A DNA stretch of 64,000 bases from Pseudomonadota bacterium (lineage in GTDB: Bacteria; Pseudomonadota; Gammaproteobacteria; Steroidobacterales; Woeseiaceae), in NCBI GenBank assembly GCA_022563195.1, contig JADFNV010000011.1:1-64000 (forward strand), read 5' to 3'. Positions 1-64,000 of the stretch are shown here, piece after piece. Each line of letters opens with the position of its first letter. Position 1 is the first letter of the stretch. The notes beneath the pieces were generated by a model. It made no database searches, was not told the DNA's origin, and was given only the letters and a program-made list of their open reading frames with translations. A program made the position numbers and the translations under genes.

Positions 1-742
1 GGCTCGATTTGAACAGAATGGCACAAGTCAAACAAAACAGGATCGGCAACCAAGGATACAAAGCGATGCGATGCGGTCGCGGGACATCTGGTTCTTTATA
101 CCTCAGCACAAACAACGATATGCCCACCCAAAAGATAAAAAACCAAAAGACGGGCGTGGCGAAATTAAAGAGACTCTCAAAACCGTTGGCATACCAGCCA
201 AAACCGACAATCAGAGCTATGGCAATGACGGTTTGTAACAACAGTGCTCGAATCGGAGCATCCTGCCGCTTGTTCCAACGACCCAGCCAGGCATAAAGCC
301 GATGTTCTTTTCCCAAAGCGTAAGAAATACGACTGCCGGTAAATATCATGCCGTTGATTGCTCCCAGGCAGGAGATGCAAACCAGCAAGCTCATGATGCG
401 TGCTGCTGGGGATCCAAAATGAGTTTGAAACATATCCCAGGCAATCGCCTCGGAATGTCGGATTCCCTCCAGACCCAGTACGCGAATAAAAGCGAGATAA
501 ACCAAACAGTAGACCACCGTCACAGCCAACGTGCCAAATATTAAAGCACGCGCGAGATTGCGCTGAGGGTTTTTAACTTCGGCGGCAACGTACGACATTT
601 CGTTCCAGCCGCCATAGACGGCAATTTGGCTATCGGCAAGAGCGGTGCCGGCGTCGGCACCTACCGCCAGAACGCCCGCAAAAGCGAAGGTGACCAGGAA
701 TGCCGATGTCACTGCCTGCTCAGCTTTCGCCAAGCATTTCAT
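1..742 (-). pseudogene. APC-family amino acid permease, N-terminus missing and C-terminus beyond window
   Basis: The minus-strand frame encodes several hydrophobic segments and the signature YGGWNEMSYVAAEVKNPQRN, typical of the middle of LAT/SteT-like amino acid-polyamine-organocation permeases that import or exchange amino acids at the inner membrane. Further segments (FIRVLGLEGI, GAINGMIFTGSRISYALGKE, RHRIALYPWLPILF-like) match the second half of the family. A full member has about 430-480 residues and roughly 150-200 residues before YGGWNE; here only about 45 codons separate that motif from the first ATG (742), which overlaps the stop of the upstream DUF481 gene. The N-terminal transport core is therefore absent. 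The protein runs off the left edge. A truncated, probably non-functional permease created by deletion is the best reading; an assembly join is possible. Confidence 0.75.
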
Positions 743-1440
743 TTGCCCGAGTGCCCCCAACTGTTCCCGTTCGAGCTGTTGTTTTTGGCCGCAAAGGAGG
801 CCACCAGTGCGAAGTTGCCAATGAGCCTGACCGATAGTGCTGTCTCTGCCTCGGAGTAGGTATTTGACGATCCGGACTCGACAACAAAGCCCTGCCGGAA
901 CTCGGCTGTCTCACTGAGCGTCCAAGTGAAATGCAGACCTCCGCGCAAAATCGTCTCGCTCTCTTGTGAGCCATCAATCAGATCTGACTGTCGGGCACCG
1001 GCGCCAATCTCAGCATTGAGTTTGTGGGCTTCTCCGTCGATCAGCCGATGGCCATAGCCGACAGTCTGCGAAAATTGCGTATCGTAGCCGCTGAAACGGT
1101 CCTTGCGCCAATTCAAGCGGCCAAACAGGAAATTGTGCTCGGACAGACTACGCTCGCTCTTCCAGCCCAACTCGAACGCTTCAGCCGTCGTCTCGTCATC
1201 TTCGGTCGCATTGATCGCTCGTGCATCGAACAGGTGTCGCCACATGCCTGTCGAGTAACTGACCTCGAAGCCGGTATTAAGATTCGAATTTTCTGTATTG
1301 CCCGACGTTGCGAGATAACCCAGTGTTGCCGTGCCGGCCCAAGGCCCATGTTCTTCTTCCTCAGCCGCCACAAGCGGGTTCGCAGCAGCCAATGCTGCCA
1401 GCATCAAAACGCTGCGCGAAAACATGCCGAATGCCCTCAA
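739..1440 (-). CDS. DUF481 (YdiY-like) outer-membrane protein, altered C-terminus
   Basis: 233 residues with a signal peptide (MRAFGMFSRSVLMLAALAAA, cleavage near VAAEE). The mature part carries alternating-residue beta-strands and the opening WAGTATLGYLATSGNTENSN seen in the DUF481 salt-induced outer-membrane protein family, whose function is unknown. Family members end in a beta-strand with a terminal aromatic residue that the barrel assembly machinery recognises. This one stops with SSNGNSWGHSGK after the conserved region ALVASFAAKNNS, so the last strand (about 20 residues) is replaced. The stop TGA overlaps the ATG of the downstream truncated permease frame. The loss of the native end and of the permease start at the same point suggests one deletion joined the two genes. 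Confidence 0.75.
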   Translation of the reverse strand: MRAFGMFSRSVLMLAALAAANPLVAAEEEEHGPWAGTATLGYLATSGNTENSNLNTGFEVSYSTGMWRHLFDARAINATEDDETTAEAFELGWKSERSLSEHNFLFGRLNWRKDRFSGYDTQFSQTVGYGHRLIDGEAHKLNAEIGAGARQSDLIDGSQESETILRGGLHFTWTLSETAEFRQGFVVESGSSNTYSEAETALSVRLIGNFALVASFAAKNNSSNGNSWGHSGK

Positions 1441-1493
1441 AAGTTGGTCGCGGAGTATACGTTGCAGGATTAGGCATTGCTATAATTCCTCCC

Positions 1494-2138
1494 ATGCAAG
1501 ACCGAAACCTGACTCCGCTTGACCGTTTCCTGTCAGGCGTAAATGATGCGCTGAGTGGGGTCACCACTTCGGCTGGTCGTTCGGTTCGTCCCAATCCCGC
1601 CGCGAACGTTGCTGAAGCCACGTTAAACGACAGACAAAAATCGCATGCCGCTGGACTGATGCGTGTCAATCATGCCGGCGAAATAGCAGCACAGGGCCTC
1701 TACCGCGGCCACGCGGCCGTTGCGCGTAATACTGACATCGAGGAGCAGATGCAGCGAGCGGCTGATGAAGAATTCGATCACCTGGCTTGGTGTGAGCAAC
1801 GCCTGAGCGAACTGGATGCGGGGCCGAGTCGCCTGCTGCCGCTATGGTACTCAGGCGCTTTCGCGATCGGCCTGACCAGTGGCCTGCTCGGCGATCGCTG
1901 GAGCCTTGGTTTTATCGCTGCAACCGAGCGGCACGTCTGCGCGCACCTGACGAGCCACCTTGACCGGCTGCCGCAGGATGATGCGAAAAGCCGCGCTATC
2001 GTCGAGAAGATGCGCGACGAGGAACGCGAACACGGCGAAAACGCGATTGAGGCCGGCGCAGCCGAGTTGCCGACGCCCGTACTGCAACTCATGAAACTGA
2101 CCGCAATGCTCATGACACGAACGGCCTATTGGGTGTGA
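1494..2138 (+). CDS. coq7: 2-polyprenyl-3-methyl-6-methoxy-1,4-benzoquinone monooxygenase (Coq7)
   Basis: 214 residues starting MQDRNLTPLDRFLSGVND. Coq7 is a ferritin-like di-iron hydroxylase that carries out the C6 hydroxylation of the ubiquinone ring, the step done by the flavoprotein UbiF in E. coli. The carboxylate/histidine ligands are visible in order: HAGEIAAQ, EEFDHLAWCE, TERHVCAH and DEEREHGENA, the paired E-x-x-H pattern of the four-helix bundle. Length fits bacterial Coq7. The ATG at 1494 is chosen because the alignment to the family begins right after it; the open frame extends further upstream without family similarity. The gene stands alone between the DUF481 gene (divergent) and crp. 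Coq7 in place of UbiF suggests an aerobic quinone pathway of Pseudomonas/Xanthomonas type. Confidence 0.93.
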   Translation: MQDRNLTPLDRFLSGVNDALSGVTTSAGRSVRPNPAANVAEATLNDRQKSHAAGLMRVNHAGEIAAQGLYRGHAAVARNTDIEEQMQRAADEEFDHLAWCEQRLSELDAGPSRLLPLWYSGAFAIGLTSGLLGDRWSLGFIAATERHVCAHLTSHLDRLPQDDAKSRAIVEKMRDEEREHGENAIEAGAAELPTPVLQLMKLTAMLMTRTAYWV

Positions 2139-2223
2139 AACCGATAAAATGCGGGCATAGCTTGCCCTTCCCGGCGAACTGTATTAAAAGAGGAACCGCT
2201 TCACGAGCCGCTGAACCCATCAA

Positions 2224-2244
2224 TATCACTTTGACGGAGTAACT
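2224..2244 (+). repeat. Arm of palindromic repeat family D overlapping the crp ribosome binding site
   Basis: The sequence tatcactttgacggagta closely resembles the arms of the inverted repeat at 34112-34179 (tatcaccttgacggagtact). The GGAG within it lies about 12 bases before the crp ATG and is the best Shine-Dalgarno candidate. Only one arm is seen here. The similarity may be chance, but it spans about 17 of 19 positions. Confidence 0.4.
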
Positions 2245-2249
2245 AGTAT

Positions 2250-2903
2250 ATGCAAACCACAGCGAAGACCCTGAGCGACGTACCGGCGATCAATCGCTTC
2301 CTGAGCTACTGCCGTGTGCGAACCGTGCCATCGAAGACAGTCATGATTCATGCCGGCGATCTACCGGATGTGTTGTATTACATCGTTGAGGGTTCAGTCG
2401 AAGTCATGATCGAGGACGAGGATGGCAACGAAATGGTTCTTGCCTACCTGAACAAGGGTCAGTTCTTCGGGGAAATGGGCCTTTTCTACGAGCAGCCGAC
2501 GCGCAGCGCCTGGGTACGTACTCGCACGGAATGCGAAATTGCCGAAATGACTTACCCGCGCTTTCGTCAGATCGCCAGTGAAAGTCCAGGGCTCGTTTTC
2601 GAACTCGCCACGCAGCTGGCGACACGCCTTGACAAAACGAACCGCAAACTCGGTGATCTCGCTTTCGTCGATGTCACAGGTCGTGTTGCGCATGCCATCA
2701 TGGATTTGTGCAATGAGCCCGACGCGATGACGCATCCGGATGGCATGCAGATCAAGGTCAGCCGACAGGAACTGAGTCGACTCGTCGGCTGTTCGCGAGA
2801 GATGGCGGGACGAGTATTGAAGGTTCTCGAAGAGCAGGGACTCGTCACGGCCAGCGGTAAGACCATCGTCGTCTATGGCGCGAGGCCGAATCGAAAACTG
2901 TAA
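2250..2903 (+). CDS. crp: cAMP receptor protein / Vfr-type global regulator
   Basis: 217 residues, close to E. coli CRP and Pseudomonas Vfr in length. The N-terminal cyclic nucleotide-binding domain (about 15-130) contains GQFFGEMGLF and RSAWVRTRTECEIAEM, including the Arg-Ser pair that holds cAMP phosphate. A long dimerisation helix follows (TRLDKTNRKLGDLAFVDVTG), then the winged-helix domain with recognition helix SRQELSRLVGCSREMAGRVL, keeping Arg, Glu and Arg at the positions that contact TGTGA half-sites. The helix reads REMAGR, nearer to Vfr (REMVGR) than to E. coli (RETVGR). Its own promoter region is the 111-base gap after coq7. It should act as a homodimeric cAMP-dependent activator or repressor; its targets cannot be read here. 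Confidence 0.93.
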   Translation: MQTTAKTLSDVPAINRFLSYCRVRTVPSKTVMIHAGDLPDVLYYIVEGSVEVMIEDEDGNEMVLAYLNKGQFFGEMGLFYEQPTRSAWVRTRTECEIAEMTYPRFRQIASESPGLVFELATQLATRLDKTNRKLGDLAFVDVTGRVAHAIMDLCNEPDAMTHPDGMQIKVSRQELSRLVGCSREMAGRVLKVLEEQGLVTASGKTIVVYGARPNRKL

Positions 2904-2916
2904 TAACGGCTAGCTG

Positions 2917-3585
2917 CTACGCAATATTTTTTATCTCCTGTCGCATCGCGGCAATCGTTGTCGCGTAGTCATCACTGCCAAAAATAGCCGATCCTGCAAC
3001 GAATGTGTCAGCTCCTGCAGCGGCGATTTCAGCAATGTTATCGATTTTGACACCGCCATCGATCTCGAGGCGAATGTCGAGTCCGCTTGATTCGATGATG
3101 CTGCGCGCCTCGCGCAATTTGTCCAGTGCCGTCCGAATGAAACTCTGCCCGCCGAAACCCGGGTTCACCGACATGATAAGCACCATGTCGATCTTGTCGA
3201 GGACATGTTCCAGACAGGCTAGCGGCGTTGCCGGATTGAATACGAGCCCGGCTTTACACCCCTGATCTCGAATGAGCGCCAGCGAACGATCGATATGCCG
3301 ACTCGCCTCGGGATGGAACGTGATAATGCTGGCCCCGGCCTTCGCGAAATCGGGAATGATGCGGTCGACGGGCTCGATCATCAGGTGGACATCGATCGGC
3401 GCTTCGATGCCATGATTGCGCAGCGCGGAGAGAATCAGGGGGCCAATCGTCAGGTTCGGCACAAAGTGATTGTCCATGACGTCAAAATGCACGATGTCGG
3501 CGCCCGCATCGAGAACCGCGCTGACATCATCGCCAAGTCGCGCGAAATCGGCAGAAAGTATCGAAGGTGCTATGAGTGGTGTCAC
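2917..3585 (-). CDS. rpe: Ribulose-phosphate 3-epimerase
   Basis: 222 residues, GTG start. The enzyme interconverts D-ribulose 5-phosphate and D-xylulose 5-phosphate in the pentose phosphate pathway (and the Calvin cycle where present). The TIM-barrel motifs are all visible: [13 protein letters not shown], the metal and acid residues in [26 protein letters not shown], the phosphate-binding [17 protein letters not shown] and the closing GSAIFG. Length is normal for the family. It converges on crp with only 13 bases between the stops. Upstream and on the same strand lies djlA; the 52-base gap leaves room for a promoter, so an operon is not certain. There is no sign of a CbbE-type Calvin operon nearby. 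Confidence 0.95.
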
Positions 3586-3637
3586 TGTGTTTTCCTTTTC
3601 ATGCAGTCAAAGTGTGTGGGCAGATCCGACGGCGCGA

Positions 3638-4432
3638 CTAGCGAATCGATCGTCTGGCCTTGAGCATTTCATAGGCTCGCCGGATTTCGCGAGTCCGCCG
3701 CTCGGCCTCTGCGACAACGGCAGCGTCCGGGCTGCTTGATGCGATTTTATCCGGATGATTCTTGTTCATCAGTCGTCGGTAGGCCTTCTTGATGTCCTGG
3801 TTCGTCGTCGCTTCTTCGACACCCAACGCCAGGTAAGCGTTTCTGACCCGCTGTGCGTCGGCGTCGCCCGCCGGCGAATGTCTGAATCCTTTTTGCGCAC
3901 GAATCATCGCTTCCAACTGCGCCAGGTCGACACGACCGATGTCGAGTTCGGTGCAAATCGTCCAGATCATCGCACGTTCCTTCTGGTGCAGGCGATCCTT
4001 GGCAAGTACAACCTCAAGCAGCAGGCGTACAAACAGCAATCGCATATCGGCCCGGCGCGCGTCTACGCGTCGAAGCTGGCGCATCGTTTGTACGAGCGGA
4101 AAAGCGGCTTTCTTGCCGTCCTCGAACCAGTTGATGGCGTGCCTGACTTTTGCCGGCCCAAGCCCGATACGGTGCATGATAGCGCGAGCAGCCCGAATCT
4201 CATCCTCACTGACACGACCATCAATTTTTGTCAGATGCCCCATCGTCTGAAACAATGCCCTTAGGTAAGCATCGGTCAGACGACCGATCCCTGCCCCCTG
4301 CCGCTGGAAACTCCGGTAGCGCTCGGCAAAGCCACGATCAAATTGGTGGCCAATAAACAGGCCAAGGAGCGCAAACCAGGGTTTCAGCGTTGCAAGTCCG
4401 GCCAATGTGCCGATGATTTTTCCCCAGTACAA
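3638..4432 (-). CDS. djlA: Co-chaperone DjlA, membrane-anchored J-domain protein
   Basis: 264 residues with a TTG start. The N-terminus MYWGKIIGTLAGLATLKPWF forms a single transmembrane segment typical of DjlA, which displays its J domain on the cytoplasmic face and stimulates DnaK. Residues about 55-180 form a TerB-like helical domain (MGHLTKIDGRVSEDEIRAAR). A C-terminal J domain (about 195-264) contains the His-Pro-Asp tripeptide in NKNHPDKIA needed to trigger DnaK ATPase. Domain order and length agree with the family. No ATG or GTG lies near the start of the membrane anchor, so TTG at 4432 is accepted. It is divergent from purC. Confidence 0.93.
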   Translation of the reverse strand: MYWGKIIGTLAGLATLKPWFALLGLFIGHQFDRGFAERYRSFQRQGAGIGRLTDAYLRALFQTMGHLTKIDGRVSEDEIRAARAIMHRIGLGPAKVRHAINWFEDGKKAAFPLVQTMRQLRRVDARRADMRLLFVRLLLEVVLAKDRLHQKERAMIWTICTELDIGRVDLAQLEAMIRAQKGFRHSPAGDADAQRVRNAYLALGVEEATTNQDIKKAYRRLMNKNHPDKIASSSPDAAVVAEAERRTREIRRAYEMLKARRSIR

Positions 4433-4551
4433 TCCAGATTCTCACTTTAATGCGATACGTAATCCTAACGGTTGCACGACCGGTTTCCTATTGCCGCAAC
4501 TTGCCTCATCCCGGCTGAACAGCGATCATCCGTGGCGGGTTTTTGCAGCGG

Positions 4552-5454
4552 ATGAACATGTCAAACAGAAATTCTGACGAAGCGTTGTTCGAGTCGGTGA
4601 TCCCGGACCTGCCACTGATCGGTCGTGGCAAGGTGCGTGACATCTACAGCGTCGATAGCGAGCACCTGCTCATCGTCACGACGGACCGGCTCTCCGCCTA
4701 CGACGTCGTCCTGCCCGACCCGGTACCGATGAAGGGCTGCGTGCTCACGAAGATATCGCTGTTCTGGTTTGGAATGATGGCCGACCTCGTGGACAATCAA
4801 TTGACCCAACGGACCGTCGACGATGTGATCGCGGACCCAACTATTCGCGGGCCGCTGCAGGATCGCTCCCTTGTCGTCAAGCGGCTCAAGCCTTTGCCGA
4901 TAGAGGCTGTCGTGCGCGGATATTTAATCGGCTCGGGATGGCGCGACTATCAGGAGACAGGTCAGGTTTGCCGGATTTCTCTGCCGTCGGGCTTGCAGCA
5001 AGCCGAGCGGCTGCCGCAAACCTTATTTACTCCTGCGAGCAAAGCCGAAGCCGGCAACCACGACGAAAACATTAGTTATGACGACGTGGTCGACTTGATT
5101 GGCGAACGTCTCGCCGAACGCGTTCGCGATCTGTCTATCGCGATTTATACGCGCGCCGCAAAGCACGCGCTGACGCGCGGCATCATCATCGCTGATACGA
5201 AATTCGAGTTTGGCCTTGATGACGAAGGCCAGTTGCACCTCATTGATGAGCTCATTACACCCGATTCATCACGATTCTGGCCCATCGACGGCTACGAGAT
5301 CGGTATCAGCCCGCCGAGTTTCGATAAGCAGTTTGTGCGTGACTACCTCGATACGCTTGATTGGGACAGGACAGCGCCCGGCCCGGAATTACCGGCCGAC
5401 GTGTTACAGCAGACCAGCGACAAATACCAAGAGGCCCTGGCCCGCCTGACATGA
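4552..5454 (+). CDS. purC: Phosphoribosylaminoimidazole-succinocarboxamide synthase
   Basis: About 300 residues. SAICAR synthase joins CAIR and aspartate with ATP in purine biosynthesis. Visible motifs are GRGKVRDIYSVDSEHLLIVTTDR, the SAYDVVLPDPVPMKG loop, EAVVRGYLIGSGWRDYQETG and DTKFEFGLDDEGQLHLIDE near the active site. The protein is some 60 residues longer than E. coli PurC and resembles the longer Ade1-like form found in many proteobacteria and fungi. Possible starts are TTG at 4543, ATG at 4552 and ATG at 4558; the conserved part starts about 15 codons later, so they cannot be separated. purE and purK are about 3.4 kb away and other pur genes are not in the window. Confidence 0.95.
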   Translation: MNMSNRNSDEALFESVIPDLPLIGRGKVRDIYSVDSEHLLIVTTDRLSAYDVVLPDPVPMKGCVLTKISLFWFGMMADLVDNQLTQRTVDDVIADPTIRGPLQDRSLVVKRLKPLPIEAVVRGYLIGSGWRDYQETGQVCRISLPSGLQQAERLPQTLFTPASKAEAGNHDENISYDDVVDLIGERLAERVRDLSIAIYTRAAKHALTRGIIIADTKFEFGLDDEGQLHLIDELITPDSSRFWPIDGYEIGISPPSFDKQFVRDYLDTLDWDRTAPGPELPADVLQQTSDKYQEALARLT

Positions 5455-5516
5455 TCGCAATGCACGCTCATGTACAATGACGCACTCAGCATGTTTTGGC
5501 TCGTGATACCGCAAAG

Positions 5517-6830
5517 ATGATAGCCAGGCTTCGCAATCGCTTCGATCAGCTCGTTTGGGGCGACATGTTGACCCAACACGGTTTTCCAGGTCGCATACTT
5601 TCGACGACGCTTCGCTATGTGTATGCACTCCTGCGCGACATGGTCGCAGGACAGCTGATGTTGCGTTCGATGAGTCTCGTCTACACCACTTTGCTGTCCA
5701 TTGTGCCCTTGATTGCGTTCAGCTTCTCAGTTCTGAAAGGCTTTGGCGTGCACAACGATCTCGAGCCTTTATTATTCAAATTGCTTGAACCGCTGGGCAC
5801 ACAAGGTGCCGAAATTACCCAACAAGTCATCGACCTCGTCGACAATGTCAAAGGCGGCGTACTTGGCGGTATCAGCCTGGCATTCTTTATTTACACCGCG
5901 ATCTCGATGGTGCAAAAAATCGAGGAAAGCTTTAACTATGTATGGTACGTCGCCAAGCGCCGCAATTTCGCCCGGCGAGTGACCGAATACCTGGTCGTGA
6001 TGTTGATCGGCCCTGTCGCGATCGTCATAGCGCTTGGCATCATTGCGTCGCTGCGCAGCACTACGATTGTGCAGTTGCTGCTGACATCGGATGCGCTCGG
6101 CCCCCTCGTTCTTTTCGCGAGCAAGCTGACGCCTTACGTGCTTGTCACGAGTGTTTTTACGTTCCTGTACATTTATGTACCTAACACGCGCGTACGATTT
6201 CGGTCAGCGCTGGTTGGCGGCGTCGCCGGCGGTTTCATCTGGGCGAGCATCAGCGTGATATTCGCAACGTTTATCGTCTATTCGACGCGCACGCAGCTTA
6301 TTTATTCGGGTTTTGCCGTCGCGATCACAACTTTGATCTGGTTGTACATGAACTGGCTCATCCTTCTCGTCGGCGCACAGCTCGCGTTCTACCATCAAAA
6401 TCCGGCGTTCCTGCGTATCGGACGTCGCGAGCCGCGTCTGTCAAATGCCATGCGTGAACGCCTTGCGCTAAACATCATGTTTCTTGTTGGCCGCGCATTT
6501 CGCAATTCCGACCGGTCCGTAACGGTTCAGTCACTCGCCAGTACGCTCAAAATTCCAACGATAACGCTGACGCCGATTGTCGCCGGGCTCGAAAATAGCG
6601 ATCTGCTGACGTCAACCGAAACTGAATTCCTGGTTCCAGGTCGAGAAATGGCACGAATCAGGCTTGACGACGTCCTTGATGTTGTGCGCCAGCAGGGCGA
6701 AACGGGCTCTTATCGTGACCCTGAGTGGACCGATGCAATTCAAGGTCTCGGCAGCCAGCTCGATGCGGCGATCTCTGCGGCCGTAGGCGAAAACACGTTG
6801 GCAGACTTACTGAACCAGGCCGAGCCGTAG
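5517..6830 (+). CDS. YihY/BrkB family inner-membrane protein with C-terminal extension
   Basis: About 437 residues. The first 300 form the multi-helix membrane core of the YihY (formerly RNase BN/BrkB) family, seen in RSMSLVYTTLLSIVPLIAFS, PNTRVRFRSALVGGVAGGF and GFAVAITTLIWLYMNWLILL. Function in this family is not settled; a tRNA nuclease role was withdrawn for E. coli YihY. Compared with the roughly 290-residue E. coli protein, a soluble C-terminal part of about 140 residues is added (from about residue 300) that looks like a winged helix (SVTVQSLASTLKIPTITLTP), as in some proteobacterial homologues. Start codons TTG at 5496 and ATG at 5517 are both possible. It follows purC by about 60 bases. 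Confidence 0.85.
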   Translation: MIARLRNRFDQLVWGDMLTQHGFPGRILSTTLRYVYALLRDMVAGQLMLRSMSLVYTTLLSIVPLIAFSFSVLKGFGVHNDLEPLLFKLLEPLGTQGAEITQQVIDLVDNVKGGVLGGISLAFFIYTAISMVQKIEESFNYVWYVAKRRNFARRVTEYLVVMLIGPVAIVIALGIIASLRSTTIVQLLLTSDALGPLVLFASKLTPYVLVTSVFTFLYIYVPNTRVRFRSALVGGVAGGFIWASISVIFATFIVYSTRTQLIYSGFAVAITTLIWLYMNWLILLVGAQLAFYHQNPAFLRIGRREPRLSNAMRERLALNIMFLVGRAFRNSDRSVTVQSLASTLKIPTITLTPIVAGLENSDLLTSTETEFLVPGREMARIRLDDVLDVVRQQGETGSYRDPEWTDAIQGLGSQLDAAISAAVGENTLADLLNQAEP

Positions 6831-6838
6831 CAGCGGCA

Positions 6839-8185
6839 TCAGTTACCGGCGATTGTCATTTCTTCCACAAGCAATGATCCGCAACGAATTCCTCCGCGCA
6901 TATCCTGATCCCTGCCGATCGCGGTGATGCGACTGTACAGCTCTCGTAAATTTCCCGCAATCGTCACTTCGTGGACTGGAAACTGTATCTCGCCATTCTC
7001 AACCCACTGGCCGACAACACCGCGCGAATAGTCACCGGTCACCGCGTTGACGCCCTGCCCGATCAGCTCCTCAACGATCAGGCCCTTGTCCATCTGTTTA
7101 ATCAGCGCCGCGAAATCCTCTGCGTTGCCGCGAACCAGCAGGTTTTGTGTGCCGCCCGCATTTGCTGTCGTCTTCAAGCCGAGGCGACGAGCCGAGTAAC
7201 TGCTTAACACGTATCCCTGCAGCACCCCATCGGCCACAATGTCACGATCATAAGTGGTAACACCTTCGGCGTCGTACGGCGCACTGGCCATGGCCTTTAG
7301 CAGATGCGGCCGTTCCTCGATGCGGACGAAATCAGGAAATAATTTTTCGCCGACAGCATCCAGAAGAAACGATGCGCGCCGATATTGAGCACCCCCCGCG
7401 ATAGCACCGATCAAGTGGCCTATGAACCCGCGTGCAAGCTCCGGAGTAAAAAGTACGGGAGCGCGTGATGTTTTGATCTTGCGTGCACCGAGGCGACCGA
7501 CAACGCGCCGTGCCGCTGTTTCGCCAATATGCTGCACACTGTCGAGATCAGACGCGTCGCGCGCGGCACTGTAATAATAGTCGCGTTGCATTTCTCCATC
7601 GGCACTACCAAGTACAGCACAACTGATGCTGTGGCTGGTCTTCGAGTAACTGCCAATGAAGCCATGCGTATTGCCATAAGCACGCGAGCTGCTATTCGTG
7701 GACACGGTCGCGCCTTCGGAATTATTTATTCGTGAATCGAAATCGAGTGCCGCGGCTTCGCACTCGATCGCCATTTCGATCGCGGCCGATGAGTCGATGG
7801 ACCAGGGGTGATCGAGATCGACATCATGTACATCCACACACATGAGATCTGCCTCGGCAAGCCCGGAGTGCGGGTCCTGGGCCGTATAGGTCGCGAACGT
7901 ACAAGCCTTGCTGACCGCTTCCTGTACGGCCTCGGGCGATATATCCGATGTGCTTGCGCTGCCTTTCCTGGAGTCCCGATACACCGTTATGCCGATACCG
8001 CGATCGTTGGTGTACTCAAGATTTTCGACATCGCCAAGACGAGCGGTCGCCGACAGCCCCGTATCATGACTGGCAGCTACTTCAGCCTGATCGACACCCT
8101 GCTGCCTGGCGTAGTCCAACGCTTGTTGTACCAACGCCTCGAGTTCCCGGCATCCCAGCGACTGCCCTCGTGCGGTCTCATTCAT
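6839..8185 (-). CDS. pmbA: Metalloprotease subunit PmbA/TldE
   Basis: 448 residues from the ATG at 8185. TldE pairs with TldD (encoded at 12222-13673) to form a heterodimeric peptidase that degrades unfolded peptides, processes microcin-type leader peptides and affects CcdA turnover. Family features include RGIGITVYRDSRKGSASTSD near residue 65, LARGFIGHLIGAIAGGAQYR mid-protein and the C-terminal GGIRCGSLLVEEMTIAGN. As expected for TldE there is no HExxxH zinc motif; that is on TldD. The divergent neighbour is darP, the same arrangement as pmbA-yjgA in E. coli, which supports the call. It converges on yihY with an 8-base gap. Confidence 0.95.
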   Translation of the reverse strand: MNETARGQSLGCRELEALVQQALDYARQQGVDQAEVAASHDTGLSATARLGDVENLEYTNDRGIGITVYRDSRKGSASTSDISPEAVQEAVSKACTFATYTAQDPHSGLAEADLMCVDVHDVDLDHPWSIDSSAAIEMAIECEAAALDFDSRINNSEGATVSTNSSSRAYGNTHGFIGSYSKTSHSISCAVLGSADGEMQRDYYYSAARDASDLDSVQHIGETAARRVVGRLGARKIKTSRAPVLFTPELARGFIGHLIGAIAGGAQYRRASFLLDAVGEKLFPDFVRIEERPHLLKAMASAPYDAEGVTTYDRDIVADGVLQGYVLSSYSARRLGLKTTANAGGTQNLLVRGNAEDFAALIKQMDKGLIVEELIGQGVNAVTGDYSRGVVGQWVENGEIQFPVHEVTIAGNLRELYSRITAIGRDQDMRGGIRCGSLLVEEMTIAGN

Positions 8186-8279
8186 CGTGCGCAACGTCCT
8201 CCGCTCCGTGGCCAGCCTGAGCGCGTGTTAAACTGCCGCGACTCATGGTCCTGTTCGATTCCCCGGGGTAGCTTAGCCG

Positions 8280-8768
8280 GTGACCCAAGCAAAGCCCAGC
8301 AAAAGCGCCAGAAAACGCGAGCAACTGGCTTTACAGGAACTCGGCGAAAAACTCATTGCACTTACCGATGCCGAACTTGACTCAATGTCGCTGGAGGAGA
8401 ATTTGCTGACGGCGGTTCGCGACGCCGTGAAATTGAAATCACACGGCGCATTGCGCCGCCAAAAGCAGCTGATCGGTAAGTTGATGCGGCGAGCTGATGC
8501 CGCTCCGATCCGCAGAGGTCTCGAGGAAATCGGTGCTAGCGAACGTCAGTCGAAGCATGTCTTTTTGTCTGCCGAACACTGGCGCGATCGCCTCATTGAA
8601 GGTGGTTCTGATGAACTTTACGCATTTGAGACCCAGACCTGCCATCAAGACGAGGAACTTCGTTCTTTACTCACAGAGTTGACCATCACGGTCAACGACC
8701 GAACCGAGAAATCATTGCGCCGACAAATATTCAGACACGTTCACTCCATTCTTGCGGGCTGCATGTAG
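8280..8768 (+). CDS. darP: Ribosome biogenesis factor DarP (YjgA, DUF615)
   Basis: 162 residues with a GTG start at 8280. The protein is charged and helical and carries the DUF615 patterns SKSARKREQLALQELGEKLI and KSHGALRRQKQLIGKLMR, plus a C-terminal QIFRHVHSIL. In E. coli this protein binds late 50S precursors and helps their maturation. Its position divergent from pmbA is conserved across Gammaproteobacteria. About 95 bases separate the starts and must hold both promoters. Length (E. coli 183 residues) is slightly short but the conserved core is complete. Confidence 0.9.
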   Translation: MTQAKPSKSARKREQLALQELGEKLIALTDAELDSMSLEENLLTAVRDAVKLKSHGALRRQKQLIGKLMRRADAAPIRRGLEEIGASERQSKHVFLSAEHWRDRLIEGGSDELYAFETQTCHQDEELRSLLTELTITVNDRTEKSLRRQIFRHVHSILAGCM

Positions 8769-8849
8769 GAACATCACCGGCAACGCAAATGCCGTCGAAA
8801 TCACACTACAGGCAACACACCAACGGAATAATCGGGTTAGAATTCGACG

Positions 8850-9338
8850 ATGAGTATTCAAGTCAGCATCATTATGGGTTCCCGGTCAGATTGGGACACA
8901 ATGCGTCATGCCAGCGAGACGCTTGACAGCCTCGGCGTTGAACACGAAGTTCGAATCATTTCGGCGCATCGTACCCCGGACCTGTTATTTGAATACGCCG
9001 AGTCCGCCGTGGAACGAGGGCTCAAGGTTATTATTGCCGGTGCCGGCGGCGCCGCCCACCTCCCGGGAATGACGGCTTCGAAAACACGATTGCCCGTGCT
9101 CGGTGTTCCGGTGCAGTCAAAGGCAATGCGAGGACTCGACTCACTTTTGTCGATCGCACAGATGCCGGCGGGCATTCCCGTGGGCAGCATGGCGATCGGC
9201 GAAGCGGGAGCGACCAACGCGGCGCTTCTCGCCACCGCAATCCTTGCGATTGCCGATGCACAGCTTGCAGCTGCTTTGGATGCTTTTCGACAAAAACAGA
9301 CCGACCTGGTCCTTGCCGACAACCTTCCGGCGGCCTAA
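8850..9338 (+). CDS. purE: N5-carboxyaminoimidazole ribonucleotide mutase
   Basis: 162 residues, a normal length for class I PurE. It moves the carboxylate of N5-CAIR to give CAIR, the substrate of PurC. Motifs: [19 protein letters not shown] at the N-terminus, the AHRTPD loop, and [20 protein letters not shown] with the catalytic histidine. It is followed by purK after 41 bases containing a small repeat. The purE-purK order is standard and the two are likely cotranscribed. Confidence 0.96.
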
Positions 9339-9341
9339 CCG

Positions 9342-9369
9342 AGATCATTCATGAATAGTCCGGGCTAGA
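9342..9369 (+). repeat. Short interspersed repeat family F, copy 1
   Basis: The stretch agatcattcatgaatagtc followed by cgggctagat matches, in opposite orientation, 47382-47409 (ctagcccgcattattcatga...). It fills most of the purE-purK gap. The centre attcatgaat is a palindrome. Two copies in one window, both between genes, suggest a repeat family of unknown role. Confidence 0.55.
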
Positions 9370-9379
9370 TTTCGTAACC

Positions 9380-10486
9380 ATGCGCATTGGCATTATTGGT
9401 GCCGGTCAACTCGGACAGATGCTCGGGTTTGCGGCACGGGACCTCGATCTAAGCTGTCATTTCGTTGACCCCTCTGTTGCACCACCAGCCGCCCAGGCAG
9501 GACCCGTCGTACGAGCGGCGTTCGACGACAGTCACGCGTTGGCGACGCTGGCCGATGCCTGCGATGTCGTCACCTATGAATTCGAAAATGTCCCGGTGAC
9601 CGCGCTTCTGCAGATTGCTGATCGCGTGCCCGTGTATCCGCCGCCCGATGCACTTCGGCACGCGCAGGACCGCCTCGTCGAGAAACGATTGTTCGATACA
9701 CTGGACATACCGGTGCCGGCATACCGGGCTATCGATTCGATCGCTGACCTCAATGAAGCGGCCGCCGCAATTGGTTTGCCCCTCGTTATCAAAACCCGGC
9801 GTTTGGGCTACGACGGCAAAGGCCAGTTCACCCTTCGACATCTCGATGAGATCGAGACTGCCTGGCGGACACTGGGTCAAGCCGATCTTATCGCCGAACA
9901 ATGGGTCGATTTTGACAGTGAGGTCTCGGCGATCGGCGTGCGCAACGTTGATGGCGATATCGCCACCTATCCTCTGACGCGCAATGAACATGCCGACGGC
10001 ATGCTGCGCATATCGCGCGCGCCGGTCGAAAACCCGGCATTGACACGCCATGCCGAGCGCTACGTACGCAAGCTGCTCGATCACCTTACCTATGTTGGCG
10101 TACTCGCCCTTGAGCTATTCGTCGTCGGTGACGAGTTGCTTGCCAACGAGTTCGCGCCACGCGTGCACAATTCGGGACACTGGACGATCGAGGGCGCCGA
10201 AACGAGCCAGTTCGCGAATCACCTGCTCGCGATCACCAATAGACCCCTCCAATCGTCGCAAATACGTGGGTTTGCCGGCATGATCAACCTGATCGGCCGA
10301 ATTCCGGACGCCGCGCGGCGACTCAAAGTCGGCCAGCTTCATGATTATGGAAAACTTCCACGCGCCGGCAGAAAGCTCGGGCACATTACGGCCATCGCCG
10401 ACTCTGCGGCTGAGCGTGACCGAATACTGGCCGCTATTGAGAAAAATGTGACGCAATCGACCCATCAGTCTGGCACTGGAACATAG
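9380..10486 (+). CDS. purK: 5-(carboxyamino)imidazole ribonucleotide synthase
   Basis: 368 residues. An ATP-grasp enzyme that forms N5-CAIR from AIR, bicarbonate and ATP. It begins with the nucleotide-fold motif MRIGIIGAGQLGQMLGFAA, has ATP-grasp elements LPLVIKTRRLGYDGKGQF and DLIAEQWVDFDSEVSAI, and the active-site stretch NEFAPRVHNSGHWTIEGAE. Length matches the family (E. coli 355). It is coupled to purE upstream. An 11-base span after the stop can form a weak hairpin (acccg...cgggt) before the next gene; it lacks a T-run. Confidence 0.96.
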   Translation: MRIGIIGAGQLGQMLGFAARDLDLSCHFVDPSVAPPAAQAGPVVRAAFDDSHALATLADACDVVTYEFENVPVTALLQIADRVPVYPPPDALRHAQDRLVEKRLFDTLDIPVPAYRAIDSIADLNEAAAAIGLPLVIKTRRLGYDGKGQFTLRHLDEIETAWRTLGQADLIAEQWVDFDSEVSAIGVRNVDGDIATYPLTRNEHADGMLRISRAPVENPALTRHAERYVRKLLDHLTYVGVLALELFVVGDELLANEFAPRVHNSGHWTIEGAETSQFANHLLAITNRPLQSSQIRGFAGMINLIGRIPDAARRLKVGQLHDYGKLPRAGRKLGHITAIADSAAERDRILAAIEKNVTQSTHQSGTGT

Positions 10487-10536
10487 CCTGTGACCCGAAA
10501 AACCGGGTAAACTGATTGCAAAACAAGAAAGGCAAC

Positions 10537-11772
10537 ATGTCCTACCTAGAGCAATTCAATCTCAGTGAGCAGCCATTCAGGCTGACAACCGACCCGGATT
10601 TCCTTTACTGGAGCAAGCAGCACGCCCGGGCCAAGGCTTACATGGAGTCGACGATCTGGCTCGCCGACGGATTCGTCATCATCACGGGCGAAATCGGTTC
10701 GGGCAAGACGACGCTATTGCAGTCTTTTGTATCCGAACTCGCGGATGACATCGTCTACGCCATAGTCTCTCAGACGCAGCTGACGCCCAAACAGTTTTTG
10801 CAATCCGTCCTGACCGAATTCGGCTTCAAACCATTCAACAAGCGCAAGGTCGAGCTGCTCGATATGCTCAATATGTTCCTCATCGAGCAATATTCGAACG
10901 GCAAGAAAGTTGTACTGATCGTTGACGAGGCGCAGAACCTGTCGAGAAAAGTACTGGAAGAAATCCGCATGCTCTCTGGCATCGAGACGCACAAGGAGAA
11001 AATATTGCGGATTATCCTGGCCGGGCAGCCTGAGCTCAAGGCAACGCTCGACTCACCCAAGCTCAAGCAGCTCGTGCAACGCATCCGCCTGCGCTTTCAC
11101 ATCGGCCCGCTTGACAGCGGCGACACACGTGAATACGTCGATCATCGTATCGCGGTCGCCGGCCGTGACCCCAACGATTTGTTCGACGACGATACTTATG
11201 ACGTTATTTATCGCTACACGGGCGGCATTCCGCGACTCATCAACACGCTAAGCGATACGGCGCTCTTGTGCGCATTCGCGGACGAAAAGTCTGTCGTTGA
11301 GGGTGAGGATATTATGTCGGCCGTCTCAGAGCTCGGCTGGACAGAGCACGAATCAAACACGGGCCTTCATGAAAAGTTACGCCAGGTTATCGCGATGCCA
11401 ACCTTGAAATCGCAGGTAACAGAGATTGAAGTACTCTCCGACGGTGAATCCCTGTCAGTGCACTCATTCCCGCTTGGGCGAATTATTGTTGGCCGCGCCC
11501 CTGACAACGAGATCTATATCAAGAGCAAATTTGTCAGCAGACATCACGCACAGCTAGTCAGCGACGAGCGTGGCTGCACGATAGAAGACCTCAACAGCAC
11601 CAATGGTGTGTTCATCGGCGGGCAGCCGGTCAAAAAGCAGCGCTTGAAAAATGGTGACGTTATTTCGCTGGGCAGTCACGAGCTCGTGTACACAGATCTT
11701 CGTGAGATCAACGAAACGGATCATGCAGATCATTCCACAGAGGACGGCGAAGCCTCAGCCGTCGGCGAATAG
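10537..11772 (+). CDS. ExeA/GspA-like AAA ATPase with C-terminal FHA domain
   Basis: 411 residues from the ATG at 10537 (a TTG seven codons upstream is less likely). The N-terminal two-thirds is an ExeA-type ATPase: YLEQFNLSEQPFRLTTDPDF, Walker A GEIGSGKTTL, Walker B KVVLIVDEAQNLS, then sensor-like GGIPRLINTLSDTALL. Residues about 305-390 form a forkhead-associated domain with IIVGRAPDNEIYI, SRHHAQLV and DLNSTNGVFIGG, which binds phosphothreonine. ExeA in Aeromonas helps assemble the type II secretion secretin by binding peptidoglycan; here the peptidoglycan-binding region is replaced by FHA. No secretion genes are nearby. A role in envelope or polysaccharide secretion control by Ser/Thr phosphorylation is only a guess. 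Confidence 0.85.
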   Translation: MSYLEQFNLSEQPFRLTTDPDFLYWSKQHARAKAYMESTIWLADGFVIITGEIGSGKTTLLQSFVSELADDIVYAIVSQTQLTPKQFLQSVLTEFGFKPFNKRKVELLDMLNMFLIEQYSNGKKVVLIVDEAQNLSRKVLEEIRMLSGIETHKEKILRIILAGQPELKATLDSPKLKQLVQRIRLRFHIGPLDSGDTREYVDHRIAVAGRDPNDLFDDDTYDVIYRYTGGIPRLINTLSDTALLCAFADEKSVVEGEDIMSAVSELGWTEHESNTGLHEKLRQVIAMPTLKSQVTEIEVLSDGESLSVHSFPLGRIIVGRAPDNEIYIKSKFVSRHHAQLVSDERGCTIEDLNSTNGVFIGGQPVKKQRLKNGDVISLGSHELVYTDLREINETDHADHSTEDGEASAVGE

Positions 11773-11786
11773 CGCCAAAGAATTAT

Positions 11787-12011
11787 TCAGTGTCCGGTGC
11801 GACGATCGGTCACTCGATAGTCACGACGTTTCAGTATCACCACGATGCCGGCAACCAGACACACGAGCCCGGTCACGAAACAAATTGTAGGCCAGTGCCA
11901 GTAATTGACATACATCGATAGGCCAAGCGTAATCGACCCTATCAACAAATAGAAGTACGGCAGACTTTCGTAAATTGGCTTCGATACCCACATGGCATCT
12001 TGATTGTCCAT
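11787..12011 (-). CDS. Small two-helix membrane protein, unknown
   Basis: 74 residues with two hydrophobic segments (YFYLLIGSITLGLSMYVNYW and ICFVTGLVCLVAGIVVILKR) and a charged C-terminal tail RRDYRVTDRRTGH. It converges on the ExeA-FHA gene with 15 bases between stops. Codon pattern and the clear membrane topology support a real gene. It belongs to no family I recognise. Confidence 0.7.
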   Translation of the reverse strand: MDNQDAMWVSKPIYESLPYFYLLIGSITLGLSMYVNYWHWPTICFVTGLVCLVAGIVVILKRRDYRVTDRRTGH

Positions 12012-12221
12012 AGCTGCAGGTGCTTAGTCCAGTCGCCATGACGAGAGACCCCCGGTCAATGCCATTTGTCTTACTCCTCCTTGAGACAGGAGAACACTAC
12101 ACAAACGAGTTATCGACCTGAGTGAACAAATTCACAATGCGAACCGCAAACCGTCCATTAGGAACATTATGTCAAAAAAACCAGCGCGTCGGCCGTATCG
12201 CACGCGACCCGCGAGCGCGCG

Positions 12222-13673
12222 TTATGCCGTTCCGCCAACCGTAATTTCGTCGATTTTCAGCGTCGGTTGGCCGACGCCAACCGGTACCGACTGGCCTTCT
12301 TTTCCGCAGGTTCCAACGCCGCTATCGAGTGCCAGATCGTTGCCCACCATCGAAATTTTCGCAAGCGCTATTGGCCCGTCACCGATTAGCATTGCCCCTT
12401 TGACAGGTGCGGTAATCTTGCCCTTTTCGATCAGGTAGGCTTCGCTGGCCGAGAATACGAACTTGCCGGAGGTGATATCGACCTGACCGCCGCCAAAGTT
12501 TGGCGCGTATAAACCCCGGTCGACTGATGCGATGATTTCTTCGGGATCGTGCGGGCCGGCAAGCATGTACGTGTTGGTCATGCGTGGCATCGGCATATGG
12601 GCGAATGATTCGCGTCGGCCATTGCCCGTAGGCGCAACGCCCATAAGTCGCGCATTGAGCTTGTCCTGCATGTAAGCACGCAGCACGCCGTTTTCGATAA
12701 GTACGTTGTATTGGCTGGGTGTGCCCTCGTCATCGACAGCCAGTGAGCCGCGCCGGTTTGGAAGGGTGCCATCATCGACGATCGTGCAAAGTGGTGAAGC
12801 GACTTGCTCTCCGAGTCTGCCTGAAAATGCGGACGTGCCCTTGCGATTGAAGTCGCCCTCAAGACCGTGCCCAATAGCCTCATGCAGCAGAATTCCTGGC
12901 CAGCCGGGCCCCAGCACGACAGGCATCACACCAGCAGGCGCTGCAACAGCATCAAGCTGAATCAGGGCCTGTCGCACGGCCTCGCGCGCATAGTCCATTG
13001 GCAGATCGCCTGCGAGAAAGTAATTGAGATCGTCTCGTGCACCGCCTCCTGCATACCCTTGCTCTCTGCGACCGTTGCGTTCGACGATAACACTCACGTC
13101 GAGACGCACCAGTGGTCGTACGTCGGCCGCAAACGTGCCGTCAGATGCGGCAATCAGCACCATGTCATGACACATCGACAGATTGATGATCACTTGCTCG
13201 ATGCACTCGTCGAGCGCTCGTGTTGATCGCTCGATTTCACTGAGCAAGGTTGTTTTTTGCTCGTCGCTGATGCTCGTGATGGGATCTCCTACAGGGTACA
13301 GCGCAGATGACTTGTTCCTTTTCCAGGCTTGCAGGGCCTTCGTTTCGCCCTGCCGTGCGATGGCTCTGGCCGCTCTCGCCGCACTCTGCAGTGCCGGCAA
13401 CATCAGCTCGTCGGAATAAGCGAATCCTGTCTTTTCACCGCTAACGGCCCGCACTCCAACACCCTGATCGAGGCTGAAACTCCCTTCGCGAATAATGCCA
13501 TCCTCAACTGACCAACTCTCCCGACGGCTTACCTGGAAGTACAGCTCCGCGTAATCGATACCGCCGCGCATCATTGAGCCCAAGGTCGCATTCAGGTGCC
13601 GCTCATCGAGCCCAACAGGCTCGAGCGTGCGCGAGATGACAGCGTCAAACGTTTGTTGATTGTTTCTGCTCAA
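12222..13673 (-). CDS. tldD: Metalloprotease subunit TldD
   Basis: 483 residues, TTG start. TldD is the catalytic half of the TldD-TldE peptidase (TldE at 6839-8185). The zinc motif [11 protein letters not shown] (HExxxH with a downstream glutamate) is intact near residue 258. Other family landmarks are [51 protein letters not shown] and the C-terminal [20 protein letters not shown]. The order nitrilase-like gene, then tldD, after yhdP and rng on the same strand is the common gammaproteobacterial layout. Length is normal (E. coli 481). Confidence 0.96.
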
Positions 13674-13700
13674 AATAATATTCCGCTTGCTGCCCAGTCT

Positions 13701-13717
13701 TGTACTCCGTCAAGGCA
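13701..13717 (-). repeat. Single arm of palindromic repeat family D
   Basis: tgtactccgtcaaggca resembles the arms of the inverted repeat at 34112-34179 (gtactccgtcaaggtga). It lies in the short gap between the nitrilase-like gene and tldD. Only one arm is present, so it may be a remnant. Confidence 0.4.
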
Positions 13718-13729
13718 AATTAAATGGGT

Positions 13730-14536
13730 TCAGAGGCGCCTGTTTGCAAGCGCCGGAAATTCACGGCGCAGTCGTAACGGCAACTCCGGATCGATATCGG
13801 CTGCGATGTGACAGTCGCCTGCAGCCCGCTCCGCGAGGATTATTCCCCATGGATCGATGATCATTGAGTGTCCATATGTTGACCGCTTGTCCGGGTGATC
13901 ACCATATTGCCCGGGTGCGATGACGTACGCCAGATTTTCGATCGCGCGAGCTCGCAACAGCGGTTGCCAGTGCGCCTCGCCCGTCACAGATGTGAAGGCC
14001 GCTGGCACAGTGAACGCCGTTGCGCCATCGTCAACCAGGCGTCGGTAGAGTTCGGGGAACCGCAGGTCGTAACAAATCGTTAGTCCGACCCTGCCGATCG
14101 GCGACTCGACCGTCACGGGGTCAGCGCCCGCGCACATCGACCAGGATTCCTGGTAGGACTCGTCACGATCGGGCAGTTTCACGTCAAACAGGTGGATTTT
14201 CCGGTAACAGGCGCGCTCGATTCCATCCGCGTCATACACTGGACACGCCCCGAATACCTTCTCGGGTTCGGGTGCTACAAGCGGCATGCTACCCGCAACA
14301 ATCCACAGACCGTGGCGACGCGCAGCATCGGCCAGAAATTCCTGAATGGGACCGTTGCCCGGTTCTTCGGCGTGCACTACCTTGTCCCGGCTGCGCTTGG
14401 GCATCAGCGCAAAATTCTCGGGCAACACAGCCATCTTGCAATCGTCTGCGGCGGCATCGCCCAGCAAGCGATCGCATAGGCGCAGGTTTGCCTCGACGTC
14501 GGCGCCACTGTTCATTTGAATCGCCGCCAAGCGCAT
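13730..14536 (-). CDS. Carbon-nitrogen hydrolase family protein (Nit1/YbeM-like amidase)
   Basis: 268 residues. The Glu-Lys-Cys triad of the nitrilase superfamily is visible: Glu in MAVLPENFALMP, Lys in CYRKIHLFDVKLP, Cys in GLTICYDLRFPELYRRL. C-terminal YGHSMIIDPWGIILAE is also typical. The subgroup nearest to this (Nit1/YafV/YbeM types next to yhdP and tldD) hydrolyses deaminated glutathione, removing a metabolic by-product; that activity is inferred from the family. It lies 27 bases after yhdP and 57 before tldD, so probably in one transcript. Confidence 0.9.
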   Translation of the reverse strand: MRLAAIQMNSGADVEANLRLCDRLLGDAAADDCKMAVLPENFALMPKRSRDKVVHAEEPGNGPIQEFLADAARRHGLWIVAGSMPLVAPEPEKVFGACPVYDADGIERACYRKIHLFDVKLPDRDESYQESWSMCAGADPVTVESPIGRVGLTICYDLRFPELYRRLVDDGATAFTVPAAFTSVTGEAHWQPLLRARAIENLAYVIAPGQYGDHPDKRSTYGHSMIIDPWGIILAERAAGDCHIAADIDPELPLRLRREFPALANRRL

Positions 14537-14562
14537 GTCACGACCTCCGGGTTTGAATACTA

Positions 14563-17500
14563 TTACGTCTCATTGACGCATTTCGATATTGCAACTTGCC
14601 GCGCGAATTCACTGGCGCTGGACGATTCGATCATTGGTTCATCCCAGGACCCACCAATTGCATAGTAGATCTGACTGACCTCTTGCAACGGTTTCTTGAA
14701 GATCTGTGAAAATACCAGTAACACGGCGGCGACCTGTGGGCCGCCGACAACGGCGCCGACGATGGGTAATGTATTGCCAAAGTTCGCGCTAACAACGGCT
14801 GTTTGCTCGTAGTCCCGGTTAACCAGTCCCGCTCGACCCACAATTCCGATATCGGCCGCGGGACCCTCCAGCGACAGATTGCACGTGTAGGTTTCGCCAT
14901 CGACAATGCGAAAGGTACCGTTGATTGTGTCGAATCCGAAGCCCTTGGCAAATACATCGCGAAAATCGAGTGACAATCGTCGCGGCAGCGCGACGATACT
15001 CATGAGCCCGAACACTCGGCCTGCCCCGGGCTCGACGTCGTCGAGCTGCCCCGTACCAATCTGTATTTTGACCTCTCCGTTCAGCGATTCCATGAAATCT
15101 TCGCGAGGGCCGCCAGACCAGCTAAGGTCCAGCAGCATCGAGAACTGATCAGAAACAATTCCTGGCTCGTAACTTAAGCGCTGCATCGTACTCTCGACAT
15201 TCTTGCTCGTCATCGTGAGCGTCAGGAAGCTGCGATAACCCGTTGAGTCCGATTCGTCGACGATCCATCCACCATTGCCGACGATCTCGAACGTATCGTC
15301 CTTGGTGATGATGCTGTCCGACACGAGGCCGTCAGCAGTACGCTGAAACTCGACCTGAACGGCGCCAAGAAACCGGTCTCCAAACGCAAATTCGCTGGCC
15401 CTGATCGAAATCGGCGGCAAGGAACGAGGATCGATTTCCGAGGCATCCTCGTCTGAGTCCTCGTCGTCGCCCGGGAGCACCATTCGTTCCATATCGATGG
15501 TCAGCGTGCGTCCCGAATTGAAATCGTATGGCACGAATGCGGAACCTTTGACATCGTCGCCGTCGATCTGTACGAGCCAGTCACGCGCACTTCGGTCAAT
15601 GCGAATACGGTGATCGACGAGGTGCTGTCCAAGCAGATGCAGGTGGCCGATCGTCATCTCTATCGACCGAATGCGCTCGCCCATGCCGGTCTTCGCATTA
15701 TTGCGCTTCGGCAAAGCAAACCAGTCCTGCACGCGCACGTAGTCAGTGCTGCCGCGCAAGTGCAGGCCCCGTATGTCGGTTGCCGCGTCAGGCTCCGTTG
15801 TCGCGGCGGTCGCGACACCGAAGGTCACAAGGCCGCGATCGAAGTCCCACTGCTCCTCCTCTTTGGTAAACCCGAGCTCCCAGGACAAGAGACCCTCTGC
15901 GGTGCCCGAGCTCACGATACGCTCGCCGCCTTGCGGAAATTCGATCCTGGCAAGTACTGCGACCGATTCATCTGGCATTTTTTGCAGCGGCTCTGGCAGG
16001 TCGAAGCCCAGACCAGCGAGGTCAGTATCGATCTCTATCGTGAATGGCGACGGCGCTTCGAGCTTGCCGCGCGGGAATAATAGCCGCATCGAATACGCAG
16101 TCTCGCCTTGCACCAGGCCCTTGAGCGGCAACCCGAGCCCCTCGGTCAGACCTTCAGCCGTGACAGTTCCAAGCGTATTTGCGATCACCCGAAATGAATC
16201 CATCTCCTCTGGCGCCATCATGAGCTCAATCGATACCGGCCGGCCGAGAAAAGTGCCCTCTAGCGAATCGCTACTGATATCGTCGCGCCGAATTATCACC
16301 GCACCATTCAGATCAGTGATCGGCGGGGCAAAACCATCCAATTGCAGACTTGCATTGCCGATCTGCAAACGTGATGTGAACTCGAAGTTCTGCCAATCCC
16401 GGATAGGCACGCTCAGATCCAGGCTGAACGATCCGTCACCGGTTACAGCGACACGATCAAGTCTGCCACCGAATACATCCGTGCCAATCGGGCTCTGCGC
16501 CATCAGTTGCCGCACAGACTCAAGCGTACCCGTGGAAAAAGCGTTGATCGTGAGTACGGGCTGCCTGAAGTCCTTGATCTCGAAACGTGCATTGGTAATT
16601 TCGTTACCCACATTGATAATGTGGTTGCGTTCCGAGTAGAGCCGCGTGTTGTCAATGACAAGGTCGAAATCAATCACCTCGGCCACTGGCCACCGCCGCT
16701 GATACATGATCAGCGCATCGCGAATGTTCGCTTCGATTAGCAGACGCCCCTCACCACCGTCGAACGGAAATTTGTCCAGGGGACCGTAAAGCCGAATAGT
16801 GCCGCGCGGGATGCGTCCTGCCAGCAGGCCTTCCTGCAACCATTCACTGGTCCTCGGAATTTTTGGCATGAATGGAATGTAGCGGCGCAACTTCGATAAA
16901 TCACTGATGCTCCAGGTCGTCGCCAGGTCAACGATTGGAGTACGACTGCCGTCGGCGAGCGTAATCTCGACATTCGTTTCCATCTCAATAACAGCGTTTC
17001 GAATCAAGATGCTATCTGATAGAACGGTGGTGCGATTGTTGCTTCGACGCCAGATAATAGTCCCGGATACATCATCGAAAATTGCAGTCTCGTCAAGGTA
17101 ATTGGGAAAGCTTACGGCAAGGTCTTTCGAGGTGATTTCGAGCCGGCCGCTTACGCGATCAGCCCGCAATCGTCCCGAGAACCCACGTATACCGGGCCGG
17201 TTGTCGACCGCGGCAATACCGATGTCCGTAAACTCGGCGGATACATCGAAGCGCATGAAATCCGTATCAATGCCGCTCAGCGTAGCAACCAGGTCGCGAA
17301 CGACACCATCCGGATCGTATGCTGCAACCAGGTCCTTTTGTTGCTTTGTAAGCCAGGGATTGAGAACACCGATGTCAGCAAGGTTGATATAGGATGCGCG
17401 CGCATCAAGCATCGTGATCTGACCTTCGCTACCGGTTGTCGTTTCAACGCGCAATGATGAATCCGGCCATTCACCACCCGCAGTCTGCAACTGATAATGA

Positions 17501-18423
17501 TTGGCAGCAACTAACCAGCCGTCAATATTGTTTTGAAATTCGAACAGACCATTAATTGAAAAACCCGTTTCATTGCCGACGGCCACATCCTGAAAATCAA
17601 TATCAACCACCGCACTTTGTACAACATCGTTCGCGATCACGAGCGATAGATCCAGATCGCCGCTTCCAGAGCTGAAATGAGCGGTTTGCGCGCCATGCAA
17701 CGCAGACACACCAAGCAAATTTATGTCATCAACCTCTATGGTCACATCCCAACTGCGATCTTCGTCTTGCTGAAAAAGCAATTGCGTTGCGGCCATAGTG
17801 AGACGACCGCCGAGGTCTGCAGGCAGATCAACGATCGCATTAACTGCGATACGCACACTATCCCGTCTCACAATGAGTCGTCGCACCGTGAAGATTCTCG
17901 GCCGTTCATCGCCAGGTTGCAGGAAATTCACCTCGATGTTTTCGCCGACCACCTCGATGGAACCAGCAGTTTCAGTGCCGTCAGGGCGAGCCGGTAACAA
18001 TTCATTGGCCGGCCTGCCCTGAATCCACCACTCGCCGTTTTCCAGTTGACGAACCTCAATGCTTGTGTCGCGCAAGACTATTCGGTCGACTACAAATTTC
18101 CTGTCGATGAGCAGCCGCATGAGCCCAACGCCCACACTGACCTCGCCGGCTGAAACAATGCGCGCCATGCTATCGGGCGCAATTAGCTCGGCGTTGTAAA
18201 ACTCGATCTCGGGACCGTTGAGCCCCCAACGCGCATCCATGCCTGTGAATTCAACATTCATTCCGATCGCGGTGCTCGCCCAGCCTTTGATGTCCTCCTG
18301 GTATTCGGGAAGTCGTGGCAGCAACAGACGAAATAATCCGACCGCGATTGCCAGCATTATCACAACAGCCCCGCCCGCATAAACGGCAAACTTGATCAGG
18401 CGTCGCATTAGATTTTTCATCAT
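14563..18423 (-). CDS. yhdP: YhdP, AsmA-like envelope lipid-transport protein
   Basis: 1286 residues, typical of YhdP (E. coli 1266). One N-terminal transmembrane helix (FAVYAGGAVVIMLAIAVGLF) anchors a very long periplasmic part rich in beta-strands, ending with a conserved region (GLMSIVALPRRLSLDFRDVF, then FSQIFKKPLQEVSQIYYAIG). AsmA-like proteins YhdP, TamB and YdbH bridge the periplasm and carry phospholipid to the outer membrane. An acidic patch (DDEDSDEDASEID, near residue 990) is an unusual insertion. It sits 20 bases after rng, as in most Gammaproteobacteria. Confidence 0.95.
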   Translation of the reverse strand: MMKNLMRRLIKFAVYAGGAVVIMLAIAVGLFRLLLPRLPEYQEDIKGWASTAIGMNVEFTGMDARWGLNGPEIEFYNAELIAPDSMARIVSAGEVSVGVGLMRLLIDRKFVVDRIVLRDTSIEVRQLENGEWWIQGRPANELLPARPDGTETAGSIEVVGENIEVNFLQPGDERPRIFTVRRLIVRRDSVRIAVNAIVDLPADLGGRLTMAATQLLFQQDEDRSWDVTIEVDDINLLGVSALHGAQTAHFSSGSGDLDLSLVIANDVVQSAVVDIDFQDVAVGNETGFSINGLFEFQNNIDGWLVAANHYQLQTAGGEWPDSSLRVETTTGSEGQITMLDARASYINLADIGVLNPWLTKQQKDLVAAYDPDGVVRDLVATLSGIDTDFMRFDVSAEFTDIGIAAVDNRPGIRGFSGRLRADRVSGRLEITSKDLAVSFPNYLDETAIFDDVSGTIIWRRSNNRTTVLSDSILIRNAVIEMETNVEITLADGSRTPIVDLATTWSISDLSKLRRYIPFMPKIPRTSEWLQEGLLAGRIPRGTIRLYGPLDKFPFDGGEGRLLIEANIRDALIMYQRRWPVAEVIDFDLVIDNTRLYSERNHIINVGNEITNARFEIKDFRQPVLTINAFSTGTLESVRQLMAQSPIGTDVFGGRLDRVAVTGDGSFSLDLSVPIRDWQNFEFTSRLQIGNASLQLDGFAPPITDLNGAVIIRRDDISSDSLEGTFLGRPVSIELMMAPEEMDSFRVIANTLGTVTAEGLTEGLGLPLKGLVQGETAYSMRLLFPRGKLEAPSPFTIEIDTDLAGLGFDLPEPLQKMPDESVAVLARIEFPQGGERIVSSGTAEGLLSWELGFTKEEEQWDFDRGLVTFGVATAATTEPDAATDIRGLHLRGSTDYVRVQDWFALPKRNNAKTGMGERIRSIEMTIGHLHLLGQHLVDHRIRIDRSARDWLVQIDGDDVKGSAFVPYDFNSGRTLTIDMERMVLPGDDEDSDEDASEIDPRSLPPISIRASEFAFGDRFLGAVQVEFQRTADGLVSDSIITKDDTFEIVGNGGWIVDESDSTGYRSFLTLTMTSKNVESTMQRLSYEPGIVSDQFSMLLDLSWSGGPREDFMESLNGEVKIQIGTGQLDDVEPGAGRVFGLMSIVALPRRLSLDFRDVFAKGFGFDTINGTFRIVDGETYTCNLSLEGPAADIGIVGRAGLVNRDYEQTAVVSANFGNTLPIVGAVVGGPQVAAVLLVFSQIFKKPLQEVSQIYYAIGGSWDEPMIESSSASEFARQVAISKCVNET

Positions 18424-18443
18424 TAATTCGCGCTACAGCGTCA

Positions 18444-19943
18444 TCACATCAAGACAACGTCAAACTGATCCTGCGGGTACAGGGCCTCGGGTTGCAGTCG
18501 TATCGACTTGCCTGTCTGCTCCTCGAGCATAGCCAGACTCTGTGCCTGTTCGTCAAGCAGTAACTCGATAACGTCCTGGTGTGCCAGTATCAGGGCCTTC
18601 TCAAACTCGAACTGGCGTGACTGACGAATGACCTCTCTAAATATTTCGAAACACACGGTTTCCGCCGTCATGACGAAACCGCGTCCTTCGCAACCTGGAC
18701 ACTCATCGCACAGGATATGTTGCAGACTTTCCCGGGTGCGTTTGCGCGTCATCTCGACCAGGCCCAGTGGCGATACGGGTGAAATCTGGTGGCGCGCATG
18801 GTCCCTGGCAAGCGATTGCTCCAGGAGTTGCAACACATTGTCCCTGTGTCCGACCTCTTCCATATCGATAAAGTCGATGATGATGATGCCGCCGAGGTTT
18901 CTGAGCCGCAGTTGCCTCGCGATCGTTACAGCCGCCTCGAGATTCGTGCGATAGATTGTCTCCTCGAGGTTGCGGTGGCCGACATATCCACCCGTATTGA
19001 CGTCGATTGTGGTCATCGCCTCAGTTTGATCGAAAATAAGATAACCACCTGACTTTAATGTAATTTTTCGGTCGATCGCCCTGCGAATCTCGTCTTCGAT
19101 CGCGTGCAGATCAAATATCGGACGGCGACGCCGATACAGCTCCAGCATCGGCGCCACTTCTGGCAGAAACGTCGCCGCGAATTCGTGCATTTCCTCATAA
19201 CCCTCCTGCGAGTCGACCAGGATGTGCTCGACGTCACTCGTCACGAGGTCTCGTAATACGCGCAGCGGCAATGACAGGTCCTCGTGTACCAGTGTTTTTA
19301 CACCCGCTTCGCTGCACCGCTCCTGAACGACGCTCCAGAGTTTTGTCAGAAACTTGAGATCGGCGGTCAACTCTTCGACGTCGGCTCCTTCCGCAACGGT
19401 TCGAACGATCACCCCACATTCAAGACCCTGATCAGCCAGCAGCTCCTCGACCGCCACGCGCAGGCGGTTGCGCTCTTCTTCATCTTCGATGCGCGCCGAG
19501 ACGCCGACACTGCCACCCTTTGGCAACAACACGAGATGGCGAGACGGCAAGGTGATGAAGGTCGTCAACCGTGCGCCCTTGTTGCCGAGCGGATCCTTCA
19601 CAACCTGTACGAGCAAATCGTCGCCCTCTCGCACAAAGTCGCGAATATCGGGCGACTCGTCGTTCGTGTCATCACCATTTTGCGGCCGAACGATATCTGA
19701 CACATGCAGAAACGCCGTTCGCTGCAGGCCAATTTCAACAAATGCGGCTTGCATACCAGGCAATACACGCATCACCTGGCCATTATAAATGTTGCTGATC
19801 ACGCCGCGGCGCGCTGCTCTTTCAATGTGCACTTCCTGCAGCATGCCGTTTTCAAGCAACGCCGCGCGAACCTCGCTCGGCGTCACGTTGATCAGGATTT
19901 CCTCTTTTGGCGACTCGTCGCTCATGCAGTCCGAAACTCTCAT
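18444..19943 (-). CDS. rng: Ribonuclease G
   Basis: About 493-499 residues depending on start (ATG at 19943, overlapping the maf stop as TAATG, or ATG at 19925 giving MSDESPKEEILINV, nearer to the family start). RNase G trims the 5' end of 16S rRNA and cleaves some mRNAs. The S1 domain lies at about 35-130 (RRGVISNIYNGQVMRVLPGM), the catalytic DNase I-like part has TTIDVNTGGYVG and IIIIDFIDM with the magnesium-binding aspartates, and the zinc-link cysteines are in CDECPGCEGRGFV. Unlike RNase E it has no long C-terminal scaffold. It continues into yhdP. Confidence 0.96.
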   Translation of the reverse strand: MRVSDCMSDESPKEEILINVTPSEVRAALLENGMLQEVHIERAARRGVISNIYNGQVMRVLPGMQAAFVEIGLQRTAFLHVSDIVRPQNGDDTNDESPDIRDFVREGDDLLVQVVKDPLGNKGARLTTFITLPSRHLVLLPKGGSVGVSARIEDEEERNRLRVAVEELLADQGLECGVIVRTVAEGADVEELTADLKFLTKLWSVVQERCSEAGVKTLVHEDLSLPLRVLRDLVTSDVEHILVDSQEGYEEMHEFAATFLPEVAPMLELYRRRRPIFDLHAIEDEIRRAIDRKITLKSGGYLIFDQTEAMTTIDVNTGGYVGHRNLEETIYRTNLEAAVTIARQLRLRNLGGIIIIDFIDMEEVGHRDNVLQLLEQSLARDHARHQISPVSPLGLVEMTRKRTRESLQHILCDECPGCEGRGFVMTAETVCFEIFREVIRQSRQFEFEKALILAHQDVIELLLDEQAQSLAMLEEQTGKSIRLQPEALYPQDQFDVVLM

Positions 19944-20560
19944 TACTCGATTGTTGCAGCGCCGCTCACAAGATCGTGGTGACCTTCGATCAGCGTTTCC
20001 AGGCCAGCCTCTCTCAGAAGCCTTGCCGTCTCAAACACGGGCAGGCCAACCACTCCCGAGTAGCTGCCAACGATGGCCTCCACAAACACGCCACCACGCC
20101 CCTGGATAGCGTATGCCCCCGCCTTGTCGCAAGGCTCTCCACTTTGCCAGTAACTTAGCGCCTCGTCAGGACAAATCTCCCTAAATTTCACTTCGGTGAC
20201 TGAGAGTGCCGTCTGCAGGTCCGCGCCCCGGCACAAGGCAACACCCGTCATGACCTGATGTGTTCGACCGGAGAGCTTTGCAAGCATATTCAGCGCATCG
20301 TCCATATCCCGCGGCTTGCCGAATACCAGATCGCCAAGCACGACCGCAGTATCGGCACCGAGCACGAGCTGCGCATTGCGGTCAGTGGCCGCAGAGGCTT
20401 TGGCAGAGGCCAGCCGCAGAACCATGACGTCCGGTGTCTCACCCTCCAGGCGCCGTTCGTCGATATCGACGCCGGCCGCGCTGAATGACAGACCCAGCGC
20501 GGTAAGTATCTCGTGACGACGAGGTGACGAGGAGGCCAGATGCAATGAAGGTGCGGACAT
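19943..20560 (-). CDS. maf: Maf-like nucleotide pyrophosphatase (dTTP/UTP or m7GTP)
   Basis: 205 residues. Maf proteins hydrolyse non-canonical or modified nucleoside triphosphates, preventing their incorporation. Motifs: LASSSPRRHEIL phosphate loop, GVDIDERRLEGETP, VLGADTAVVLGD with the catalytic aspartate, SGRTHQVMTGVAL, and GAYAIQGRGGVFVEAIVGSY. The DERRLEGETP and GAYAIQG patterns fit the YhdE (dTTP/UTP) subgroup found beside rng. It lies 19 bases after rlmH and overlaps the rng start by one base. Confidence 0.93.
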   Translation of the reverse strand: MSAPSLHLASSSPRRHEILTALGLSFSAAGVDIDERRLEGETPDVMVLRLASAKASAATDRNAQLVLGADTAVVLGDLVFGKPRDMDDALNMLAKLSGRTHQVMTGVALCRGADLQTALSVTEVKFREICPDEALSYWQSGEPCDKAGAYAIQGRGGVFVEAIVGSYSGVVGLPVFETARLLREAGLETLIEGHHDLVSGAATIE

Positions 20561-20579
20561 GGACTGAATTCAGCGGCGA

Positions 20580-21050
20580 TCAGTCGCGATGATAGGGATG
20601 GCCAGCCAGCAATGACCAGGCCCGAAATAACTGCTCGGCGAACAGGACCCTGACCATTCCATGCGGCAGCGTGAGTTTCGACAACGACCAGACGAAATCA
20701 GCTCGTTCCCCGCACGCGGCTGATACCCCATCGGGACCACCGATAATGAAACAGAGATCGCAGCCATCTGCCTGCCAATCGGACAGACTCATCGCTAATT
20801 CCTGACTCGTCAATTGCCTGCCCTTCTCGTCGAGCAGCACGGCCCACTCAAGCGCGTCAATTTTGGCAAGAATCTGCTCGCCTTCGGCCTGAACCGCATT
20901 ACTGGGTGGACTGTTCTTAGACCGACGTGCCGTGGCTATTCGGTCGCAGCGAAATTTCCACTGCCGCGGAAATCGCTCCGAGTAGATTTTGAACGCATCG
21001 TCGACCCAGGACGGTTGACGACCGCCGACGGCGATCAGGCGAATGTGCAC
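20580..21050 (-). CDS. rlmH: 23S rRNA (pseudouridine1915-N3)-methyltransferase
   Basis: 156 residues, the usual length. A SPOUT-fold, SAM-dependent enzyme that methylates pseudouridine 1915 in helix 69. Motifs: MHIRLIAVGGRQPSWVDDAF, ALEWAVLLDEKGRQLTSQE, the SAM knot CFIIGGPDGVSAACGERAD, and SLSKLTLPHGMVRVLFAEQL followed by RAWSLLAGHPYHRD at the C-terminus. It lies 18 bases after rsfS, the standard pair. Confidence 0.96.
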   Translation of the reverse strand: MHIRLIAVGGRQPSWVDDAFKIYSERFPRQWKFRCDRIATARRSKNSPPSNAVQAEGEQILAKIDALEWAVLLDEKGRQLTSQELAMSLSDWQADGCDLCFIIGGPDGVSAACGERADFVWSLSKLTLPHGMVRVLFAEQLFRAWSLLAGHPYHRD

Positions 21051-21068
21051 GCGCCTGGCCTGAATACG

Positions 21069-21434
21069 TCATCGATCATTCGAATTGCCGACACTGGCCA
21101 GTTCGATCGATGGCCCAAGTGACCAGAGTTTCTCCAGATTATAAAATTCCCGCACTCTTGGCAGCATGACGTGTACGAGCACATCCTGCAGATCGAGCAG
21201 GACCCACTCACCGCCCTCTTCGCCTTCGACACCAATAGGCTTGTGCCCTGACTTCGACGCTTTTTCAGCGACGTAATCAACCAGTGCCCTGACATGACGG
21301 GTCGATGTGCCGCTTGCGACAATCATATAGTCAGTCACGGTGGTCATATCGCGAACGTCGAGATTGATGATGTCGATCGCTTTGGCAGCGCCGAGTACGT
21401 CGATAATGAGTGCGCTCAGTTGCTTGCTATTCAT
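21069..21434 (-). CDS. rsfS: Ribosome silencing factor RsfS
   Basis: 121 residues. RsfS binds L14 and blocks subunit joining when nutrients are scarce. The family pattern is complete: KAIDIINLDVRDMTTVTDYM, ASGTSTRHVRALVDYVAEKA, GVEGEEGGEWVLLDLQDVLV, HVMLPRVREFYNLEKLW. It precedes rlmH in the normal order; the gap to nadD upstream is occupied by the tandem repeat at 21483-21571. Confidence 0.95.
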   Translation of the reverse strand: MNSKQLSALIIDVLGAAKAIDIINLDVRDMTTVTDYMIVASGTSTRHVRALVDYVAEKASKSGHKPIGVEGEEGGEWVLLDLQDVLVHVMLPRVREFYNLEKLWSLGPSIELASVGNSNDR

Positions 21435-21482
21435 GCAGGGTGCTCGTTTTGGTCAACAGATAATTCTCCTTCACGATTATTA

Positions 21483-21571
21483 TCGCCCGCATGGCGGGCT
21501 CCAACAGCGGGCTCCAACAGCGGGCTCCAACAGGGGCTCCAACAGGGGCTCCAACAGCGGGCTCCTACGAT
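21483..21571 (-). repeat. Expanded GC-rich repeat (family R) between nadD and rsfS
   Basis: A palindromic head (cgcccgcatggcgggct) is followed by six consecutive 12-13-base units of the form gcgggctccaaca, the last ending ctccta. The head and unit recur at 37132-37242, 61791-61806 and 63730-63757, where only one or two units are present. Local expansion by slippage is the likely origin. Confidence 0.8.
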
Positions 21572-21589
21572 GCTTTGTCAAAATTTCTA

Positions 21590-22222
21590 TTATTTATAAC
21601 AACCACTGTTCATTATCACGTCGCGAACGACATCAGGCATCAGGAATCGTGGATCGCGGCCAGCCCCGATCAGATCGCGAATTTCAGTGGACGAAATCTC
21701 GAGTTGTGTCACGGCATGGATGTGTATGAAACCCTTACGGTGCTCATGCAAATTGTCGACGCGATGCGTGCCGTGCTCGGAGAGGAGCTCGCCCAGCGGA
21801 CCGATATCCGGCGCCTGCCAGCCGGGCCGATGCGCGACTACGATGTGGGCGTAATCGAGGAGCTCATCCCAGCGATGCCACGATGCCAGGCCCAGGAATG
21901 CGTCCATACCTAAGATCAGACCCAACGGTCGATCGGTAAATTCCTCGCGCATCGCGCTGAGCGTATCAATCGTGTACGACGGACCATTACGCCTGAGCTC
22001 ACGATCATCGACGACAAAACCCGCTTCGGCGGCCGTTGCGGCACACACCATATCGAACCGCAAATCGGCTTTTGCGATCGTCTGGTCACGGTGTGGTGGA
22101 TCGCCACTCGGTACAAAACGAATTTCGCCGAAACGGAGCGCCTGGAGTATTTCGAAAGCTGTCCGCAGATGACCATAATGAATGGGGTCGAACGTGCCAC
22201 CAAAAATTCCAATCGGGCTCAT
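21590..22222 (-). CDS. nadD: Nicotinate-nucleotide adenylyltransferase
   Basis: 210 residues from the ATG at 22222 (MSPIGIFGGTFDPIHYGHLR), which overlaps the holA stop as ATGA. NadD makes deamido-NAD from NaMN and ATP. Motifs: GGTFDPIHYGHLRTA with the HxGH nucleotidyl-transfer site, and the C-terminal ISSTEIRDLIGAGRDPRFLM. The open frame extends 19 codons into holA, but family similarity begins exactly at MSPIG. Translational coupling with holA is likely. Confidence 0.96.
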   Translation of the reverse strand: MSPIGIFGGTFDPIHYGHLRTAFEILQALRFGEIRFVPSGDPPHRDQTIAKADLRFDMVCAATAAEAGFVVDDRELRRNGPSYTIDTLSAMREEFTDRPLGLILGMDAFLGLASWHRWDELLDYAHIVVAHRPGWQAPDIGPLGELLSEHGTHRVDNLHEHRKGFIHIHAVTQLEISSTEIRDLIGAGRDPRFLMPDVVRDVIMNSGCYK

Positions 22223-23238
22223 GCGGCCTTCCTGCTTCCCAGCGATATCCCGAGGACTATTTCGGTTGCCAGTTGCCACGGATCGGCGCGAGACTGACCT
22301 TTCGCTGCCTGATCGGCCTGACCGGCTGCTTTGAGCAAGCGGTGAAAATTACCGGCCTGGTGGCGACCGATACAGCTGCGCACGAGTGCCTGGCGACTGC
22401 GCCATACGCCGGCTTTACGCATGCCGCCGGACAGGTCCATACCGCTCGTTATCGCGTCGCTAAGGCTCGCCAGCGTCCGCAGTTCACGGGCCAGTGCCCA
22501 GATGACGATGACAGGCTCTACGCCCTCGCTGCGCAGTCCTTGCAATACTTTCATTGACCGTTTCGCATCGCCTGTCAGCGCTGCATCAACCAGCTTGTAC
22601 ACATCAAAGCGGCTGCTGTTCGCGACGGCTGTGCTGACATCTTGGGCGCTGACTTTGCCTGCACCCAGTAGCAGCCTGAGTTTCTCGATTTCCTGACCTG
22701 CCGCGAGCAAGTTGCCTTCGACGCGATCAGTGATCAGCGCGACAGCCTCGCGATCTGGCTGCAACCCTGCCTGACGCATACGCTGGGCGATCCAGGCAGG
22801 CAATTCACGCAGGCCAATCGGCCAGACAGGAACGTCTATGCCCATTGCGGCTATGGTTTTCACCCATTTTGACGACTGACTGCTCTTGTCCAGTTTCGGA
22901 GCGCTGACGACGAGCATGAGATCGGGTCCGGTTTGCCCAACAAGATCGACGATCGTCTGGCCGCCCGTTTTCCCCGGCTTGCCTGTTGGCAACCGCAATT
23001 CAATGATGCGTCGTTCCGCGAACAGCGACAGGTTGGAACTCGAGTTGCGCAGCTGTGCCCAATCGAAGCCCGCGGTTGCGATGTGCAAGTCGCGATATTC
23101 GAAACCCCGATCCCGTGCGGCTTCGCGAATTGCATCGAGAGCTTCGGCAACAAGTAAGTGCTCGTCACCGGTCACCAGGTAACACGGCGCCAGGTTTGTC
23201 TTTAGCTTGGATGCGAGCTGCTTAGCTTGTATTTTCAC
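22219..23238 (-). CDS. holA: DNA polymerase III subunit delta
   Basis: About 339 residues from the GTG at 23238 (VKIQAKQLASKLKTNLAPCY); a TTG three codons upstream is an alternative. HolA opens the beta-clamp within the clamp loader. Visible landmarks are LAPCYLVTGDEHLLVAEALD, WAQLRNSSSNLSLFAERRII with the clamp-binding loop, and GNLLAAGQEIEKLRLLLG. It is followed by nadD with a 4-base overlap. In most Gammaproteobacteria it is preceded by lptE; here lptE is about 5.3 kb upstream, beyond an inserted block. Confidence 0.93.
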   Translation of the reverse strand: MKIQAKQLASKLKTNLAPCYLVTGDEHLLVAEALDAIREAARDRGFEYRDLHIATAGFDWAQLRNSSSNLSLFAERRIIELRLPTGKPGKTGGQTIVDLVGQTGPDLMLVVSAPKLDKSSQSSKWVKTIAAMGIDVPVWPIGLRELPAWIAQRMRQAGLQPDREAVALITDRVEGNLLAAGQEIEKLRLLLGAGKVSAQDVSTAVANSSRFDVYKLVDAALTGDAKRSMKVLQGLRSEGVEPVIVIWALARELRTLASLSDAITSGMDLSGGMRKAGVWRSRQALVRSCIGRHQAGNFHRLLKAAGQADQAAKGQSRADPWQLATEIVLGISLGSRKAA

Positions 23239-23274
23239 GCTGCTCAAAATTGCGTTGTTTGCCGGATCGTGTGG

Positions 23275-23529
23275 TCAAGTAACTTGCTCCATATTGACGG
23301 ACTCGCCTTCGAGCAGGACGGGTATACCGTTCGTAACCGGATAGAGCAACTTGCCGTCATCGGTCACCAGCGCCTCGGACAGCGGCTCGGCAAGCAATCG
23401 ACCGTCACGATTGCAGAGCTTTCCTGCCTCGATCGCAGCATTGACGTCTTTTAGCGTCGTGCGCTTGGCAAGTTGCAGTCCCTTGTGCGTTACGGGACAG
23501 CAAAGAATGGCGAGCAGACGTTTATCCAT
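23275..23529 (-). CDS. Trm112-family (UPF0434/YcaR-like) zinc-finger-like protein
   Basis: 84 residues. It starts MDKRLLAILCCPVTHKGLQL and ends with ALVTDDGKLLYPVTNGIPVL, the pattern of the Trm112/YcaR family. These small proteins act in eukaryotes and archaea as activators of methyltransferases; bacterial roles are not settled. The first Cys pair (CCPVT) is kept, while a segment of about 22 residues with one Cys (AGKLCNRDGRLL) is inserted compared with the 60-residue E. coli YcaR. It is divergent from merC, with the Zur-like box between them. Confidence 0.85.
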   Translation of the reverse strand: MDKRLLAILCCPVTHKGLQLAKRTTLKDVNAAIEAGKLCNRDGRLLAEPLSEALVTDDGKLLYPVTNGIPVLLEGESVNMEQVT

Positions 23530-23585
23530 GGTCGTTGCCTTATTGTTGTGGGTCTAAGTGTTTGTTTTTCAAACGCTTGAAGGCA

Positions 23586-23608
23586 GTAATGTTATATTAT
23601 ATCCTTTC
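23586..23608. promoter_or_regulatory. Zur box candidate upstream of merC
   Basis: The 23-base site contains taatgttatattatatcctt, which aligns with the known E. coli znu operator pattern (aaatgttataatatcacact) through the core tgttatawtat. It is a nearly symmetric inverted repeat (gttata-t-tatatc). It lies 64 bases before the merC start and 57 bases from the divergent Trm112-like gene, so zinc-dependent repression of one or both is plausible. Recognition is by eye; no score was computed. Confidence 0.6.
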
Positions 23609-23671
23609 TGGCTCGCAGCATCGGCGAGGAGCTTCTATGGTCTCGTCCACGCAGCATAACGGCAATACTCA

Positions 23672-24070
23672 ATGGATCAAAATTCGCTGAAATCGAACGA
23701 GTGGCTCGACGGCGTGGCAGGCACGTTGTCGGTGCTATGCCTCGTGCATTGCCTGGCGTTGCCGTTCTTCGTCGCGGGGCTGCCGTTTCTCTCGCAGTTC
23801 TCCGAGGGCCACTTACACGCCCAGGTGCTTGTTGTCGTCTTACCATTGAGTATATTCGCTCTCGGCATCGGTTTTCGTCGGCACCGTGACATGCGAATCG
23901 TTGCCGGTGGCGCACTCGGATTGCTATTACTTGTGACGGGCGCAACCATCGCGCATACAACCTTGGGCCTCACGGCAGACCGCCTGTTTACAATAAGCGG
24001 TTCGCTGACTCTCGCGATATCACACTACTTCAATAGTTATCGCAGGAAACTGATTAATTCTGCATTGTGA
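23672..24070 (+). CDS. MerC-domain membrane protein
   Basis: 132 residues with four hydrophobic segments. MerC-family proteins were first known as mercury importers; the family signature CLVHCLALPFF (paired cysteines in the first helix) is present. No other mer genes (merR, merA, merT, merP) are nearby, so mercury resistance is unlikely. The upstream Zur-like box suggests a role in zinc supply. No clear ribosome binding site precedes the ATG at 23672; instead a good GAGGAG precedes an ATG at 23637 that opens a 17-codon frame overlapping the merC start. The 3' end overlaps the convergent membrane-protein gene by 34 bases. Confidence 0.8.
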   Translation: MDQNSLKSNEWLDGVAGTLSVLCLVHCLALPFFVAGLPFLSQFSEGHLHAQVLVVVLPLSIFALGIGFRRHRDMRIVAGGALGLLLLVTGATIAHTTLGLTADRLFTISGSLTLAISHYFNSYRRKLINSAL

Positions 24071-25074
24071 CAGCGCTCGGCGGCGGCCAGGGCGAGCGGG
24101 ATATCGTCGGGAAGCGGTCGAAACGCTTCGTTGACGAGCCGACACCGCATGATCACCTTGACGGCCGCGACATCTTCTTCGTCGTGCAATAGCTGACTCA
24201 GATACTGCTGTGCCAACTGCAGTGCCGCCACATTGTTTTCCCAGCGCAACATCTGCTCGAGAAACCACGGCCAGGCGGTCGCGGGATCAGGATCCTCTGC
24301 AAGCCAGCCGTAGACGTGCTCAAGGCCGCCGGCGCGATTACCGCGACTGATGAAACCGTAGGCATGATCGAGAACATCGGTCCGCGCACGGGTTTGTTGC
24401 GTGTCAATTTGCGCATCGCTGGGATCCATCGGCACAGCAATAGTGACCTCGCGATCCAGACGAAATGGTCTGATGACGCTGCCAATCAATGTAAAAAAAC
24501 CAAAGAGCAGGTAGAAGCTCAAAAACTCCACCACAATATCGGGCAAGGACAACAGTTTGAGCCACTCCAGGACGACGGCCGCAGCAAGCAGGTATGTGGG
24601 CGCTATCCAGTAGCTTGCGCCGCAGCGGCGTATCAGACCGCCAACAGCGCGTGGCATCAGACTCTCGAGCGGAGATCGCGTTATCGCCAGCACAGCCAAC
24701 GAAGCGGGTATCAGCGTGGCCAGGAGTAGGCCAGAGCCAAGCAATGCGGCGCTGCCAAATGAGCTGCCCAGAAGATAGGTCCCGTAACCAAACACCAGCA
24801 TGTGCAATACCGGAAACAAACTCCAGGCATTGCCGACCCAAGAGAAAAGCTCTATACCCGGTGGTTCCGGATTTTTGCCCCTGGCTCGCGAGTCCAGCAA
24901 CAACATCAGGTACCGGACCAGCGCCGGCAATGCCAGCAACGCGAGTGCCAACCCAAAAATTCCAGCAAACAGCGCAAACTTGATTAGCGCGAAAAAAACG
25001 ACCAGCGCGATGAGTACCGTTGCGTGCGTCGCCGGATAGGCGAGTTCCCGTCCTATATCAAGCGCTTTTGACAG
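24037..25074 (-). CDS. Multi-pass membrane protein of unknown function with helical C-terminal domain
   Basis: The conventional start (TTG at 24951) gives 304 residues, but coding-like sequence continues upstream in frame (LSKALDIGRELAYPATHAT, then a hydrophobic helix VLIALVVFFALIKFALFAG) to a CTG at 25074, just after an in-frame TAG. No ATG, GTG or TTG lies in between. A CTG start would give 345 residues and overlap yidD by 17 bases. The N-terminal two-thirds holds about six membrane segments (LHMLVFGYGTYLLGSSFG, LEWLKLLSLPDIVVEFLSFY). The last 140 residues are soluble and TPR-like (LEHVYGWLAEDPDPATAWPW). No family is recognised. Confidence 0.75.
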   Translation of the reverse strand: MSKALDIGRELAYPATHATVLIALVVFFALIKFALFAGIFGLALALLALPALVRYLMLLLDSRARGKNPEPPGIELFSWVGNAWSLFPVLHMLVFGYGTYLLGSSFGSAALLGSGLLLATLIPASLAVLAITRSPLESLMPRAVGGLIRRCGASYWIAPTYLLAAAVVLEWLKLLSLPDIVVEFLSFYLLFGFFTLIGSVIRPFRLDREVTIAVPMDPSDAQIDTQQTRARTDVLDHAYGFISRGNRAGGLEHVYGWLAEDPDPATAWPWFLEQMLRWENNVAALQLAQQYLSQLLHDEEDVAAVKVIMRCRLVNEAFRPLPDDIPLALAAAERCHNAELISFLR

Positions 25075-25321
25075 GGTCGTCTACCTTGTCCGGGACCGGG
25101 TCATAGCCCGACCCGCCCCACGGATGACAGCGCAGAATTCGTTGGGCGGTGAGCCAGCTGCCGCGAAAAGCGCCGTGCACTCGCAGCGATTCCATCGCAT
25201 AAGCCGAACAACTCGGCGTAAAGCGGCAGTTGTTGCCCAGCCATCGCGAGATCGTGAAACGATACAGGCCGACAAGGCCCAGTAGCGGCCAGGCCAGGAA
25301 TCTGCTCAGCGCGTTACTCAT
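25058..25321 (-). CDS. yidD: Membrane protein insertion efficiency factor YidD
   Basis: 87 residues. Motif set LLGLVGLYRFTISRWLGNNC, RFTPSCSAYAMESLRVHGAF and RILRCHPWGGSGYDPVPDKV identifies YidD, which supports YidC-dependent membrane insertion. In most bacteria yidD sits between rnpA and yidC next to the origin; here it lies between sufE and an unknown membrane-protein gene. Its ATG overlaps the sufE stop (TGATG). Confidence 0.95.
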   Translation of the reverse strand: MSNALSRFLAWPLLGLVGLYRFTISRWLGNNCRFTPSCSAYAMESLRVHGAFRGSWLTAQRILRCHPWGGSGYDPVPDKVDDPVKSA

Positions 25322-25746
25322 CAGGCTGCTTGTAGCGCTTGAGTGGCAAAGTGGCGGATCGCCTCAAGCATTGATGACAAACCGTTACTTCGCGTTGGAC
25401 TCAGGTGCTGCTCGAGTTGCAACGCAGTAACGAAATTCGGTGGCGTATCGAGAATGTCCTGGGGACGCCGGCCACTGTAAATGCGTAGCAACATGGCAAT
25501 CAACCCGGACACGATTGCCGCGTCACTGATCGCGCGAAACGTCAATTTGCCGTCTTTCTCGTCGGCAACAAACCAGACTTGCGCCTGGCAGCCCTTGATC
25601 TTGTTCTCGTCAATGAGTTCCAACTCCGACAACGCCGGCAGCCGTCGCCCAAGATCAATCAGGTACTGATAGCGATCCATCCAGTTATCAAAAAACCTGA
25701 ATTCCTCGATCAACTCGTCTTGCGCTGCCTGTACTTCACTCACCAT
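25321..25746 (-). CDS. sufE: SufE-family cysteine desulfuration protein
   Basis: 141 residues from the ATG at 25746 (MVSEVQAAQDELIEEFRFFD). SufE accepts persulfide sulfur from SufS/CsdA for Fe-S cluster assembly. The acceptor cysteine lies in ENKIKGCQAQVWFVADE, and the C-terminal ALQLEQHLSPTRSNGLSSML is typical. The frame is open much further upstream through cysS, but similarity starts at MVSEV. It starts 5 bases after cysS and overlaps yidD by one base, forming the chain cysS-sufE-yidD. Confidence 0.93.
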   Translation of the reverse strand: MVSEVQAAQDELIEEFRFFDNWMDRYQYLIDLGRRLPALSELELIDENKIKGCQAQVWFVADEKDGKLTFRAISDAAIVSGLIAMLLRIYSGRRPQDILDTPPNFVTALQLEQHLSPTRSNGLSSMLEAIRHFATQALQAA

Positions 25747-25750
25747 CGTG

Positions 25751-27130
25751 TCAATCGCTCCGTCGCCACGATGTCCCGTCAGGGCTGTCTTCGATCGAAA
25801 CTCCTGAGTCGGCAAGCTGATCGCGAATCGCATCGGCAGCATCGAAATCACGACATGCCCGGGCTGCTTTGCGTTTGGCGAGCAGCGCGTCAATTTTGTC
25901 GCTCGACAATTGCCCTTCGACATGGCCGGCGAACCAGTCCTCAGGGTCAGTCTGCAGCAGGCCCATAACACTGCCTGCTGCCAGCATGGATGCCGCCATG
26001 CATCGGCGTTCGTCAGCATCTGATGTCTTATTTAATGCACGCGCAAGACCAAATAATTCAGCCAATGCTTTCGGCGTATTGAGATCATCTTCGAGCGCAG
26101 CGAGCAGCGCTTCGGGTGGCTCTGCAGCTGCACGCAAGTCGGCAGGCAGGTCGATGCCACGCACGGCGCCGTACAGCCGATCGAGCTTGCGTCTGGCCGA
26201 CTCAATCGTTGCATCCGACCAATCGAGTGGCTGACGGTAATGGGCACTCAATAGCGCCAGCCGTATCACTTCGCCGGGTATCGTTTTGATCAGGTCGTGC
26301 ACGAGCACAACATTGCCCAGTGACTTCGACATCTTCTCGTGGTCCATCGACAGATATCCATTGTGCACCCAGTAGCGTGCGAATTCGGTACCATCGTGAG
26401 CGCAGCGGCTTTGTGCGAGTTCGTTCTCATGATGCGGAAACACGAGATCCTGGCCACCAGCGTGGATGTCGATCGTCTTGCCCAGGTGTTTCTTCGCCAT
26501 CGCTGAGCACTCAATATGCCATCCGGGGCGGCCCCGTCCCCAGGGCGAATCCCAACCGGGCAGTTCCGGTGTCGACGGCTTCCACAGAACAAAATCGTGT
26601 GCCGCCTTTTTGTAAGGCGCCACTTCCACACGCGATCCGGCAATCATTTCGCGTAAGTTGCGCCTGGATAAGGCACCGTAATCGTCATGACTCGAGACAT
26701 CGAACAGCACGTGGCTCTCGGCCTCGTAGGCATTACCGTTTGCAATAAGCGTTTCGATCATCTCGATCATTTCGGCGACATGCTGGGTCGCGCGCGGTTC
26801 GATATCGGGTGGCAGAACGCTAAGAGCGCTCATATCTTCGTTATACGCATCGATGAATTGTGCGGTAATTTCGTCGATCGGTTTTCCGGTTTCAACAGAC
26901 GCCGCATTTATTTTGTCATCGATGTCGGTAATGTTGCGGGCGAACGTCAGTTCGTAATCTCGACGTAGCAGGCGTACCAACAAGTCAAACACGACAGCCG
27001 GTCTTGCATTGCCGATGTGCGCATAGTTGTAGACCGTAGGCCCGCACAAATACATCGTCACCTTATTGTCGTGAAGGGGTTGGAAAGGGACCTTTCGGCC
27101 CCTCCTGGTGTCATGCAGGCGTAGTGTCAT
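25751..27130 (-). CDS. cysS: Cysteinyl-tRNA synthetase
   Basis: 459 residues, standard length. Class I synthetase charging tRNA-Cys. HIGH-type motif in [18 protein letters not shown], zinc ligands Cys in LCGPTVYN and later in [14 protein letters not shown] with HHENE, and the KMSKS loop [15 protein letters not shown]. The C-terminal tRNA-binding part is present ([20 protein letters not shown]). It leads a minus-strand group with sufE and yidD and is divergent from hisI. Confidence 0.97.
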
Positions 27131-27238
27131 CGCTGGACAGGATTCGTGCGATCAAAGTCGTGCATGATAGCAATATTGCCGCCGCCGGCGATGCCTTGTA
27201 TTCTGCCGCTCGGCAATCTGTAAACTTGGGAATACAAA

Positions 27239-27736
27239 ATGTCAGTCGCAACGGTCAAATTTCGAGCCCGACTATCTACCGAGCAGGTCGAGGAAGGCGA
27301 CGGTCTTGCGCCCAAGTTCGACGATCGTGGACTGATCACCGTGGTCACGACTGACTCTGAAACCGGCGAGGTGCTAATGCAGGGTTACATGAACGCCGAG
27401 GCGCTGGGCCTGACGATCAAGACGGGCGAGGCACATTACTACAGCCGCAGCCGTCAAACACTATGGCACAAAGGCGCGACCAGTGGTTTTGTGCAGAGTG
27501 TGCGTGAATTACTTGTCGATGATGACCAGGACTGTATCTGGCTCCGCGTCGACGTCACGGGCGGCGCAAGCTGCCATGTCGGCTATCGCAGCTGCTTCTA
27601 TCGGCGCGTTCCTGTGGGTAGCGCGTTCGAAAAATTGCAATCGGATGGGCATGTCGATCTCGAGTGGACCGACAGGGATAAAGTTTTCGACCCCGAAGAC
27701 GTCTACGGCGACACGCCGAATCCAACCCAATTGTAG
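27239..27736 (+). CDS. hisI: Phosphoribosyl-AMP cyclohydrolase
   Basis: 165 residues. HisI opens the adenine ring of PR-AMP in histidine synthesis. Motifs: [39 protein letters not shown] and zinc/cysteine residues in [20 protein letters not shown] and YRSCFYRRV. It is the stand-alone form, without a HisE domain, and has about 25 extra N-terminal and 25 extra C-terminal residues compared with short archaeal forms. No other his gene is in the window, so it is an orphan of the pathway. Confidence 0.95.
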
Positions 27737-27743
27737 GCTTTTG

Positions 27744-27778
27744 TCGTGCCGCCTGAGGGTTTTTCAACAGCCTGCTAG
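27744..27778 (-). repeat. Family C element, single end (copy 3)
   Basis: tcgtgccgcctgagggtttttcaacagcctgctag is the same end found at 29177-29212 and 59230-59265. No opposite end or interior is present, so this is a solo end about 35 bases long. On the minus strand it begins with the TAG that stops the membrane-protein gene at 27775. It could also act as a weak hairpin between two convergent genes. Confidence 0.75.
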
Positions 27779-28473
27779 TACGGGCCTTCGAGGTCATGGC
27801 GTCTCTTCTCGCGTCGTCGTACGGCAGCGGGCTGCGGCTCCCGGTAGGCGATCGCCTTGGCCTGATACACATATTCTATCGTGCCAATCAGCCAAAGAAA
27901 GTAGCCGATCAATTCGATGAATTCCTCGACAGCAAGTTTGACGATACGACGATAGTCGTCGCCAAGTATCGACATCCAGAGCGCTTCATGGCCAACCATC
28001 CGGACAAAAGCGAACAGGATCACCGCACCGCTGAACAGGAACGCCAGGCCCGGTGACGGCCAAACACGGCCCAACGCAATTTGCAGGCGGCGTCGCTGCC
28101 GGTAGGTGTAGGCAATCACGAAAGCGGCAGCAATCACGATCAGGACCTGCCACAGGTTATCGATCAGGTAGCGATCAAAGAAATAATCCAGCTCGCGAAT
28201 CAGAAAAACCAACGCGAGTCCGCCGAACGCAAATGCGATTGGTCGTTGGGTCGGGCAATACTTGGCGACCCATGCCATTAGCAGGCCGCAGACACCAAGG
28301 ATCAGCGACTGGATAATCTCGATTGGCGAGAACTCACTCGTACCCAAACGATCGCCTTCGTCGACAATCACGTGCAACTTGAGACTCCCGGGAAATGACG
28401 TCTCGAGCTGAGTGAGCATCCACGTAATCAACGCGACGCCGACAAAATAAAGCACGTAGCGGATCCAGACCAT
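27775..28473 (-). CDS. Integral membrane protein, unknown
   Basis: 232 residues with about seven hydrophobic segments (YVLYFVGVALITWMLTQLE, IIQSLILGVCGLLMAWVAKY, FAFGGLALVFLIRELDYFFD, VLIVIAAAFVIAYTYRQRRR, FLFSGAVILFAFVRMVGHEA, EEFIELIGYFLWLIGTIEYV). The C-terminus is basic and cytoplasmic. Conserved acidic residues inside membrane segments (ELDYFFD, EEFIELIG) may be functional. I do not recognise the family. The stop TAG is the first three bases of the repeat end described at 27744-27778. It lies 72 bases downstream of lptE on the same strand. Confidence 0.8.
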   Translation of the reverse strand: MVWIRYVLYFVGVALITWMLTQLETSFPGSLKLHVIVDEGDRLGTSEFSPIEIIQSLILGVCGLLMAWVAKYCPTQRPIAFAFGGLALVFLIRELDYFFDRYLIDNLWQVLIVIAAAFVIAYTYRQRRRLQIALGRVWPSPGLAFLFSGAVILFAFVRMVGHEALWMSILGDDYRRIVKLAVEEFIELIGYFLWLIGTIEYVYQAKAIAYREPQPAAVRRREKRRHDLEGPY

Positions 28474-28545
28474 ACGTGACTATACACTGCGCTCATTGGC
28501 GATTGTCACCCCAGAAGGTCCCTTTGATCGACTTCGGACAGGTGT

Positions 28546-29091
28546 TTACAACGACGAAATTTGTTTGAGTACGATTCGAACGAGGTCGTTCACGATCGCC
28601 TCGCGCATCATCGCTTCTTCGTGGGCCTTGCCAAGCACGAGATTTTCGTTGTAAGTGTAATCCCGTGTCAGCGTAATCAATTGCGGAGCAAGCAAGCGGT
28701 TCTCGCCACTAAGCAACTCATATTCGACCGAGTAATACACCTCGTATTCGGTCGGCACATTACGCGCTGACACGGACAGGACACGTTGATCCGTTTCATC
28801 GACAAGAATTGACAACGTCGCCGTGGCTTCGACCGGAGATTCAACAAGATTTACGCCGGCAGCACGCAATTGCGACCTCAATTCCCGATAAAACTGACTG
28901 TGCGTATTTTCTGTGGCGAGATACGTGCGCTCCATTTCTGCAGGATGCGTCAGCGCACTTTGCAGATGGAAGCCGCAGCCCGACAGCAATAATACGAGCA
29001 GCCATGTCAGTGTTTTAGCAGCTCGTTGAAAAATTCTGAGGCGAGTGCGAGTCAAGGCAAGAATCGGCGAACGTCGCTCTCGCCCATCCAT
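28546..29091 (-). CDS. lptE: LPS-assembly lipoprotein LptE, start inside a repeat element
   Basis: The mature protein is clear: lipobox LLLSGCGFHLQ, then a fold of about 150 residues with TYLATENTHSQFYRELRSQL and YEVYYSVEYELLSGENRLLA. LptE plugs the LptD barrel that inserts lipopolysaccharide in the outer membrane. The frame just before the lipobox (AAKTLTWLLVLLLSGC) passes directly into the family C element at 29016-29212, and no ATG, GTG or TTG lies between the element and the lipoprotein helix. Start candidates are therefore inside the element: ATG at 29091, preceded by GGAG, or TTG at 29055, giving MTRTRLRIFQRAAKTLTW, a good basic n-region. The start chosen is uncertain; the gene itself is not. 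It follows leuS in the canonical order. Confidence 0.88.
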   Translation of the reverse strand: MDGRERRSPILALTRTRLRIFQRAAKTLTWLLVLLLSGCGFHLQSALTHPAEMERTYLATENTHSQFYRELRSQLRAAGVNLVESPVEATATLSILVDETDQRVLSVSARNVPTEYEVYYSVEYELLSGENRLLAPQLITLTRDYTYNENLVLGKAHEEAMMREAIVNDLVRIVLKQISSL

Positions 29092-29209
29092 GGGCTCCGC
29101 GACATTGGGACATCCTGTCCAGCAAGCGCAGTTTACACGCCAGTACATGAGCATTTTGAGCCGATTCTTAACGCCGAATCGTGCCGCCTCAGGGTTTTTC
29201 AACAAGCTG

Positions 29210-29212
<3 letters not shown>
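29016..29212 (-). mobile_element. MITE-like element, family C copy 1, in the leuS-lptE junction
   Basis: 197 bases with imperfect terminal inverted repeats of about 28 bases: tagcagctcgttgaaaaatt at one end and, read from the other, tagcagcttgttgaaaaacc. The interior shares long blocks with 59121-59265 (for example cgattcttgccttgactcgc and acgccagtacatgagcattt). Copy 1 has about 55 additional bases that include two small palindromes (ggacaggatgtcc and gcccatggatgggc). No transposase is encoded. Its ends touch the leuS stop codon and the second codon of the old lptE signal peptide. Confidence 0.85.
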
Positions 29213-31705
<2,493 letters not shown>

Positions 31706-33232
31706 TCAAGAAGCGCGAGATCGCAGCCAGAACGCAGCAACGATCAGTAAGCACAATCCGATGATGGGCAGATTGCCGCGGTTAACGTAGGGCGTACTGC
31801 CCTTGCGTGGCTCGACGTCCATTGTCAGCGTCACCGGCACGAACTGTGGCCCGGATTTGAGGATGTGGCCTCGCGGTCCGATGAAAGCACTGATACCAGT
31901 ATTGGTTGCACGAACCGCGGGACGACCCACTTCAAGCGATCGCATTCTCGCAATCTGCAGGTGTTGATGCGGGGCGATTGAATCGCCGAACCAGCCATCA
32001 TTACTGACATTTATGAGTACCTCTGCCGCGGGTACCGCGTATAACTGCTCGGCGCCAAATGCATCTTCGTAGCAAATGGCGACCGCGATCTTCGTGCCAT
32101 CGGCAGTGACGAGCAATGGCTGCATATCGGCACCTGCAGTCAAATCACTGAACGGCAGGTTCATCATTCGCATCCATTTACGCACTCTGTCCGGTACCGG
32201 AAAGTATTCACCAAATGGAACAAGGTGCCTCTTTCGATAGTACTGTCGACTGACGCCGTCGAGCATTATCATGCTGTTGCGAACTCGGACCTTGCCCCTG
32301 CCATCGTCATCTCGTTCGAGAATGCCAAAAAGAATCGTCTGCTTGTTGCGGATCCCGTCCAACTCAAGGGCCGCAATATAATCCTCCATCTGATCGGTAA
32401 CAGACGGTATGGCAACCTCTGGCCAGACGACGACGGCACTGCCTGAAAGCTGACTTGTCGTGTCCCGGTAGAATTTCAATGTGGGCGCGAGTTGCTCCGG
32501 AAGCCATTTTCTGTCCTGTGAGACTCCGCCCTGTATTAGTGAAATCGAAATTGCTGCGCCTGCCGATTCCGTCCAGTCGACCGTTTTAAGACCAGCGCCG
32601 CCTATCCACGGCAGCACTATGATCGCGATTGCGATCCATCGCTGGCGGCTTCGCGTCATTATCGCCACCAGCATGGCGCTGGTACTTAGCATCAACATCG
32701 CTGATACGCCGTAAACCCCCAGCACTGGCGCCCAGCCCGCCAACGCCGAATCGATATAGCTATAGCCGAGCGTCATCCACGGAAATCCCGTCAAAACCCA
32801 GCCACGCAGCCACTCGATCGATACCCAGGTTGCCGGCGCCACAATCAGTAGCAGCCACGGCTCACCTCTCGAGAAACTGCTGATCATCCACCCCGTGATC
32901 CAAAGGTAGATCGACATCAGCAACGTGAGACCAAGCATCAGTAACAGGGCAACCCACGCCGGTGCGTTGCCATAGGTAACAACGGATATGTAGATCCAGT
33001 ACGTACCGCTCAGAAACAGGCCGAAGCCATAGCAAAAAGCGTATTTCGCCGCATCGCGAGGGGCCTGGGTCAGGCATACAAACAGAAATGGCAAAAGCAG
33101 CAACGGTATGAGTAAGTGCCAGCCAAAAGGCGCGAAAGCCGTTGTCGTCAAGCAGCCGAGCACAAAGAAAACCAGCCTGCTAACAACCGGCCGGTCAATC
33201 GGCATCAATATCAGCGAATTCATACCAGGCAT
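31706..33232 (-). CDS. lnt: Apolipoprotein N-acyltransferase
   Basis: 508 residues. Lnt adds the third acyl chain to lipoproteins in the inner membrane. About seven N-terminal membrane helices are followed by a periplasmic nitrilase-like domain with the catalytic triad visible: Glu in VVWPEVAIPSV, Lys in RKRHLVPFGEYFP and Cys in IAVAICYEDAFGAEQ. Additional SNDGWFGDSIAPHQHLQIAR and a last membrane helix are typical. It lies 3 bases downstream of corC; the lnt/LptE/LeuS grouping is an outer-membrane biogenesis neighbourhood. Confidence 0.96.
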   Translation of the reverse strand: MPGMNSLILMPIDRPVVSRLVFFVLGCLTTTAFAPFGWHLLIPLLLLPFLFVCLTQAPRDAAKYAFCYGFGLFLSGTYWIYISVVTYGNAPAWVALLLMLGLTLLMSIYLWITGWMISSFSRGEPWLLLIVAPATWVSIEWLRGWVLTGFPWMTLGYSYIDSALAGWAPVLGVYGVSAMLMLSTSAMLVAIMTRSRQRWIAIAIIVLPWIGGAGLKTVDWTESAGAAISISLIQGGVSQDRKWLPEQLAPTLKFYRDTTSQLSGSAVVVWPEVAIPSVTDQMEDYIAALELDGIRNKQTILFGILERDDDGRGKVRVRNSMIMLDGVSRQYYRKRHLVPFGEYFPVPDRVRKWMRMMNLPFSDLTAGADMQPLLVTADGTKIAVAICYEDAFGAEQLYAVPAAEVLINVSNDGWFGDSIAPHQHLQIARMRSLEVGRPAVRATNTGISAFIGPRGHILKSGPQFVPVTLTMDVEPRKGSTPYVNRGNLPIIGLCLLIVAAFWLRSRAS

Positions 33233-33235
33233 GCG

Positions 33236-34087
33236 CTAGCCGTTTCGCTGGACCTGGAGCGAATCAATGCGTCTCCTGTCAGCCTTGACGATCGCGAATT
33301 CAAAACCACCGAAGCCAATCTTTTCGCCACGACGCGGTAGCTGCCCAAGTTCATGCATGACGAGCCCACCGATCGTGTCGTAATCCTCGTCGCTGAACTC
33401 ACAATTGAAATACTCGTTGAAGTCCTCGATTCTGGTTAATGCACGCACTGCAAAACTTGGCCTGCCATTGCGGTCACCATCGGGGCGGATGAATGCTGCT
33501 TCAGCATGATCGTGTTCGTCATCTATCTCACCGACGATTTCTTCGAGCACATCTTCAATCGTCACTAGTCCGGCAACACCGCCGTACTCGTCCACGACAA
33601 TCGCCATATGATTGTGGCTGTCGCGAAACTCCTTGAGCAGCGCGTTGAGTCGCTTCGATTCTGGTATGACCGATACGGGCCGCAAGAGCTTTGGCAGCGA
33701 CACTTCATTTGCACCGTCGCTGCCGAAATAGCGCAACAGATCCTTGGCCAGCAATACACCCAGGATCTCGTCGCGATCTTCGCCAATCACTGGAAAGCGG
33801 GAATGACCCGATTCGATAATCACCGCGAGAAATTCATCAATATCCTGTTCGATGTCAATGACGATCATGTGCGAGCGCGGAATCATCACATCGCGCACCT
33901 GCATCTCCGACACGTCAAGTACGCCGGAGAGCATGCTTTTCTCCTCAGCATCGAGATCGATCTCGGATTGATGAATGATGTCGTGGATTTCTTCGCGGCT
34001 CCAGGGAGCGCCCTTGAATGCGCGCTTTATTCGCGCGAACAATCCAGTGTTGAATTTACCGCTGGAACTTGAAGGTTTATCGTTCAT
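33236..34087 (-). CDS. corC: CorC/HlyC-type CBS-domain protein (YbeX)
   Basis: 283 residues. Two CBS domains (about 60-190; VRDVMIPRSHMIVIDIEQDI and HNHMAIVVDEYGGVAGLVTI) are followed by a CorC_HlyC transporter-associated domain at the C-terminus (YDTIGGLVMHELGQLPRRGE). CorC is linked to magnesium and cobalt efflux and in E. coli to ribosome maturation; its place between ybeY and lnt is conserved. The N-terminus has no membrane segment, as in YbeX. It lies downstream of ybeY after an 81-base gap that contains the family D inverted repeat. Confidence 0.94.
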   Translation of the reverse strand: MNDKPSSSSGKFNTGLFARIKRAFKGAPWSREEIHDIIHQSEIDLDAEEKSMLSGVLDVSEMQVRDVMIPRSHMIVIDIEQDIDEFLAVIIESGHSRFPVIGEDRDEILGVLLAKDLLRYFGSDGANEVSLPKLLRPVSVIPESKRLNALLKEFRDSHNHMAIVVDEYGGVAGLVTIEDVLEEIVGEIDDEHDHAEAAFIRPDGDRNGRPSFAVRALTRIEDFNEYFNCEFSDEDYDTIGGLVMHELGQLPRRGEKIGFGGFEFAIVKADRRRIDSLQVQRNG

Positions 34088-34111
34088 CGAACCTGGGTGC
34101 TTGCCCCTCTA

Positions 34112-34179
34112 TATCACCTTGACGGCGTACTGGATTGTAGCAGTTTGTCATTGTGAACCAGTACTCCGTCAAGGTGATA
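34112..34179. repeat. Inverted repeat, family D, between ybeY and corC
   Basis: Two 22-base arms, tatcaccttgacggcgtact and its near-perfect complement agtactccgtcaaggtgata, flank a 24-base spacer. The arm nearest ybeY codes for the last residues and stop of YbeY. Related sequences are at 2224-2244, 13701-13717 and 53415-53450. As RNA it would form a long hairpin and may work as a processing or termination point inside the operon. Confidence 0.8.
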
Positions 34180-34669
34180 ACGCAGTACTGGTATATGGGT
34201 CTGCAACGCCTCGCTCGGCAAGAATCCTGGCTTCAAGGCGCTCCATTTCGGCTGCGTCGGAATCGGCCTCGTGGTCAAAACCGAGCAAATGCAGGGTGCC
34301 GTGCACCAGCATATGCCCCCAATGATCAGCAATTTCCTTGCCCTGTGCCTCGGCCTCAGCGCTGACAACCGAGGCGCAGACAATAACGTCCCCGAGCAGT
34401 AACACATCCCCGCCAGGCAGACCATGCGAATCACCCGCTGGAAATGACAGCACGTTGGTCAGATTGTCCTGCTGGCGATACTGCCCATTTAGCGTACGAA
34501 TCTCCTCGGCGCCCACAATGCGCACAGCCACCTCGATCTGGCCGTTCAACCCTCTGCCTGCGCTGTGGACCGCGAGTTCGACCCAACTCCGTATCTCGCC
34601 ATCATTCGGTATGCCGGGATCGTTACAAGCGATCTGCACATCGACGGTAAATGAACGTTTGACAATCAC
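34169..34669 (-). CDS. ybeY: Endoribonuclease YbeY
   Basis: 166 residues. YbeY is a zinc-dependent RNase for 16S rRNA 3'-end maturation and ribosome quality control. The zinc motif HMLVHGTLHLLGFDHE is intact and preceded by NLTNVLSFPAG and GDVIVC. The ATG overlaps the ybeZ stop by 4 bases (ATGA). The final residues (about YTSTALSP) are encoded by the family D inverted repeat, so the native C-terminal tail was replaced by repeat-derived sequence; this lies beyond the catalytic part. Confidence 0.95.
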   Translation of the reverse strand: MIVKRSFTVDVQIACNDPGIPNDGEIRSWVELAVHSAGRGLNGQIEVAVRIVGAEEIRTLNGQYRQQDNLTNVLSFPAGDSHGLPGGDVLLLGDVIVCASVVSAEAEAQGKEIADHWGHMLVHGTLHLLGFDHEADSDAAEMERLEARILAERGVADPYTSTALSP

Positions 34670-35676
34670 CGCTTCGGTTTCGATTGAGCGCTGTGCGTAG
34701 TGTTGCTTCGATTGTCGTCGGACTCGTACGCTTCAACGACGCGTTGTACGAGCGCGTGACGAACAACATCCCTGGGATTAAAGAATGAAAAGTCGATACC
34801 GTCGACATCTTCGAGAACGCTTATTGCGTTTTTAAGGCCCGATAGCTGCGCATTCGGCAGATCGATTTGCGTGATATCCCCGGTTACTACGGCGCGTGAC
34901 CCAAATCCAATTCTTGTAAGGAACATTTTCATCTGCTCCACGCTCGTGTTCTGCGCCTCATCGAGTATAACGAATGACTCGTTGAGAGAGCGCCCGCGCA
35001 TAAACGCAAGCGGTGCGACTTCGATGACGTTACGCTCGATCAGACGCGCCACTTTATCTGCACCGATCATGTCATAGAGCGCGTCGTACATTGGCCGCAA
35101 ATACGGATCGACTTTCTGTGACATGTCGCCCGGCAGAAACCCGAGCCGCTCACCAGCCTCAACAGCGGGTCGAACCAGAATGATACGCCGCACGTCGTCG
35201 CTGGTCAGCGCCTCAATTGCACAGGCCACCGCGAGGTACGTTTTCCCGGTACCCGCTGGTCCAATGCCGAAAGCAATATCGTGGCTTCGAATACTATTAA
35301 CATATGCGGTCTGGTTGGCGCCACGAGGCCGAATCAGTTTGCGCTCTGTCTGTATGGCGGCATCATCATTCGTGCTTGACTGCGACGCGACTTCACCATC
35401 GTTCATAAGCGACTCCTGCAACATTATGTGAACGCGCTCGGGATCGAGGCGCTCGTTGTCAGTCATTCGAAACAAGGAACGCAGTATGTCGCTGCCGATC
35501 TGCGCAGCACCGGGTTGTCCCGTTACGCGAAAATGGTTGCCGCGGCTGGCGATATCGACATTGAGGCGGCGCTCGATCTGCCGAAGGTGCTCATCAAATT
35601 GACCGCAAAGATTGGCCAGGCGGTTATTGTCGGCGGGCTCCAGGACTACGTCCCGAGAAATTTGGACAGCATTCAA
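34666..35676 (-). CDS. ybeZ: PhoH-family ATPase YbeZ
   Basis: 336 residues from a TTG at 35676. PhoH-like P-loop NTPase, partner of YbeY and thought to act as an RNA helicase-like factor. A KH-like N-terminal part (VDIASRGNHFRVTG) precedes Walker A GPAGTGKTYLAV, Walker B ESFVILDEAQNTS, and SRAVVTGDITQIDLP. Length fits YbeZ (E. coli 346). It follows miaB with 66 bases between and overlaps ybeY. Confidence 0.94.
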   Translation of the reverse strand: MNAVQISRDVVLEPADNNRLANLCGQFDEHLRQIERRLNVDIASRGNHFRVTGQPGAAQIGSDILRSLFRMTDNERLDPERVHIMLQESLMNDGEVASQSSTNDDAAIQTERKLIRPRGANQTAYVNSIRSHDIAFGIGPAGTGKTYLAVACAIEALTSDDVRRIILVRPAVEAGERLGFLPGDMSQKVDPYLRPMYDALYDMIGADKVARLIERNVIEVAPLAFMRGRSLNESFVILDEAQNTSVEQMKMFLTRIGFGSRAVVTGDITQIDLPNAQLSGLKNAISVLEDVDGIDFSFFNPRDVVRHALVQRVVEAYESDDNRSNTTHSAQSKPKR

Positions 35677-35742
35677 AGTATTTAAAAGAGTACCGCGATG
35701 CGCAAGGCATGGGAAGGATGAAAACGATTGAAACCCATCTTA

Positions 35743-37083
35743 TCAGGCGGCTACCCGATCGCTTAACAGGCGGCCGCGCAACGAATTGGGTAGCGCTTCG
35801 GTGACAACGACGTCCACGAACTGCCCAATACACGACGAGTTCGCATCAAAGTTAACCCAGCGCATGTTTTCGGTCCGGCCGGCCAATTGATTGGCACCTT
35901 TTTTTGAAATCTTTTCCACCAGGACCCGCTGAATCGTGCCAACCATCGCATTACTGATATCCATGGCCTGCTGTCTGATTCGCGACTGCAGGATCTGCAA
36001 TCGTTGTTTCTTGACATCCATTGGCGTGTCGTCAGCAAGACTCGCCGCAGGTGTGCCCGGGCGGGCGCTATAAATGAAACTGAAAGACTGATCGAAACCA
36101 ATGTCGGCAACCATGTTTATCAGTGCTTCAAAGTCTTCGTTCGTCTCGCCCGGAAATCCGATGATGAAATCTGATGAAAGCGAAATACCCGGGCGCGCCT
36201 CACGGAGTTTTCGAATTTTGTGTTTGTACTCGAGCACAGTATGGCCGCGCTTCATAGACGCGAGGACGCGATCGGATCCGTGCTGCACGGGCAGGTGCAG
36301 ATAACTGGCAAGCTTCGGCACTTCAGCGTATGCCTGTATCAGGCTGTCAGTGAATTCGACGGGGTGAGACGTAGTAAAACGGATCCTGTCCATGCGCTCG
36401 ATAGCCGCAACATAGTAAATAAGGGTGGCCAGATCAGCGATTTGTCCATCGTGCATCGGTCCCCGGTACGCGTTGACATTCTGGCCGAGTAAATTGACCT
36501 CGCGCACACCCTGCTCAACGAGGCTGACGATTTCCGCGATGACATCATCGAGCGGTCGGCTGACCTCCTCGCCGCGCGTATACGGTACGACGCAGAAACT
36601 GCAGTACTTGCTGCATCCTTCCATGATCGAGACAAACGCTGTTGGCCCATCAGCACGCGGCTCGGGCAAACAATCAAATTTTTCGATCATTGGAAACGAT
36701 ATATCAATGACCGATTTCTTGTTGCGGCGGGCCTCATCAATTAATTCGGGCAGCCGATGCAAAGTCTGCGGTCCGAAAACGACATCAACAAACGGTGCTC
36801 GCTTGGTAATGCCTGCACCTTCCTGGCTGGCAACACACCCGCCGACACCAATCATGACTTCAGGCCGTTTCTCTTTGAGTGGCCGCCAACGTCCGAGTAC
36901 GGAAAACACTTTCTCCTGTGCTTTCTCGCGAATCGAGCAAGTGTTGACGAGCAGCAGATCCGCCTCATCCACGTTGTCCGTCAGCTCGTAACCGTGTGAC
37001 TCGCGCAAGATGTCCGCCATCTTGTCCGAGTCATACTCGTTCATCTGGCAGCCCATCGTTTTTATGAATAATTTCTTCGACAC
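35743..37083 (-). CDS. miaB: tRNA-2-methylthio-N6-dimethylallyladenosine synthase
   Basis: 446 residues. Radical-SAM methylthiotransferase that modifies i6A37 of tRNAs. Three cysteines of the N-terminal cluster domain are visible ([39 protein letters not shown]), the radical-SAM CxxxCxxC is in [18 protein letters not shown], and a C-terminal TRAM domain carries [15 protein letters not shown]. Length is standard. It heads the miaB-ybeZ-ybeY-corC-lnt group. Confidence 0.97.
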
Positions 37084-37131
37084 AAATTTAACCTGCTACG
37101 AATGAGTCATAGTTTGATCCTGGGACGCACC

Positions 37132-37242
37132 TGTTGGAGCCCGCTGTTGGAGCCCGCCATGCGGGCGATTGCCACGATGTTGGGTGGGAATCGCCCGCAT
37201 GGCGGGCTCCAACAGCGGGCCCTAACAGCGGGCTCCTACAAG
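37132..37242. repeat. Inverted pair of GC-rich repeats (family R) between miaB and sat-cysC
   Basis: Two or three units of tgttggagcccgc read one way into a palindromic head, then after about 20 bases the same head and units follow in the opposite direction (cgcccgcatggcgggctcca...). The pair forms a long potential hairpin just beyond the sat-cysC stop. It shares units with 21483-21571, 61791-61806 and 63730-63757. Confidence 0.8.
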
Positions 37243-37245
37243 TCC

Positions 37246-38958
37246 CTACCTGATAAATCCCATGGCCTCCAGTTTAACCAGTATACGATGCGCTGCCTGA
37301 TCCGGCGATATGTTAACCGTATCAATGACCATTTCGGCATTCTCAGGTTCTTCGTAGGGATCGCTGATACCTGTGAACTCTTTGATCTTACCGGCACGCG
37401 CCAGCGCATAGAGCCCCTTGCGATCGCGTTCTTCGCAAACCTCGAGCGACGTCGAGACATATATTTCGATAAAGCCACCACCAGTGCCGACGGTCTCGCG
37501 GACATATTGACGTGTACTCGCATACGGCGCGATTGGCGCACAGATTGCAATGCCGCCGTTCTTGGTGATCTCGCTGGCAACATAGCCGATTCGGCGAATG
37601 TTCAGGTCGCGGTGCTCCTTCGAAAAGCCCAGCTCGCTCGACAGGTTCTTGCGCACGATGTCACCGTCGAGGAGGCTGACCGGCCGACCGCCCATCTCCA
37701 TCAATTTGACCATCAGGGCGTTGGCGATCGTGGACTTGCCCGACCCTGAAAGCCCGGTGAAAAACACCGTAAAACCCTGTTTGTGGCGTGGTGGGTGCGT
37801 CTTGCGTAATTCGGCTACAACATCGGGAAACGAGAACCACTCGGGAATATCCAGACCTTCCTGCAAGCGACGTCGCAATTCTGTGCCCGAAATGTTCAGC
37901 ACTCGATCCTCGTCGCTGGTTTCGTCGATTGGAACGTATTGCGCACGATTTTCGGCGTAGACCAGTAACTGGAACGGCACCATGGAGATATCCAGCTCTT
38001 GCTCGTGTTCTTTGAGCAGTTCTTGCGCCTCGTAGGGCCCATAAAAGTCCTTGCCCTTGCTGTCCTGGCCCGGTCCCGCATGGTCGCGGCCAACGATTAG
38101 ATGTGTGCAACCATAGTTTTTGCGAATGATTGCGTGCCACAACGCTTCGCGCGGTCCGCCCATGCGCATGGCGAGCGGCAACAAACTGAGCATCGTCGTT
38201 TGTTCCGGATAACGGCCCAAAATTTGCTCGTAGCAACGGACGCGCGTGAAGTGATCGATATCGCCGGGCTTGGTCATGCCCACTACCGGGTGGATCAGCA
38301 AATTTGCTTCGAAATCTCGTGCGGCTCGCATCGTGAGTTCCTGGTGGGCACGGTGCATCGGATTGCGCGTCTGAAATGCAACTACCTTGCGCCACCCCAG
38401 TTTTTTGAATCGATCCCGGATTTCACTGGGCGCATCACGCAGGTGCTTGAAATCATAGTGCGTTGGCATTTCGACGCCACGCAATCGACCGCCGACATAC
38501 ACCGGATTACCTATATTTTTCATATAGTTAATGGCGGGATGTGCGTCGTCATTGGTGCCATATACGCCCCTGGCTTCAGCATCCAGATCGGGTGACCACA
38601 CGTCGCTGATTTCGAGCGTTGCGACGACGACACCTTCCAGATCGCGCAGCGCAAGCTTGTCACCGGTATTGATGCCTGCTGCGAATTCCTCTGTGACATC
38701 GAGCGTAACCGGGATCGGCCAGAGTACGCCGCTGACGAGACGCATGGTTTTGACGACCGAGTCGTAGTCTTCCTTGTTGAGAAATCCGTCCAGTGGAGAG
38801 AATGCACCGTTGAGCAGCAGCTCAATGTCGCACAGTTGGCGCTCGGTCAGATCCCAGGACGTATACTCTCGCGCAGCTTCCTTCTCGGCCACAACCTCTT
38901 CGGCCGGACAATACAAATATTGCAGCTTGCCGCCATGCGGCTCTTTAAACGCACCCAT
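37246..38958 (-). CDS. Bifunctional sulfate adenylyltransferase / adenylylsulfate kinase
   Basis: 570 residues. The N-terminal 385 residues are a homo-oligomeric (Sat-type) ATP sulfurylase: AFQTRNPMHRAHQELTMRAA contains the QxRNPxHxxH site and LIVGRDHAGPG the second nucleotide motif. From about residue 395 an APS kinase follows, with P-loop [29 protein letters not shown] and a lid-like region. The protein thus makes APS and then PAPS for sulfate assimilation or sulfation. The bacterial Sat-CysC fusion is used in place of CysDN plus CysC. No APS reductase is close by. It starts 85 bases upstream of the ssb stop on the same strand. Confidence 0.94.
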   Translation of the reverse strand: MGAFKEPHGGKLQYLYCPAEEVVAEKEAAREYTSWDLTERQLCDIELLLNGAFSPLDGFLNKEDYDSVVKTMRLVSGVLWPIPVTLDVTEEFAAGINTGDKLALRDLEGVVVATLEISDVWSPDLDAEARGVYGTNDDAHPAINYMKNIGNPVYVGGRLRGVEMPTHYDFKHLRDAPSEIRDRFKKLGWRKVVAFQTRNPMHRAHQELTMRAARDFEANLLIHPVVGMTKPGDIDHFTRVRCYEQILGRYPEQTTMLSLLPLAMRMGGPREALWHAIIRKNYGCTHLIVGRDHAGPGQDSKGKDFYGPYEAQELLKEHEQELDISMVPFQLLVYAENRAQYVPIDETSDEDRVLNISGTELRRRLQEGLDIPEWFSFPDVVAELRKTHPPRHKQGFTVFFTGLSGSGKSTIANALMVKLMEMGGRPVSLLDGDIVRKNLSSELGFSKEHRDLNIRRIGYVASEITKNGGIAICAPIAPYASTRQYVRETVGTGGGFIEIYVSTSLEVCEERDRKGLYALARAGKIKEFTGISDPYEEPENAEMVIDTVNISPDQAAHRILVKLEAMGFIR

Positions 38959-39043
38959 AGTTCTCGTGTCCTAAAATGAAAACGCGGTGCAGGCTATCAA
39001 TCAGCCTGCGCCGCGCCAAATATCGAATTGTTTTCGTCCCAAT

Positions 39044-39487
39044 CTAGAAAGGGATGTCGTCGTCAAAGTCATCGGGGCCCGGTTTCGGCGGCTCACTGAC
39101 CGAGCTGGCGGAACTGGAACTCGAGTCCATCGGCGCCGATCCACCACCACCGCGACCACCGAGCATTTGCATTTCATCGGCGATGATCTCGGTCGTGTAG
39201 CGGTCGTTGCCGTCCCTGTCCTGCCATTTGCGCGTACGTAACTTGCCCTCGATATAGACCTGGGACCCCTTGCGGAGGTACTCGGCTGCAACCTCGGCAA
39301 GTCGGTTGAACATCGCGACCTTGTGCCATTCAGTACGGTCTTTTTGCTCGCCCGTCTGCTTGTCTTTCCAGCTCTCATTCGTGGCCACAGTAATATTGGT
39401 CACCGCCGAGCCGCTGGGCATATAGCGTGTTTCCGGGTCGGCCCCGAGATTGCCGACGAGGATGACTTTGTTGATTCCGCGGGCCAT
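39044..39487 (-). CDS. ssb: Single-stranded DNA-binding protein
   Basis: 147 residues from [20 protein letters not shown] (the open frame extends 17 codons upstream without similarity). OB fold for about 110 residues, with [20 protein letters not shown], a glycine-rich linker, and the acidic C-terminal tip DFDDDIPF that recruits repair and replication partners. The usual ssb-uvrA neighbourhood is kept, with the MFS gene between them. Confidence 0.97.
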
Positions 39488-39526
39488 AGCAGGTCCCCTG
39501 TCTGATTTTCGATTCTTTATGTTATG

Positions 39527-39550
39527 CTCACGGGCCACTGAGCCCGTGAG
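39527..39550. repeat. Small hairpin upstream of ssb
   Basis: ctcacgggc and gcccgtgag form a perfect 9-base stem with a 6-base loop, about 40 bases before the ssb start. There is no T-run on either side, so a terminator is unlikely; an operator or mRNA 5' structure is possible. Confidence 0.45.
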
Positions 39551-39602
39551 GGTCGCCTATTGTAGTGCCTGAGGAGCGATTTACCAGCCCGATTTCTGTT
39601 AT

Positions 39603-39672
39603 TTCGGGACAGTTTACCTAATCGCCCGCGTAACTTTTCCGCCACGCAGCTGATTAGGTAAACTGTCCCGAA
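39603..39672. repeat. Perfect 21-base inverted repeat between the MFS gene and ssb
   Basis: ttcgggacagtttacctaat and its exact complement attaggtaaactgtcccgaa are separated by 28 bases. The motif gggacagttta resembles termini of REP-type palindromes associated with RAYT (IS200-like) transposases. It lies between the stop of the MFS exporter gene and the ssb promoter. No transposase is present. Confidence 0.75.
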
Positions 39673-39704
39673 TTGCTGCCGAAATGCCGTCCCGAAATGC
39701 CTGA

Positions 39705-40877
39705 TTACTTGCGAAACAGACCGGTTGCGGCAAGCCAGATCGCGGCCAGCAGAACGCAGACAAAAAATACATCGGCCGGACGTCCGGCCGCCAGGAATCG
39801 GCCGCCGATCAGCCCACCGACGAATGTGCCGAAAAACTGCACGCTGGAGAACACACCCAGCGATGCCCCTCTCGCCGCACCGTCGGCAAGTAATGACAAT
39901 CTCGCCGGAAGCCCAGCTTCGAGGAAGTTGAATCCGGCAAAAAACAGCACGAGTGCTACGAATACCGGGGTCACACCGAACGCCCCGAAAGTCAGAGTGA
40001 GTTCACCCGCCAGCAGCAAGACGACGGCAATGCCGACGGTCGATGCCTTGCCTTGCCGCTCATCGCTGATAATCAGAGGTACGGTCACCAGCAACGATGC
40101 GAGGAGCGCGCCAACATAAATTTTCCAATGATCGGCGAGCGCCAATTCGAGCCTGTTCACGAACAGGAATGGCAGCGCGACAAAACTTGCCGTCAGGATT
40201 GCGTGTAACAAAAACACGTAAAAATCGAGTCGCAGCAGCTCAGGGCGCAAGGCGGGCCTGATGCTCCAGCGGTGTCGAGAGACCGGTCGTTCGATGTCCC
40301 TGGGCATAACAAGGAGCAACGCCGCCGCCGCCACCGCCAGGATCGCGGCGAATCCAAAGAGCGCGGCGACCCCAAATTTGGCTGCAATGGCCGGGCCCGC
40401 AATCAGTGCGACCATGAATGACGCGCCGATACCGATACCAAACACGGCCATGGATCGCGTCCGCACCTGTTCGCGCGTGGCATCAGCGATCAGCGCGGTC
40501 AGCGTCGCCGATATCGCGCCCGCGCCCTGTAACAGGCGACCTGCAATCACACCCCAGATCGAATCGCTGGTCGCCGCCGCAATGCTGCCCATCGCAAAAA
40601 CAACCAGGCCGCCAGCAATGACCGGCCCGCGTCCTATGCGGTCCGAAAGCACGCCGAGCGGAATTTGCAGTCCAGCCTGGGTCAGGCCGTAGGCGCCCAC
40701 CGCAAGACCGATCAACATCGGCGTCGCTCCGTCCAGTTTCGCGACATACAACGACAATACGGGCAGCAAAGCGAATAATCCGAACATTCGCAGCATTGCG
40801 ATCAGCGCAATAACACCGACGGCGCGTCTTTCGGCAGGCAACATCGTGGTCATATCGCCGCCATTTGTCACTGTCAT
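39705..40877 (-). CDS. MFS transporter (YajR-like efflux family)
   Basis: About 390 residues from the ATG at 40877 (ATG at 40853 also possible). Twelve membrane segments, with family motif A in GLQIPLGVLSDRIGRGPVIA and motif B-like GRLLQGAGAISATLTALIAD. Similar drug-efflux-type members are found next to uvrA and ssb in many Gammaproteobacteria; the substrate is unknown. It is divergent from uvrA with 75 bases between the starts and may share a LexA-controlled region, though I do not see a convincing SOS box. Confidence 0.85.
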   Translation of the reverse strand: MTVTNGGDMTTMLPAERRAVGVIALIAMLRMFGLFALLPVLSLYVAKLDGATPMLIGLAVGAYGLTQAGLQIPLGVLSDRIGRGPVIAGGLVVFAMGSIAAATSDSIWGVIAGRLLQGAGAISATLTALIADATREQVRTRSMAVFGIGIGASFMVALIAGPAIAAKFGVAALFGFAAILAVAAAALLLVMPRDIERPVSRHRWSIRPALRPELLRLDFYVFLLHAILTASFVALPFLFVNRLELALADHWKIYVGALLASLLVTVPLIISDERQGKASTVGIAVVLLLAGELTLTFGAFGVTPVFVALVLFFAGFNFLEAGLPARLSLLADGAARGASLGVFSSVQFFGTFVGGLIGGRFLAAGRPADVFFVCVLLAAIWLAATGLFRK

Positions 40878-40952
40878 AGCAGACACTCTTTGCGCCGGAG
40901 TTGCACGGCGGCGTATATTAGCAGGTTGGTCGGCGACTAATGAATCACAGCT

Positions 40953-43799
40953 ATGAAGTACATTGACATCCGCGGCGCAAGAACGCATAACCTCTGCGAT
41001 CTCGATCTGAAGCTGCCGCGCGATAAACTCATCGTGTTTACGGGCCTGTCTGGTTCGGGAAAATCCTCACTCGCATTCGACACGATTTATGCCGAGGGAC
41101 AGCGCCGCTACGTCGAGTCGCTGTCCGCATACGCGCGCCAGTTCCTGTCGATGATGGAAAAACCCGATGTCGATCATATCGAGGGACTGTCGCCTGCCAT
41201 TTCGATTGAACAAAAATCTACGTCGCATAATCCACGTTCGACCGTTGGCACCGTCACTGAAATTTACGACTATCTGCGCCTGTTGTACGCCCGGGCCGGC
41301 ATACCGCGCTGTCCTGATCACGATACGACGCTCGAGGCGCAGACCGTCAGCCAAATGGTTGACCAGGTTCTTACCCTGCCCGAGGGCACACGCCTGATGC
41401 TGCTTGCACCCGTGGTCGCCGATCGCAAAGGCGAGCACGTACAGCTTATGCAGGATCTCATGGCGCAAGGCTTCATTCGTGCCCGCATCAATGGTGAAGT
41501 CTATGAGCTTGATCAGCCGCCATCGCTCGACCTGCGCAAAAAGCACCGCATCGATGCGATCGTCGATCGCGTCAAGGTCAAGAAAGATATTCGCCTGCGA
41601 CTTGCCGAGTCTTTTGAGACGGCGCTGCGTTTGGCCGATGGCGTCGCACGCGTCGCGTGGATCGACGATCCGGATCACGAGGAGATCGTCTTCTCCGACC
41701 GCTTCGCCTGCAATATCTGTGGCTACAGCCTCAGCGAACTCGAACCGCGCCTGTTCTCGTTCAATAACCCAAGCGGCGCATGCCCTGCTTGTGACGGCCT
41801 TGGGGTCAAACAGTTTTTCGATCCCGAGCGTGTCGTCGTCAATGCCGATCTATCTCTTGCCGGCGGTGCTGTTCGCGGCTGGGACCGCAAGACGACATAT
41901 TACTACCAGATGATCCAAAGCCTAGCATCGCACTATAAATTTGATCTCGAAACTCCGTTTGCGAAACTCACGAAAAAGTTACGCGATATCGTCTTGTATG
42001 GCAGCGGTGGTGAAAAAATCGAGTTCTACTATGAGAATTCGCGGGGCATGCAGATCAAAAAACGGCACCGCTTCGAGGGCGTCATACCCAATCTCGAGCG
42101 ACGGTATCGCGAAACCGAGTCGGGTGCCGTTCGCGAGGAACTGGCGAAGTTTCTCAACAGCCAGACCTGCCCTGAGTGCGATGGCAAACGCCTCAACCGT
42201 GCAGCAAGACACGTCTTTATCCTGGGTCTGTCGCTCCCCGAAATCACCTGCATGTCAGTGGGCCATGCGCGCAGTTTCTTCGAGACACTCGAACTCGAGG
42301 GCTGGCGCGCGACTATCGCCGAGAAGATCGTCAAAGAAGTTGGCGCTCGGCTCGGCTTCCTTAGCGATGTTGGTCTCGACTACCTATCACTTGACCGCAG
42401 TGCAGATACGCTGTCAGGCGGGGAATCTCAACGCATCAGGCTCGCGAGCCAGATCGGATCGGGACTTGTCGGCGTCATGTATATCCTCGACGAACCATCG
42501 ATCGGCCTGCACCAGCGAGACAACAAGCGATTGCTTGGCACGCTCACACACCTGCGCGACATCGGCAACACGGTCATCATCGTCGAGCACGACGAGGAAG
42601 CGATATACACGGCTGACTATGTCGTTGACCTTGGTCCGGGCGCCGGCGTTCACGGCGGCAAGATCGTTGTTGCGGGAACGCCCGAAGACGTACGCAATTG
42701 CGCGCAATCACTCACGGGCCAGTATCTTTCTGGCAAACGCAAGATTCCGGTGCCCGACAGGAGGACGCCTGTCGACAACAAACGCCAGATCAAGATCATC
42801 GGCGCGAGCGGCAACAACCTCAAAAACATTGACGCAACGATTCCGGTTGGCCTGTTGACCTGTGTGACAGGCGTGTCGGGATCGGGCAAGTCAACGCTCG
42901 TCAACGACACCTTATATAAGGCAGTGGCTGACCTGCTCAACCGAAGCAATCGTAACCCATTGCCGCACAAGGAGATTTTGGGACTTAATCTGATTGATCG
43001 TGTGATCGATATCAGTCAAAGCCCGATCGGTCGCACGCCAAGATCCAACCCGGCAACCTATAGCGGTTTGTTTACACCGATTCGCGAACTCTTCGCGGGT
43101 ACACAGGAATCGCGTTCGCGCGGCTACATGCCAGGACGATTCAGTTTCAACGTCAAAGGCGGACGCTGCGAGGCATGCCAGGGTGACGGTGTCATCAAGG
43201 TCGAGATGCACTTTCTGCCCGATGTCTATGTGCCTTGTGATGTCTGCCGGAGCAAACGATACAACCGTGAAACTCTCGAGATCCGTTACAAAGGCAAGAA
43301 TATTTATGACGTACTTGACATGACGGTTGAAGATGCGGCCGGTTTTTTCAGGAACGTACCGGTTCTTGCCAGGAAACTGGAAACACTAATGGACGTTGGC
43401 CTGTCGTATATCCGACTCGGTCAGAACGCCACAACGTTGTCGGGGGGCGAGGCACAACGCATCAAGCTCGCAAAGGAATTATCGAAACGCGATACCGGCA
43501 ACACTTTGTACATTCTTGATGAGCCGACGACAGGCCTGCACTTCCACGACATCAAACAACTCATGCGTGTATTGCATCGATTACGCGATCGTGGCAACAC
43601 CATTGTCGTGATAGAACACAACCTCGATGTCATCAAGACAGCCGACTGGATCATCGATCTTGGCCCCGAGGGCGGCGACGGTGGCGGCGAAATCATCGCC
43701 ACGGGCACACCTGAGGACGTCGCCGCGAACAGACGCTCGTTCACAGGCGAATACCTGCGACCGCTGGTCGGCGAAGCTCGCAAGCAGCGGCGCGCCTGA
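40953..43799 (+). CDS. uvrA: Excinuclease ABC subunit A
   Basis: 948 residues. UvrA finds bulky DNA damage and loads UvrB. Both ABC modules are complete: first P-loop [20 protein letters not shown], UvrB-binding and zinc regions ([28 protein letters not shown]), signature [12 protein letters not shown], Walker [16 protein letters not shown]; second P-loop [18 protein letters not shown], zinc fingers with [20 protein letters not shown] and CDVC, signature [12 protein letters not shown]. Length and order are standard. Confidence 0.98.
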
Positions 43800-43807
43800 A
43801 GTTTGGT

Positions 43808-43890
43808 GGCCTGTAGCTGGCATATTTGTTAGCGAAATGGCTCGCTACGCTGCGCTTTATTTCCGCCAACAAACATCCCACCCACAGGCC
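43808..43890. repeat. Palindromic repeat, family E copy 1
   Basis: ggcctgtagctggcatattt and, from the other side, ggcctgtgggtgggatgttt form imperfect inverted ends around an 83-base unit whose middle contains cgctacgctgcgctttattt. A second copy is at 58458-58563. It fills the gap between the convergent uvrA and hydrolase-cyclophilin genes. Confidence 0.65.
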
Positions 43891-43920
43891 TTACTAAGTT
43901 TTCGTCCGTGTGCCGGGCTT

Positions 43921-45162
43921 CTACAAGCGTTCGAGCGAAACGATCTCGACAGGTTCTTCGAGCAACTGGCCGCGAAAGTATTCGATTTCCGTTGCGGCAT
44001 TGGCCGGCGACTCGTGGATCGCGCGCACGACATCCATACCGTCAACCACGCGGCCGAATACAGCGAAGCCCTGGCCATTGTCGTTGCGTGCACCGCCGAA
44101 ATCGAGTGCAGGTTGATCGCCGATGCAAATGAAAAATTCCGTTGTCGCCGTGCCGACCTCGGCGCGAGCCATGGAAATGCTGCCATTGCGGTGCGGTAGG
44201 CCCGAATCTGCCGTCGTTTCGTGAGCCATCGGCGGAATCGGGCTCTCGGCATCGCCAATACCACCTTGAATGACGGAGATTACGGGACTGCCGTTGTCAT
44301 TGTCCGGTGATACGACGCGATAAAACGTGCCACCTTCAAGATGACCGCCATCCACAAGGCGCAGAAAGCCAGCAACAGTGATTGGCGCCTTATCCGGATA
44401 CAGTTCGAATTCGATGTCGCCGAGTGACGTGACCATCACGATCCGAACGACCCGCACCGCCGCTGCGTCGAAACTGCCTGTCTGCAGGAATCGAATAGTC
44501 AGCTCAACAGGTTTCCGCCTGCGCATCATGAACGCGTGCGAATTCTCGACGACCACGAAGTCGTCCATGCCCTCGAGTTTCGTATCCTCGACTGAGACCT
44601 TACCGTCATCAGGATTGTCGAGTACGGCTGATGTGATCGGATCGATGCTCCGATTGCCGGCGATAATTCCCAATTCGAAGTCGGCTGGCCCAAGCCGCAA
44701 CGGCACACTTTCGGCACCTTTGCCCAACTGGCGACCCGCTGGACCGCTCACCCAATGGACGCCGGGCACATCGCCAAGCTCGTCCACAGCATCACTGCCC
44801 TGGTTGGGCGGGCCAAGCATGACAACCCGGCCAAGATTGGGTATTTCATTATTGCTCAGGTACTGTCGCACCAGGATGCCGCCCAGCGAATGCGTGACGA
44901 AGTGGACTCGATCACCCGCGCCCGCCGTATCACACAAGACCAGGCCTTTGCCGATGGCCATGGGTGCAAGCACTTCAATCGGATGTTTACGCGACGGGTA
45001 ATCAATGTTAACGGTTGAAAACCCGGCCTCGTCCAATGCCTCGGCCATCGAATCCATTGACGCCGAGGTCCGGGCAAGACCGTGCAGCAGAATGACACAC
45101 TCTTCCGCATGAACGGCTGATACCGCAAACAGCATGAGAATTGCTATCAGCCGCCGCGTCAT
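43921..45162 (-). CDS. Secreted alpha/beta-hydrolase (lipase-like) fused to a cyclophilin-type peptidyl-prolyl isomerase
   Basis: 413 residues from MTRRLIAILMLFAVSAVHAE, a signal peptide. Residues about 20-240 form an alpha/beta hydrolase: oxyanion region ILLHGLARTSASMD, nucleophile THSLGGILVRQYL, GPPNQGSD, and catalytic-histidine candidate VVVENSHAFMMRR. After a short linker, residues about 255-410 form a cyclophilin: SLGDIEFELYPDKAPITVAG, FYRVVSPD, IQGGIGDA, SMARAEVGTATTEFFICIGD, GFAVFGRVVDGMDVV. Both parts appear complete and in frame. The two are usually separate genes, so this is an unusual periplasmic two-domain protein; a foldase-assisted lipase role is a guess. It starts just after slyX on the same strand. 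Confidence 0.85.
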   Translation of the reverse strand: MTRRLIAILMLFAVSAVHAEECVILLHGLARTSASMDSMAEALDEAGFSTVNIDYPSRKHPIEVLAPMAIGKGLVLCDTAGAGDRVHFVTHSLGGILVRQYLSNNEIPNLGRVVMLGPPNQGSDAVDELGDVPGVHWVSGPAGRQLGKGAESVPLRLGPADFELGIIAGNRSIDPITSAVLDNPDDGKVSVEDTKLEGMDDFVVVENSHAFMMRRRKPVELTIRFLQTGSFDAAAVRVVRIVMVTSLGDIEFELYPDKAPITVAGFLRLVDGGHLEGGTFYRVVSPDNDNGSPVISVIQGGIGDAESPIPPMAHETTADSGLPHRNGSISMARAEVGTATTEFFICIGDQPALDFGGARNDNGQGFAVFGRVVDGMDVVRAIHESPANAATEIEYFRGQLLEEPVEIVSLERL

Positions 45163-45166
45163 TTGC

Positions 45167-45361
45167 CTAGTAATGCGGCGGCCGCTCATCGTCCGTCTGT
45201 ACTTCATCCATTGCGCGAATCCTGTTGACAAGCGAATCGCAGAGTTTTTCGATTTGCATGATTTGTCCCTGCTGTTTAGTGACGACATCGTTGAGCTCAT
45301 AAATGAGCTGATCCTGATGTGCCAGCTTAGTCTCGATATCGACCAGGCGTTCCTCGTTCAT
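45167..45361 (-). CDS. slyX: SlyX-family coiled-coil protein
   Basis: 64 residues, MNEERLVDIETKLAHQDQLI then ELNDVVTKQQGQIMQIEKLC, ending DDERPPHY. Heptad repeats cover nearly the whole length, and the PPHY end is characteristic of SlyX. Function is unknown. The open frame extends upstream but the family start is the ATG at 45361. It lies 4 bases before the hydrolase-cyclophilin start codon. Confidence 0.93.
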   Translation of the reverse strand: MNEERLVDIETKLAHQDQLIYELNDVVTKQQGQIMQIEKLCDSLVNRIRAMDEVQTDDERPPHY

Positions 45362-45476
45362 GATAGCCTCTGCCCTTCCCGGTAGGCGCGCGCCATATGC
45401 GCGTTTACCGCATTGTCGCGCCGCAAGCGGCGTTCCTGCAATACTTATTGAAGGTTTCCCGTAGAACTCACGTCTG

Positions 45477-47381
45477 ATGTCATTACTGCGCTTCAATGAG
45501 GTTTCGCTCGACTTCGGCGAACTCAAGATCCTGACCAAAGCAGATTTCGCCCTCGAGTCAGGCGAACGCGTCTGCCTGATCGGCCGCAACGGTGCCGGCA
45601 AATCGACAACCTTCAAACTCATTACCGGCGAAATCGAAGCCGACCGCGGTGAGATTGTGCGCAGTGCCAATCTCGTTATCAGCCAGCTTGACCAATCGTT
45701 GCCCGAGGTGACAGACCAGCGCGTACATGATGTCGTCCGCTCAGGTCTGGGTGAACTTGAAAAATTGCTCGAAGAATACCAACATCAGTCCAAGCTTGAG
45801 CTCGATCGACAAGGCCTGCGGGAGCTCGAAGTACTGCATGCAAGAATCGATGCGCACGACGGCTGGCATATCGAACAGCGGGTTGCAAAAACAATGACCG
45901 ATCTTAACCTGCCCGCTGACAAGAACATGAACGAACTGTCAGGTGGCTGGCAGCGGCGTGTTGAAATCGCGAAAGCGCTCGTACAAAAACCAGATCTCTT
46001 GTTGCTCGACGAACCAACGAACCATCTTGATATCGCAACGATAAAATGGCTCGAAGATCGGATCTACTCGTTCTCTGGCGCGGTTCTTTTCATCACACAC
46101 GATCGGGCTTTTCTGCAACGCCTGGCCACGCGAATTCTCGAAATCGACCGTGGCAAACTGACAAGCTGGCCAGGTGACTATGACAACTTCTTGATTAAAA
46201 AGGAAAAATCCATAGACGACGAGAAAGCGACGAACGCCCGATTTGACAAGAAGCTCGCACAGGAGGAGATCTGGGTTCGCCAGGGAATCAAGGCCCGCCG
46301 CACGCGCAACGAGGGCCGATCAAGAGCACTGGTCAGGATGCGCGAAGAGCGCGCGCAGCGCATTGCTCGCGGCGGTAAGGCGCGAATCTATATCGAAGAA
46401 GCGGAGCAATCAGGTCGCAAAGTCATTCGTGCACGTAACCTTAGTTATCGTTACGGTGACGAACCACTCATCGACAATTTCTCGATCAAGATCATGCGCG
46501 GCGATCGTATTGGTTTGATCGGGAACAACGGAGTCGGCAAAACCACTTTACTGCGTCTGCTACTGGCAGAATTAGAACCGCAATCCGGTACGCTCAAGCA
46601 CGGCACAAATCTCGAGATTGGTTATTTTGACCAATTGCGCCAGACACTCGACCTCGACAAGTCAGTCGCCTACAACGTTGGCGAAGGCCGTACTTACATC
46701 AAGCTCAATGGCAAAGATCGTCACATCGTCGGCTATCTAAAGGGCTTTCTGTTCAGCCCGAAACGAGCCATGACGCCGGTCAAGGCATTATCGGGCGGCG
46801 AGCGCAATCGCGTCATTCTTGCCAAGTTGTTTACACAGCCTGCCAATCTGCTGGTCCTCGACGAACCGACCAATGACCTTGATATCGAAACGCTGGAGGT
46901 GCTCGAAAGCAAACTGTGCGAATTCAGCGGCACGCTGATCGTTGTCAGCCATGATCGCGAATTCCTCGACAACGTCATAACGAGCACGGTCGTCTTCGAA
47001 GAGGACGGCAGCATACGGGAATACGTTGGCGGCTACAGTGACTGGCTTCGACAAGGTCGCCATCTCGCCGCAACCGACAGTCCCTATGCAGAGGAGGCGC
47101 GCAAACAGGCGGCTGCCGAACGGCGTCGACGAAAAACTCCGACCAAGCTCAGCTATAAACACCAACGTGAACTTGATCAGTTACCGGCGGAAATTGAAGC
47201 CATCGAAGCATCGATTGCGGGTCTGCAGCAATCCGTACTTGAGCCCGATTTTTACGCGCAGGATCATGACCGGGTGCAAGCAACGCTGCAAAAACTCGCT
47301 ACCGAACAAACGCGTCTCGAAAAACGCATAGAGCGCTGGAGCGAGTTGGAAATTCTTAAGGCCAGCTACGACTCGAGTTAG
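45477..47381 (+). CDS. uup: ABC-F family ATPase Uup
   Basis: 634 residues with two ABC domains (Walker A GRNGAGKSTTFKLI and GNNGVGKTTLLRLL; signatures LSGGWQRRVEIAKAL and LSGGERNRVILAKLF; Walker B LLLLDEPTNHLD and LLVLDEPTNDLD) and no membrane helices. The linker is rich in Arg and Lys, and the last 100 residues form a coiled coil, as in Uup, a ribosome-associated ABC-F protein also linked to precise excision of transposons. Stop TAG is directly followed by the family F repeat. Confidence 0.93.
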   Translation: MSLLRFNEVSLDFGELKILTKADFALESGERVCLIGRNGAGKSTTFKLITGEIEADRGEIVRSANLVISQLDQSLPEVTDQRVHDVVRSGLGELEKLLEEYQHQSKLELDRQGLRELEVLHARIDAHDGWHIEQRVAKTMTDLNLPADKNMNELSGGWQRRVEIAKALVQKPDLLLLDEPTNHLDIATIKWLEDRIYSFSGAVLFITHDRAFLQRLATRILEIDRGKLTSWPGDYDNFLIKKEKSIDDEKATNARFDKKLAQEEIWVRQGIKARRTRNEGRSRALVRMREERAQRIARGGKARIYIEEAEQSGRKVIRARNLSYRYGDEPLIDNFSIKIMRGDRIGLIGNNGVGKTTLLRLLLAELEPQSGTLKHGTNLEIGYFDQLRQTLDLDKSVAYNVGEGRTYIKLNGKDRHIVGYLKGFLFSPKRAMTPVKALSGGERNRVILAKLFTQPANLLVLDEPTNDLDIETLEVLESKLCEFSGTLIVVSHDREFLDNVITSTVVFEEDGSIREYVGGYSDWLRQGRHLAATDSPYAEEARKQAAAERRRRKTPTKLSYKHQRELDQLPAEIEAIEASIAGLQQSVLEPDFYAQDHDRVQATLQKLATEQTRLEKRIERWSELEILKASYDSS

Positions 47382-47409
47382 CTAGCCCGCATTATTCATG
47401 AATGATCTG
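47382..47409 (-). repeat. Short interspersed repeat family F, copy 2
   Basis: ctagcccgcattattcatga then atgatct; on the minus strand this matches 9342-9369. It begins at the base after the uup stop codon and lies between the convergent uup and upp genes. Confidence 0.55.
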
Positions 47410-47439
47410 AGCCAGGAGTCTGCGCGGTAGAAAGTATTC

Positions 47440-48063
47440 CTATTGCGAGGTACCAAATAACCGGTCGCCAGCATCCCCGAGGCCCGGCACGATGTATTTG
47501 TCTTCATTGAGGTGATCGTCGATCGCAGCCGTATAGATCGGCACATCCGGATGCGCTCCTTCGACCAGCGCAAGCCCTTCGGGGCACGTAACAATGCAGA
47601 CAACGACGATTTTCGCGGCGCCGCTTTCCTTCAGGAGCTCGATTGCTGCCACGGTCGACCCACCCGTCGCAATCATCGGGTCGATAATGATGCAGGTTCC
47701 GCCCCTGGCTTGTGCTGGCAATCGCTGATAGTAACTGACTGGCTGCTTGGTCACTTCGTCACGATACAGTCCGACAAATCCGACACGCGCGGTGGGAACG
47801 AGTTCGAGGATACCTTCGAGCATGCCGACGCCGGCGCGCAGAATCGGCACGACTACAAGATCTGTATCGATTTTTTTGCACGTCGCCTTGGCAACGGGTG
47901 TTTGCACAACAGTCTCTTTGACCTTGATATTCTTGAGTGCCTCGTAGCAAATGAATTTGGTAATTTCGGTCGCCAGTTCTCGAAAACGTTTGTGACCCGT
48001 ATCGACGTCGCGAATGATGGCGAGTTTATGCTGCACGCATGGGTGATCGATCAGTTCATGCAT
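47440..48063 (-). CDS. upp: Uracil phosphoribosyltransferase
   Basis: 207 residues. Salvages uracil to UMP with PRPP. Motifs: HPCVQHKLAIIRDVDTGHKR, VVPILRAGVGMLEGILELVP, the PRPP loop IIIDPMIATGGSTVAAIELL, and AAIDDHLNEDKYIVPGLGDAG for uracil binding. Length is the family norm. No uraA permease follows. Confidence 0.97.
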   Translation of the reverse strand: MHELIDHPCVQHKLAIIRDVDTGHKRFRELATEITKFICYEALKNIKVKETVVQTPVAKATCKKIDTDLVVVPILRAGVGMLEGILELVPTARVGFVGLYRDEVTKQPVSYYQRLPAQARGGTCIIIDPMIATGGSTVAAIELLKESGAAKIVVVCIVTCPEGLALVEGAHPDVPIYTAAIDDHLNEDKYIVPGLGDAGDRLFGTSQ

Positions 48064-48195
48064 TGTCTGGCTCCGTTATTATTATTGACCATCAGCTCGT
48101 AGACCGCATTGCGAATTCGGTGCCTACCGGATCGACGCAATGAAATCGTTTTCCTCCCGGGAAATCGAAGCGGTCGAAATAATTCGCTCATCCAA

Positions 48196-48645
48196 TCACC
48201 CCTCAGGCGGAAAGGGATGCCTGAACGTGAAAGCCACCGCGGACGGGTCGTCTTTCCAGAGCACGTCGAATTTGCTCTTTGCCTCCTGCACGGTTGGAAT
48301 GTGTCCCACTTCTATCCACCAAAGGACCAGTGGTGTTTTGCCAGCCGGCTCAAACCAATCTGCCCGCCTGCGAACCGCCTCGACATGATTGCTGCGGTAT
48401 GCATATTCCTCAAGCGCTTTGACAGATTCCCAGACTGACATGTTGAAGAGAACAAACTCATCATCGAATACCTGTGCCTCGGTCGTATCACCCTCTTCAG
48501 TGATATAGCGCCAGATGAAACCAGGACTGGAATCTGCAAGCTCATTCAGAGGGTCCAGCCGTGCAACGAAACCCGCCATGATCGGATCGTCGATTGACGC
48601 GAGCATTCGTGCGACATTCGCATGGGCGAGATGATAATCAGGCAC
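48196..48645 (-). CDS. DUF3291 domain protein
   Basis: About 149 residues from a GTG at 48645 (MPDYHLAHANVARMLASIDD); a TTG at 48726 adds 27 residues that look unrelated. The pattern HLAHANVARM, GFVARLDPLNELADSSPGFI, FNMSVWESVKALEEYAYRSN and LVLWWIEVGHIPTVQEAKSK is that of DUF3291, a small, probably dimeric alpha/beta-barrel family of unknown function that resembles antibiotic-biosynthesis monooxygenases. It is divergent from the esterase gene at 48771. Confidence 0.85.
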   Translation of the reverse strand: MPDYHLAHANVARMLASIDDPIMAGFVARLDPLNELADSSPGFIWRYITEEGDTTEAQVFDDEFVLFNMSVWESVKALEEYAYRSNHVEAVRRRADWFEPAGKTPLVLWWIEVGHIPTVQEAKSKFDVLWKDDPSAVAFTFRHPFPPEG

Positions 48646-48770
48646 TTCGATCTTATTCGATGTTGTCCTATTAGTGCATTCAGTATCTGGCGCACCTGTT
48701 GCGAATGCAAGAGAATTACCAGACAATCTTGAGTTCGGAGATTGACACTTGTAGGGATAGCGAATTATTC

Positions 48771-49910
48771 ATGGGCAGGTCCGCCATTAGAATAAAGTAT
48801 GCGCTGCTTGCGGCGGCAATCCTCGTGGTGTCAGCAGGCACTTCGCTCTCAGCAAAAAATGAGTTAAGCGCAGCACCTTCAGTCGAAGACCAACAAGGTA
48901 TGCTGCGAAGAACAATTCGCCACGATGATGTCGAGCGGGAATATTTTGTCCACTTGCCAAGCGATGTTGTTGCTGGTGACACAAGAATTCCAGTCGTTGT
49001 CGCAATCCACGGTTACACGAGTACTGCGACCGGTTTTCAAGCCGCCCATGGCCTCAATCGCCATGCGGACGAACATGGATACATCGTCGTCTATCCACAG
49101 GGAAGTCATTTTCTGGCGGATGATGAGCGAGGCAGCCCTTTTCGCGTCACGAGCTGGAACGAACTTGCGGCGAACCTGCCACAGACTTCGGCAGGGCCTC
49201 ATTGCACGGCGGATAGCGTCCAATATCCATGTCCTCCCGAGTGCGGCGAATGTAGCCGCTGCGCCTGGAGTTCCTGTTATGACGACGTTGGGTTTATCGA
49301 AAAAATCCTCGACGAGATACAGCTCGAGTTTCGAGCCGATAGCCGCAGGACCTATTTGCTCGGCGTCAGCTCCGGCGCGATGATGACCTTGCGGCTGGGT
49401 TGCAATCTTTCCAACAGGTTCGCGGCGATTGTGCCCATTATCGGGCAACTCGCACCCGGCTACGCCTGTGGTCCTGATGTTGACTTGCCATTGCTGCACC
49501 TTTTCGGCGGGCTCGATGAAACCGTCAGGTTCGATGGCAGACCCGGTACTGCCGATGGCTTCATCTACACGACAGCCGAGGACACGGCTGCAATATGGGC
49601 AACGGCTTTAGCGTGTAAGAGTGGCCCAGGAAATTGGCAAACGGTTTTAAGCGACAGTGCCGGATTGCGCTGTACAGCCTATTCGGATTGTCATGTTGAC
49701 GGCCACGAGGTCGTTAGTTGTCTGGATCCGGACGGTTACCACGAATGGCCCGAGCAATACGTCAGGGACACGTCAGCAACTTGCGTCACAGCTGAGCAAT
49801 ACGATTCCATTCCTGGCCAGGCTCACTGCGATCCTGCGACAGGTGAGTACGGTCATCTCGGCATGGATATAGTCTGGGCGTTTATGAAACGTTATCGATT
49901 AGAACACTGA
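48771..49910 (+). CDS. Secreted esterase of the LpqC / polyhydroxybutyrate-depolymerase-like family
   Basis: 379 residues. Signal peptide MGRSAIRIKYALLAAAILVV with cleavage near SLSA. The catalytic serine lies in LLGVSSGAMMTLRLGC, the oxyanion stretch in VVVAIHGYTSTATGF, an acid candidate in GGLDETV, and a histidine in DPDGYHEWPEQY. Twelve or more cysteines (CPPECGECSRCAWSSC) suggest several disulfides. Substrates may be hydroxy-acid polymers or feruloyl-type esters; not determinable here. The ATG at 48771 is chosen because it begins the signal peptide. Confidence 0.85.
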   Translation: MGRSAIRIKYALLAAAILVVSAGTSLSAKNELSAAPSVEDQQGMLRRTIRHDDVEREYFVHLPSDVVAGDTRIPVVVAIHGYTSTATGFQAAHGLNRHADEHGYIVVYPQGSHFLADDERGSPFRVTSWNELAANLPQTSAGPHCTADSVQYPCPPECGECSRCAWSSCYDDVGFIEKILDEIQLEFRADSRRTYLLGVSSGAMMTLRLGCNLSNRFAAIVPIIGQLAPGYACGPDVDLPLLHLFGGLDETVRFDGRPGTADGFIYTTAEDTAAIWATALACKSGPGNWQTVLSDSAGLRCTAYSDCHVDGHEVVSCLDPDGYHEWPEQYVRDTSATCVTAEQYDSIPGQAHCDPATGEYGHLGMDIVWAFMKRYRLEH

Positions 49911-49949
49911 GACCGGTTGAAGTCGCAAATGAGCTGACGTGGCACCATG

Positions 49950-50312
49950 TCACAAGTTCTTCGCAATTTCTTCTTTCATGATATTAACGGTAGTTACAAG
50001 CATTGCGTAGCTGATATGCTTGGCTTCATTATCCCGTTCCGCACATGGCTCGTCTGATTCGTTTTCCGGAGTCATTGCCTTTTGCAGAGCTATCAGACAG
50101 CGCCTCAGACCCCCCTCATTAGGCTGATAAATTGAAATAATACTTGTGGATAGCGCCGTGATGGCCTGAGCAAATAGCAATTTTTCCCGTGCGCCCAGCG
50201 AAGCTTTCTTTCGTGCAAGAAGCTCTAGAATTTTATCAGCAATCTCATTCTGCAGGGCCCCATCAATATTCCCCTCGCTTATCCGTTGACGCCAATCGTC
50301 AAATCGATCCAT
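49950..50312 (-). CDS. Hypothetical small helical protein
   Basis: 120 residues, no signal peptide or membrane segment. Mostly helical with many charges (QNEIADKILELLARKKASLG, RDNEAKHISYAMLVTTVNIM). An aagg ribosome binding site precedes the ATG. It may be the second gene after the decayed membrane gene at 50346-50741. No family recognised. Confidence 0.6.
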   Translation of the reverse strand: MDRFDDWRQRISEGNIDGALQNEIADKILELLARKKASLGAREKLLFAQAITALSTSIISIYQPNEGGLRRCLIALQKAMTPENESDEPCAERDNEAKHISYAMLVTTVNIMKEEIAKNL

Positions 50313-50345
50313 ACGGCCTTACCATGTCTGATCTTTCTGCATCGT

Positions 50346-50741
50346 CTAATTTTTTTCCATATCAGATTTCGCGATTGTGTCTGTCTGTTGCAAGTTCAAC
50401 AACAGGTTCACTCCGCCGTTTATAGTTATCTTCCAAGCCGCCGTAGCTTCCGCTTGCGTGTAACCGCGCTCCATGAGTTGACCAACATAGTCAACTCTCT
50501 GCTTGTTCCAATTTAAAATAACAGCAAGGACTTTAGCGATTAATCCAGCGCCAATCGACCAAAGCAGATTTGACCAGGGAGCAGCACTGGCAAGCGCAAC
50601 ATACAGAAAATAAATAGACGCGATAGCTGCGCCGATCCACAGCCATCCGAATCATCTGGCAAACCATTCCAAGATTCCGTGTTTTACGGTAGTCTCCGTT
50701 CGCTGCCAAATTAGTTGGTTGCATGAAATTGGTAATGACAA
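50346..50741 (-). pseudogene. Small membrane protein gene with in-frame TGA and no good start
   Basis: Reading the minus strand, an open frame of 101 codons (50346-50651) encodes FGWLWIGAAIASIYFLYVAL and a tail VDYVGQLMERGYTQAEATAA. It has no ATG, GTG or TTG near its beginning. The same frame continues across a TGA (50652-50654) as TETTVKHGILEWFAR, joining naturally to FGWLW. This looks like a gene of about 115-130 codons in which a tryptophan codon became TGA and a start was lost (acg at the expected place). Possible but unsupported alternatives are a sequencing error or recoding. Confidence 0.55.
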
Positions 50742-50753
50742 TAGTCTTATTTT

Positions 50754-50770
50754 GTTGCCACAGTGGCAAC
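50754..50770. promoter_or_regulatory. 17-base perfect palindrome, operator candidate for the MarR-like regulator
   Basis: gttgccac-a-gtggcaac lies 44 bases before the regulator's start and between it and the divergent decayed membrane gene. Size and placement fit an autoregulatory operator of a dimeric winged-helix protein. Confidence 0.55.
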
Positions 50771-50813
50771 GATCCATTCACTACCGAGAAAGTCTCGGAA
50801 CCGAGAGCAAAGC

Positions 50814-51197
50814 ATGATTAATAGGAGACACGCTGTAACGGCTCAGGCTGTTGTCGCGTTCGCACAGAATGGACTTAAGATTCTGGCCGATAAGTATGGG
50901 GGTGACTGCACGCTTAATGAGGTGCGTGTCATGATTCAGATCATCCGTTGCCACCTCGAAGGACGAACCTGTTACGTGACCGCACTTCACAAGGCATCCG
51001 GTATCCCCTTACCTACTGTCAGCCGGGCCGTAGCCAATCTCCAGAGCGACGGTTGGCTATCTGAACAACGAGACCCGATCGATGGTCGCAAACGCATAAT
51101 TACATTTGGTCCTCGCTCCCTGCAGAACACACCCGACGACATTGAGCGGTCGATCCAGTGGATAAACAAATTTCGTGAGCACGGCCTGCCTAACTGA
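50814..51197 (+). CDS. MarR-like winged-helix transcriptional regulator
   Basis: 127 residues from the ATG at 50814. A helix-turn-helix is clear in CYVTALHKASGIPLPTVSRA, followed by VANLQSDGWLSEQRDPIDGRKR, the recognition helix and wing with the DxRxR-like DPIDGRKR of MarR proteins. An N-terminal helix (AQAVVAFAQNGLKILADKYG) would form the dimer interface. The ligand is unknown. Its likely operator is the palindrome at 50754-50770. The stop is 8 bases from the start of the inverted-repeat element at 51206. Confidence 0.75.
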   Translation: MINRRHAVTAQAVVAFAQNGLKILADKYGGDCTLNEVRVMIQIIRCHLEGRTCYVTALHKASGIPLPTVSRAVANLQSDGWLSEQRDPIDGRKRIITFGPRSLQNTPDDIERSIQWINKFREHGLPN

Positions 51198-51205
51198 TCG
51201 CTCCT

Positions 51206-51432
51206 GGTCGATACTGTTGAAAAACTCTGTATTACGATGATCAGAAAATTCAAAGGGATTTTTCATTCGCCTGGTGCGCGAATCAAAGATCAATTGTGCC
51301 GTTCTGCGTTGCATCAGGCCGGATTTTCATGCGACTTCTGCTATCCCGTCGTACATAGAGTAAAAAATAACGCTTAATTCGCAGATGAAATCGCCATTGA
51401 TTTCAAAACAGAGTTTTTCAACAGTATCGACC
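51206..51432 (-). mobile_element. MITE-like element, family A/B copy A (227 bp)
   Basis: Perfect 25-base terminal inverted repeats beginning ggtcgatactgttgaaaaac. The interior aligns with the element at 52971-53198 when read in the opposite direction (for example ggcgatttcatctgcg versus ggcgatttcatttgcg). Short sequence just outside the repeats also resembles that outside the other copy, so the true ends may be about 15 bases further out on each side. No transposase coding capacity. Confidence 0.8.
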
Positions 51433-51487
51433 CAAATCAGACGTTCGAGAATCACACCACGCTGAATAACAAGTCGAGATCTGAATT

Positions 51488-52426
51488 ATGGCGCACCTGC
51501 ATTTCTTCGTTCGGTTGTTAGTGTCTGGTATCACGATTTCTATACTGATGTCACTGTGCGAGGCGGAGGAACCGCCTTTCGAGCTGTACACGGTTGAGCG
51601 GCACGAGATCGAGTCCAAAATTGTCGGCCAGACGTTCACAATATCCGTGCAACTGCCAATCAGGCTTAAGGACGGTTCGGAACGGTTTCCAGTGCTTTAC
51701 GTAACCGATGCCATTACAGATTCGCGATTTGAGAGAGAAAATTTCTATATGCAATGGCTCGGAGATATTCCTAGGTTCATTGCAGTGAGCGTTGGTTATC
51801 CCACATGGGCCGAATGGCAGCTTCGCGACAGAGACTTCACACCTACTGATACCGGCCCGGTCGAAGCCTACGGCGGTTTTATCGACTTCGGATCGATTCC
51901 TTTTGAAGGAGTGAGAACTGGTGGGGCTGCGAATTTTTTGAAATTCCTCCGCGAAGAATTAAAACCGTTCATCGATAAGAACTACCCAACGATTCCGCAG
52001 GACAGTGGCTACTTCGGAGATTCGTTAGGCGGATTATTTGGACTCTATGTGCTACTCAATGAGCCGACCACTTTCAACCGCTACATTTTGGGCAGCCCAT
52101 CAACCTGGTGGGACAACGAGGTAATAATGAAGCAGGCCGAGGCCTTTGGGGCGTCTGGCAGAACCATCAATGCTCGCTTGCTCATGTCGGCCGGCGCTCT
52201 CGAAGAGGACGAACACCACATGGTTAGTAATATACCTCGGCTAGAAACGTCGCTCTCGAACGTTAAAGGGCTACAGATTGAGACCTATGTCTTCCCTGAT
52301 GAGTCTCATATGACGGTTGAATCGATGAACTATATTCGCGGCGTACAGTGGACTTACAAGACTGCAGAGCCGTGGTTCTACGATGCTTATAAGACAAAAA
52401 AAGAAACCGATAAAGGGCCGAATTAA
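51488..52426 (+). CDS. Secreted esterase of the enterochelin-esterase/EsD-like alpha/beta-hydrolase group
   Basis: 312 residues. Signal peptide (FFVRLLVSGITISILMSLCE, cleavage near CEAEE). The nucleophile motif is GYFGDSLGGLFGLYVL, with LPIRLKDGSERFPVLYVTDA upstream, and the catalytic histidine candidate is in FPDESHMTVESMN. This matches the Fes/IroE/YbbA-type putative esterase family acting on small esters. It sits in a two-gene cassette with the CigR-like gene, enclosed by inverted elements A and B. Confidence 0.8.
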   Translation: MAHLHFFVRLLVSGITISILMSLCEAEEPPFELYTVERHEIESKIVGQTFTISVQLPIRLKDGSERFPVLYVTDAITDSRFERENFYMQWLGDIPRFIAVSVGYPTWAEWQLRDRDFTPTDTGPVEAYGGFIDFGSIPFEGVRTGGAANFLKFLREELKPFIDKNYPTIPQDSGYFGDSLGGLFGLYVLLNEPTTFNRYILGSPSTWWDNEVIMKQAEAFGASGRTINARLLMSAGALEEDEHHMVSNIPRLETSLSNVKGLQIETYVFPDESHMTVESMNYIRGVQWTYKTAEPWFYDAYKTKKETDKGPN

Positions 52427-52552
52427 AAATAGTGTAGCAGTGCCGCTGCTACTGGAACACTAACAATCATGCGGTTATGTGACCCGCTTAACATCAGCCG
52501 TAAGGTTCTGGCGATAGATTGCTTTTATCAACACCTAAGTGGAGTGAGCCCA

Positions 52553-52945
52553 ATGAAATGGCTAGTCATTGCAATCACGGTCTTTGTTTTTTCACCGTTC
52601 AGCCTAATGTCTTCCGCAATTGCCGACGTCGAAGTCAGCATTGTATTTTCCGATGACGAGATCAGAATTATCGGCGTCTGGTACCACGATCACGGATCAG
52701 TAGCAGATAAGAAACCCGGCAAAAGCAAGCGGAACAGGCTGCCGCCAGGCATCGCAAAAAACCTGACACGTGGCAAGTCGTTACCTCCAGGAATCGCGAA
52801 ACAATACTTGCCCGACCGGTTACGTCAGACCTTGCCGGCACCGTCCGCCGGCTATGAGCGAATCGTTGTTGACAGCAAAATTCTATTGGTCGAAATAGCG
52901 ACAGGCGTAATTCACGACATACTTGTGGACGTTGTTCTGGATTAG
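52553..52945 (+). CDS. CigR/RcnB-like secreted protein
   Basis: 130 residues from MKWLVIAITVFVFSPFSLMS, a signal peptide, preceded by GGAG at 52541. After a basic linker (KKPGKSKRNR) come two copies of a LPPGIAK motif (RLPPGIAKNLTRGKSLPPGI), then APSAGYERIVVDSKILLVEI and IATGVIHDILVDVV. This is the pattern of the anti-virulence regulator CigR and RcnB-related periplasmic or inner-membrane proteins, whose molecular role is poorly known. It follows the esterase on the same strand. Confidence 0.75.
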   Translation: MKWLVIAITVFVFSPFSLMSSAIADVEVSIVFSDDEIRIIGVWYHDHGSVADKKPGKSKRNRLPPGIAKNLTRGKSLPPGIAKQYLPDRLRQTLPAPSAGYERIVVDSKILLVEIATGVIHDILVDVVLD

Positions 52946-52970
52946 TCCCCACAGGTAACCGGTCGCTAAT

Positions 52971-53198
52971 GGCCGATACTGTTGAAAAACTCTGTTTTGA
53001 AAAGAGCGGCGATTTCATTTGCGTTTCAAGCGTCTTTCCTTACTCTAGATATGAGGGGAATAGTCAGAAACACATGAAAACTCGCTCGGACGCCTCTTGG
53101 AAGCCCGGAAGATCACCTTAGATTGCGCGTCTGGCACTCAAAAAACTCAATGGAGTTTTGTGGTTTCGGAGTATCGGAGTTTTTCAACAGTATCGGCC
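52971..53198 (+). mobile_element. MITE-like element, family A/B copy B (228 bp)
   Basis: Terminal inverted repeats of 22 bases starting ggccgatactgttgaaaaac. Same size and same family as 51206-51432 but with the interior in the opposite orientation. The pair flanks about 1.5 kb containing the esterase and CigR-like genes. No coding capacity for a transposase. Confidence 0.8.
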
Positions 53199-53414
53199 TA
53201 AATCGGACGCCGTACCGATGGCCCTGGAAACGGCGACTTGGATGTCATTTCCTCAAATTAACGCCTTCGTCTACACCGAGCTGCAAAGTGGCCGAAAGCG
53301 CAAGTTGAACACAGCGGACTTGAAGAAAATTGAACTACCGATTTCGGGAAAAGTTGCCGTTTGAGTCCGATCATTTCGGGCACCGACAGTACGGTCGGGC
53401 CTGAGTTATTACAA
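53199..53414. other. No convincing gene
   Basis: A short plus-strand frame (ending SGRKRKLNTADLKKIELPIS) crosses this stretch, but it begins in element B and has no recognised family. It could be the remnant of a gene cut by the element. Nothing else is seen. Confidence 0.4.
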
Positions 53415-53450
53415 CCAGTGCTCCGCCAAAGTAGTATTGATGGAGTACTA
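53415..53450. repeat. Inverted repeat, family D, at the trpS stop codon
   Basis: ccagtgctccgccaaa and ttgatggagtactag form an imperfect hairpin related to 34112-34179. On the minus strand the element starts with the TAG that stops trpS, and could act as a transcription terminator hairpin for it, though no T-run follows. Confidence 0.6.
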
Positions 53451-54458
53451 GCCCAGTTTACGAATGCCAACCGCATCGCGAATCTCGGCAAGATATGGTA
53501 TCGCGACCGCACGCGCGCGTTCCGCGCCCTGCAAGAGCTCCGCTTCGACGATGGCCGGATCGCTGATGAGGCGTTCGTACTTTTCGCGCGCTGGTTGGAT
53601 GTGATCGTTGATGAGTTCGAACAGTAGCTGCTTCATCTCACCCCAGGCGATACCGTCAGCGTAACGCGCTTCGATATCCATGGTCTCCTGCGGCGTCGCA
53701 AATGCTTTGTACATGTCGTAGAGAGTGCTGCCATCAGTGTCCTTCGGCTCACCCGGTTCCAGAGAGTTTGTCTTGATCTTCATGATCAGCTTTCTTAGCT
53801 GCTTCTCATCGGCAAACAGCGGAATCGCATTGTTGTAGCTCTTACTCATCTTGCGTCCATCAAGACCTGCCAGCACCGCTGTGTCAGCATCGATTTGTGG
53901 GTCGGGCAGTACGAGGACATCGCCGAAATGGTGGTTGAATCGCTGCGCTATGTCGCGCGCCATCTCGACATGCTGCTTTTGATCTCGCCCGACCGGAACT
54001 TTCGTCGCCTTGAACATCAAGATGTCTGCCGCCATAAGGATTGGATAACTGTAGAGCGCCATCGTGATGCCCTTGTCCGGATCCTTATTGCCACCTTGTG
54101 CATTGGCTGCAACGGCCGCTTTGTATGAATGCGCGCGATTCATCAGCCCTTTCGCCGTCATGCTCGCCAGAATCCAGTTGAGCTGTGGTACTTCGGGAAT
54201 ATCCGACTGACGATAGAAAATTGCGTTCTGCGTATCGAGCCCCAATGCGAGCCAGGCTGCCGATATCTCCAGGGTCGACTGGCCGATCTTGTCGGGGTCC
54301 TCGTTTTTGGCGAGCGCATGATAATCCGCGAGAAAATAATAGTTTTTCTTCGTCGGGTCTTTGCTCGCTTCGATGCCGGGCCGAATCGCGCCAACATAGT
54401 TGCCGATGTGTGGTGTGCCGGTCGTCGTGATACCCGTGAGATAGATATCCTGGATCAT
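53448..54458 (-). CDS. trpS: Tryptophanyl-tRNA synthetase
   Basis: 336 residues. Class I synthetase. HIGH-type motif in GITTTGTPHIGNYVGAIRPG, tryptophan-pocket residues around YSYPILMAADILMFKATKVP, PVGRDQKQHVEMARDIAQRF, and KMSKS in GLDGRKMSKSYNNAIPLF. Length matches bacterial TrpRS. Its stop codon is the edge of a family D repeat. It lies 18 bases after ggt on the same strand; cotranscription is possible. Confidence 0.97.
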   Translation of the reverse strand: MIQDIYLTGITTTGTPHIGNYVGAIRPGIEASKDPTKKNYYFLADYHALAKNEDPDKIGQSTLEISAAWLALGLDTQNAIFYRQSDIPEVPQLNWILASMTAKGLMNRAHSYKAAVAANAQGGNKDPDKGITMALYSYPILMAADILMFKATKVPVGRDQKQHVEMARDIAQRFNHHFGDVLVLPDPQIDADTAVLAGLDGRKMSKSYNNAIPLFADEKQLRKLIMKIKTNSLEPGEPKDTDGSTLYDMYKAFATPQETMDIEARYADGIAWGEMKQLLFELINDHIQPAREKYERLISDPAIVEAELLQGAERARAVAIPYLAEIRDAVGIRKLG

Positions 54459-54476
54459 GCTGCGATGCTTTCCAAA

Positions 54477-56192
54477 TTAATAACCGGCCGCCTGACCGTC
54501 CTTGCGCACTTCGGAGGCGCCATAGTACACGCCTTCTTTCTCATCCCACAGTATCGCTTGATAGCCACCGAAATCGCCATCGCTCTCACCGAGCGTGTGT
54601 CCCAGGGCCTCGAGCTGTACGCGCATTTCGCTGCCGAATCCACGCTCGAGATGAACGACACCGCCATCGGTCATGGTCTGACCTGTTGGTTGCGACGATC
54701 CGCCGTGACGAATTCGCGCCGCATCGCCCGCTTCCTGCAGATTCATGCCGAAGTCGACCATGTTGATAATGATCTGCGCATGGCCCTGCGGTTGCATCGC
54801 CCCGCCCATGACGCCGAAGCTCATGAGCGGCTTGCCATCTTTCATTACGAATGCCGGGATAATCGTGTGAAACGGTCGTTTGCCGGGCTCGACGACATTT
54901 GCATGTCCTGCCTCAAGGCTGAACAATTCGGCCCTGTCCTGCAACACAAAACCCAGACCGTCCGGTGTCATGCCGGATCCCATGCCACGATAGTTGCTTT
55001 GGATCAATGACACCATGTTGCCATCGCGGTCCGCCACGGCCAGGTAAATGGTGTCGCCATCGTCGAGTATGGCGTCGCCCGCAGCGTATGACGTGGCCGC
55101 TCGATCCTGCAAGATGAGCTGACGACGTTGGTCTGCATATTCTTTGGAAATCAATTGCTCGACCGGCACATCAACGAAATCCATGTCCGCATAGAATCGG
55201 GCACGATCTTCGAACACCAGTTTTTTGGCCTCAACGAATGTGTGCACATACTCAGCGCTACCGAATCCCATCGCGGCAATATCGAAACCCTCGAGAATAT
55301 TCAGTATCTGCAACGCCGCTATGCCCTGTCCGCTTGGCGGCAATTCATACACATCCCAGCCACGATAGTTAGTCGTCACAGGCGTCACCCATTCCGATGT
55401 GTGAGACGCAAGATCAGCGTAGCGCAGCAACCCCCCCTGTTCGGTCATGTACGCGTCGATCTTTTTCGCAATGTCGCCTTTATAAAAGGCATCACGTCCA
55501 TGATTGGCAATAATTTCGTAGGTTTCTGCCAGGCGAGGATTGCGAAACAACTCACCCTTTTTTGGCATCTCACCATCGGGCATGAAGGTTTCCGCAAAGC
55601 CCGGAAAATCGGCTCGAGGGCCCGCATTTATCGAAAAGTAATACGCAATCGTCTCCGAAACCGGAAAGCCTTCGCGCGCATACCGAATCGCCGGAGCAAG
55701 AATCTCGGCCATCGACAGTCGTCCGTAGCGGCCGTGAAGTTCGAACCAACCGTCGACGGCACCAGGTACGCTGACGGGTAGCGGACCATATCGCGGAACG
55801 CTGTCGATGCCGTGCTGCTTGAAATATTCGAGCGTCATGAGTGCGGGCGCACGACCCGACGCATTCAAACCGGTCAGTTCCTGTTTGTCCGCGTCCCAGA
55901 CGATCGCGAACAGGTCTCCACCAATTCCAGATCCCGTAGGCTCCATAAGGCCAAGCGCAGCATTTGCAGCGATTGCCGCGTCTACCGCGCTGCCTCCGGC
56001 CTTGAGAATATCAAGTGCAATTTGCGTGGCCAGCGGTTGGCTTGTCGCGGCCATACCATGCACTGCGATGACTTCGGAACGGGACGCAAACGCCCTGCCC
56101 GTTACACGGTCATATCCCGGCTCAGATCCCACCACATCAGCGCCTCCCAGAATCAAAAGTACAATGCTAACCAGGCTTGCTTGTCGTTTCAT
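54477..56192 (-). CDS. ggt: Gamma-glutamyltransferase
   Basis: 571 residues from MKRQASLVSIVLLILGGADV, a signal peptide, so periplasmic or secreted. GGT cleaves and transfers the gamma-glutamyl group of glutathione. Features: AIAANAALGLMEPTGSGIGG, GLNASGRAPALM, PGAVDGWFELHGRYGRLSMA, and the autocatalytic cleavage region GDTIYLAVADRDGNMVSLIQ where the Thr of DDGDT is the new N-terminal nucleophile of the small subunit. The usual DTTH(F/L) at this place reads DTIYL, closer to YwrD-type members, so glutathione may not be the main substrate. Divergent from pepQ. Confidence 0.92.
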   Translation of the reverse strand: MKRQASLVSIVLLILGGADVVGSEPGYDRVTGRAFASRSEVIAVHGMAATSQPLATQIALDILKAGGSAVDAAIAANAALGLMEPTGSGIGGDLFAIVWDADKQELTGLNASGRAPALMTLEYFKQHGIDSVPRYGPLPVSVPGAVDGWFELHGRYGRLSMAEILAPAIRYAREGFPVSETIAYYFSINAGPRADFPGFAETFMPDGEMPKKGELFRNPRLAETYEIIANHGRDAFYKGDIAKKIDAYMTEQGGLLRYADLASHTSEWVTPVTTNYRGWDVYELPPSGQGIAALQILNILEGFDIAAMGFGSAEYVHTFVEAKKLVFEDRARFYADMDFVDVPVEQLISKEYADQRRQLILQDRAATSYAAGDAILDDGDTIYLAVADRDGNMVSLIQSNYRGMGSGMTPDGLGFVLQDRAELFSLEAGHANVVEPGKRPFHTIIPAFVMKDGKPLMSFGVMGGAMQPQGHAQIIINMVDFGMNLQEAGDAARIRHGGSSQPTGQTMTDGGVVHLERGFGSEMRVQLEALGHTLGESDGDFGGYQAILWDEKEGVYYGASEVRKDGQAAGY

Positions 56193-56247
56193 TATGCGTT
56201 CCACGCGAATGGTCAAGAACAACAATGATGCCTAGATTGCTCGTGGA

Positions 56248-57618
56248 ATGAAACACGGTATTATTCCCGACATGAATGACGACTATTCGGACAGGAACCC
56301 CCAGCTCGGCACGCTGTATCCGGGTCACATCGAAGCCCTTAAGGCGCGTCACGACCACGCGCTCGAGAAATCGGATGCCAGCCACGCCGTCATTTTCTCA
56401 GGCAGCCCGAAGGACACATTCCTCGACGACATGTCCTACCCGTTTGTCGCGAACCCGCATTTTCTGAGTTGGGCACCGCTTGGCGGCCTGCCGCTCTCCT
56501 ATATCGTTTACACACCGAACGAGATGCCACGACTCATTTACTATCAACCTCACGACTATTGGCATGTCGTTCCCGGAGATCCCGGCGGCTACTGGGCACC
56601 TCATTTTGATGTTTGTGTCGTACATTCCCTGGACGATATTACAGCGCTACTGCCCAAGGATCGTGATAAATGCATTTTAATAGGTGAAATCGACGAACCA
56701 GCACACGCATTCGGTATTGAGCGTGTCAATCCAACCATGGCCATCAATATTCTGCATTATGCTCGCGGCGTCAAGACAGAGTACGAGCTCGAATGCATGC
56801 GGCTTGCATCACGCCGTGGCGCCCGCGGCCACATTGCGGCCGAGGCCACATTTCGCGACAGTGCGTCCGAGTTCGAGATTCACCGGGCCTATTGTCAGGC
56901 CGTAAGCCACGTCGACAACGAACTCCCGTACGGCAATATTGTGGCGCTCAACAGCCACGGTGCCGTCCTGCATTACACGGACCTTGACCGTGAACCGCCT
57001 GACGAGATGCGATCTTTTTTGATTGATGCCGGAGCCCGGGTGTGCGGTTACGCCTCTGACATTACGCGCACCTATTCTTTCGACGATGCACGATTTGCAG
57101 AACTGATAGAACGCATCGATGTGATGCAACTCGAGATCGTCGGGAAGTTACGTGCCGGTGTGGACTACCGCGAGCTGCATGTTGATACACATCGACTGCT
57201 CGGAAGTGTACTGGTCGATTCCGGCCTGGCGCACGGTGATGCAGACACTCTCCTCGAGACCGGGGTTACATCCGCATTCTTCCCACACGGTCTTGGCCAC
57301 TTGATCGGCGTGCAGGTACACGATGTTGGTGGGCATACGCAAAATGAGTCGGGCGCGATCGTTGATCCACCCAGTGGCCACCCGTTTCTTCGACTTACGC
57401 GTGTACTCGAAGAAAACATGACTTTGACAATCGAGCCCGGTCTTTACCTGATCGATATGCTGCTCGAAAAGCTTCGCGGCACACCCGCTGAAAGCCACAT
57501 CAACTGGGAGGGCGTTGATTGGCTCAGGCCGTTTGGTGGTATCCGTATCGAAGACGATGTTCGGGTAACGCTTGATGGTTGTGAAAACCTGACGCGTGAC
57601 GCGTTCGCAGCTATCTAA
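56248..57618 (+). CDS. pepQ: Xaa-Pro dipeptidase PepQ
   Basis: 456 residues (ATG at 56248, or ATG at 56272 giving 448). M24 metallopeptidase that cleaves dipeptides with C-terminal proline and can hydrolyse organophosphates. Metal ligands appear in RSFLIDAGARVCGYASDITR, FFPHGLGHLIGVQVHDVGG, LTIEPGLYLIDM and GGIRIEDDV. The N-terminal creatinase-like domain is PHFLSWAPLGGLPLSYIVYT. The length is the E. coli norm (443). It converges with the SDR gene with a 4-base overlap. Confidence 0.95.
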   Translation: MKHGIIPDMNDDYSDRNPQLGTLYPGHIEALKARHDHALEKSDASHAVIFSGSPKDTFLDDMSYPFVANPHFLSWAPLGGLPLSYIVYTPNEMPRLIYYQPHDYWHVVPGDPGGYWAPHFDVCVVHSLDDITALLPKDRDKCILIGEIDEPAHAFGIERVNPTMAINILHYARGVKTEYELECMRLASRRGARGHIAAEATFRDSASEFEIHRAYCQAVSHVDNELPYGNIVALNSHGAVLHYTDLDREPPDEMRSFLIDAGARVCGYASDITRTYSFDDARFAELIERIDVMQLEIVGKLRAGVDYRELHVDTHRLLGSVLVDSGLAHGDADTLLETGVTSAFFPHGLGHLIGVQVHDVGGHTQNESGAIVDPPSGHPFLRLTRVLEENMTLTIEPGLYLIDMLLEKLRGTPAESHINWEGVDWLRPFGGIRIEDDVRVTLDGCENLTRDAFAAI

Positions 57619-58442
57619 TTTTCCCGCTTCCTGGCCTCTGCTTTCAGCCGTCGCTTGACCCTGGCGCCTTTGCGCTCGAGAATCGGCCGCAGGGCACGCC
57701 CAAGCCATGGCATCAGGTAAATCAGCATCGTTAACACACCACTAATCGCCGGAAGCGACTTTTCGCGTTGATAATTCCCACAAAGATCGAGAACAGTCTG
57801 CGCGACCTCGTCCGCCGTGCTGATCGGCTGCGAGAATGTCAGGTCTGACACGTCATCGATATTGGACATGATAAAACCCGTGTCGATCGGGCCTGGCGAA
57901 ACTACGGCAATCTTGATACCGCTGTCTTGCAATTCCTCAGCCATGGAAAGTGTAAAAGAGCGCAATCCCGCTTTGCTGGCCGCGTACGCGGCGCTGTTGG
58001 GCACGGGTAAACGACCTGCGAGCGATCCAACGTTGATAATCGCCCCGCCTCCCGCTTCCCTCAAATAGGGTATCGCGATACGGCTCAGCATGATTGGCGC
58101 TTTAAGATTGACATCGATCATTTTGCCGAGGTCATTGGCGTCAACCGATTCAACGGACCCTCGCTTGTGGAATCCCGCATTGTTGACGAGTACATCCACA
58201 CGACCGAATTCGAAAATCGCCTTTTTGAAAAGACTGACGCAGGCATCCGCATCGGAGACATCCATGGCGAAGATCTCAACACGAGTCTTGTCACGCAGTT
58301 CTTCGGCGATCGCTTCGAGATTTCTTTTGCTTCGCGCAACGAGCATCAGGTTGGCGCCCGCAATGGCGAACATTCTCGCCACTGCAGCCCCGACACCTTC
58401 GGAACCACCCGTTACGATGACCGTCTTGTCGTTAAAAATCAT
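57615..58442 (-). CDS. Short-chain dehydrogenase/reductase
   Basis: 275 residues. NAD(P) binding motif TGGSEGVGAAVARMFA, NNAGF, the active-site tetrad with Ser in IINVGSLAGRLPVPNS and YxxxK in AAYAASKAGLRSFTLSMAEE. A basic/hydrophobic tail (LTMLIYLMPWLGRALRPILE) suggests membrane attachment, like 3-ketodihydrosphingosine reductase-type and other lipid-acting SDRs. The substrate is not known. Confidence 0.88.
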   Translation of the reverse strand: MIFNDKTVIVTGGSEGVGAAVARMFAIAGANLMLVARSKRNLEAIAEELRDKTRVEIFAMDVSDADACVSLFKKAIFEFGRVDVLVNNAGFHKRGSVESVDANDLGKMIDVNLKAPIMLSRIAIPYLREAGGGAIINVGSLAGRLPVPNSAAYAASKAGLRSFTLSMAEELQDSGIKIAVVSPGPIDTGFIMSNIDDVSDLTFSQPISTADEVAQTVLDLCGNYQREKSLPAISGVLTMLIYLMPWLGRALRPILERKGARVKRRLKAEARKREN

Positions 58443-58457
58443 TCGCGAATTCTATCA

Positions 58458-58563
58458 GGGCCTGTGCCTGGGGTGTTCTTAATCGGAAGTAAAGCGCAGC
58501 GCAGCGAGCTCCCGTCAGGCGGGATCGAGACATGACGCTGAAGAATACGCCAGGTACAGGCCC
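58458..58563. repeat. Palindromic repeat, family E copy 2
   Basis: gggcctgtgcctggggtgtt and, from the other side, gggcctgtacctggcgtatt form the ends of a 106-base unit whose middle contains gtaaagcgcagcgcagcgag, the reverse of the middle of 43808-43890. It starts 15 bases upstream of the SDR start codon. Confidence 0.65.
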
Positions 58564-58570
58564 AACAATC

Positions 58571-58948
58571 CTATAGGCCGAGGTAGCCCTTGATTTTTGC
58601 CCACAAAGAAAACTCCCACCCGTACACGTCGAGCCCCTCGGCACCGAGTGTTGCTACGGGCATGGTGGTATCGGCCTGAATGACTTCATTCGCCGCAACA
58701 TCTTCGGGTCGCAATTCGAGTTTGCCATGTTCGCTCTCACAGGGATCAGTCAGGCCATCGACGGCCAGGCTCAGATACGGCAGGACATTATCATCGACAA
58801 TGTCGTCAAGAAAAACAGCGTCAGGGTCGAAGCTTTCCTTCGACAGGATGACACAGTCATCATAGGCTTTGTCGTTGCTAATGGTGGCGCCCTCTGCAGT
58901 GAGTTGCCCTAGAATAGTCCGGTTAGTAAGGACAAAATGTGAGGAGAC
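58571..58948 (-). pseudogene. Open frame without start, possible gene remnant
   Basis: On the minus strand an open frame of 125 codons has good codon character and encodes a mixed acidic protein (AYDDCVILSKESFDPDAVFL, DIVDDNVLPYLSLAVDGLTD, LGAEGLDVYGWEFSLWAKIK). It has no ATG, GTG or TTG in its first 90 codons. The family is unknown. It resembles the C-terminal part of a larger protein and ends beside repeat E. Confidence 0.45.
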
Positions 58949-59068
58949 TCACAAGACCAGAAATTAGTATTTCCTTTTAAAGTCAAATACTTATAGTCCT
59001 GTTAGGCGATGGGTCGTCAGCGGTTCAACTTATGTAAAACGTCGGCGCACCTTAGTCCCGGCTCAGGC
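58949..59068. other. No gene seen
   Basis: AT-richer 120 bases (ttaaagtcaaatacttatag) between the remnant frame and the rplQ terminator. Could include a promoter, but none is clear. Confidence 0.4.
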
Positions 59069-59093
59069 ACAAAAAAGCCGGGCAATGCCCGGC
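59069..59093 (-). terminator. Rho-independent terminator of the ribosomal protein operon
   Basis: On the minus strand gccgggcattgcccggc forms a 7-base GC stem followed by tttttt. It lies 170 bases beyond rplQ, but the intervening space is occupied by repeat C copy 2 (59121-59265), so the terminator probably originally followed the gene closely. Confidence 0.85.
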
Positions 59094-59120
59094 CTCTTCA
59101 GTACTCGTCCAATGAAGACA

Positions 59121-59265
59121 AGCAGGTTGTCGAAAAATTCTCAGGCGAGTGCGAGTCAAGGCAAGAATCGGCGAAAAAGCGCAGTGTACACGCCAGTACA
59201 TGAGCATTTTGAGCCGATTCTTAACGCCGAATCGTGCCGCCTGAGGGTTTTTCAACAGGCTGCTA
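59121..59265 (-). mobile_element. MITE-like element, family C copy 2, between rplQ and its terminator
   Basis: 145 bases. The 59230-59265 end (cgtgccgcctgagggttttt then caacaggctgcta) is identical in type to the ends at 29177-29212 and 27744-27778; the other end agcaggttgtcgaaaaattc matches the other end of copy 1 with changes. It lacks the 55-base palindrome-rich block of copy 1. Its outer three bases are the rplQ stop codon. Confidence 0.8.
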
Positions 59266-59649
59266 GTTTTCGGTCGCGACTTCGGTCGCTAGTGCCTCTC
59301 CACTGAACATGACGATCGCCATCGGTGCCGCATCACCGGCACGCGGCCCCGTTTTGAGGATACGCAGGTATCCGCCCGGCCGATCCTTGAACCGCGGGCC
59401 GAGTTCCGAGAACAACTTGCCAACCACTTCTTTGTCACGCAGGCGATCGAACGCGAGCCGACGGTTCGCAACACTATCCTCTTTGGCAAGAGTAATAAGC
59501 GGTTCAACTACGCGACGCAATTCTTTGGCTTTGGCCAGCGTCGTTTTGATCGTTTCGTGCTTCAACATCGATGCTGCCATGTTACGAAACATGGCCTTGC
59601 GATGAGAGCTAGTACGACCCAGTCGACGACCGGATTTTCTATGGCGCAT
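59263..59649 (-). CDS. rplQ: 50S ribosomal protein L17
   Basis: 128 residues. [20 protein letters not shown] and [20 protein letters not shown] are the L17 signature, with [20 protein letters not shown] near the C-terminus. Last gene of the alpha operon. The final TAG is contributed by repeat C copy 2. Confidence 0.97.
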
Positions 59650-59671
59650 CTGATTATCCTAAATCGTATTT

Positions 59672-60679
59672 TTATGGCTGCAGCATGAGTTCATGCTCGG
59701 GACGCAAACTCGGCGGCGGCCAGTTCTCGAGCCGCATACCAAGGCCGAGGCCGTGTCCTTCGAGAACTTCCTTGATCTCGGTCAGTGACTTCTTACCGAG
59801 GTTTGGCGTCCGCAGAAGCTCAACTTCTGTTCGTTGAACAAGATCGCCGATATACATGATGTTCTCGGCCTTGAGGCAATTTGCCGAACGAACGGTGAGC
59901 TCAAGTTCGTCAACAGGCCGCAGCAGAATCGGATCCACCTGGCTCTCTGCTTGCGCACCGATGCCCTCTTCCTGGCCCTGCAAGTCGACGAAGACAGACA
60001 GCTGGTCCTTAAGAATACTGCCTGCGCGACGAATCGCCTCTTCAGGATCGATCGTTCCGTTCGTTTCGATATCGATGATCAGTTTGTCGAGATCGGTTCG
60101 TTGCTCAACACGTGCCGCTTCAACGCTGTATGTTACGCGTCGAATCGGGCTGAATGACGCATCAAGTTGCAGACACCCGATTGGCCCGGTTTGCTCCTCG
60201 AACAACGGACGCTGCGTTGCCGGTCGATAGCCGCGACCACGCTCAACCTTGAGAATAGTGTTTAGCTCGCCCGACTTCGTCAGAGTGGCAATCACGAGAT
60301 CAGGATTCATGATCTCAACATCGTGATCGAGCTGAATATCGGCACCAGTTACCTGACCTGGTCCCTTCTTCGAAATACGCAGCTCTGCGACATCGCGCGT
60401 GTGCATGCGAACGGCAATCTGCTTCAGATTCAAGAGAATTTCGACGACGTCTTCCTGCACGCCCTCGATGCTCGTGTATTCGTGAAGCACACCTTCGATC
60501 TCTGCCTCAGTAATGGCCGCACCCGGCATTGACGAGAGCAAAATGCGCCGCAATGCATTGCCCAGCGTGTGGCCGAATCCGCGTTCGAACGGTTCAATGA
60601 CCACTTTAGCCAACTGATCATTAATCGGCGTTACCTTGACAACGCGAGGCTTCAAAAATTCATGTACAGATTCCTGCAT
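59672..60679 (-). CDS. rpoA: DNA-directed RNA polymerase subunit alpha
   Basis: 335 residues. N-terminal assembly domain ([40 protein letters not shown]) and C-terminal DNA- and activator-binding domain with the paired helices [20 protein letters not shown] and [20 protein letters not shown]. Standard length for Gammaproteobacteria. A strong ggaggg ribosome binding site precedes the ATG. It would be the contact surface for the CRP encoded at 2250. Confidence 0.98.
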
Positions 60680-60697
60680 GGGTAAATACCCTCCTGA

Positions 60698-61318
60698 CTA
60701 CTTAGAGTAAAGCTCAACGACGAGGTTTTCATTGATATCGGGAAGCACATCTGCCCGTTCCGGCAATGATTTCATTACCCCCGACATCTTTTTCGCGTCG
60801 ACCTCAACCCAGTCGGGCAGGCCGATCTGGCCAGCAATTTCCATCGCACTTTGAATGCGAAGTTGTTTACGAGCCCTTTCACGAATGCCGATAGAATCGC
60901 CTGCCGCAACCTGCGCAGACGGAATATTGACGACTTTGCCGTTCATCTCAATGCTCTTGTGGCTTACGAGCTGACGTGCTTCGGCGCGCGTTGCGGCGAA
61001 ACCCATACGATAGACAACATTGTCCAGACGACCTTCGAGAAGGCGCAACAGGTTCTCACCCGTTGACCCCTTCAACTGCGCAGCACGCTTGTAGTAATTG
61101 CGAAACTGACGTTCGAGTACGCCATACATGCGACGCAACTTTTGTTTTTCGCGAAGTTGCAGACCGTATTCCGAAATACGCGGGCGACGCTGTGGCGCGC
61201 CTCCTGGCGGCACGTCAAGTTTACACTTCGACTCAAGCGGCCTGATGCCACTTTTCAAAAACAGATCCGTGCCTTCGCGGCGGGACAGTTTGCACTTTGG
61301 TCCTAAATATCTTGCCAT
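60698..61318 (-). CDS. rpsD: 30S ribosomal protein S4
   Basis: 206 residues, standard. [40 protein letters not shown], then the S4 RNA-binding domain [21 protein letters not shown]4 is the translational repressor of this operon in E. coli; a matching mRNA pseudoknot near rpsM was not examined. N-terminal Cys residues of zinc-binding S4 are absent. Confidence 0.98.
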
Positions 61319-61330
61319 TTACTTTAGCCT

Positions 61331-61711
61331 CTAAACGCGACGCTTTTTGGGCGGGCGACAGCCATTGTGAGGAATCGGTGTAACGTCCTCGATGTTTTGA
61401 ATACGAAAACCCAGGGCGTTCAGGGCGCGCACCGCTGACTCGCGGCCCGGACCTGGTCCGCGAACTCGCACGTCCAGGTTCTTGACACCACAATCCAGCG
61501 CTAAACGGCCCGCCTTCTCGGACGCAATCTGCGCCGCAAACGGCGTTGATTTGCGAGACCCACGAAATCCGCAGCCACCCGCAGTTGCCCACGAGAGGGT
61601 ATTGCCCTGGCGATCCGTAATCGTAATGATCGTGTTGTTGAAGGAAGCATGAATATGCGCTATCGCATCCACGACATGCTTTTTAACCTTCTTTTTCTTA
61701 GCTTCAGCCAT
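61331..61711 (-). CDS. rpsK: 30S ribosomal protein S11
   Basis: 126 residues from [21 protein letters not shown]11 core [40 protein letters not shown] and C-terminal [17 protein letters not shown]. The start at 61711 matches the family; the frame runs further upstream. Confidence 0.98.
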
Positions 61712-61790
61712 TCTGTTCTCTCTATTACCGCTATCGCCCGGTCCGATCGATACCACTAAACCATTCGGTTGGTCCAGCGTTCTCTTCGTA

Positions 61791-61806
61791 CGGCGGGCTC
61801 CTACGA
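61791..61806 (-). repeat. Partial family R repeat between rpsM and rpsK
   Basis: cggcgggctcctacga matches the unit at 21483-21571 and 63730-63757. The rpsM-rpsK gap is 108 bases, larger than the about 15-30 bases usual in this operon, and contains this fragment. Confidence 0.55.
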
Positions 61807-61819
61807 CACTTCGTCGTTC

Positions 61820-62176
61820 TTACCTTTTAATCGGTCGCCGCGGACCCTTACGAGTGCGCGCGTTAGTGCGAGTTCGCTGGCCACGCAAGGGCAATCCACG
61901 CCGGTGCCGAATCCCGCGGTAGGAACCTAAATCCATCAAGCGTTTGATATTCATGGATATTTCTCGCCGAAGGTCGCCCTCGACCGTAAATATCGCAACG
62001 GCCGTTCTGAGCTTCGCGACTTCCGGTTCCGCGAGATCTTTGACCGCTGTCTCCGGTGCGACACTCGCCGCCGCACAAATCTGTTGTGCGCGAGTTCGCC
62101 CGATGCCGAAGATCGCCGTCAAGGAAATCACGACATGTTTGGTCAATGGAATATTAATGCCTGCTATTCGTGCCAC
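61820..62176 (-). CDS. rpsM: 30S ribosomal protein S13
   Basis: 118 residues, GTG start preceded by aaggaa. [40 protein letters not shown] and [20 protein letters not shown] followed by KGPRRPIKR at the end are the S13 signatures. It follows rpmJ after 18 bases. Confidence 0.98.
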
Positions 62177-62194
62177 TTAGGTGTTCCTTTTTGT

Positions 62195-62308
62195 TTAACC
62201 CTGGCGCTGCTTATGTCGCGCGTCGGTGCAGATCACTCGTACAACACCTTTGCGGCGAATGATTTTGCAATTTCTGCAGATTCTTTTTACTGATGCTCTT
62301 ACTTTCAT
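62195..62308 (-). CDS. rpmJ: 50S ribosomal protein L36
   Basis: 37 residues, [20 protein letters not shown] then [17 protein letters not shown]. The zinc ribbon ligands Cys-Cys-Cys-His ([12 protein letters not shown]) are all present, so this is the zinc-binding form that many bacteria replace with a Zur-repressed paralogue under zinc limitation. A ggagc ribosome binding site precedes the ATG. It occupies the normal place between secY and rpsM. Confidence 0.97.
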
Positions 62309-62336
62309 GAGCTTGCTCCTGTATCCGCTGACAATA

Positions 62337-63698
62337 TCAGCGTACTTGTCCGCCACGGCCGTAATTGCGCAGGTTGGCTTTCTGCATCATGCCCTCATAC
62401 TGATGGCTCATCGCATGCGCTTGCATTTGCGACATGAAGTCCATCGTTACGACTACGAGAATCAACAAAGACGTGCCGCCGAAGCTAAATGGCATGGTCG
62501 GGTAGAACATACGCACAAGTTCCGGCAACAGACAGACACCTGCAATATATAGCGCGCCCCAGAATGTCAATCTCGTCAGTACCTTGTCTATGTAGTCGGC
62601 CGTGTGTGCGCCCGGGCGAATACCTGGTACAAACGCGCCTGACTTCTTCAGATTGTCCGCCGTGTCTTTCGAATTAAACATCAGCGCCGTATAGAAGAAG
62701 CAAAAGAAAATAATCAGTGCCGCATACATCAGCACATATATGGGTTGTCCGGGACCAAGGTTGGCGCCAATCGTCTGTAATAATCGTTGTAAAAAATTCG
62801 GCTCGGCCGCCTGGCCGAAAAATTGCGCGATTGTCGCCGGGAACATCAGGATACTCGATGCGAAAATCGGCGGAATTACGCCCGCCATATTGATCTTGAA
62901 TGGCAAATGCGTGCTCTGCGCCTGGTACATTTTACGGCCCTGTTGCCTGCGCGCGTAATTAACCGCAATACGCCGTTGTGCACGCTCCATATAAACGACG
63001 AATACGATCGCCGCGATCGCACCGAGAAGCATTAATATCGCGGTTACAGCTGACATCTCGCCGCTGCGCACGAGACCAGCCGTGCTGGCAACGGCGGCAG
63101 GAAGGCCCGCAACAATGCCCGCGAGAATGATCATCGAGATACCGTTGCCGATACCGCGTTCTGTGATCTGCTCACCAAGCCACATCAGGAATATCGTACC
63201 CGTAACCAAGGTGATACAGGCCGGGATCACAAACGATGGCCCCGGATTGACAACGATGCCCACCTGACCCTGCAGCCAGGATGCCGCAGCGATCGACTGG
63301 AAGCTTGCCAGGAAAACCGTGCCATAGCGCGTGTACTTGACGATCTGGCGGCGGCCCTGCTCACCTTCTTTTCTGAGCTGCTGCAATGTAGGCACGATAT
63401 GGCTCGCCATCTGCATAATAATCGACGACGAAATGTACGGCATGATCCCCATTGCGAAAATGCCGAAGCGTGACAATGCACCACCCGAGAACAAGTTGAC
63501 CATGCCCAGCAGACCGCCAGCCTGCTGCTCAAAAAACGCAGCCAGCGCGACAGGGTCCACGCCCGGTACCGGAATGTAGGTACCTGCACGGAATACGATC
63601 AACGCACCAATCAGAAACAGGAAGCGAACCTTGAGTTCGCCCAGTTTGCTCGCTGATTTCGCGATATCTGCCGGATTTTGTTGAGGCGTTTTTGCCAC
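62337..63698 (-). CDS. secY: Protein translocase subunit SecY
   Basis: 453 residues, GTG start. Ten membrane segments. Motifs: [20 protein letters not shown], the plug region, [40 protein letters not shown], and [21 protein letters not shown]-terminus [19 protein letters not shown]. Channel of the Sec translocon. Length is slightly longer than E. coli (443). Confidence 0.98.
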
Positions 63699-63729
63699 GT
63701 TAATTCCTACGCTTTTCCTGTCTCTGCAA

Positions 63730-63757
63730 TCGCCCGCATAGCGGGCTCCTACGATGG
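63730..63757 (-). repeat. Family R repeat between rplO and secY
   Basis: atcgcccgcatagcgggctc then ctacgatg; one palindromic head and one unit, the most compact form of the family. The rplO-secY gap is 71 bases, wider than in E. coli. Confidence 0.65.
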
Positions 63758-63769
63758 TTTCCTAATTCT

Positions 63770-64000
63770 TTATTCGATGCTGCCGCCAGCCTTCTGTATG
63801 GCTTCGCGTGCACCTTTCGTTACAGCGATGCCCTTGAGCTTCACTGCCTTGTCAATTTCGCCCGACTTGATGACCTTGACCTTGGAGACGAAGGCCGGCA
63901 CGAGGTTAGCTGCCTTCAGTACATCCATATCTATGACATCCGCGGTCGGAATCGCGAGTTCATGCAAACGCAATTCTGCCGTCAGGCGAGCTTTACGCGA
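63770..64000 (-). CDS. rplO: 50S ribosomal protein L15 (C-terminal part, start outside window)
   Basis: At least 76 residues are visible, ending [17 protein letters not shown], preceded by [20 protein letters not shown] and [20 protein letters not shown]. This is the C-terminal half of L15 (usual length about 145). Position before secY in the spc operon confirms the call. Confidence 0.95.

Follow-up and report, generated by a model that had tools for sequence, protein, structure and literature searches.

The Rickettsia palindromic elements, as presented in PMC10969869, are small repeats of about 150 bp that lie in frame within host genes and become fused to the protein. According to PMC5493358, the E. 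coli insertion sequence IS5 duplicates a Py-T-A-Pu target, most often CTAG, a tetranucleotide that is under-represented. For overlapping genes, PMC6728339 gives strict termination–reinitiation coupling in 13 of 14 tested pairs, which came from other organisms.

We analysed a window (the whole 64,000-nucleotide stretch of DNA) in which a small repeat occupies the junction between leuS and lptE, and compared it with genomes of the same genus. Both genes are usually held to be essential. The initial annotation had placed a repeat at 29016-29212 between them, which is borne out by its inverted ends, its copies in the same genome and the domain matches on both flanks. It had also proposed that the element supplies the start codon and the signal-peptide n-region of LptE. 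We consider the best overall explanation, at a probability of roughly 55%, to be that an IS5-type insert is tolerated in the discarded signal part of the protein and that translation would still start at a retained TTG at 29217 that overlaps leuS (Table 1).

Table 1. Features of the leuS–lptE junction and of the element inserted there (positions in the window).
Feature	Position	Strand	Remarks
leuS	29210..31660	-	816 aa, frame intact; PF00133, PF13603
leuS stop TAG	29210..29212	-	TA belongs to the target; G comes from the element end or a duplicated CTAG
Ancestral lptE start TTG	29215..29217	-	Outside the element; overlaps leuS; still in frame with lptE
lptE frame from ancestral TTG	28546..29217	-	223 aa; lipobox Cys is residue 81
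Predicted mature LptE	28549..28977	-	First codon, for the lipobox Cys, at 28977-28975; not part of the insert
IS5-type MITE	29016..29212	-	197 bp with TA at both ends; recognised from copies in the own genome and genus and from the empty site in a related genome
Central block	29072..29120	.	Contains ATG 29091; missing from the copies of about 146 bp; also stands apart from the element
Candidate start ATG	29089..29091	-	39 residues to Cys; GGAG 3 nt upstream; in a predicted inner hairpin
Candidate start TTG	29053..29055	-	n-region MTRTRLRIFQRAAK; Shine-Dalgarno-like pairing not found in the preceding 20 nt
Two more in-frame ATGs (29154, 29148)	29146..29154	-	Inside the element
Two more in-frame TTGs (29205, 29202)	29200..29205	-	Inside the element

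Without its terminal TAs the element measures 193 bp; it is a miniature inverted-repeat element, its ends are of the IS5 type, and it has inserted at the TA within the leuS stop codon. Just inside the TAs, the two inverted ends agree at 17 of their first 20 bases. Searching the window's own genome, a draft assembly of 87 contigs that is 82.65% complete and 5.24% contaminated, we found one full-length copy besides that at lptE (contig C8, 95% identity), two copies of about 146 bp without the central block (window 59121-59265 and contig C34) and a number of shorter pieces. The lptE copy differs at 9 positions from the consensus of 13 copies; the present arrangement may have lasted for some time, and some of these changes may be older than the insertion itself. 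The central block has seven other matches in the same genome, one of them partial at a contig end, and stands in tandem at a spacing of about 51 bp in two relatives (G032:C105:125461-125611 and G071:C52:14622-14768).

The 18-bp element end, allowing at most one mismatch, occurs in 17 of the 73 genomes of the genus, the window's own included. At three loci (L172, L182 and L184), matching ends enclose elements of 1287-1309 bp. The transposases of L182 and L184 scored 266 and 268 bits against NCBIfam NF033581 (IS5 family; cut-off 140) and fell below the IS1182 cut-off; the scan covered these two, and the frame in L172 is shorter. The terminal inverted repeats of the 197-bp element are thus common to autonomous IS5-family elements of the genus, and the element itself holds no transposase gene, the open frames through it amounting to 65 codons; both are features of an IS5-derived MITE. 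The search for a close transposase in the window's own, incomplete genome was negative, its best match reaching 26% over 111 aa. We also considered an origin as an IS630/Tc1-mariner MITE, an idea that comes from the TA duplication and the CTAG target, and rejected it because the transposase of full elements with these ends is of the IS5 type; the own, incomplete genome gave no match to the DDE_3 transposase domain (PF13358).

The ends pair as CTAG/CTAG in 9 of 21 cases and as CTAG/TTAG in the window copy, and duplication of either TA or a 4-bp Py-T-A-Pu would fit. CTAG is strongly depleted in the window: it occurs 28 times, where base composition would predict 245. We compared 52 distinct element ends. 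All but two present a stop triplet; among those 50, 26 terminate an open frame of at least 100 codons (four of the 50 frames being cut by the end of the locus). At window CTAG sites outside the element, read on both strands, only 7 of 50 readings close frames of that length (Fisher 1e-4, for non-independent ends drawn from several genomes, against a CTAG control from the window alone). The element is therefore often placed at gene ends, where its own TAG acts as the stop codon.

Individual ends and other repeats were also recorded. The terminal TAG of the 59121-59265 copy closes a 131-codon open frame, and a 34-bp end of the element family lies at 27744-27777, at the stop codon of a minus-strand ORF (27775-28473); the roughly corresponding place in G032 has a plain CTAG in a by-eye comparison. 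At G074:C63 (L048 1501-1697), two long flanking frames converge and both end in the terminal TAGs of an element, and at L182 1501 (G073) a full IS5-type element provides the stop of a long frame that resembles malic enzyme, a name given by eye. Short GC-rich repeats with GCGGGCTCCAACA units, partly tandem and palindromic, occur at 21469-21582, 37131-37253 and 63729-63779. Direct and inverted repeats (51191-51252 / 52956-53017 and 51344-51432 / 52971-53059) flank two ORFs (312 and 158 aa) which by eye do not resemble transposases, and the direct repeats of this set carry the GTTGAAAAACTCTG motif.

The gene downstream of the insert is the only lptE match in its assembly and encodes an LptE lipoprotein, recognised by the PF04390 domain (E 6.7e-14) and by a lipobox, LLSGC, seen in the sequence. 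Comparison of mature lptE with G032 (dN 0.049, dS 0.376) and with G074 (dN 0.041, dS 0.309) gives a dN/dS of about 0.13 in both cases; as dN is low relative to dS, mature lptE is, by this measure, conserved. The net insert, 29016-29210, is 195 bp long and corresponds to exactly 65 sense codons, free of stops in the lptE frame, which keeps the TTG at 29217 in frame across the element. Each of the other two element frames in the lptE orientation has three stops, one being the leuS TAG itself; with one of three frames open in this orientation, an in-frame fit would arise by chance, without selection, about one time in three.

As the initial annotation had noted, no ATG, GTG or TTG occurs between the element and the hydrophobic core of the signal peptide, the first in-frame near-cognate codon being a CTG at 29010. 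Its statement that the lipoprotein helix begins at the first base outside the element needs a small correction, for the first base of the Lys codon of KTLTW is the final base of the terminal TA, so that the codon begins one base inside. The residues immediately N-terminal of the core, RTRLRIFQRAA, are encoded by the element under any start listed in Table 1. Thus, the proposal that the element contributes the n-region stands as far as these residues are concerned, but the start need not come from it, given the in-frame TTG at 29217 outside.

We then turned to the relatives; those found in the named collection are all MAGs, titled, for example, Woeseiaceae bacterium or Gammaproteobacteria bacterium. 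Matches to lptE were present in 70 of the 73 genomes of the genus (own included), and 69 were taken, a 41-residue fragment at a contig edge (G060) being left out. Parsing covered 66 loci (65 relatives and the window); three further loci missed by the motif (L129, L130 and L139) were read separately, and all have the TTG and no insert. Among the 68 relatives examined, 61 have an lptE start at a TTG that lies 8 nt before the end of the leuS stop codon (58 of the 65 parsed and 3 of the 3 read separately), and the TTG is absent from this ancestral place in 7 of the 65. The ancestral arrangement reads, for example, g-TTG-TCT-AGr and gives short signal peptides such as (TTG)SRRLTLLLVLLLSSC. Relatives had been expected to show an ATG directly before KTLTW; what they have instead is this TTG, two codons before it and overlapping the end of leuS. 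In 6 of 30 loci (L020, L031, L036, L039, L040 and L046), there is no in-frame start other than the TTG.

Formation of this TTG requires GTT as the penultimate codon of leuS, a Val codon. GTT is used there in 59 of 65 relatives and makes up 16.2% of 2890 other leuS Val codons, an excess with a binomial probability of 7e-40, which is uncorrected for kinship and takes the remaining available leuS sequence as background. Because of this strong enrichment, the ancestral TTG is very probably a selected lptE start. The overlapping TTG would then be the usual lptE start of the genus and one that automatic annotation could easily miss.

An empty site with the TTG is found in G074/L079, where the junction reads GTTGTCTAGAAGACTGACATTGC, or GTTGTCTAGAAGACTGACATTGCTGCTC in fuller context; contig C67 of G074 and JADFKA010000067.1 (L079) share the two stretches that were compared. 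The flanks of this site are 93.1% identical to the window on the leuS side and 90.6% on the lptE side. The element itself occurs elsewhere in G074, at 94% identity. It is absent between leuS and lptE in G032, and a comparable insert there is lacking in all 68 relatives examined. Distances in mature lptE are 6.0% between G032 and G074 (351 nt), 10.6% between the window and G032 (432 nt) and 9.1% between the window and G074 (351 nt). G032 and G074 thus differ less from one another than each does from the window, and the simplest account of these comparisons is that the element arrived on the branch leading to the window.

Counted from the TTG position, the lipobox Cys is residue 16-44 in 66 of the 68 relatives; in the other two (L047 and L154), it is out of the TTG frame, 60 and 53 nt beyond the leuS stop. 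The same extended N-terminus in relatives without the element had been named as a finding that would speak against the initial proposal. The insert itself is present in 0 of 68, and G087 and G088 have long n-regions of other sequence that place the Cys at residues 39 and 44. By analogy with these two, which appear free of the element by eye and where internal starts are possible too, long n-regions may be tolerable. Both also have GTCTAGCAG at the leuS end, like the element, and older insertions were considered there, but inspection by eye revealed no convincing element end.

On the reading that we favour, a non-autonomous IS5-family element inserted at the Py-T-A-Pu of the leuS stop codon, which adjoins the second codon of lptE, leaving a TAG stop for leuS and adding 65 sense codons between lptE codon 2 and the hydrophobic core. 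Ribosomes finishing leuS would reach a stop at an unchanged place and could still initiate at the overlapping TTG. Translation would continue in frame across the element, yielding a pre-LptE with a long n-region that is basic near its end and is followed by an unchanged hydrophobic core and lipobox. Signal peptidase II is expected to remove everything N-terminal of the lipobox Cys. As the added residues precede this Cys, the mature LptE would be unchanged after cleavage, and the insertion would be tolerated by virtue of its location in the discarded part. Starts within the element, ATG 29091 above all, may supplement or replace TTG 29217. With the ancestral TTG preserved in its overlap with leuS and in frame, lptE can do without a new start; in our judgement, the element is not needed as a source of the start codon and is a less likely one than the retained TTG. 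Initiation outside the element, which the initial annotation had itself named as refuting its proposal, is accordingly the option that we hold more likely.

Predicted RNA features bear on the choice of start in both directions. The predicted accessibility around TTG 29217 at 25 °C is 0.24, a value shared by the corresponding site of the empty-site relative (0.24). Ahead of the TTG, the strongest anti-Shine-Dalgarno pairing is -5.7 in the window and -6.4 in that relative, about 20 nt upstream in both. Against use of this TTG stand the 81-residue signal segment, which is unusually long; the element RNA, predicted to fold into a very stable hairpin (-97.8 kcal/mol, z -7.9) immediately after the codon; and the distance of its Shine-Dalgarno pairing compared with the close GGAG at 29091. 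The seven parsed relatives without the TTG and the one-in-three chance of an in-frame fit count against the favoured reading too. A second possibility, a tentative one to which we give clearly less credit, is that lptE translation now starts within the element, most likely at ATG 29091 with a 39-residue signal peptide, and that the ancestral TTG is unused in practice. This ATG is in frame and reads GGAG CCC ATG, with a predicted anti-Shine-Dalgarno pairing of -5.8 and a mean unpaired probability of 0.39, higher than the 0.24 at TTG 29217; its distance to the Cys resembles those from the TTG in G087 and G088. However, its spacer is short, both the ATG and the GGAG fall within the predicted inner hairpin, the codon sits in the block that shorter copies lack, and the intact TTG at 29217 makes a new start unnecessary.

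The initial annotation had named ATG 29091 (with its GGAG) and TTG 29055 as starts in the element; both exist, but the list was incomplete, as 29205, 29202, 29154 and 29148 are also available. That lptE starts at TTG 29055 or at any of these four seems improbable. They are in frame, and TTG 29055 would give the signal peptide that looks most usual by eye, but anti-Shine-Dalgarno pairing in the 20 nt before it is predicted at +0.3, and most of the site is predicted to be paired (0.23 unpaired). Ribosome bypassing of the element hairpin is unnecessary with the frame open and was set aside. Least probable is an assembly error, or damage to lptE in this lineage: the assembly is a draft and the other full copy lies at the end of contig C8, but the order of the leuS and lptE flanks is that of the relatives, the junctions fit an IS5-type target, 95% identity to the C8 copy is too low for one copy placed twice, and the lptE frame is intact with a low dN/dS.

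The open frame at lptE also raises the question of whether the family as a whole is kept translatable. Of 13 copies, 11 have an open sense frame (against a simulated mean of 7.0; P 0.016, uncorrected for kinship) and 9 an open antisense frame (simulated mean 6.75, P 0.15); in 11 the insert length is divisible by three. Substitutions are flat across codon positions (90/73/94, P 0.23). We did not accept coding selection on the family, the openness signal being weak in one sense and not found in the other, with no codon-position bias. A coding insertion was recognised only at lptE, flanking ORFs having been listed for 7 of the 13 copies. It is a long shot that this IS5-type MITE family homes to CTAG stop codons, restores the upstream stop, keeps one frame open on both strands and holds its length to a multiple of three. 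If it did, such a repeat would be translated in frame and harmless at overlapping gene pairs, and so adapted to tight operons.

The locus illustrates that a mobile repeat can settle in the leuS–lptE overlap and break neither gene: the stop is kept, and the added peptide falls within a signal sequence expected to be cut off. In its ends, which are common to full elements of the genus, and its Py-T-A-Pu target with CTAG as the commonest form, as PMC5493358 describes for E. coli IS5, the element resembles IS5-family insertion sequences and their MITEs; a difference is that the window's own, incomplete genome yielded no close transposase. With the overlapping gene pairs for which coupling is known, the junction shares, in most of the relatives examined, a downstream start that falls inside the last codons of the upstream gene. 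It differs in its TTG start and 8-nt overlap from the ATGA or TGATG types named in PMC6728339. The likeness to the Rickettsia palindromic elements described in PMC10969869 is that of a small repeat inserted in frame in a host gene. Unlike in Rickettsia, the insert here lies in a signal peptide predicted to be cleaved and is the one coding insertion recognised, 26 of 50 stop-reading ends close long frames, and there is no codon-position bias. In-frame insertion of small bacterial repeats is already known from Rickettsia, and the lptE case is a neat but ordinary instance of it.
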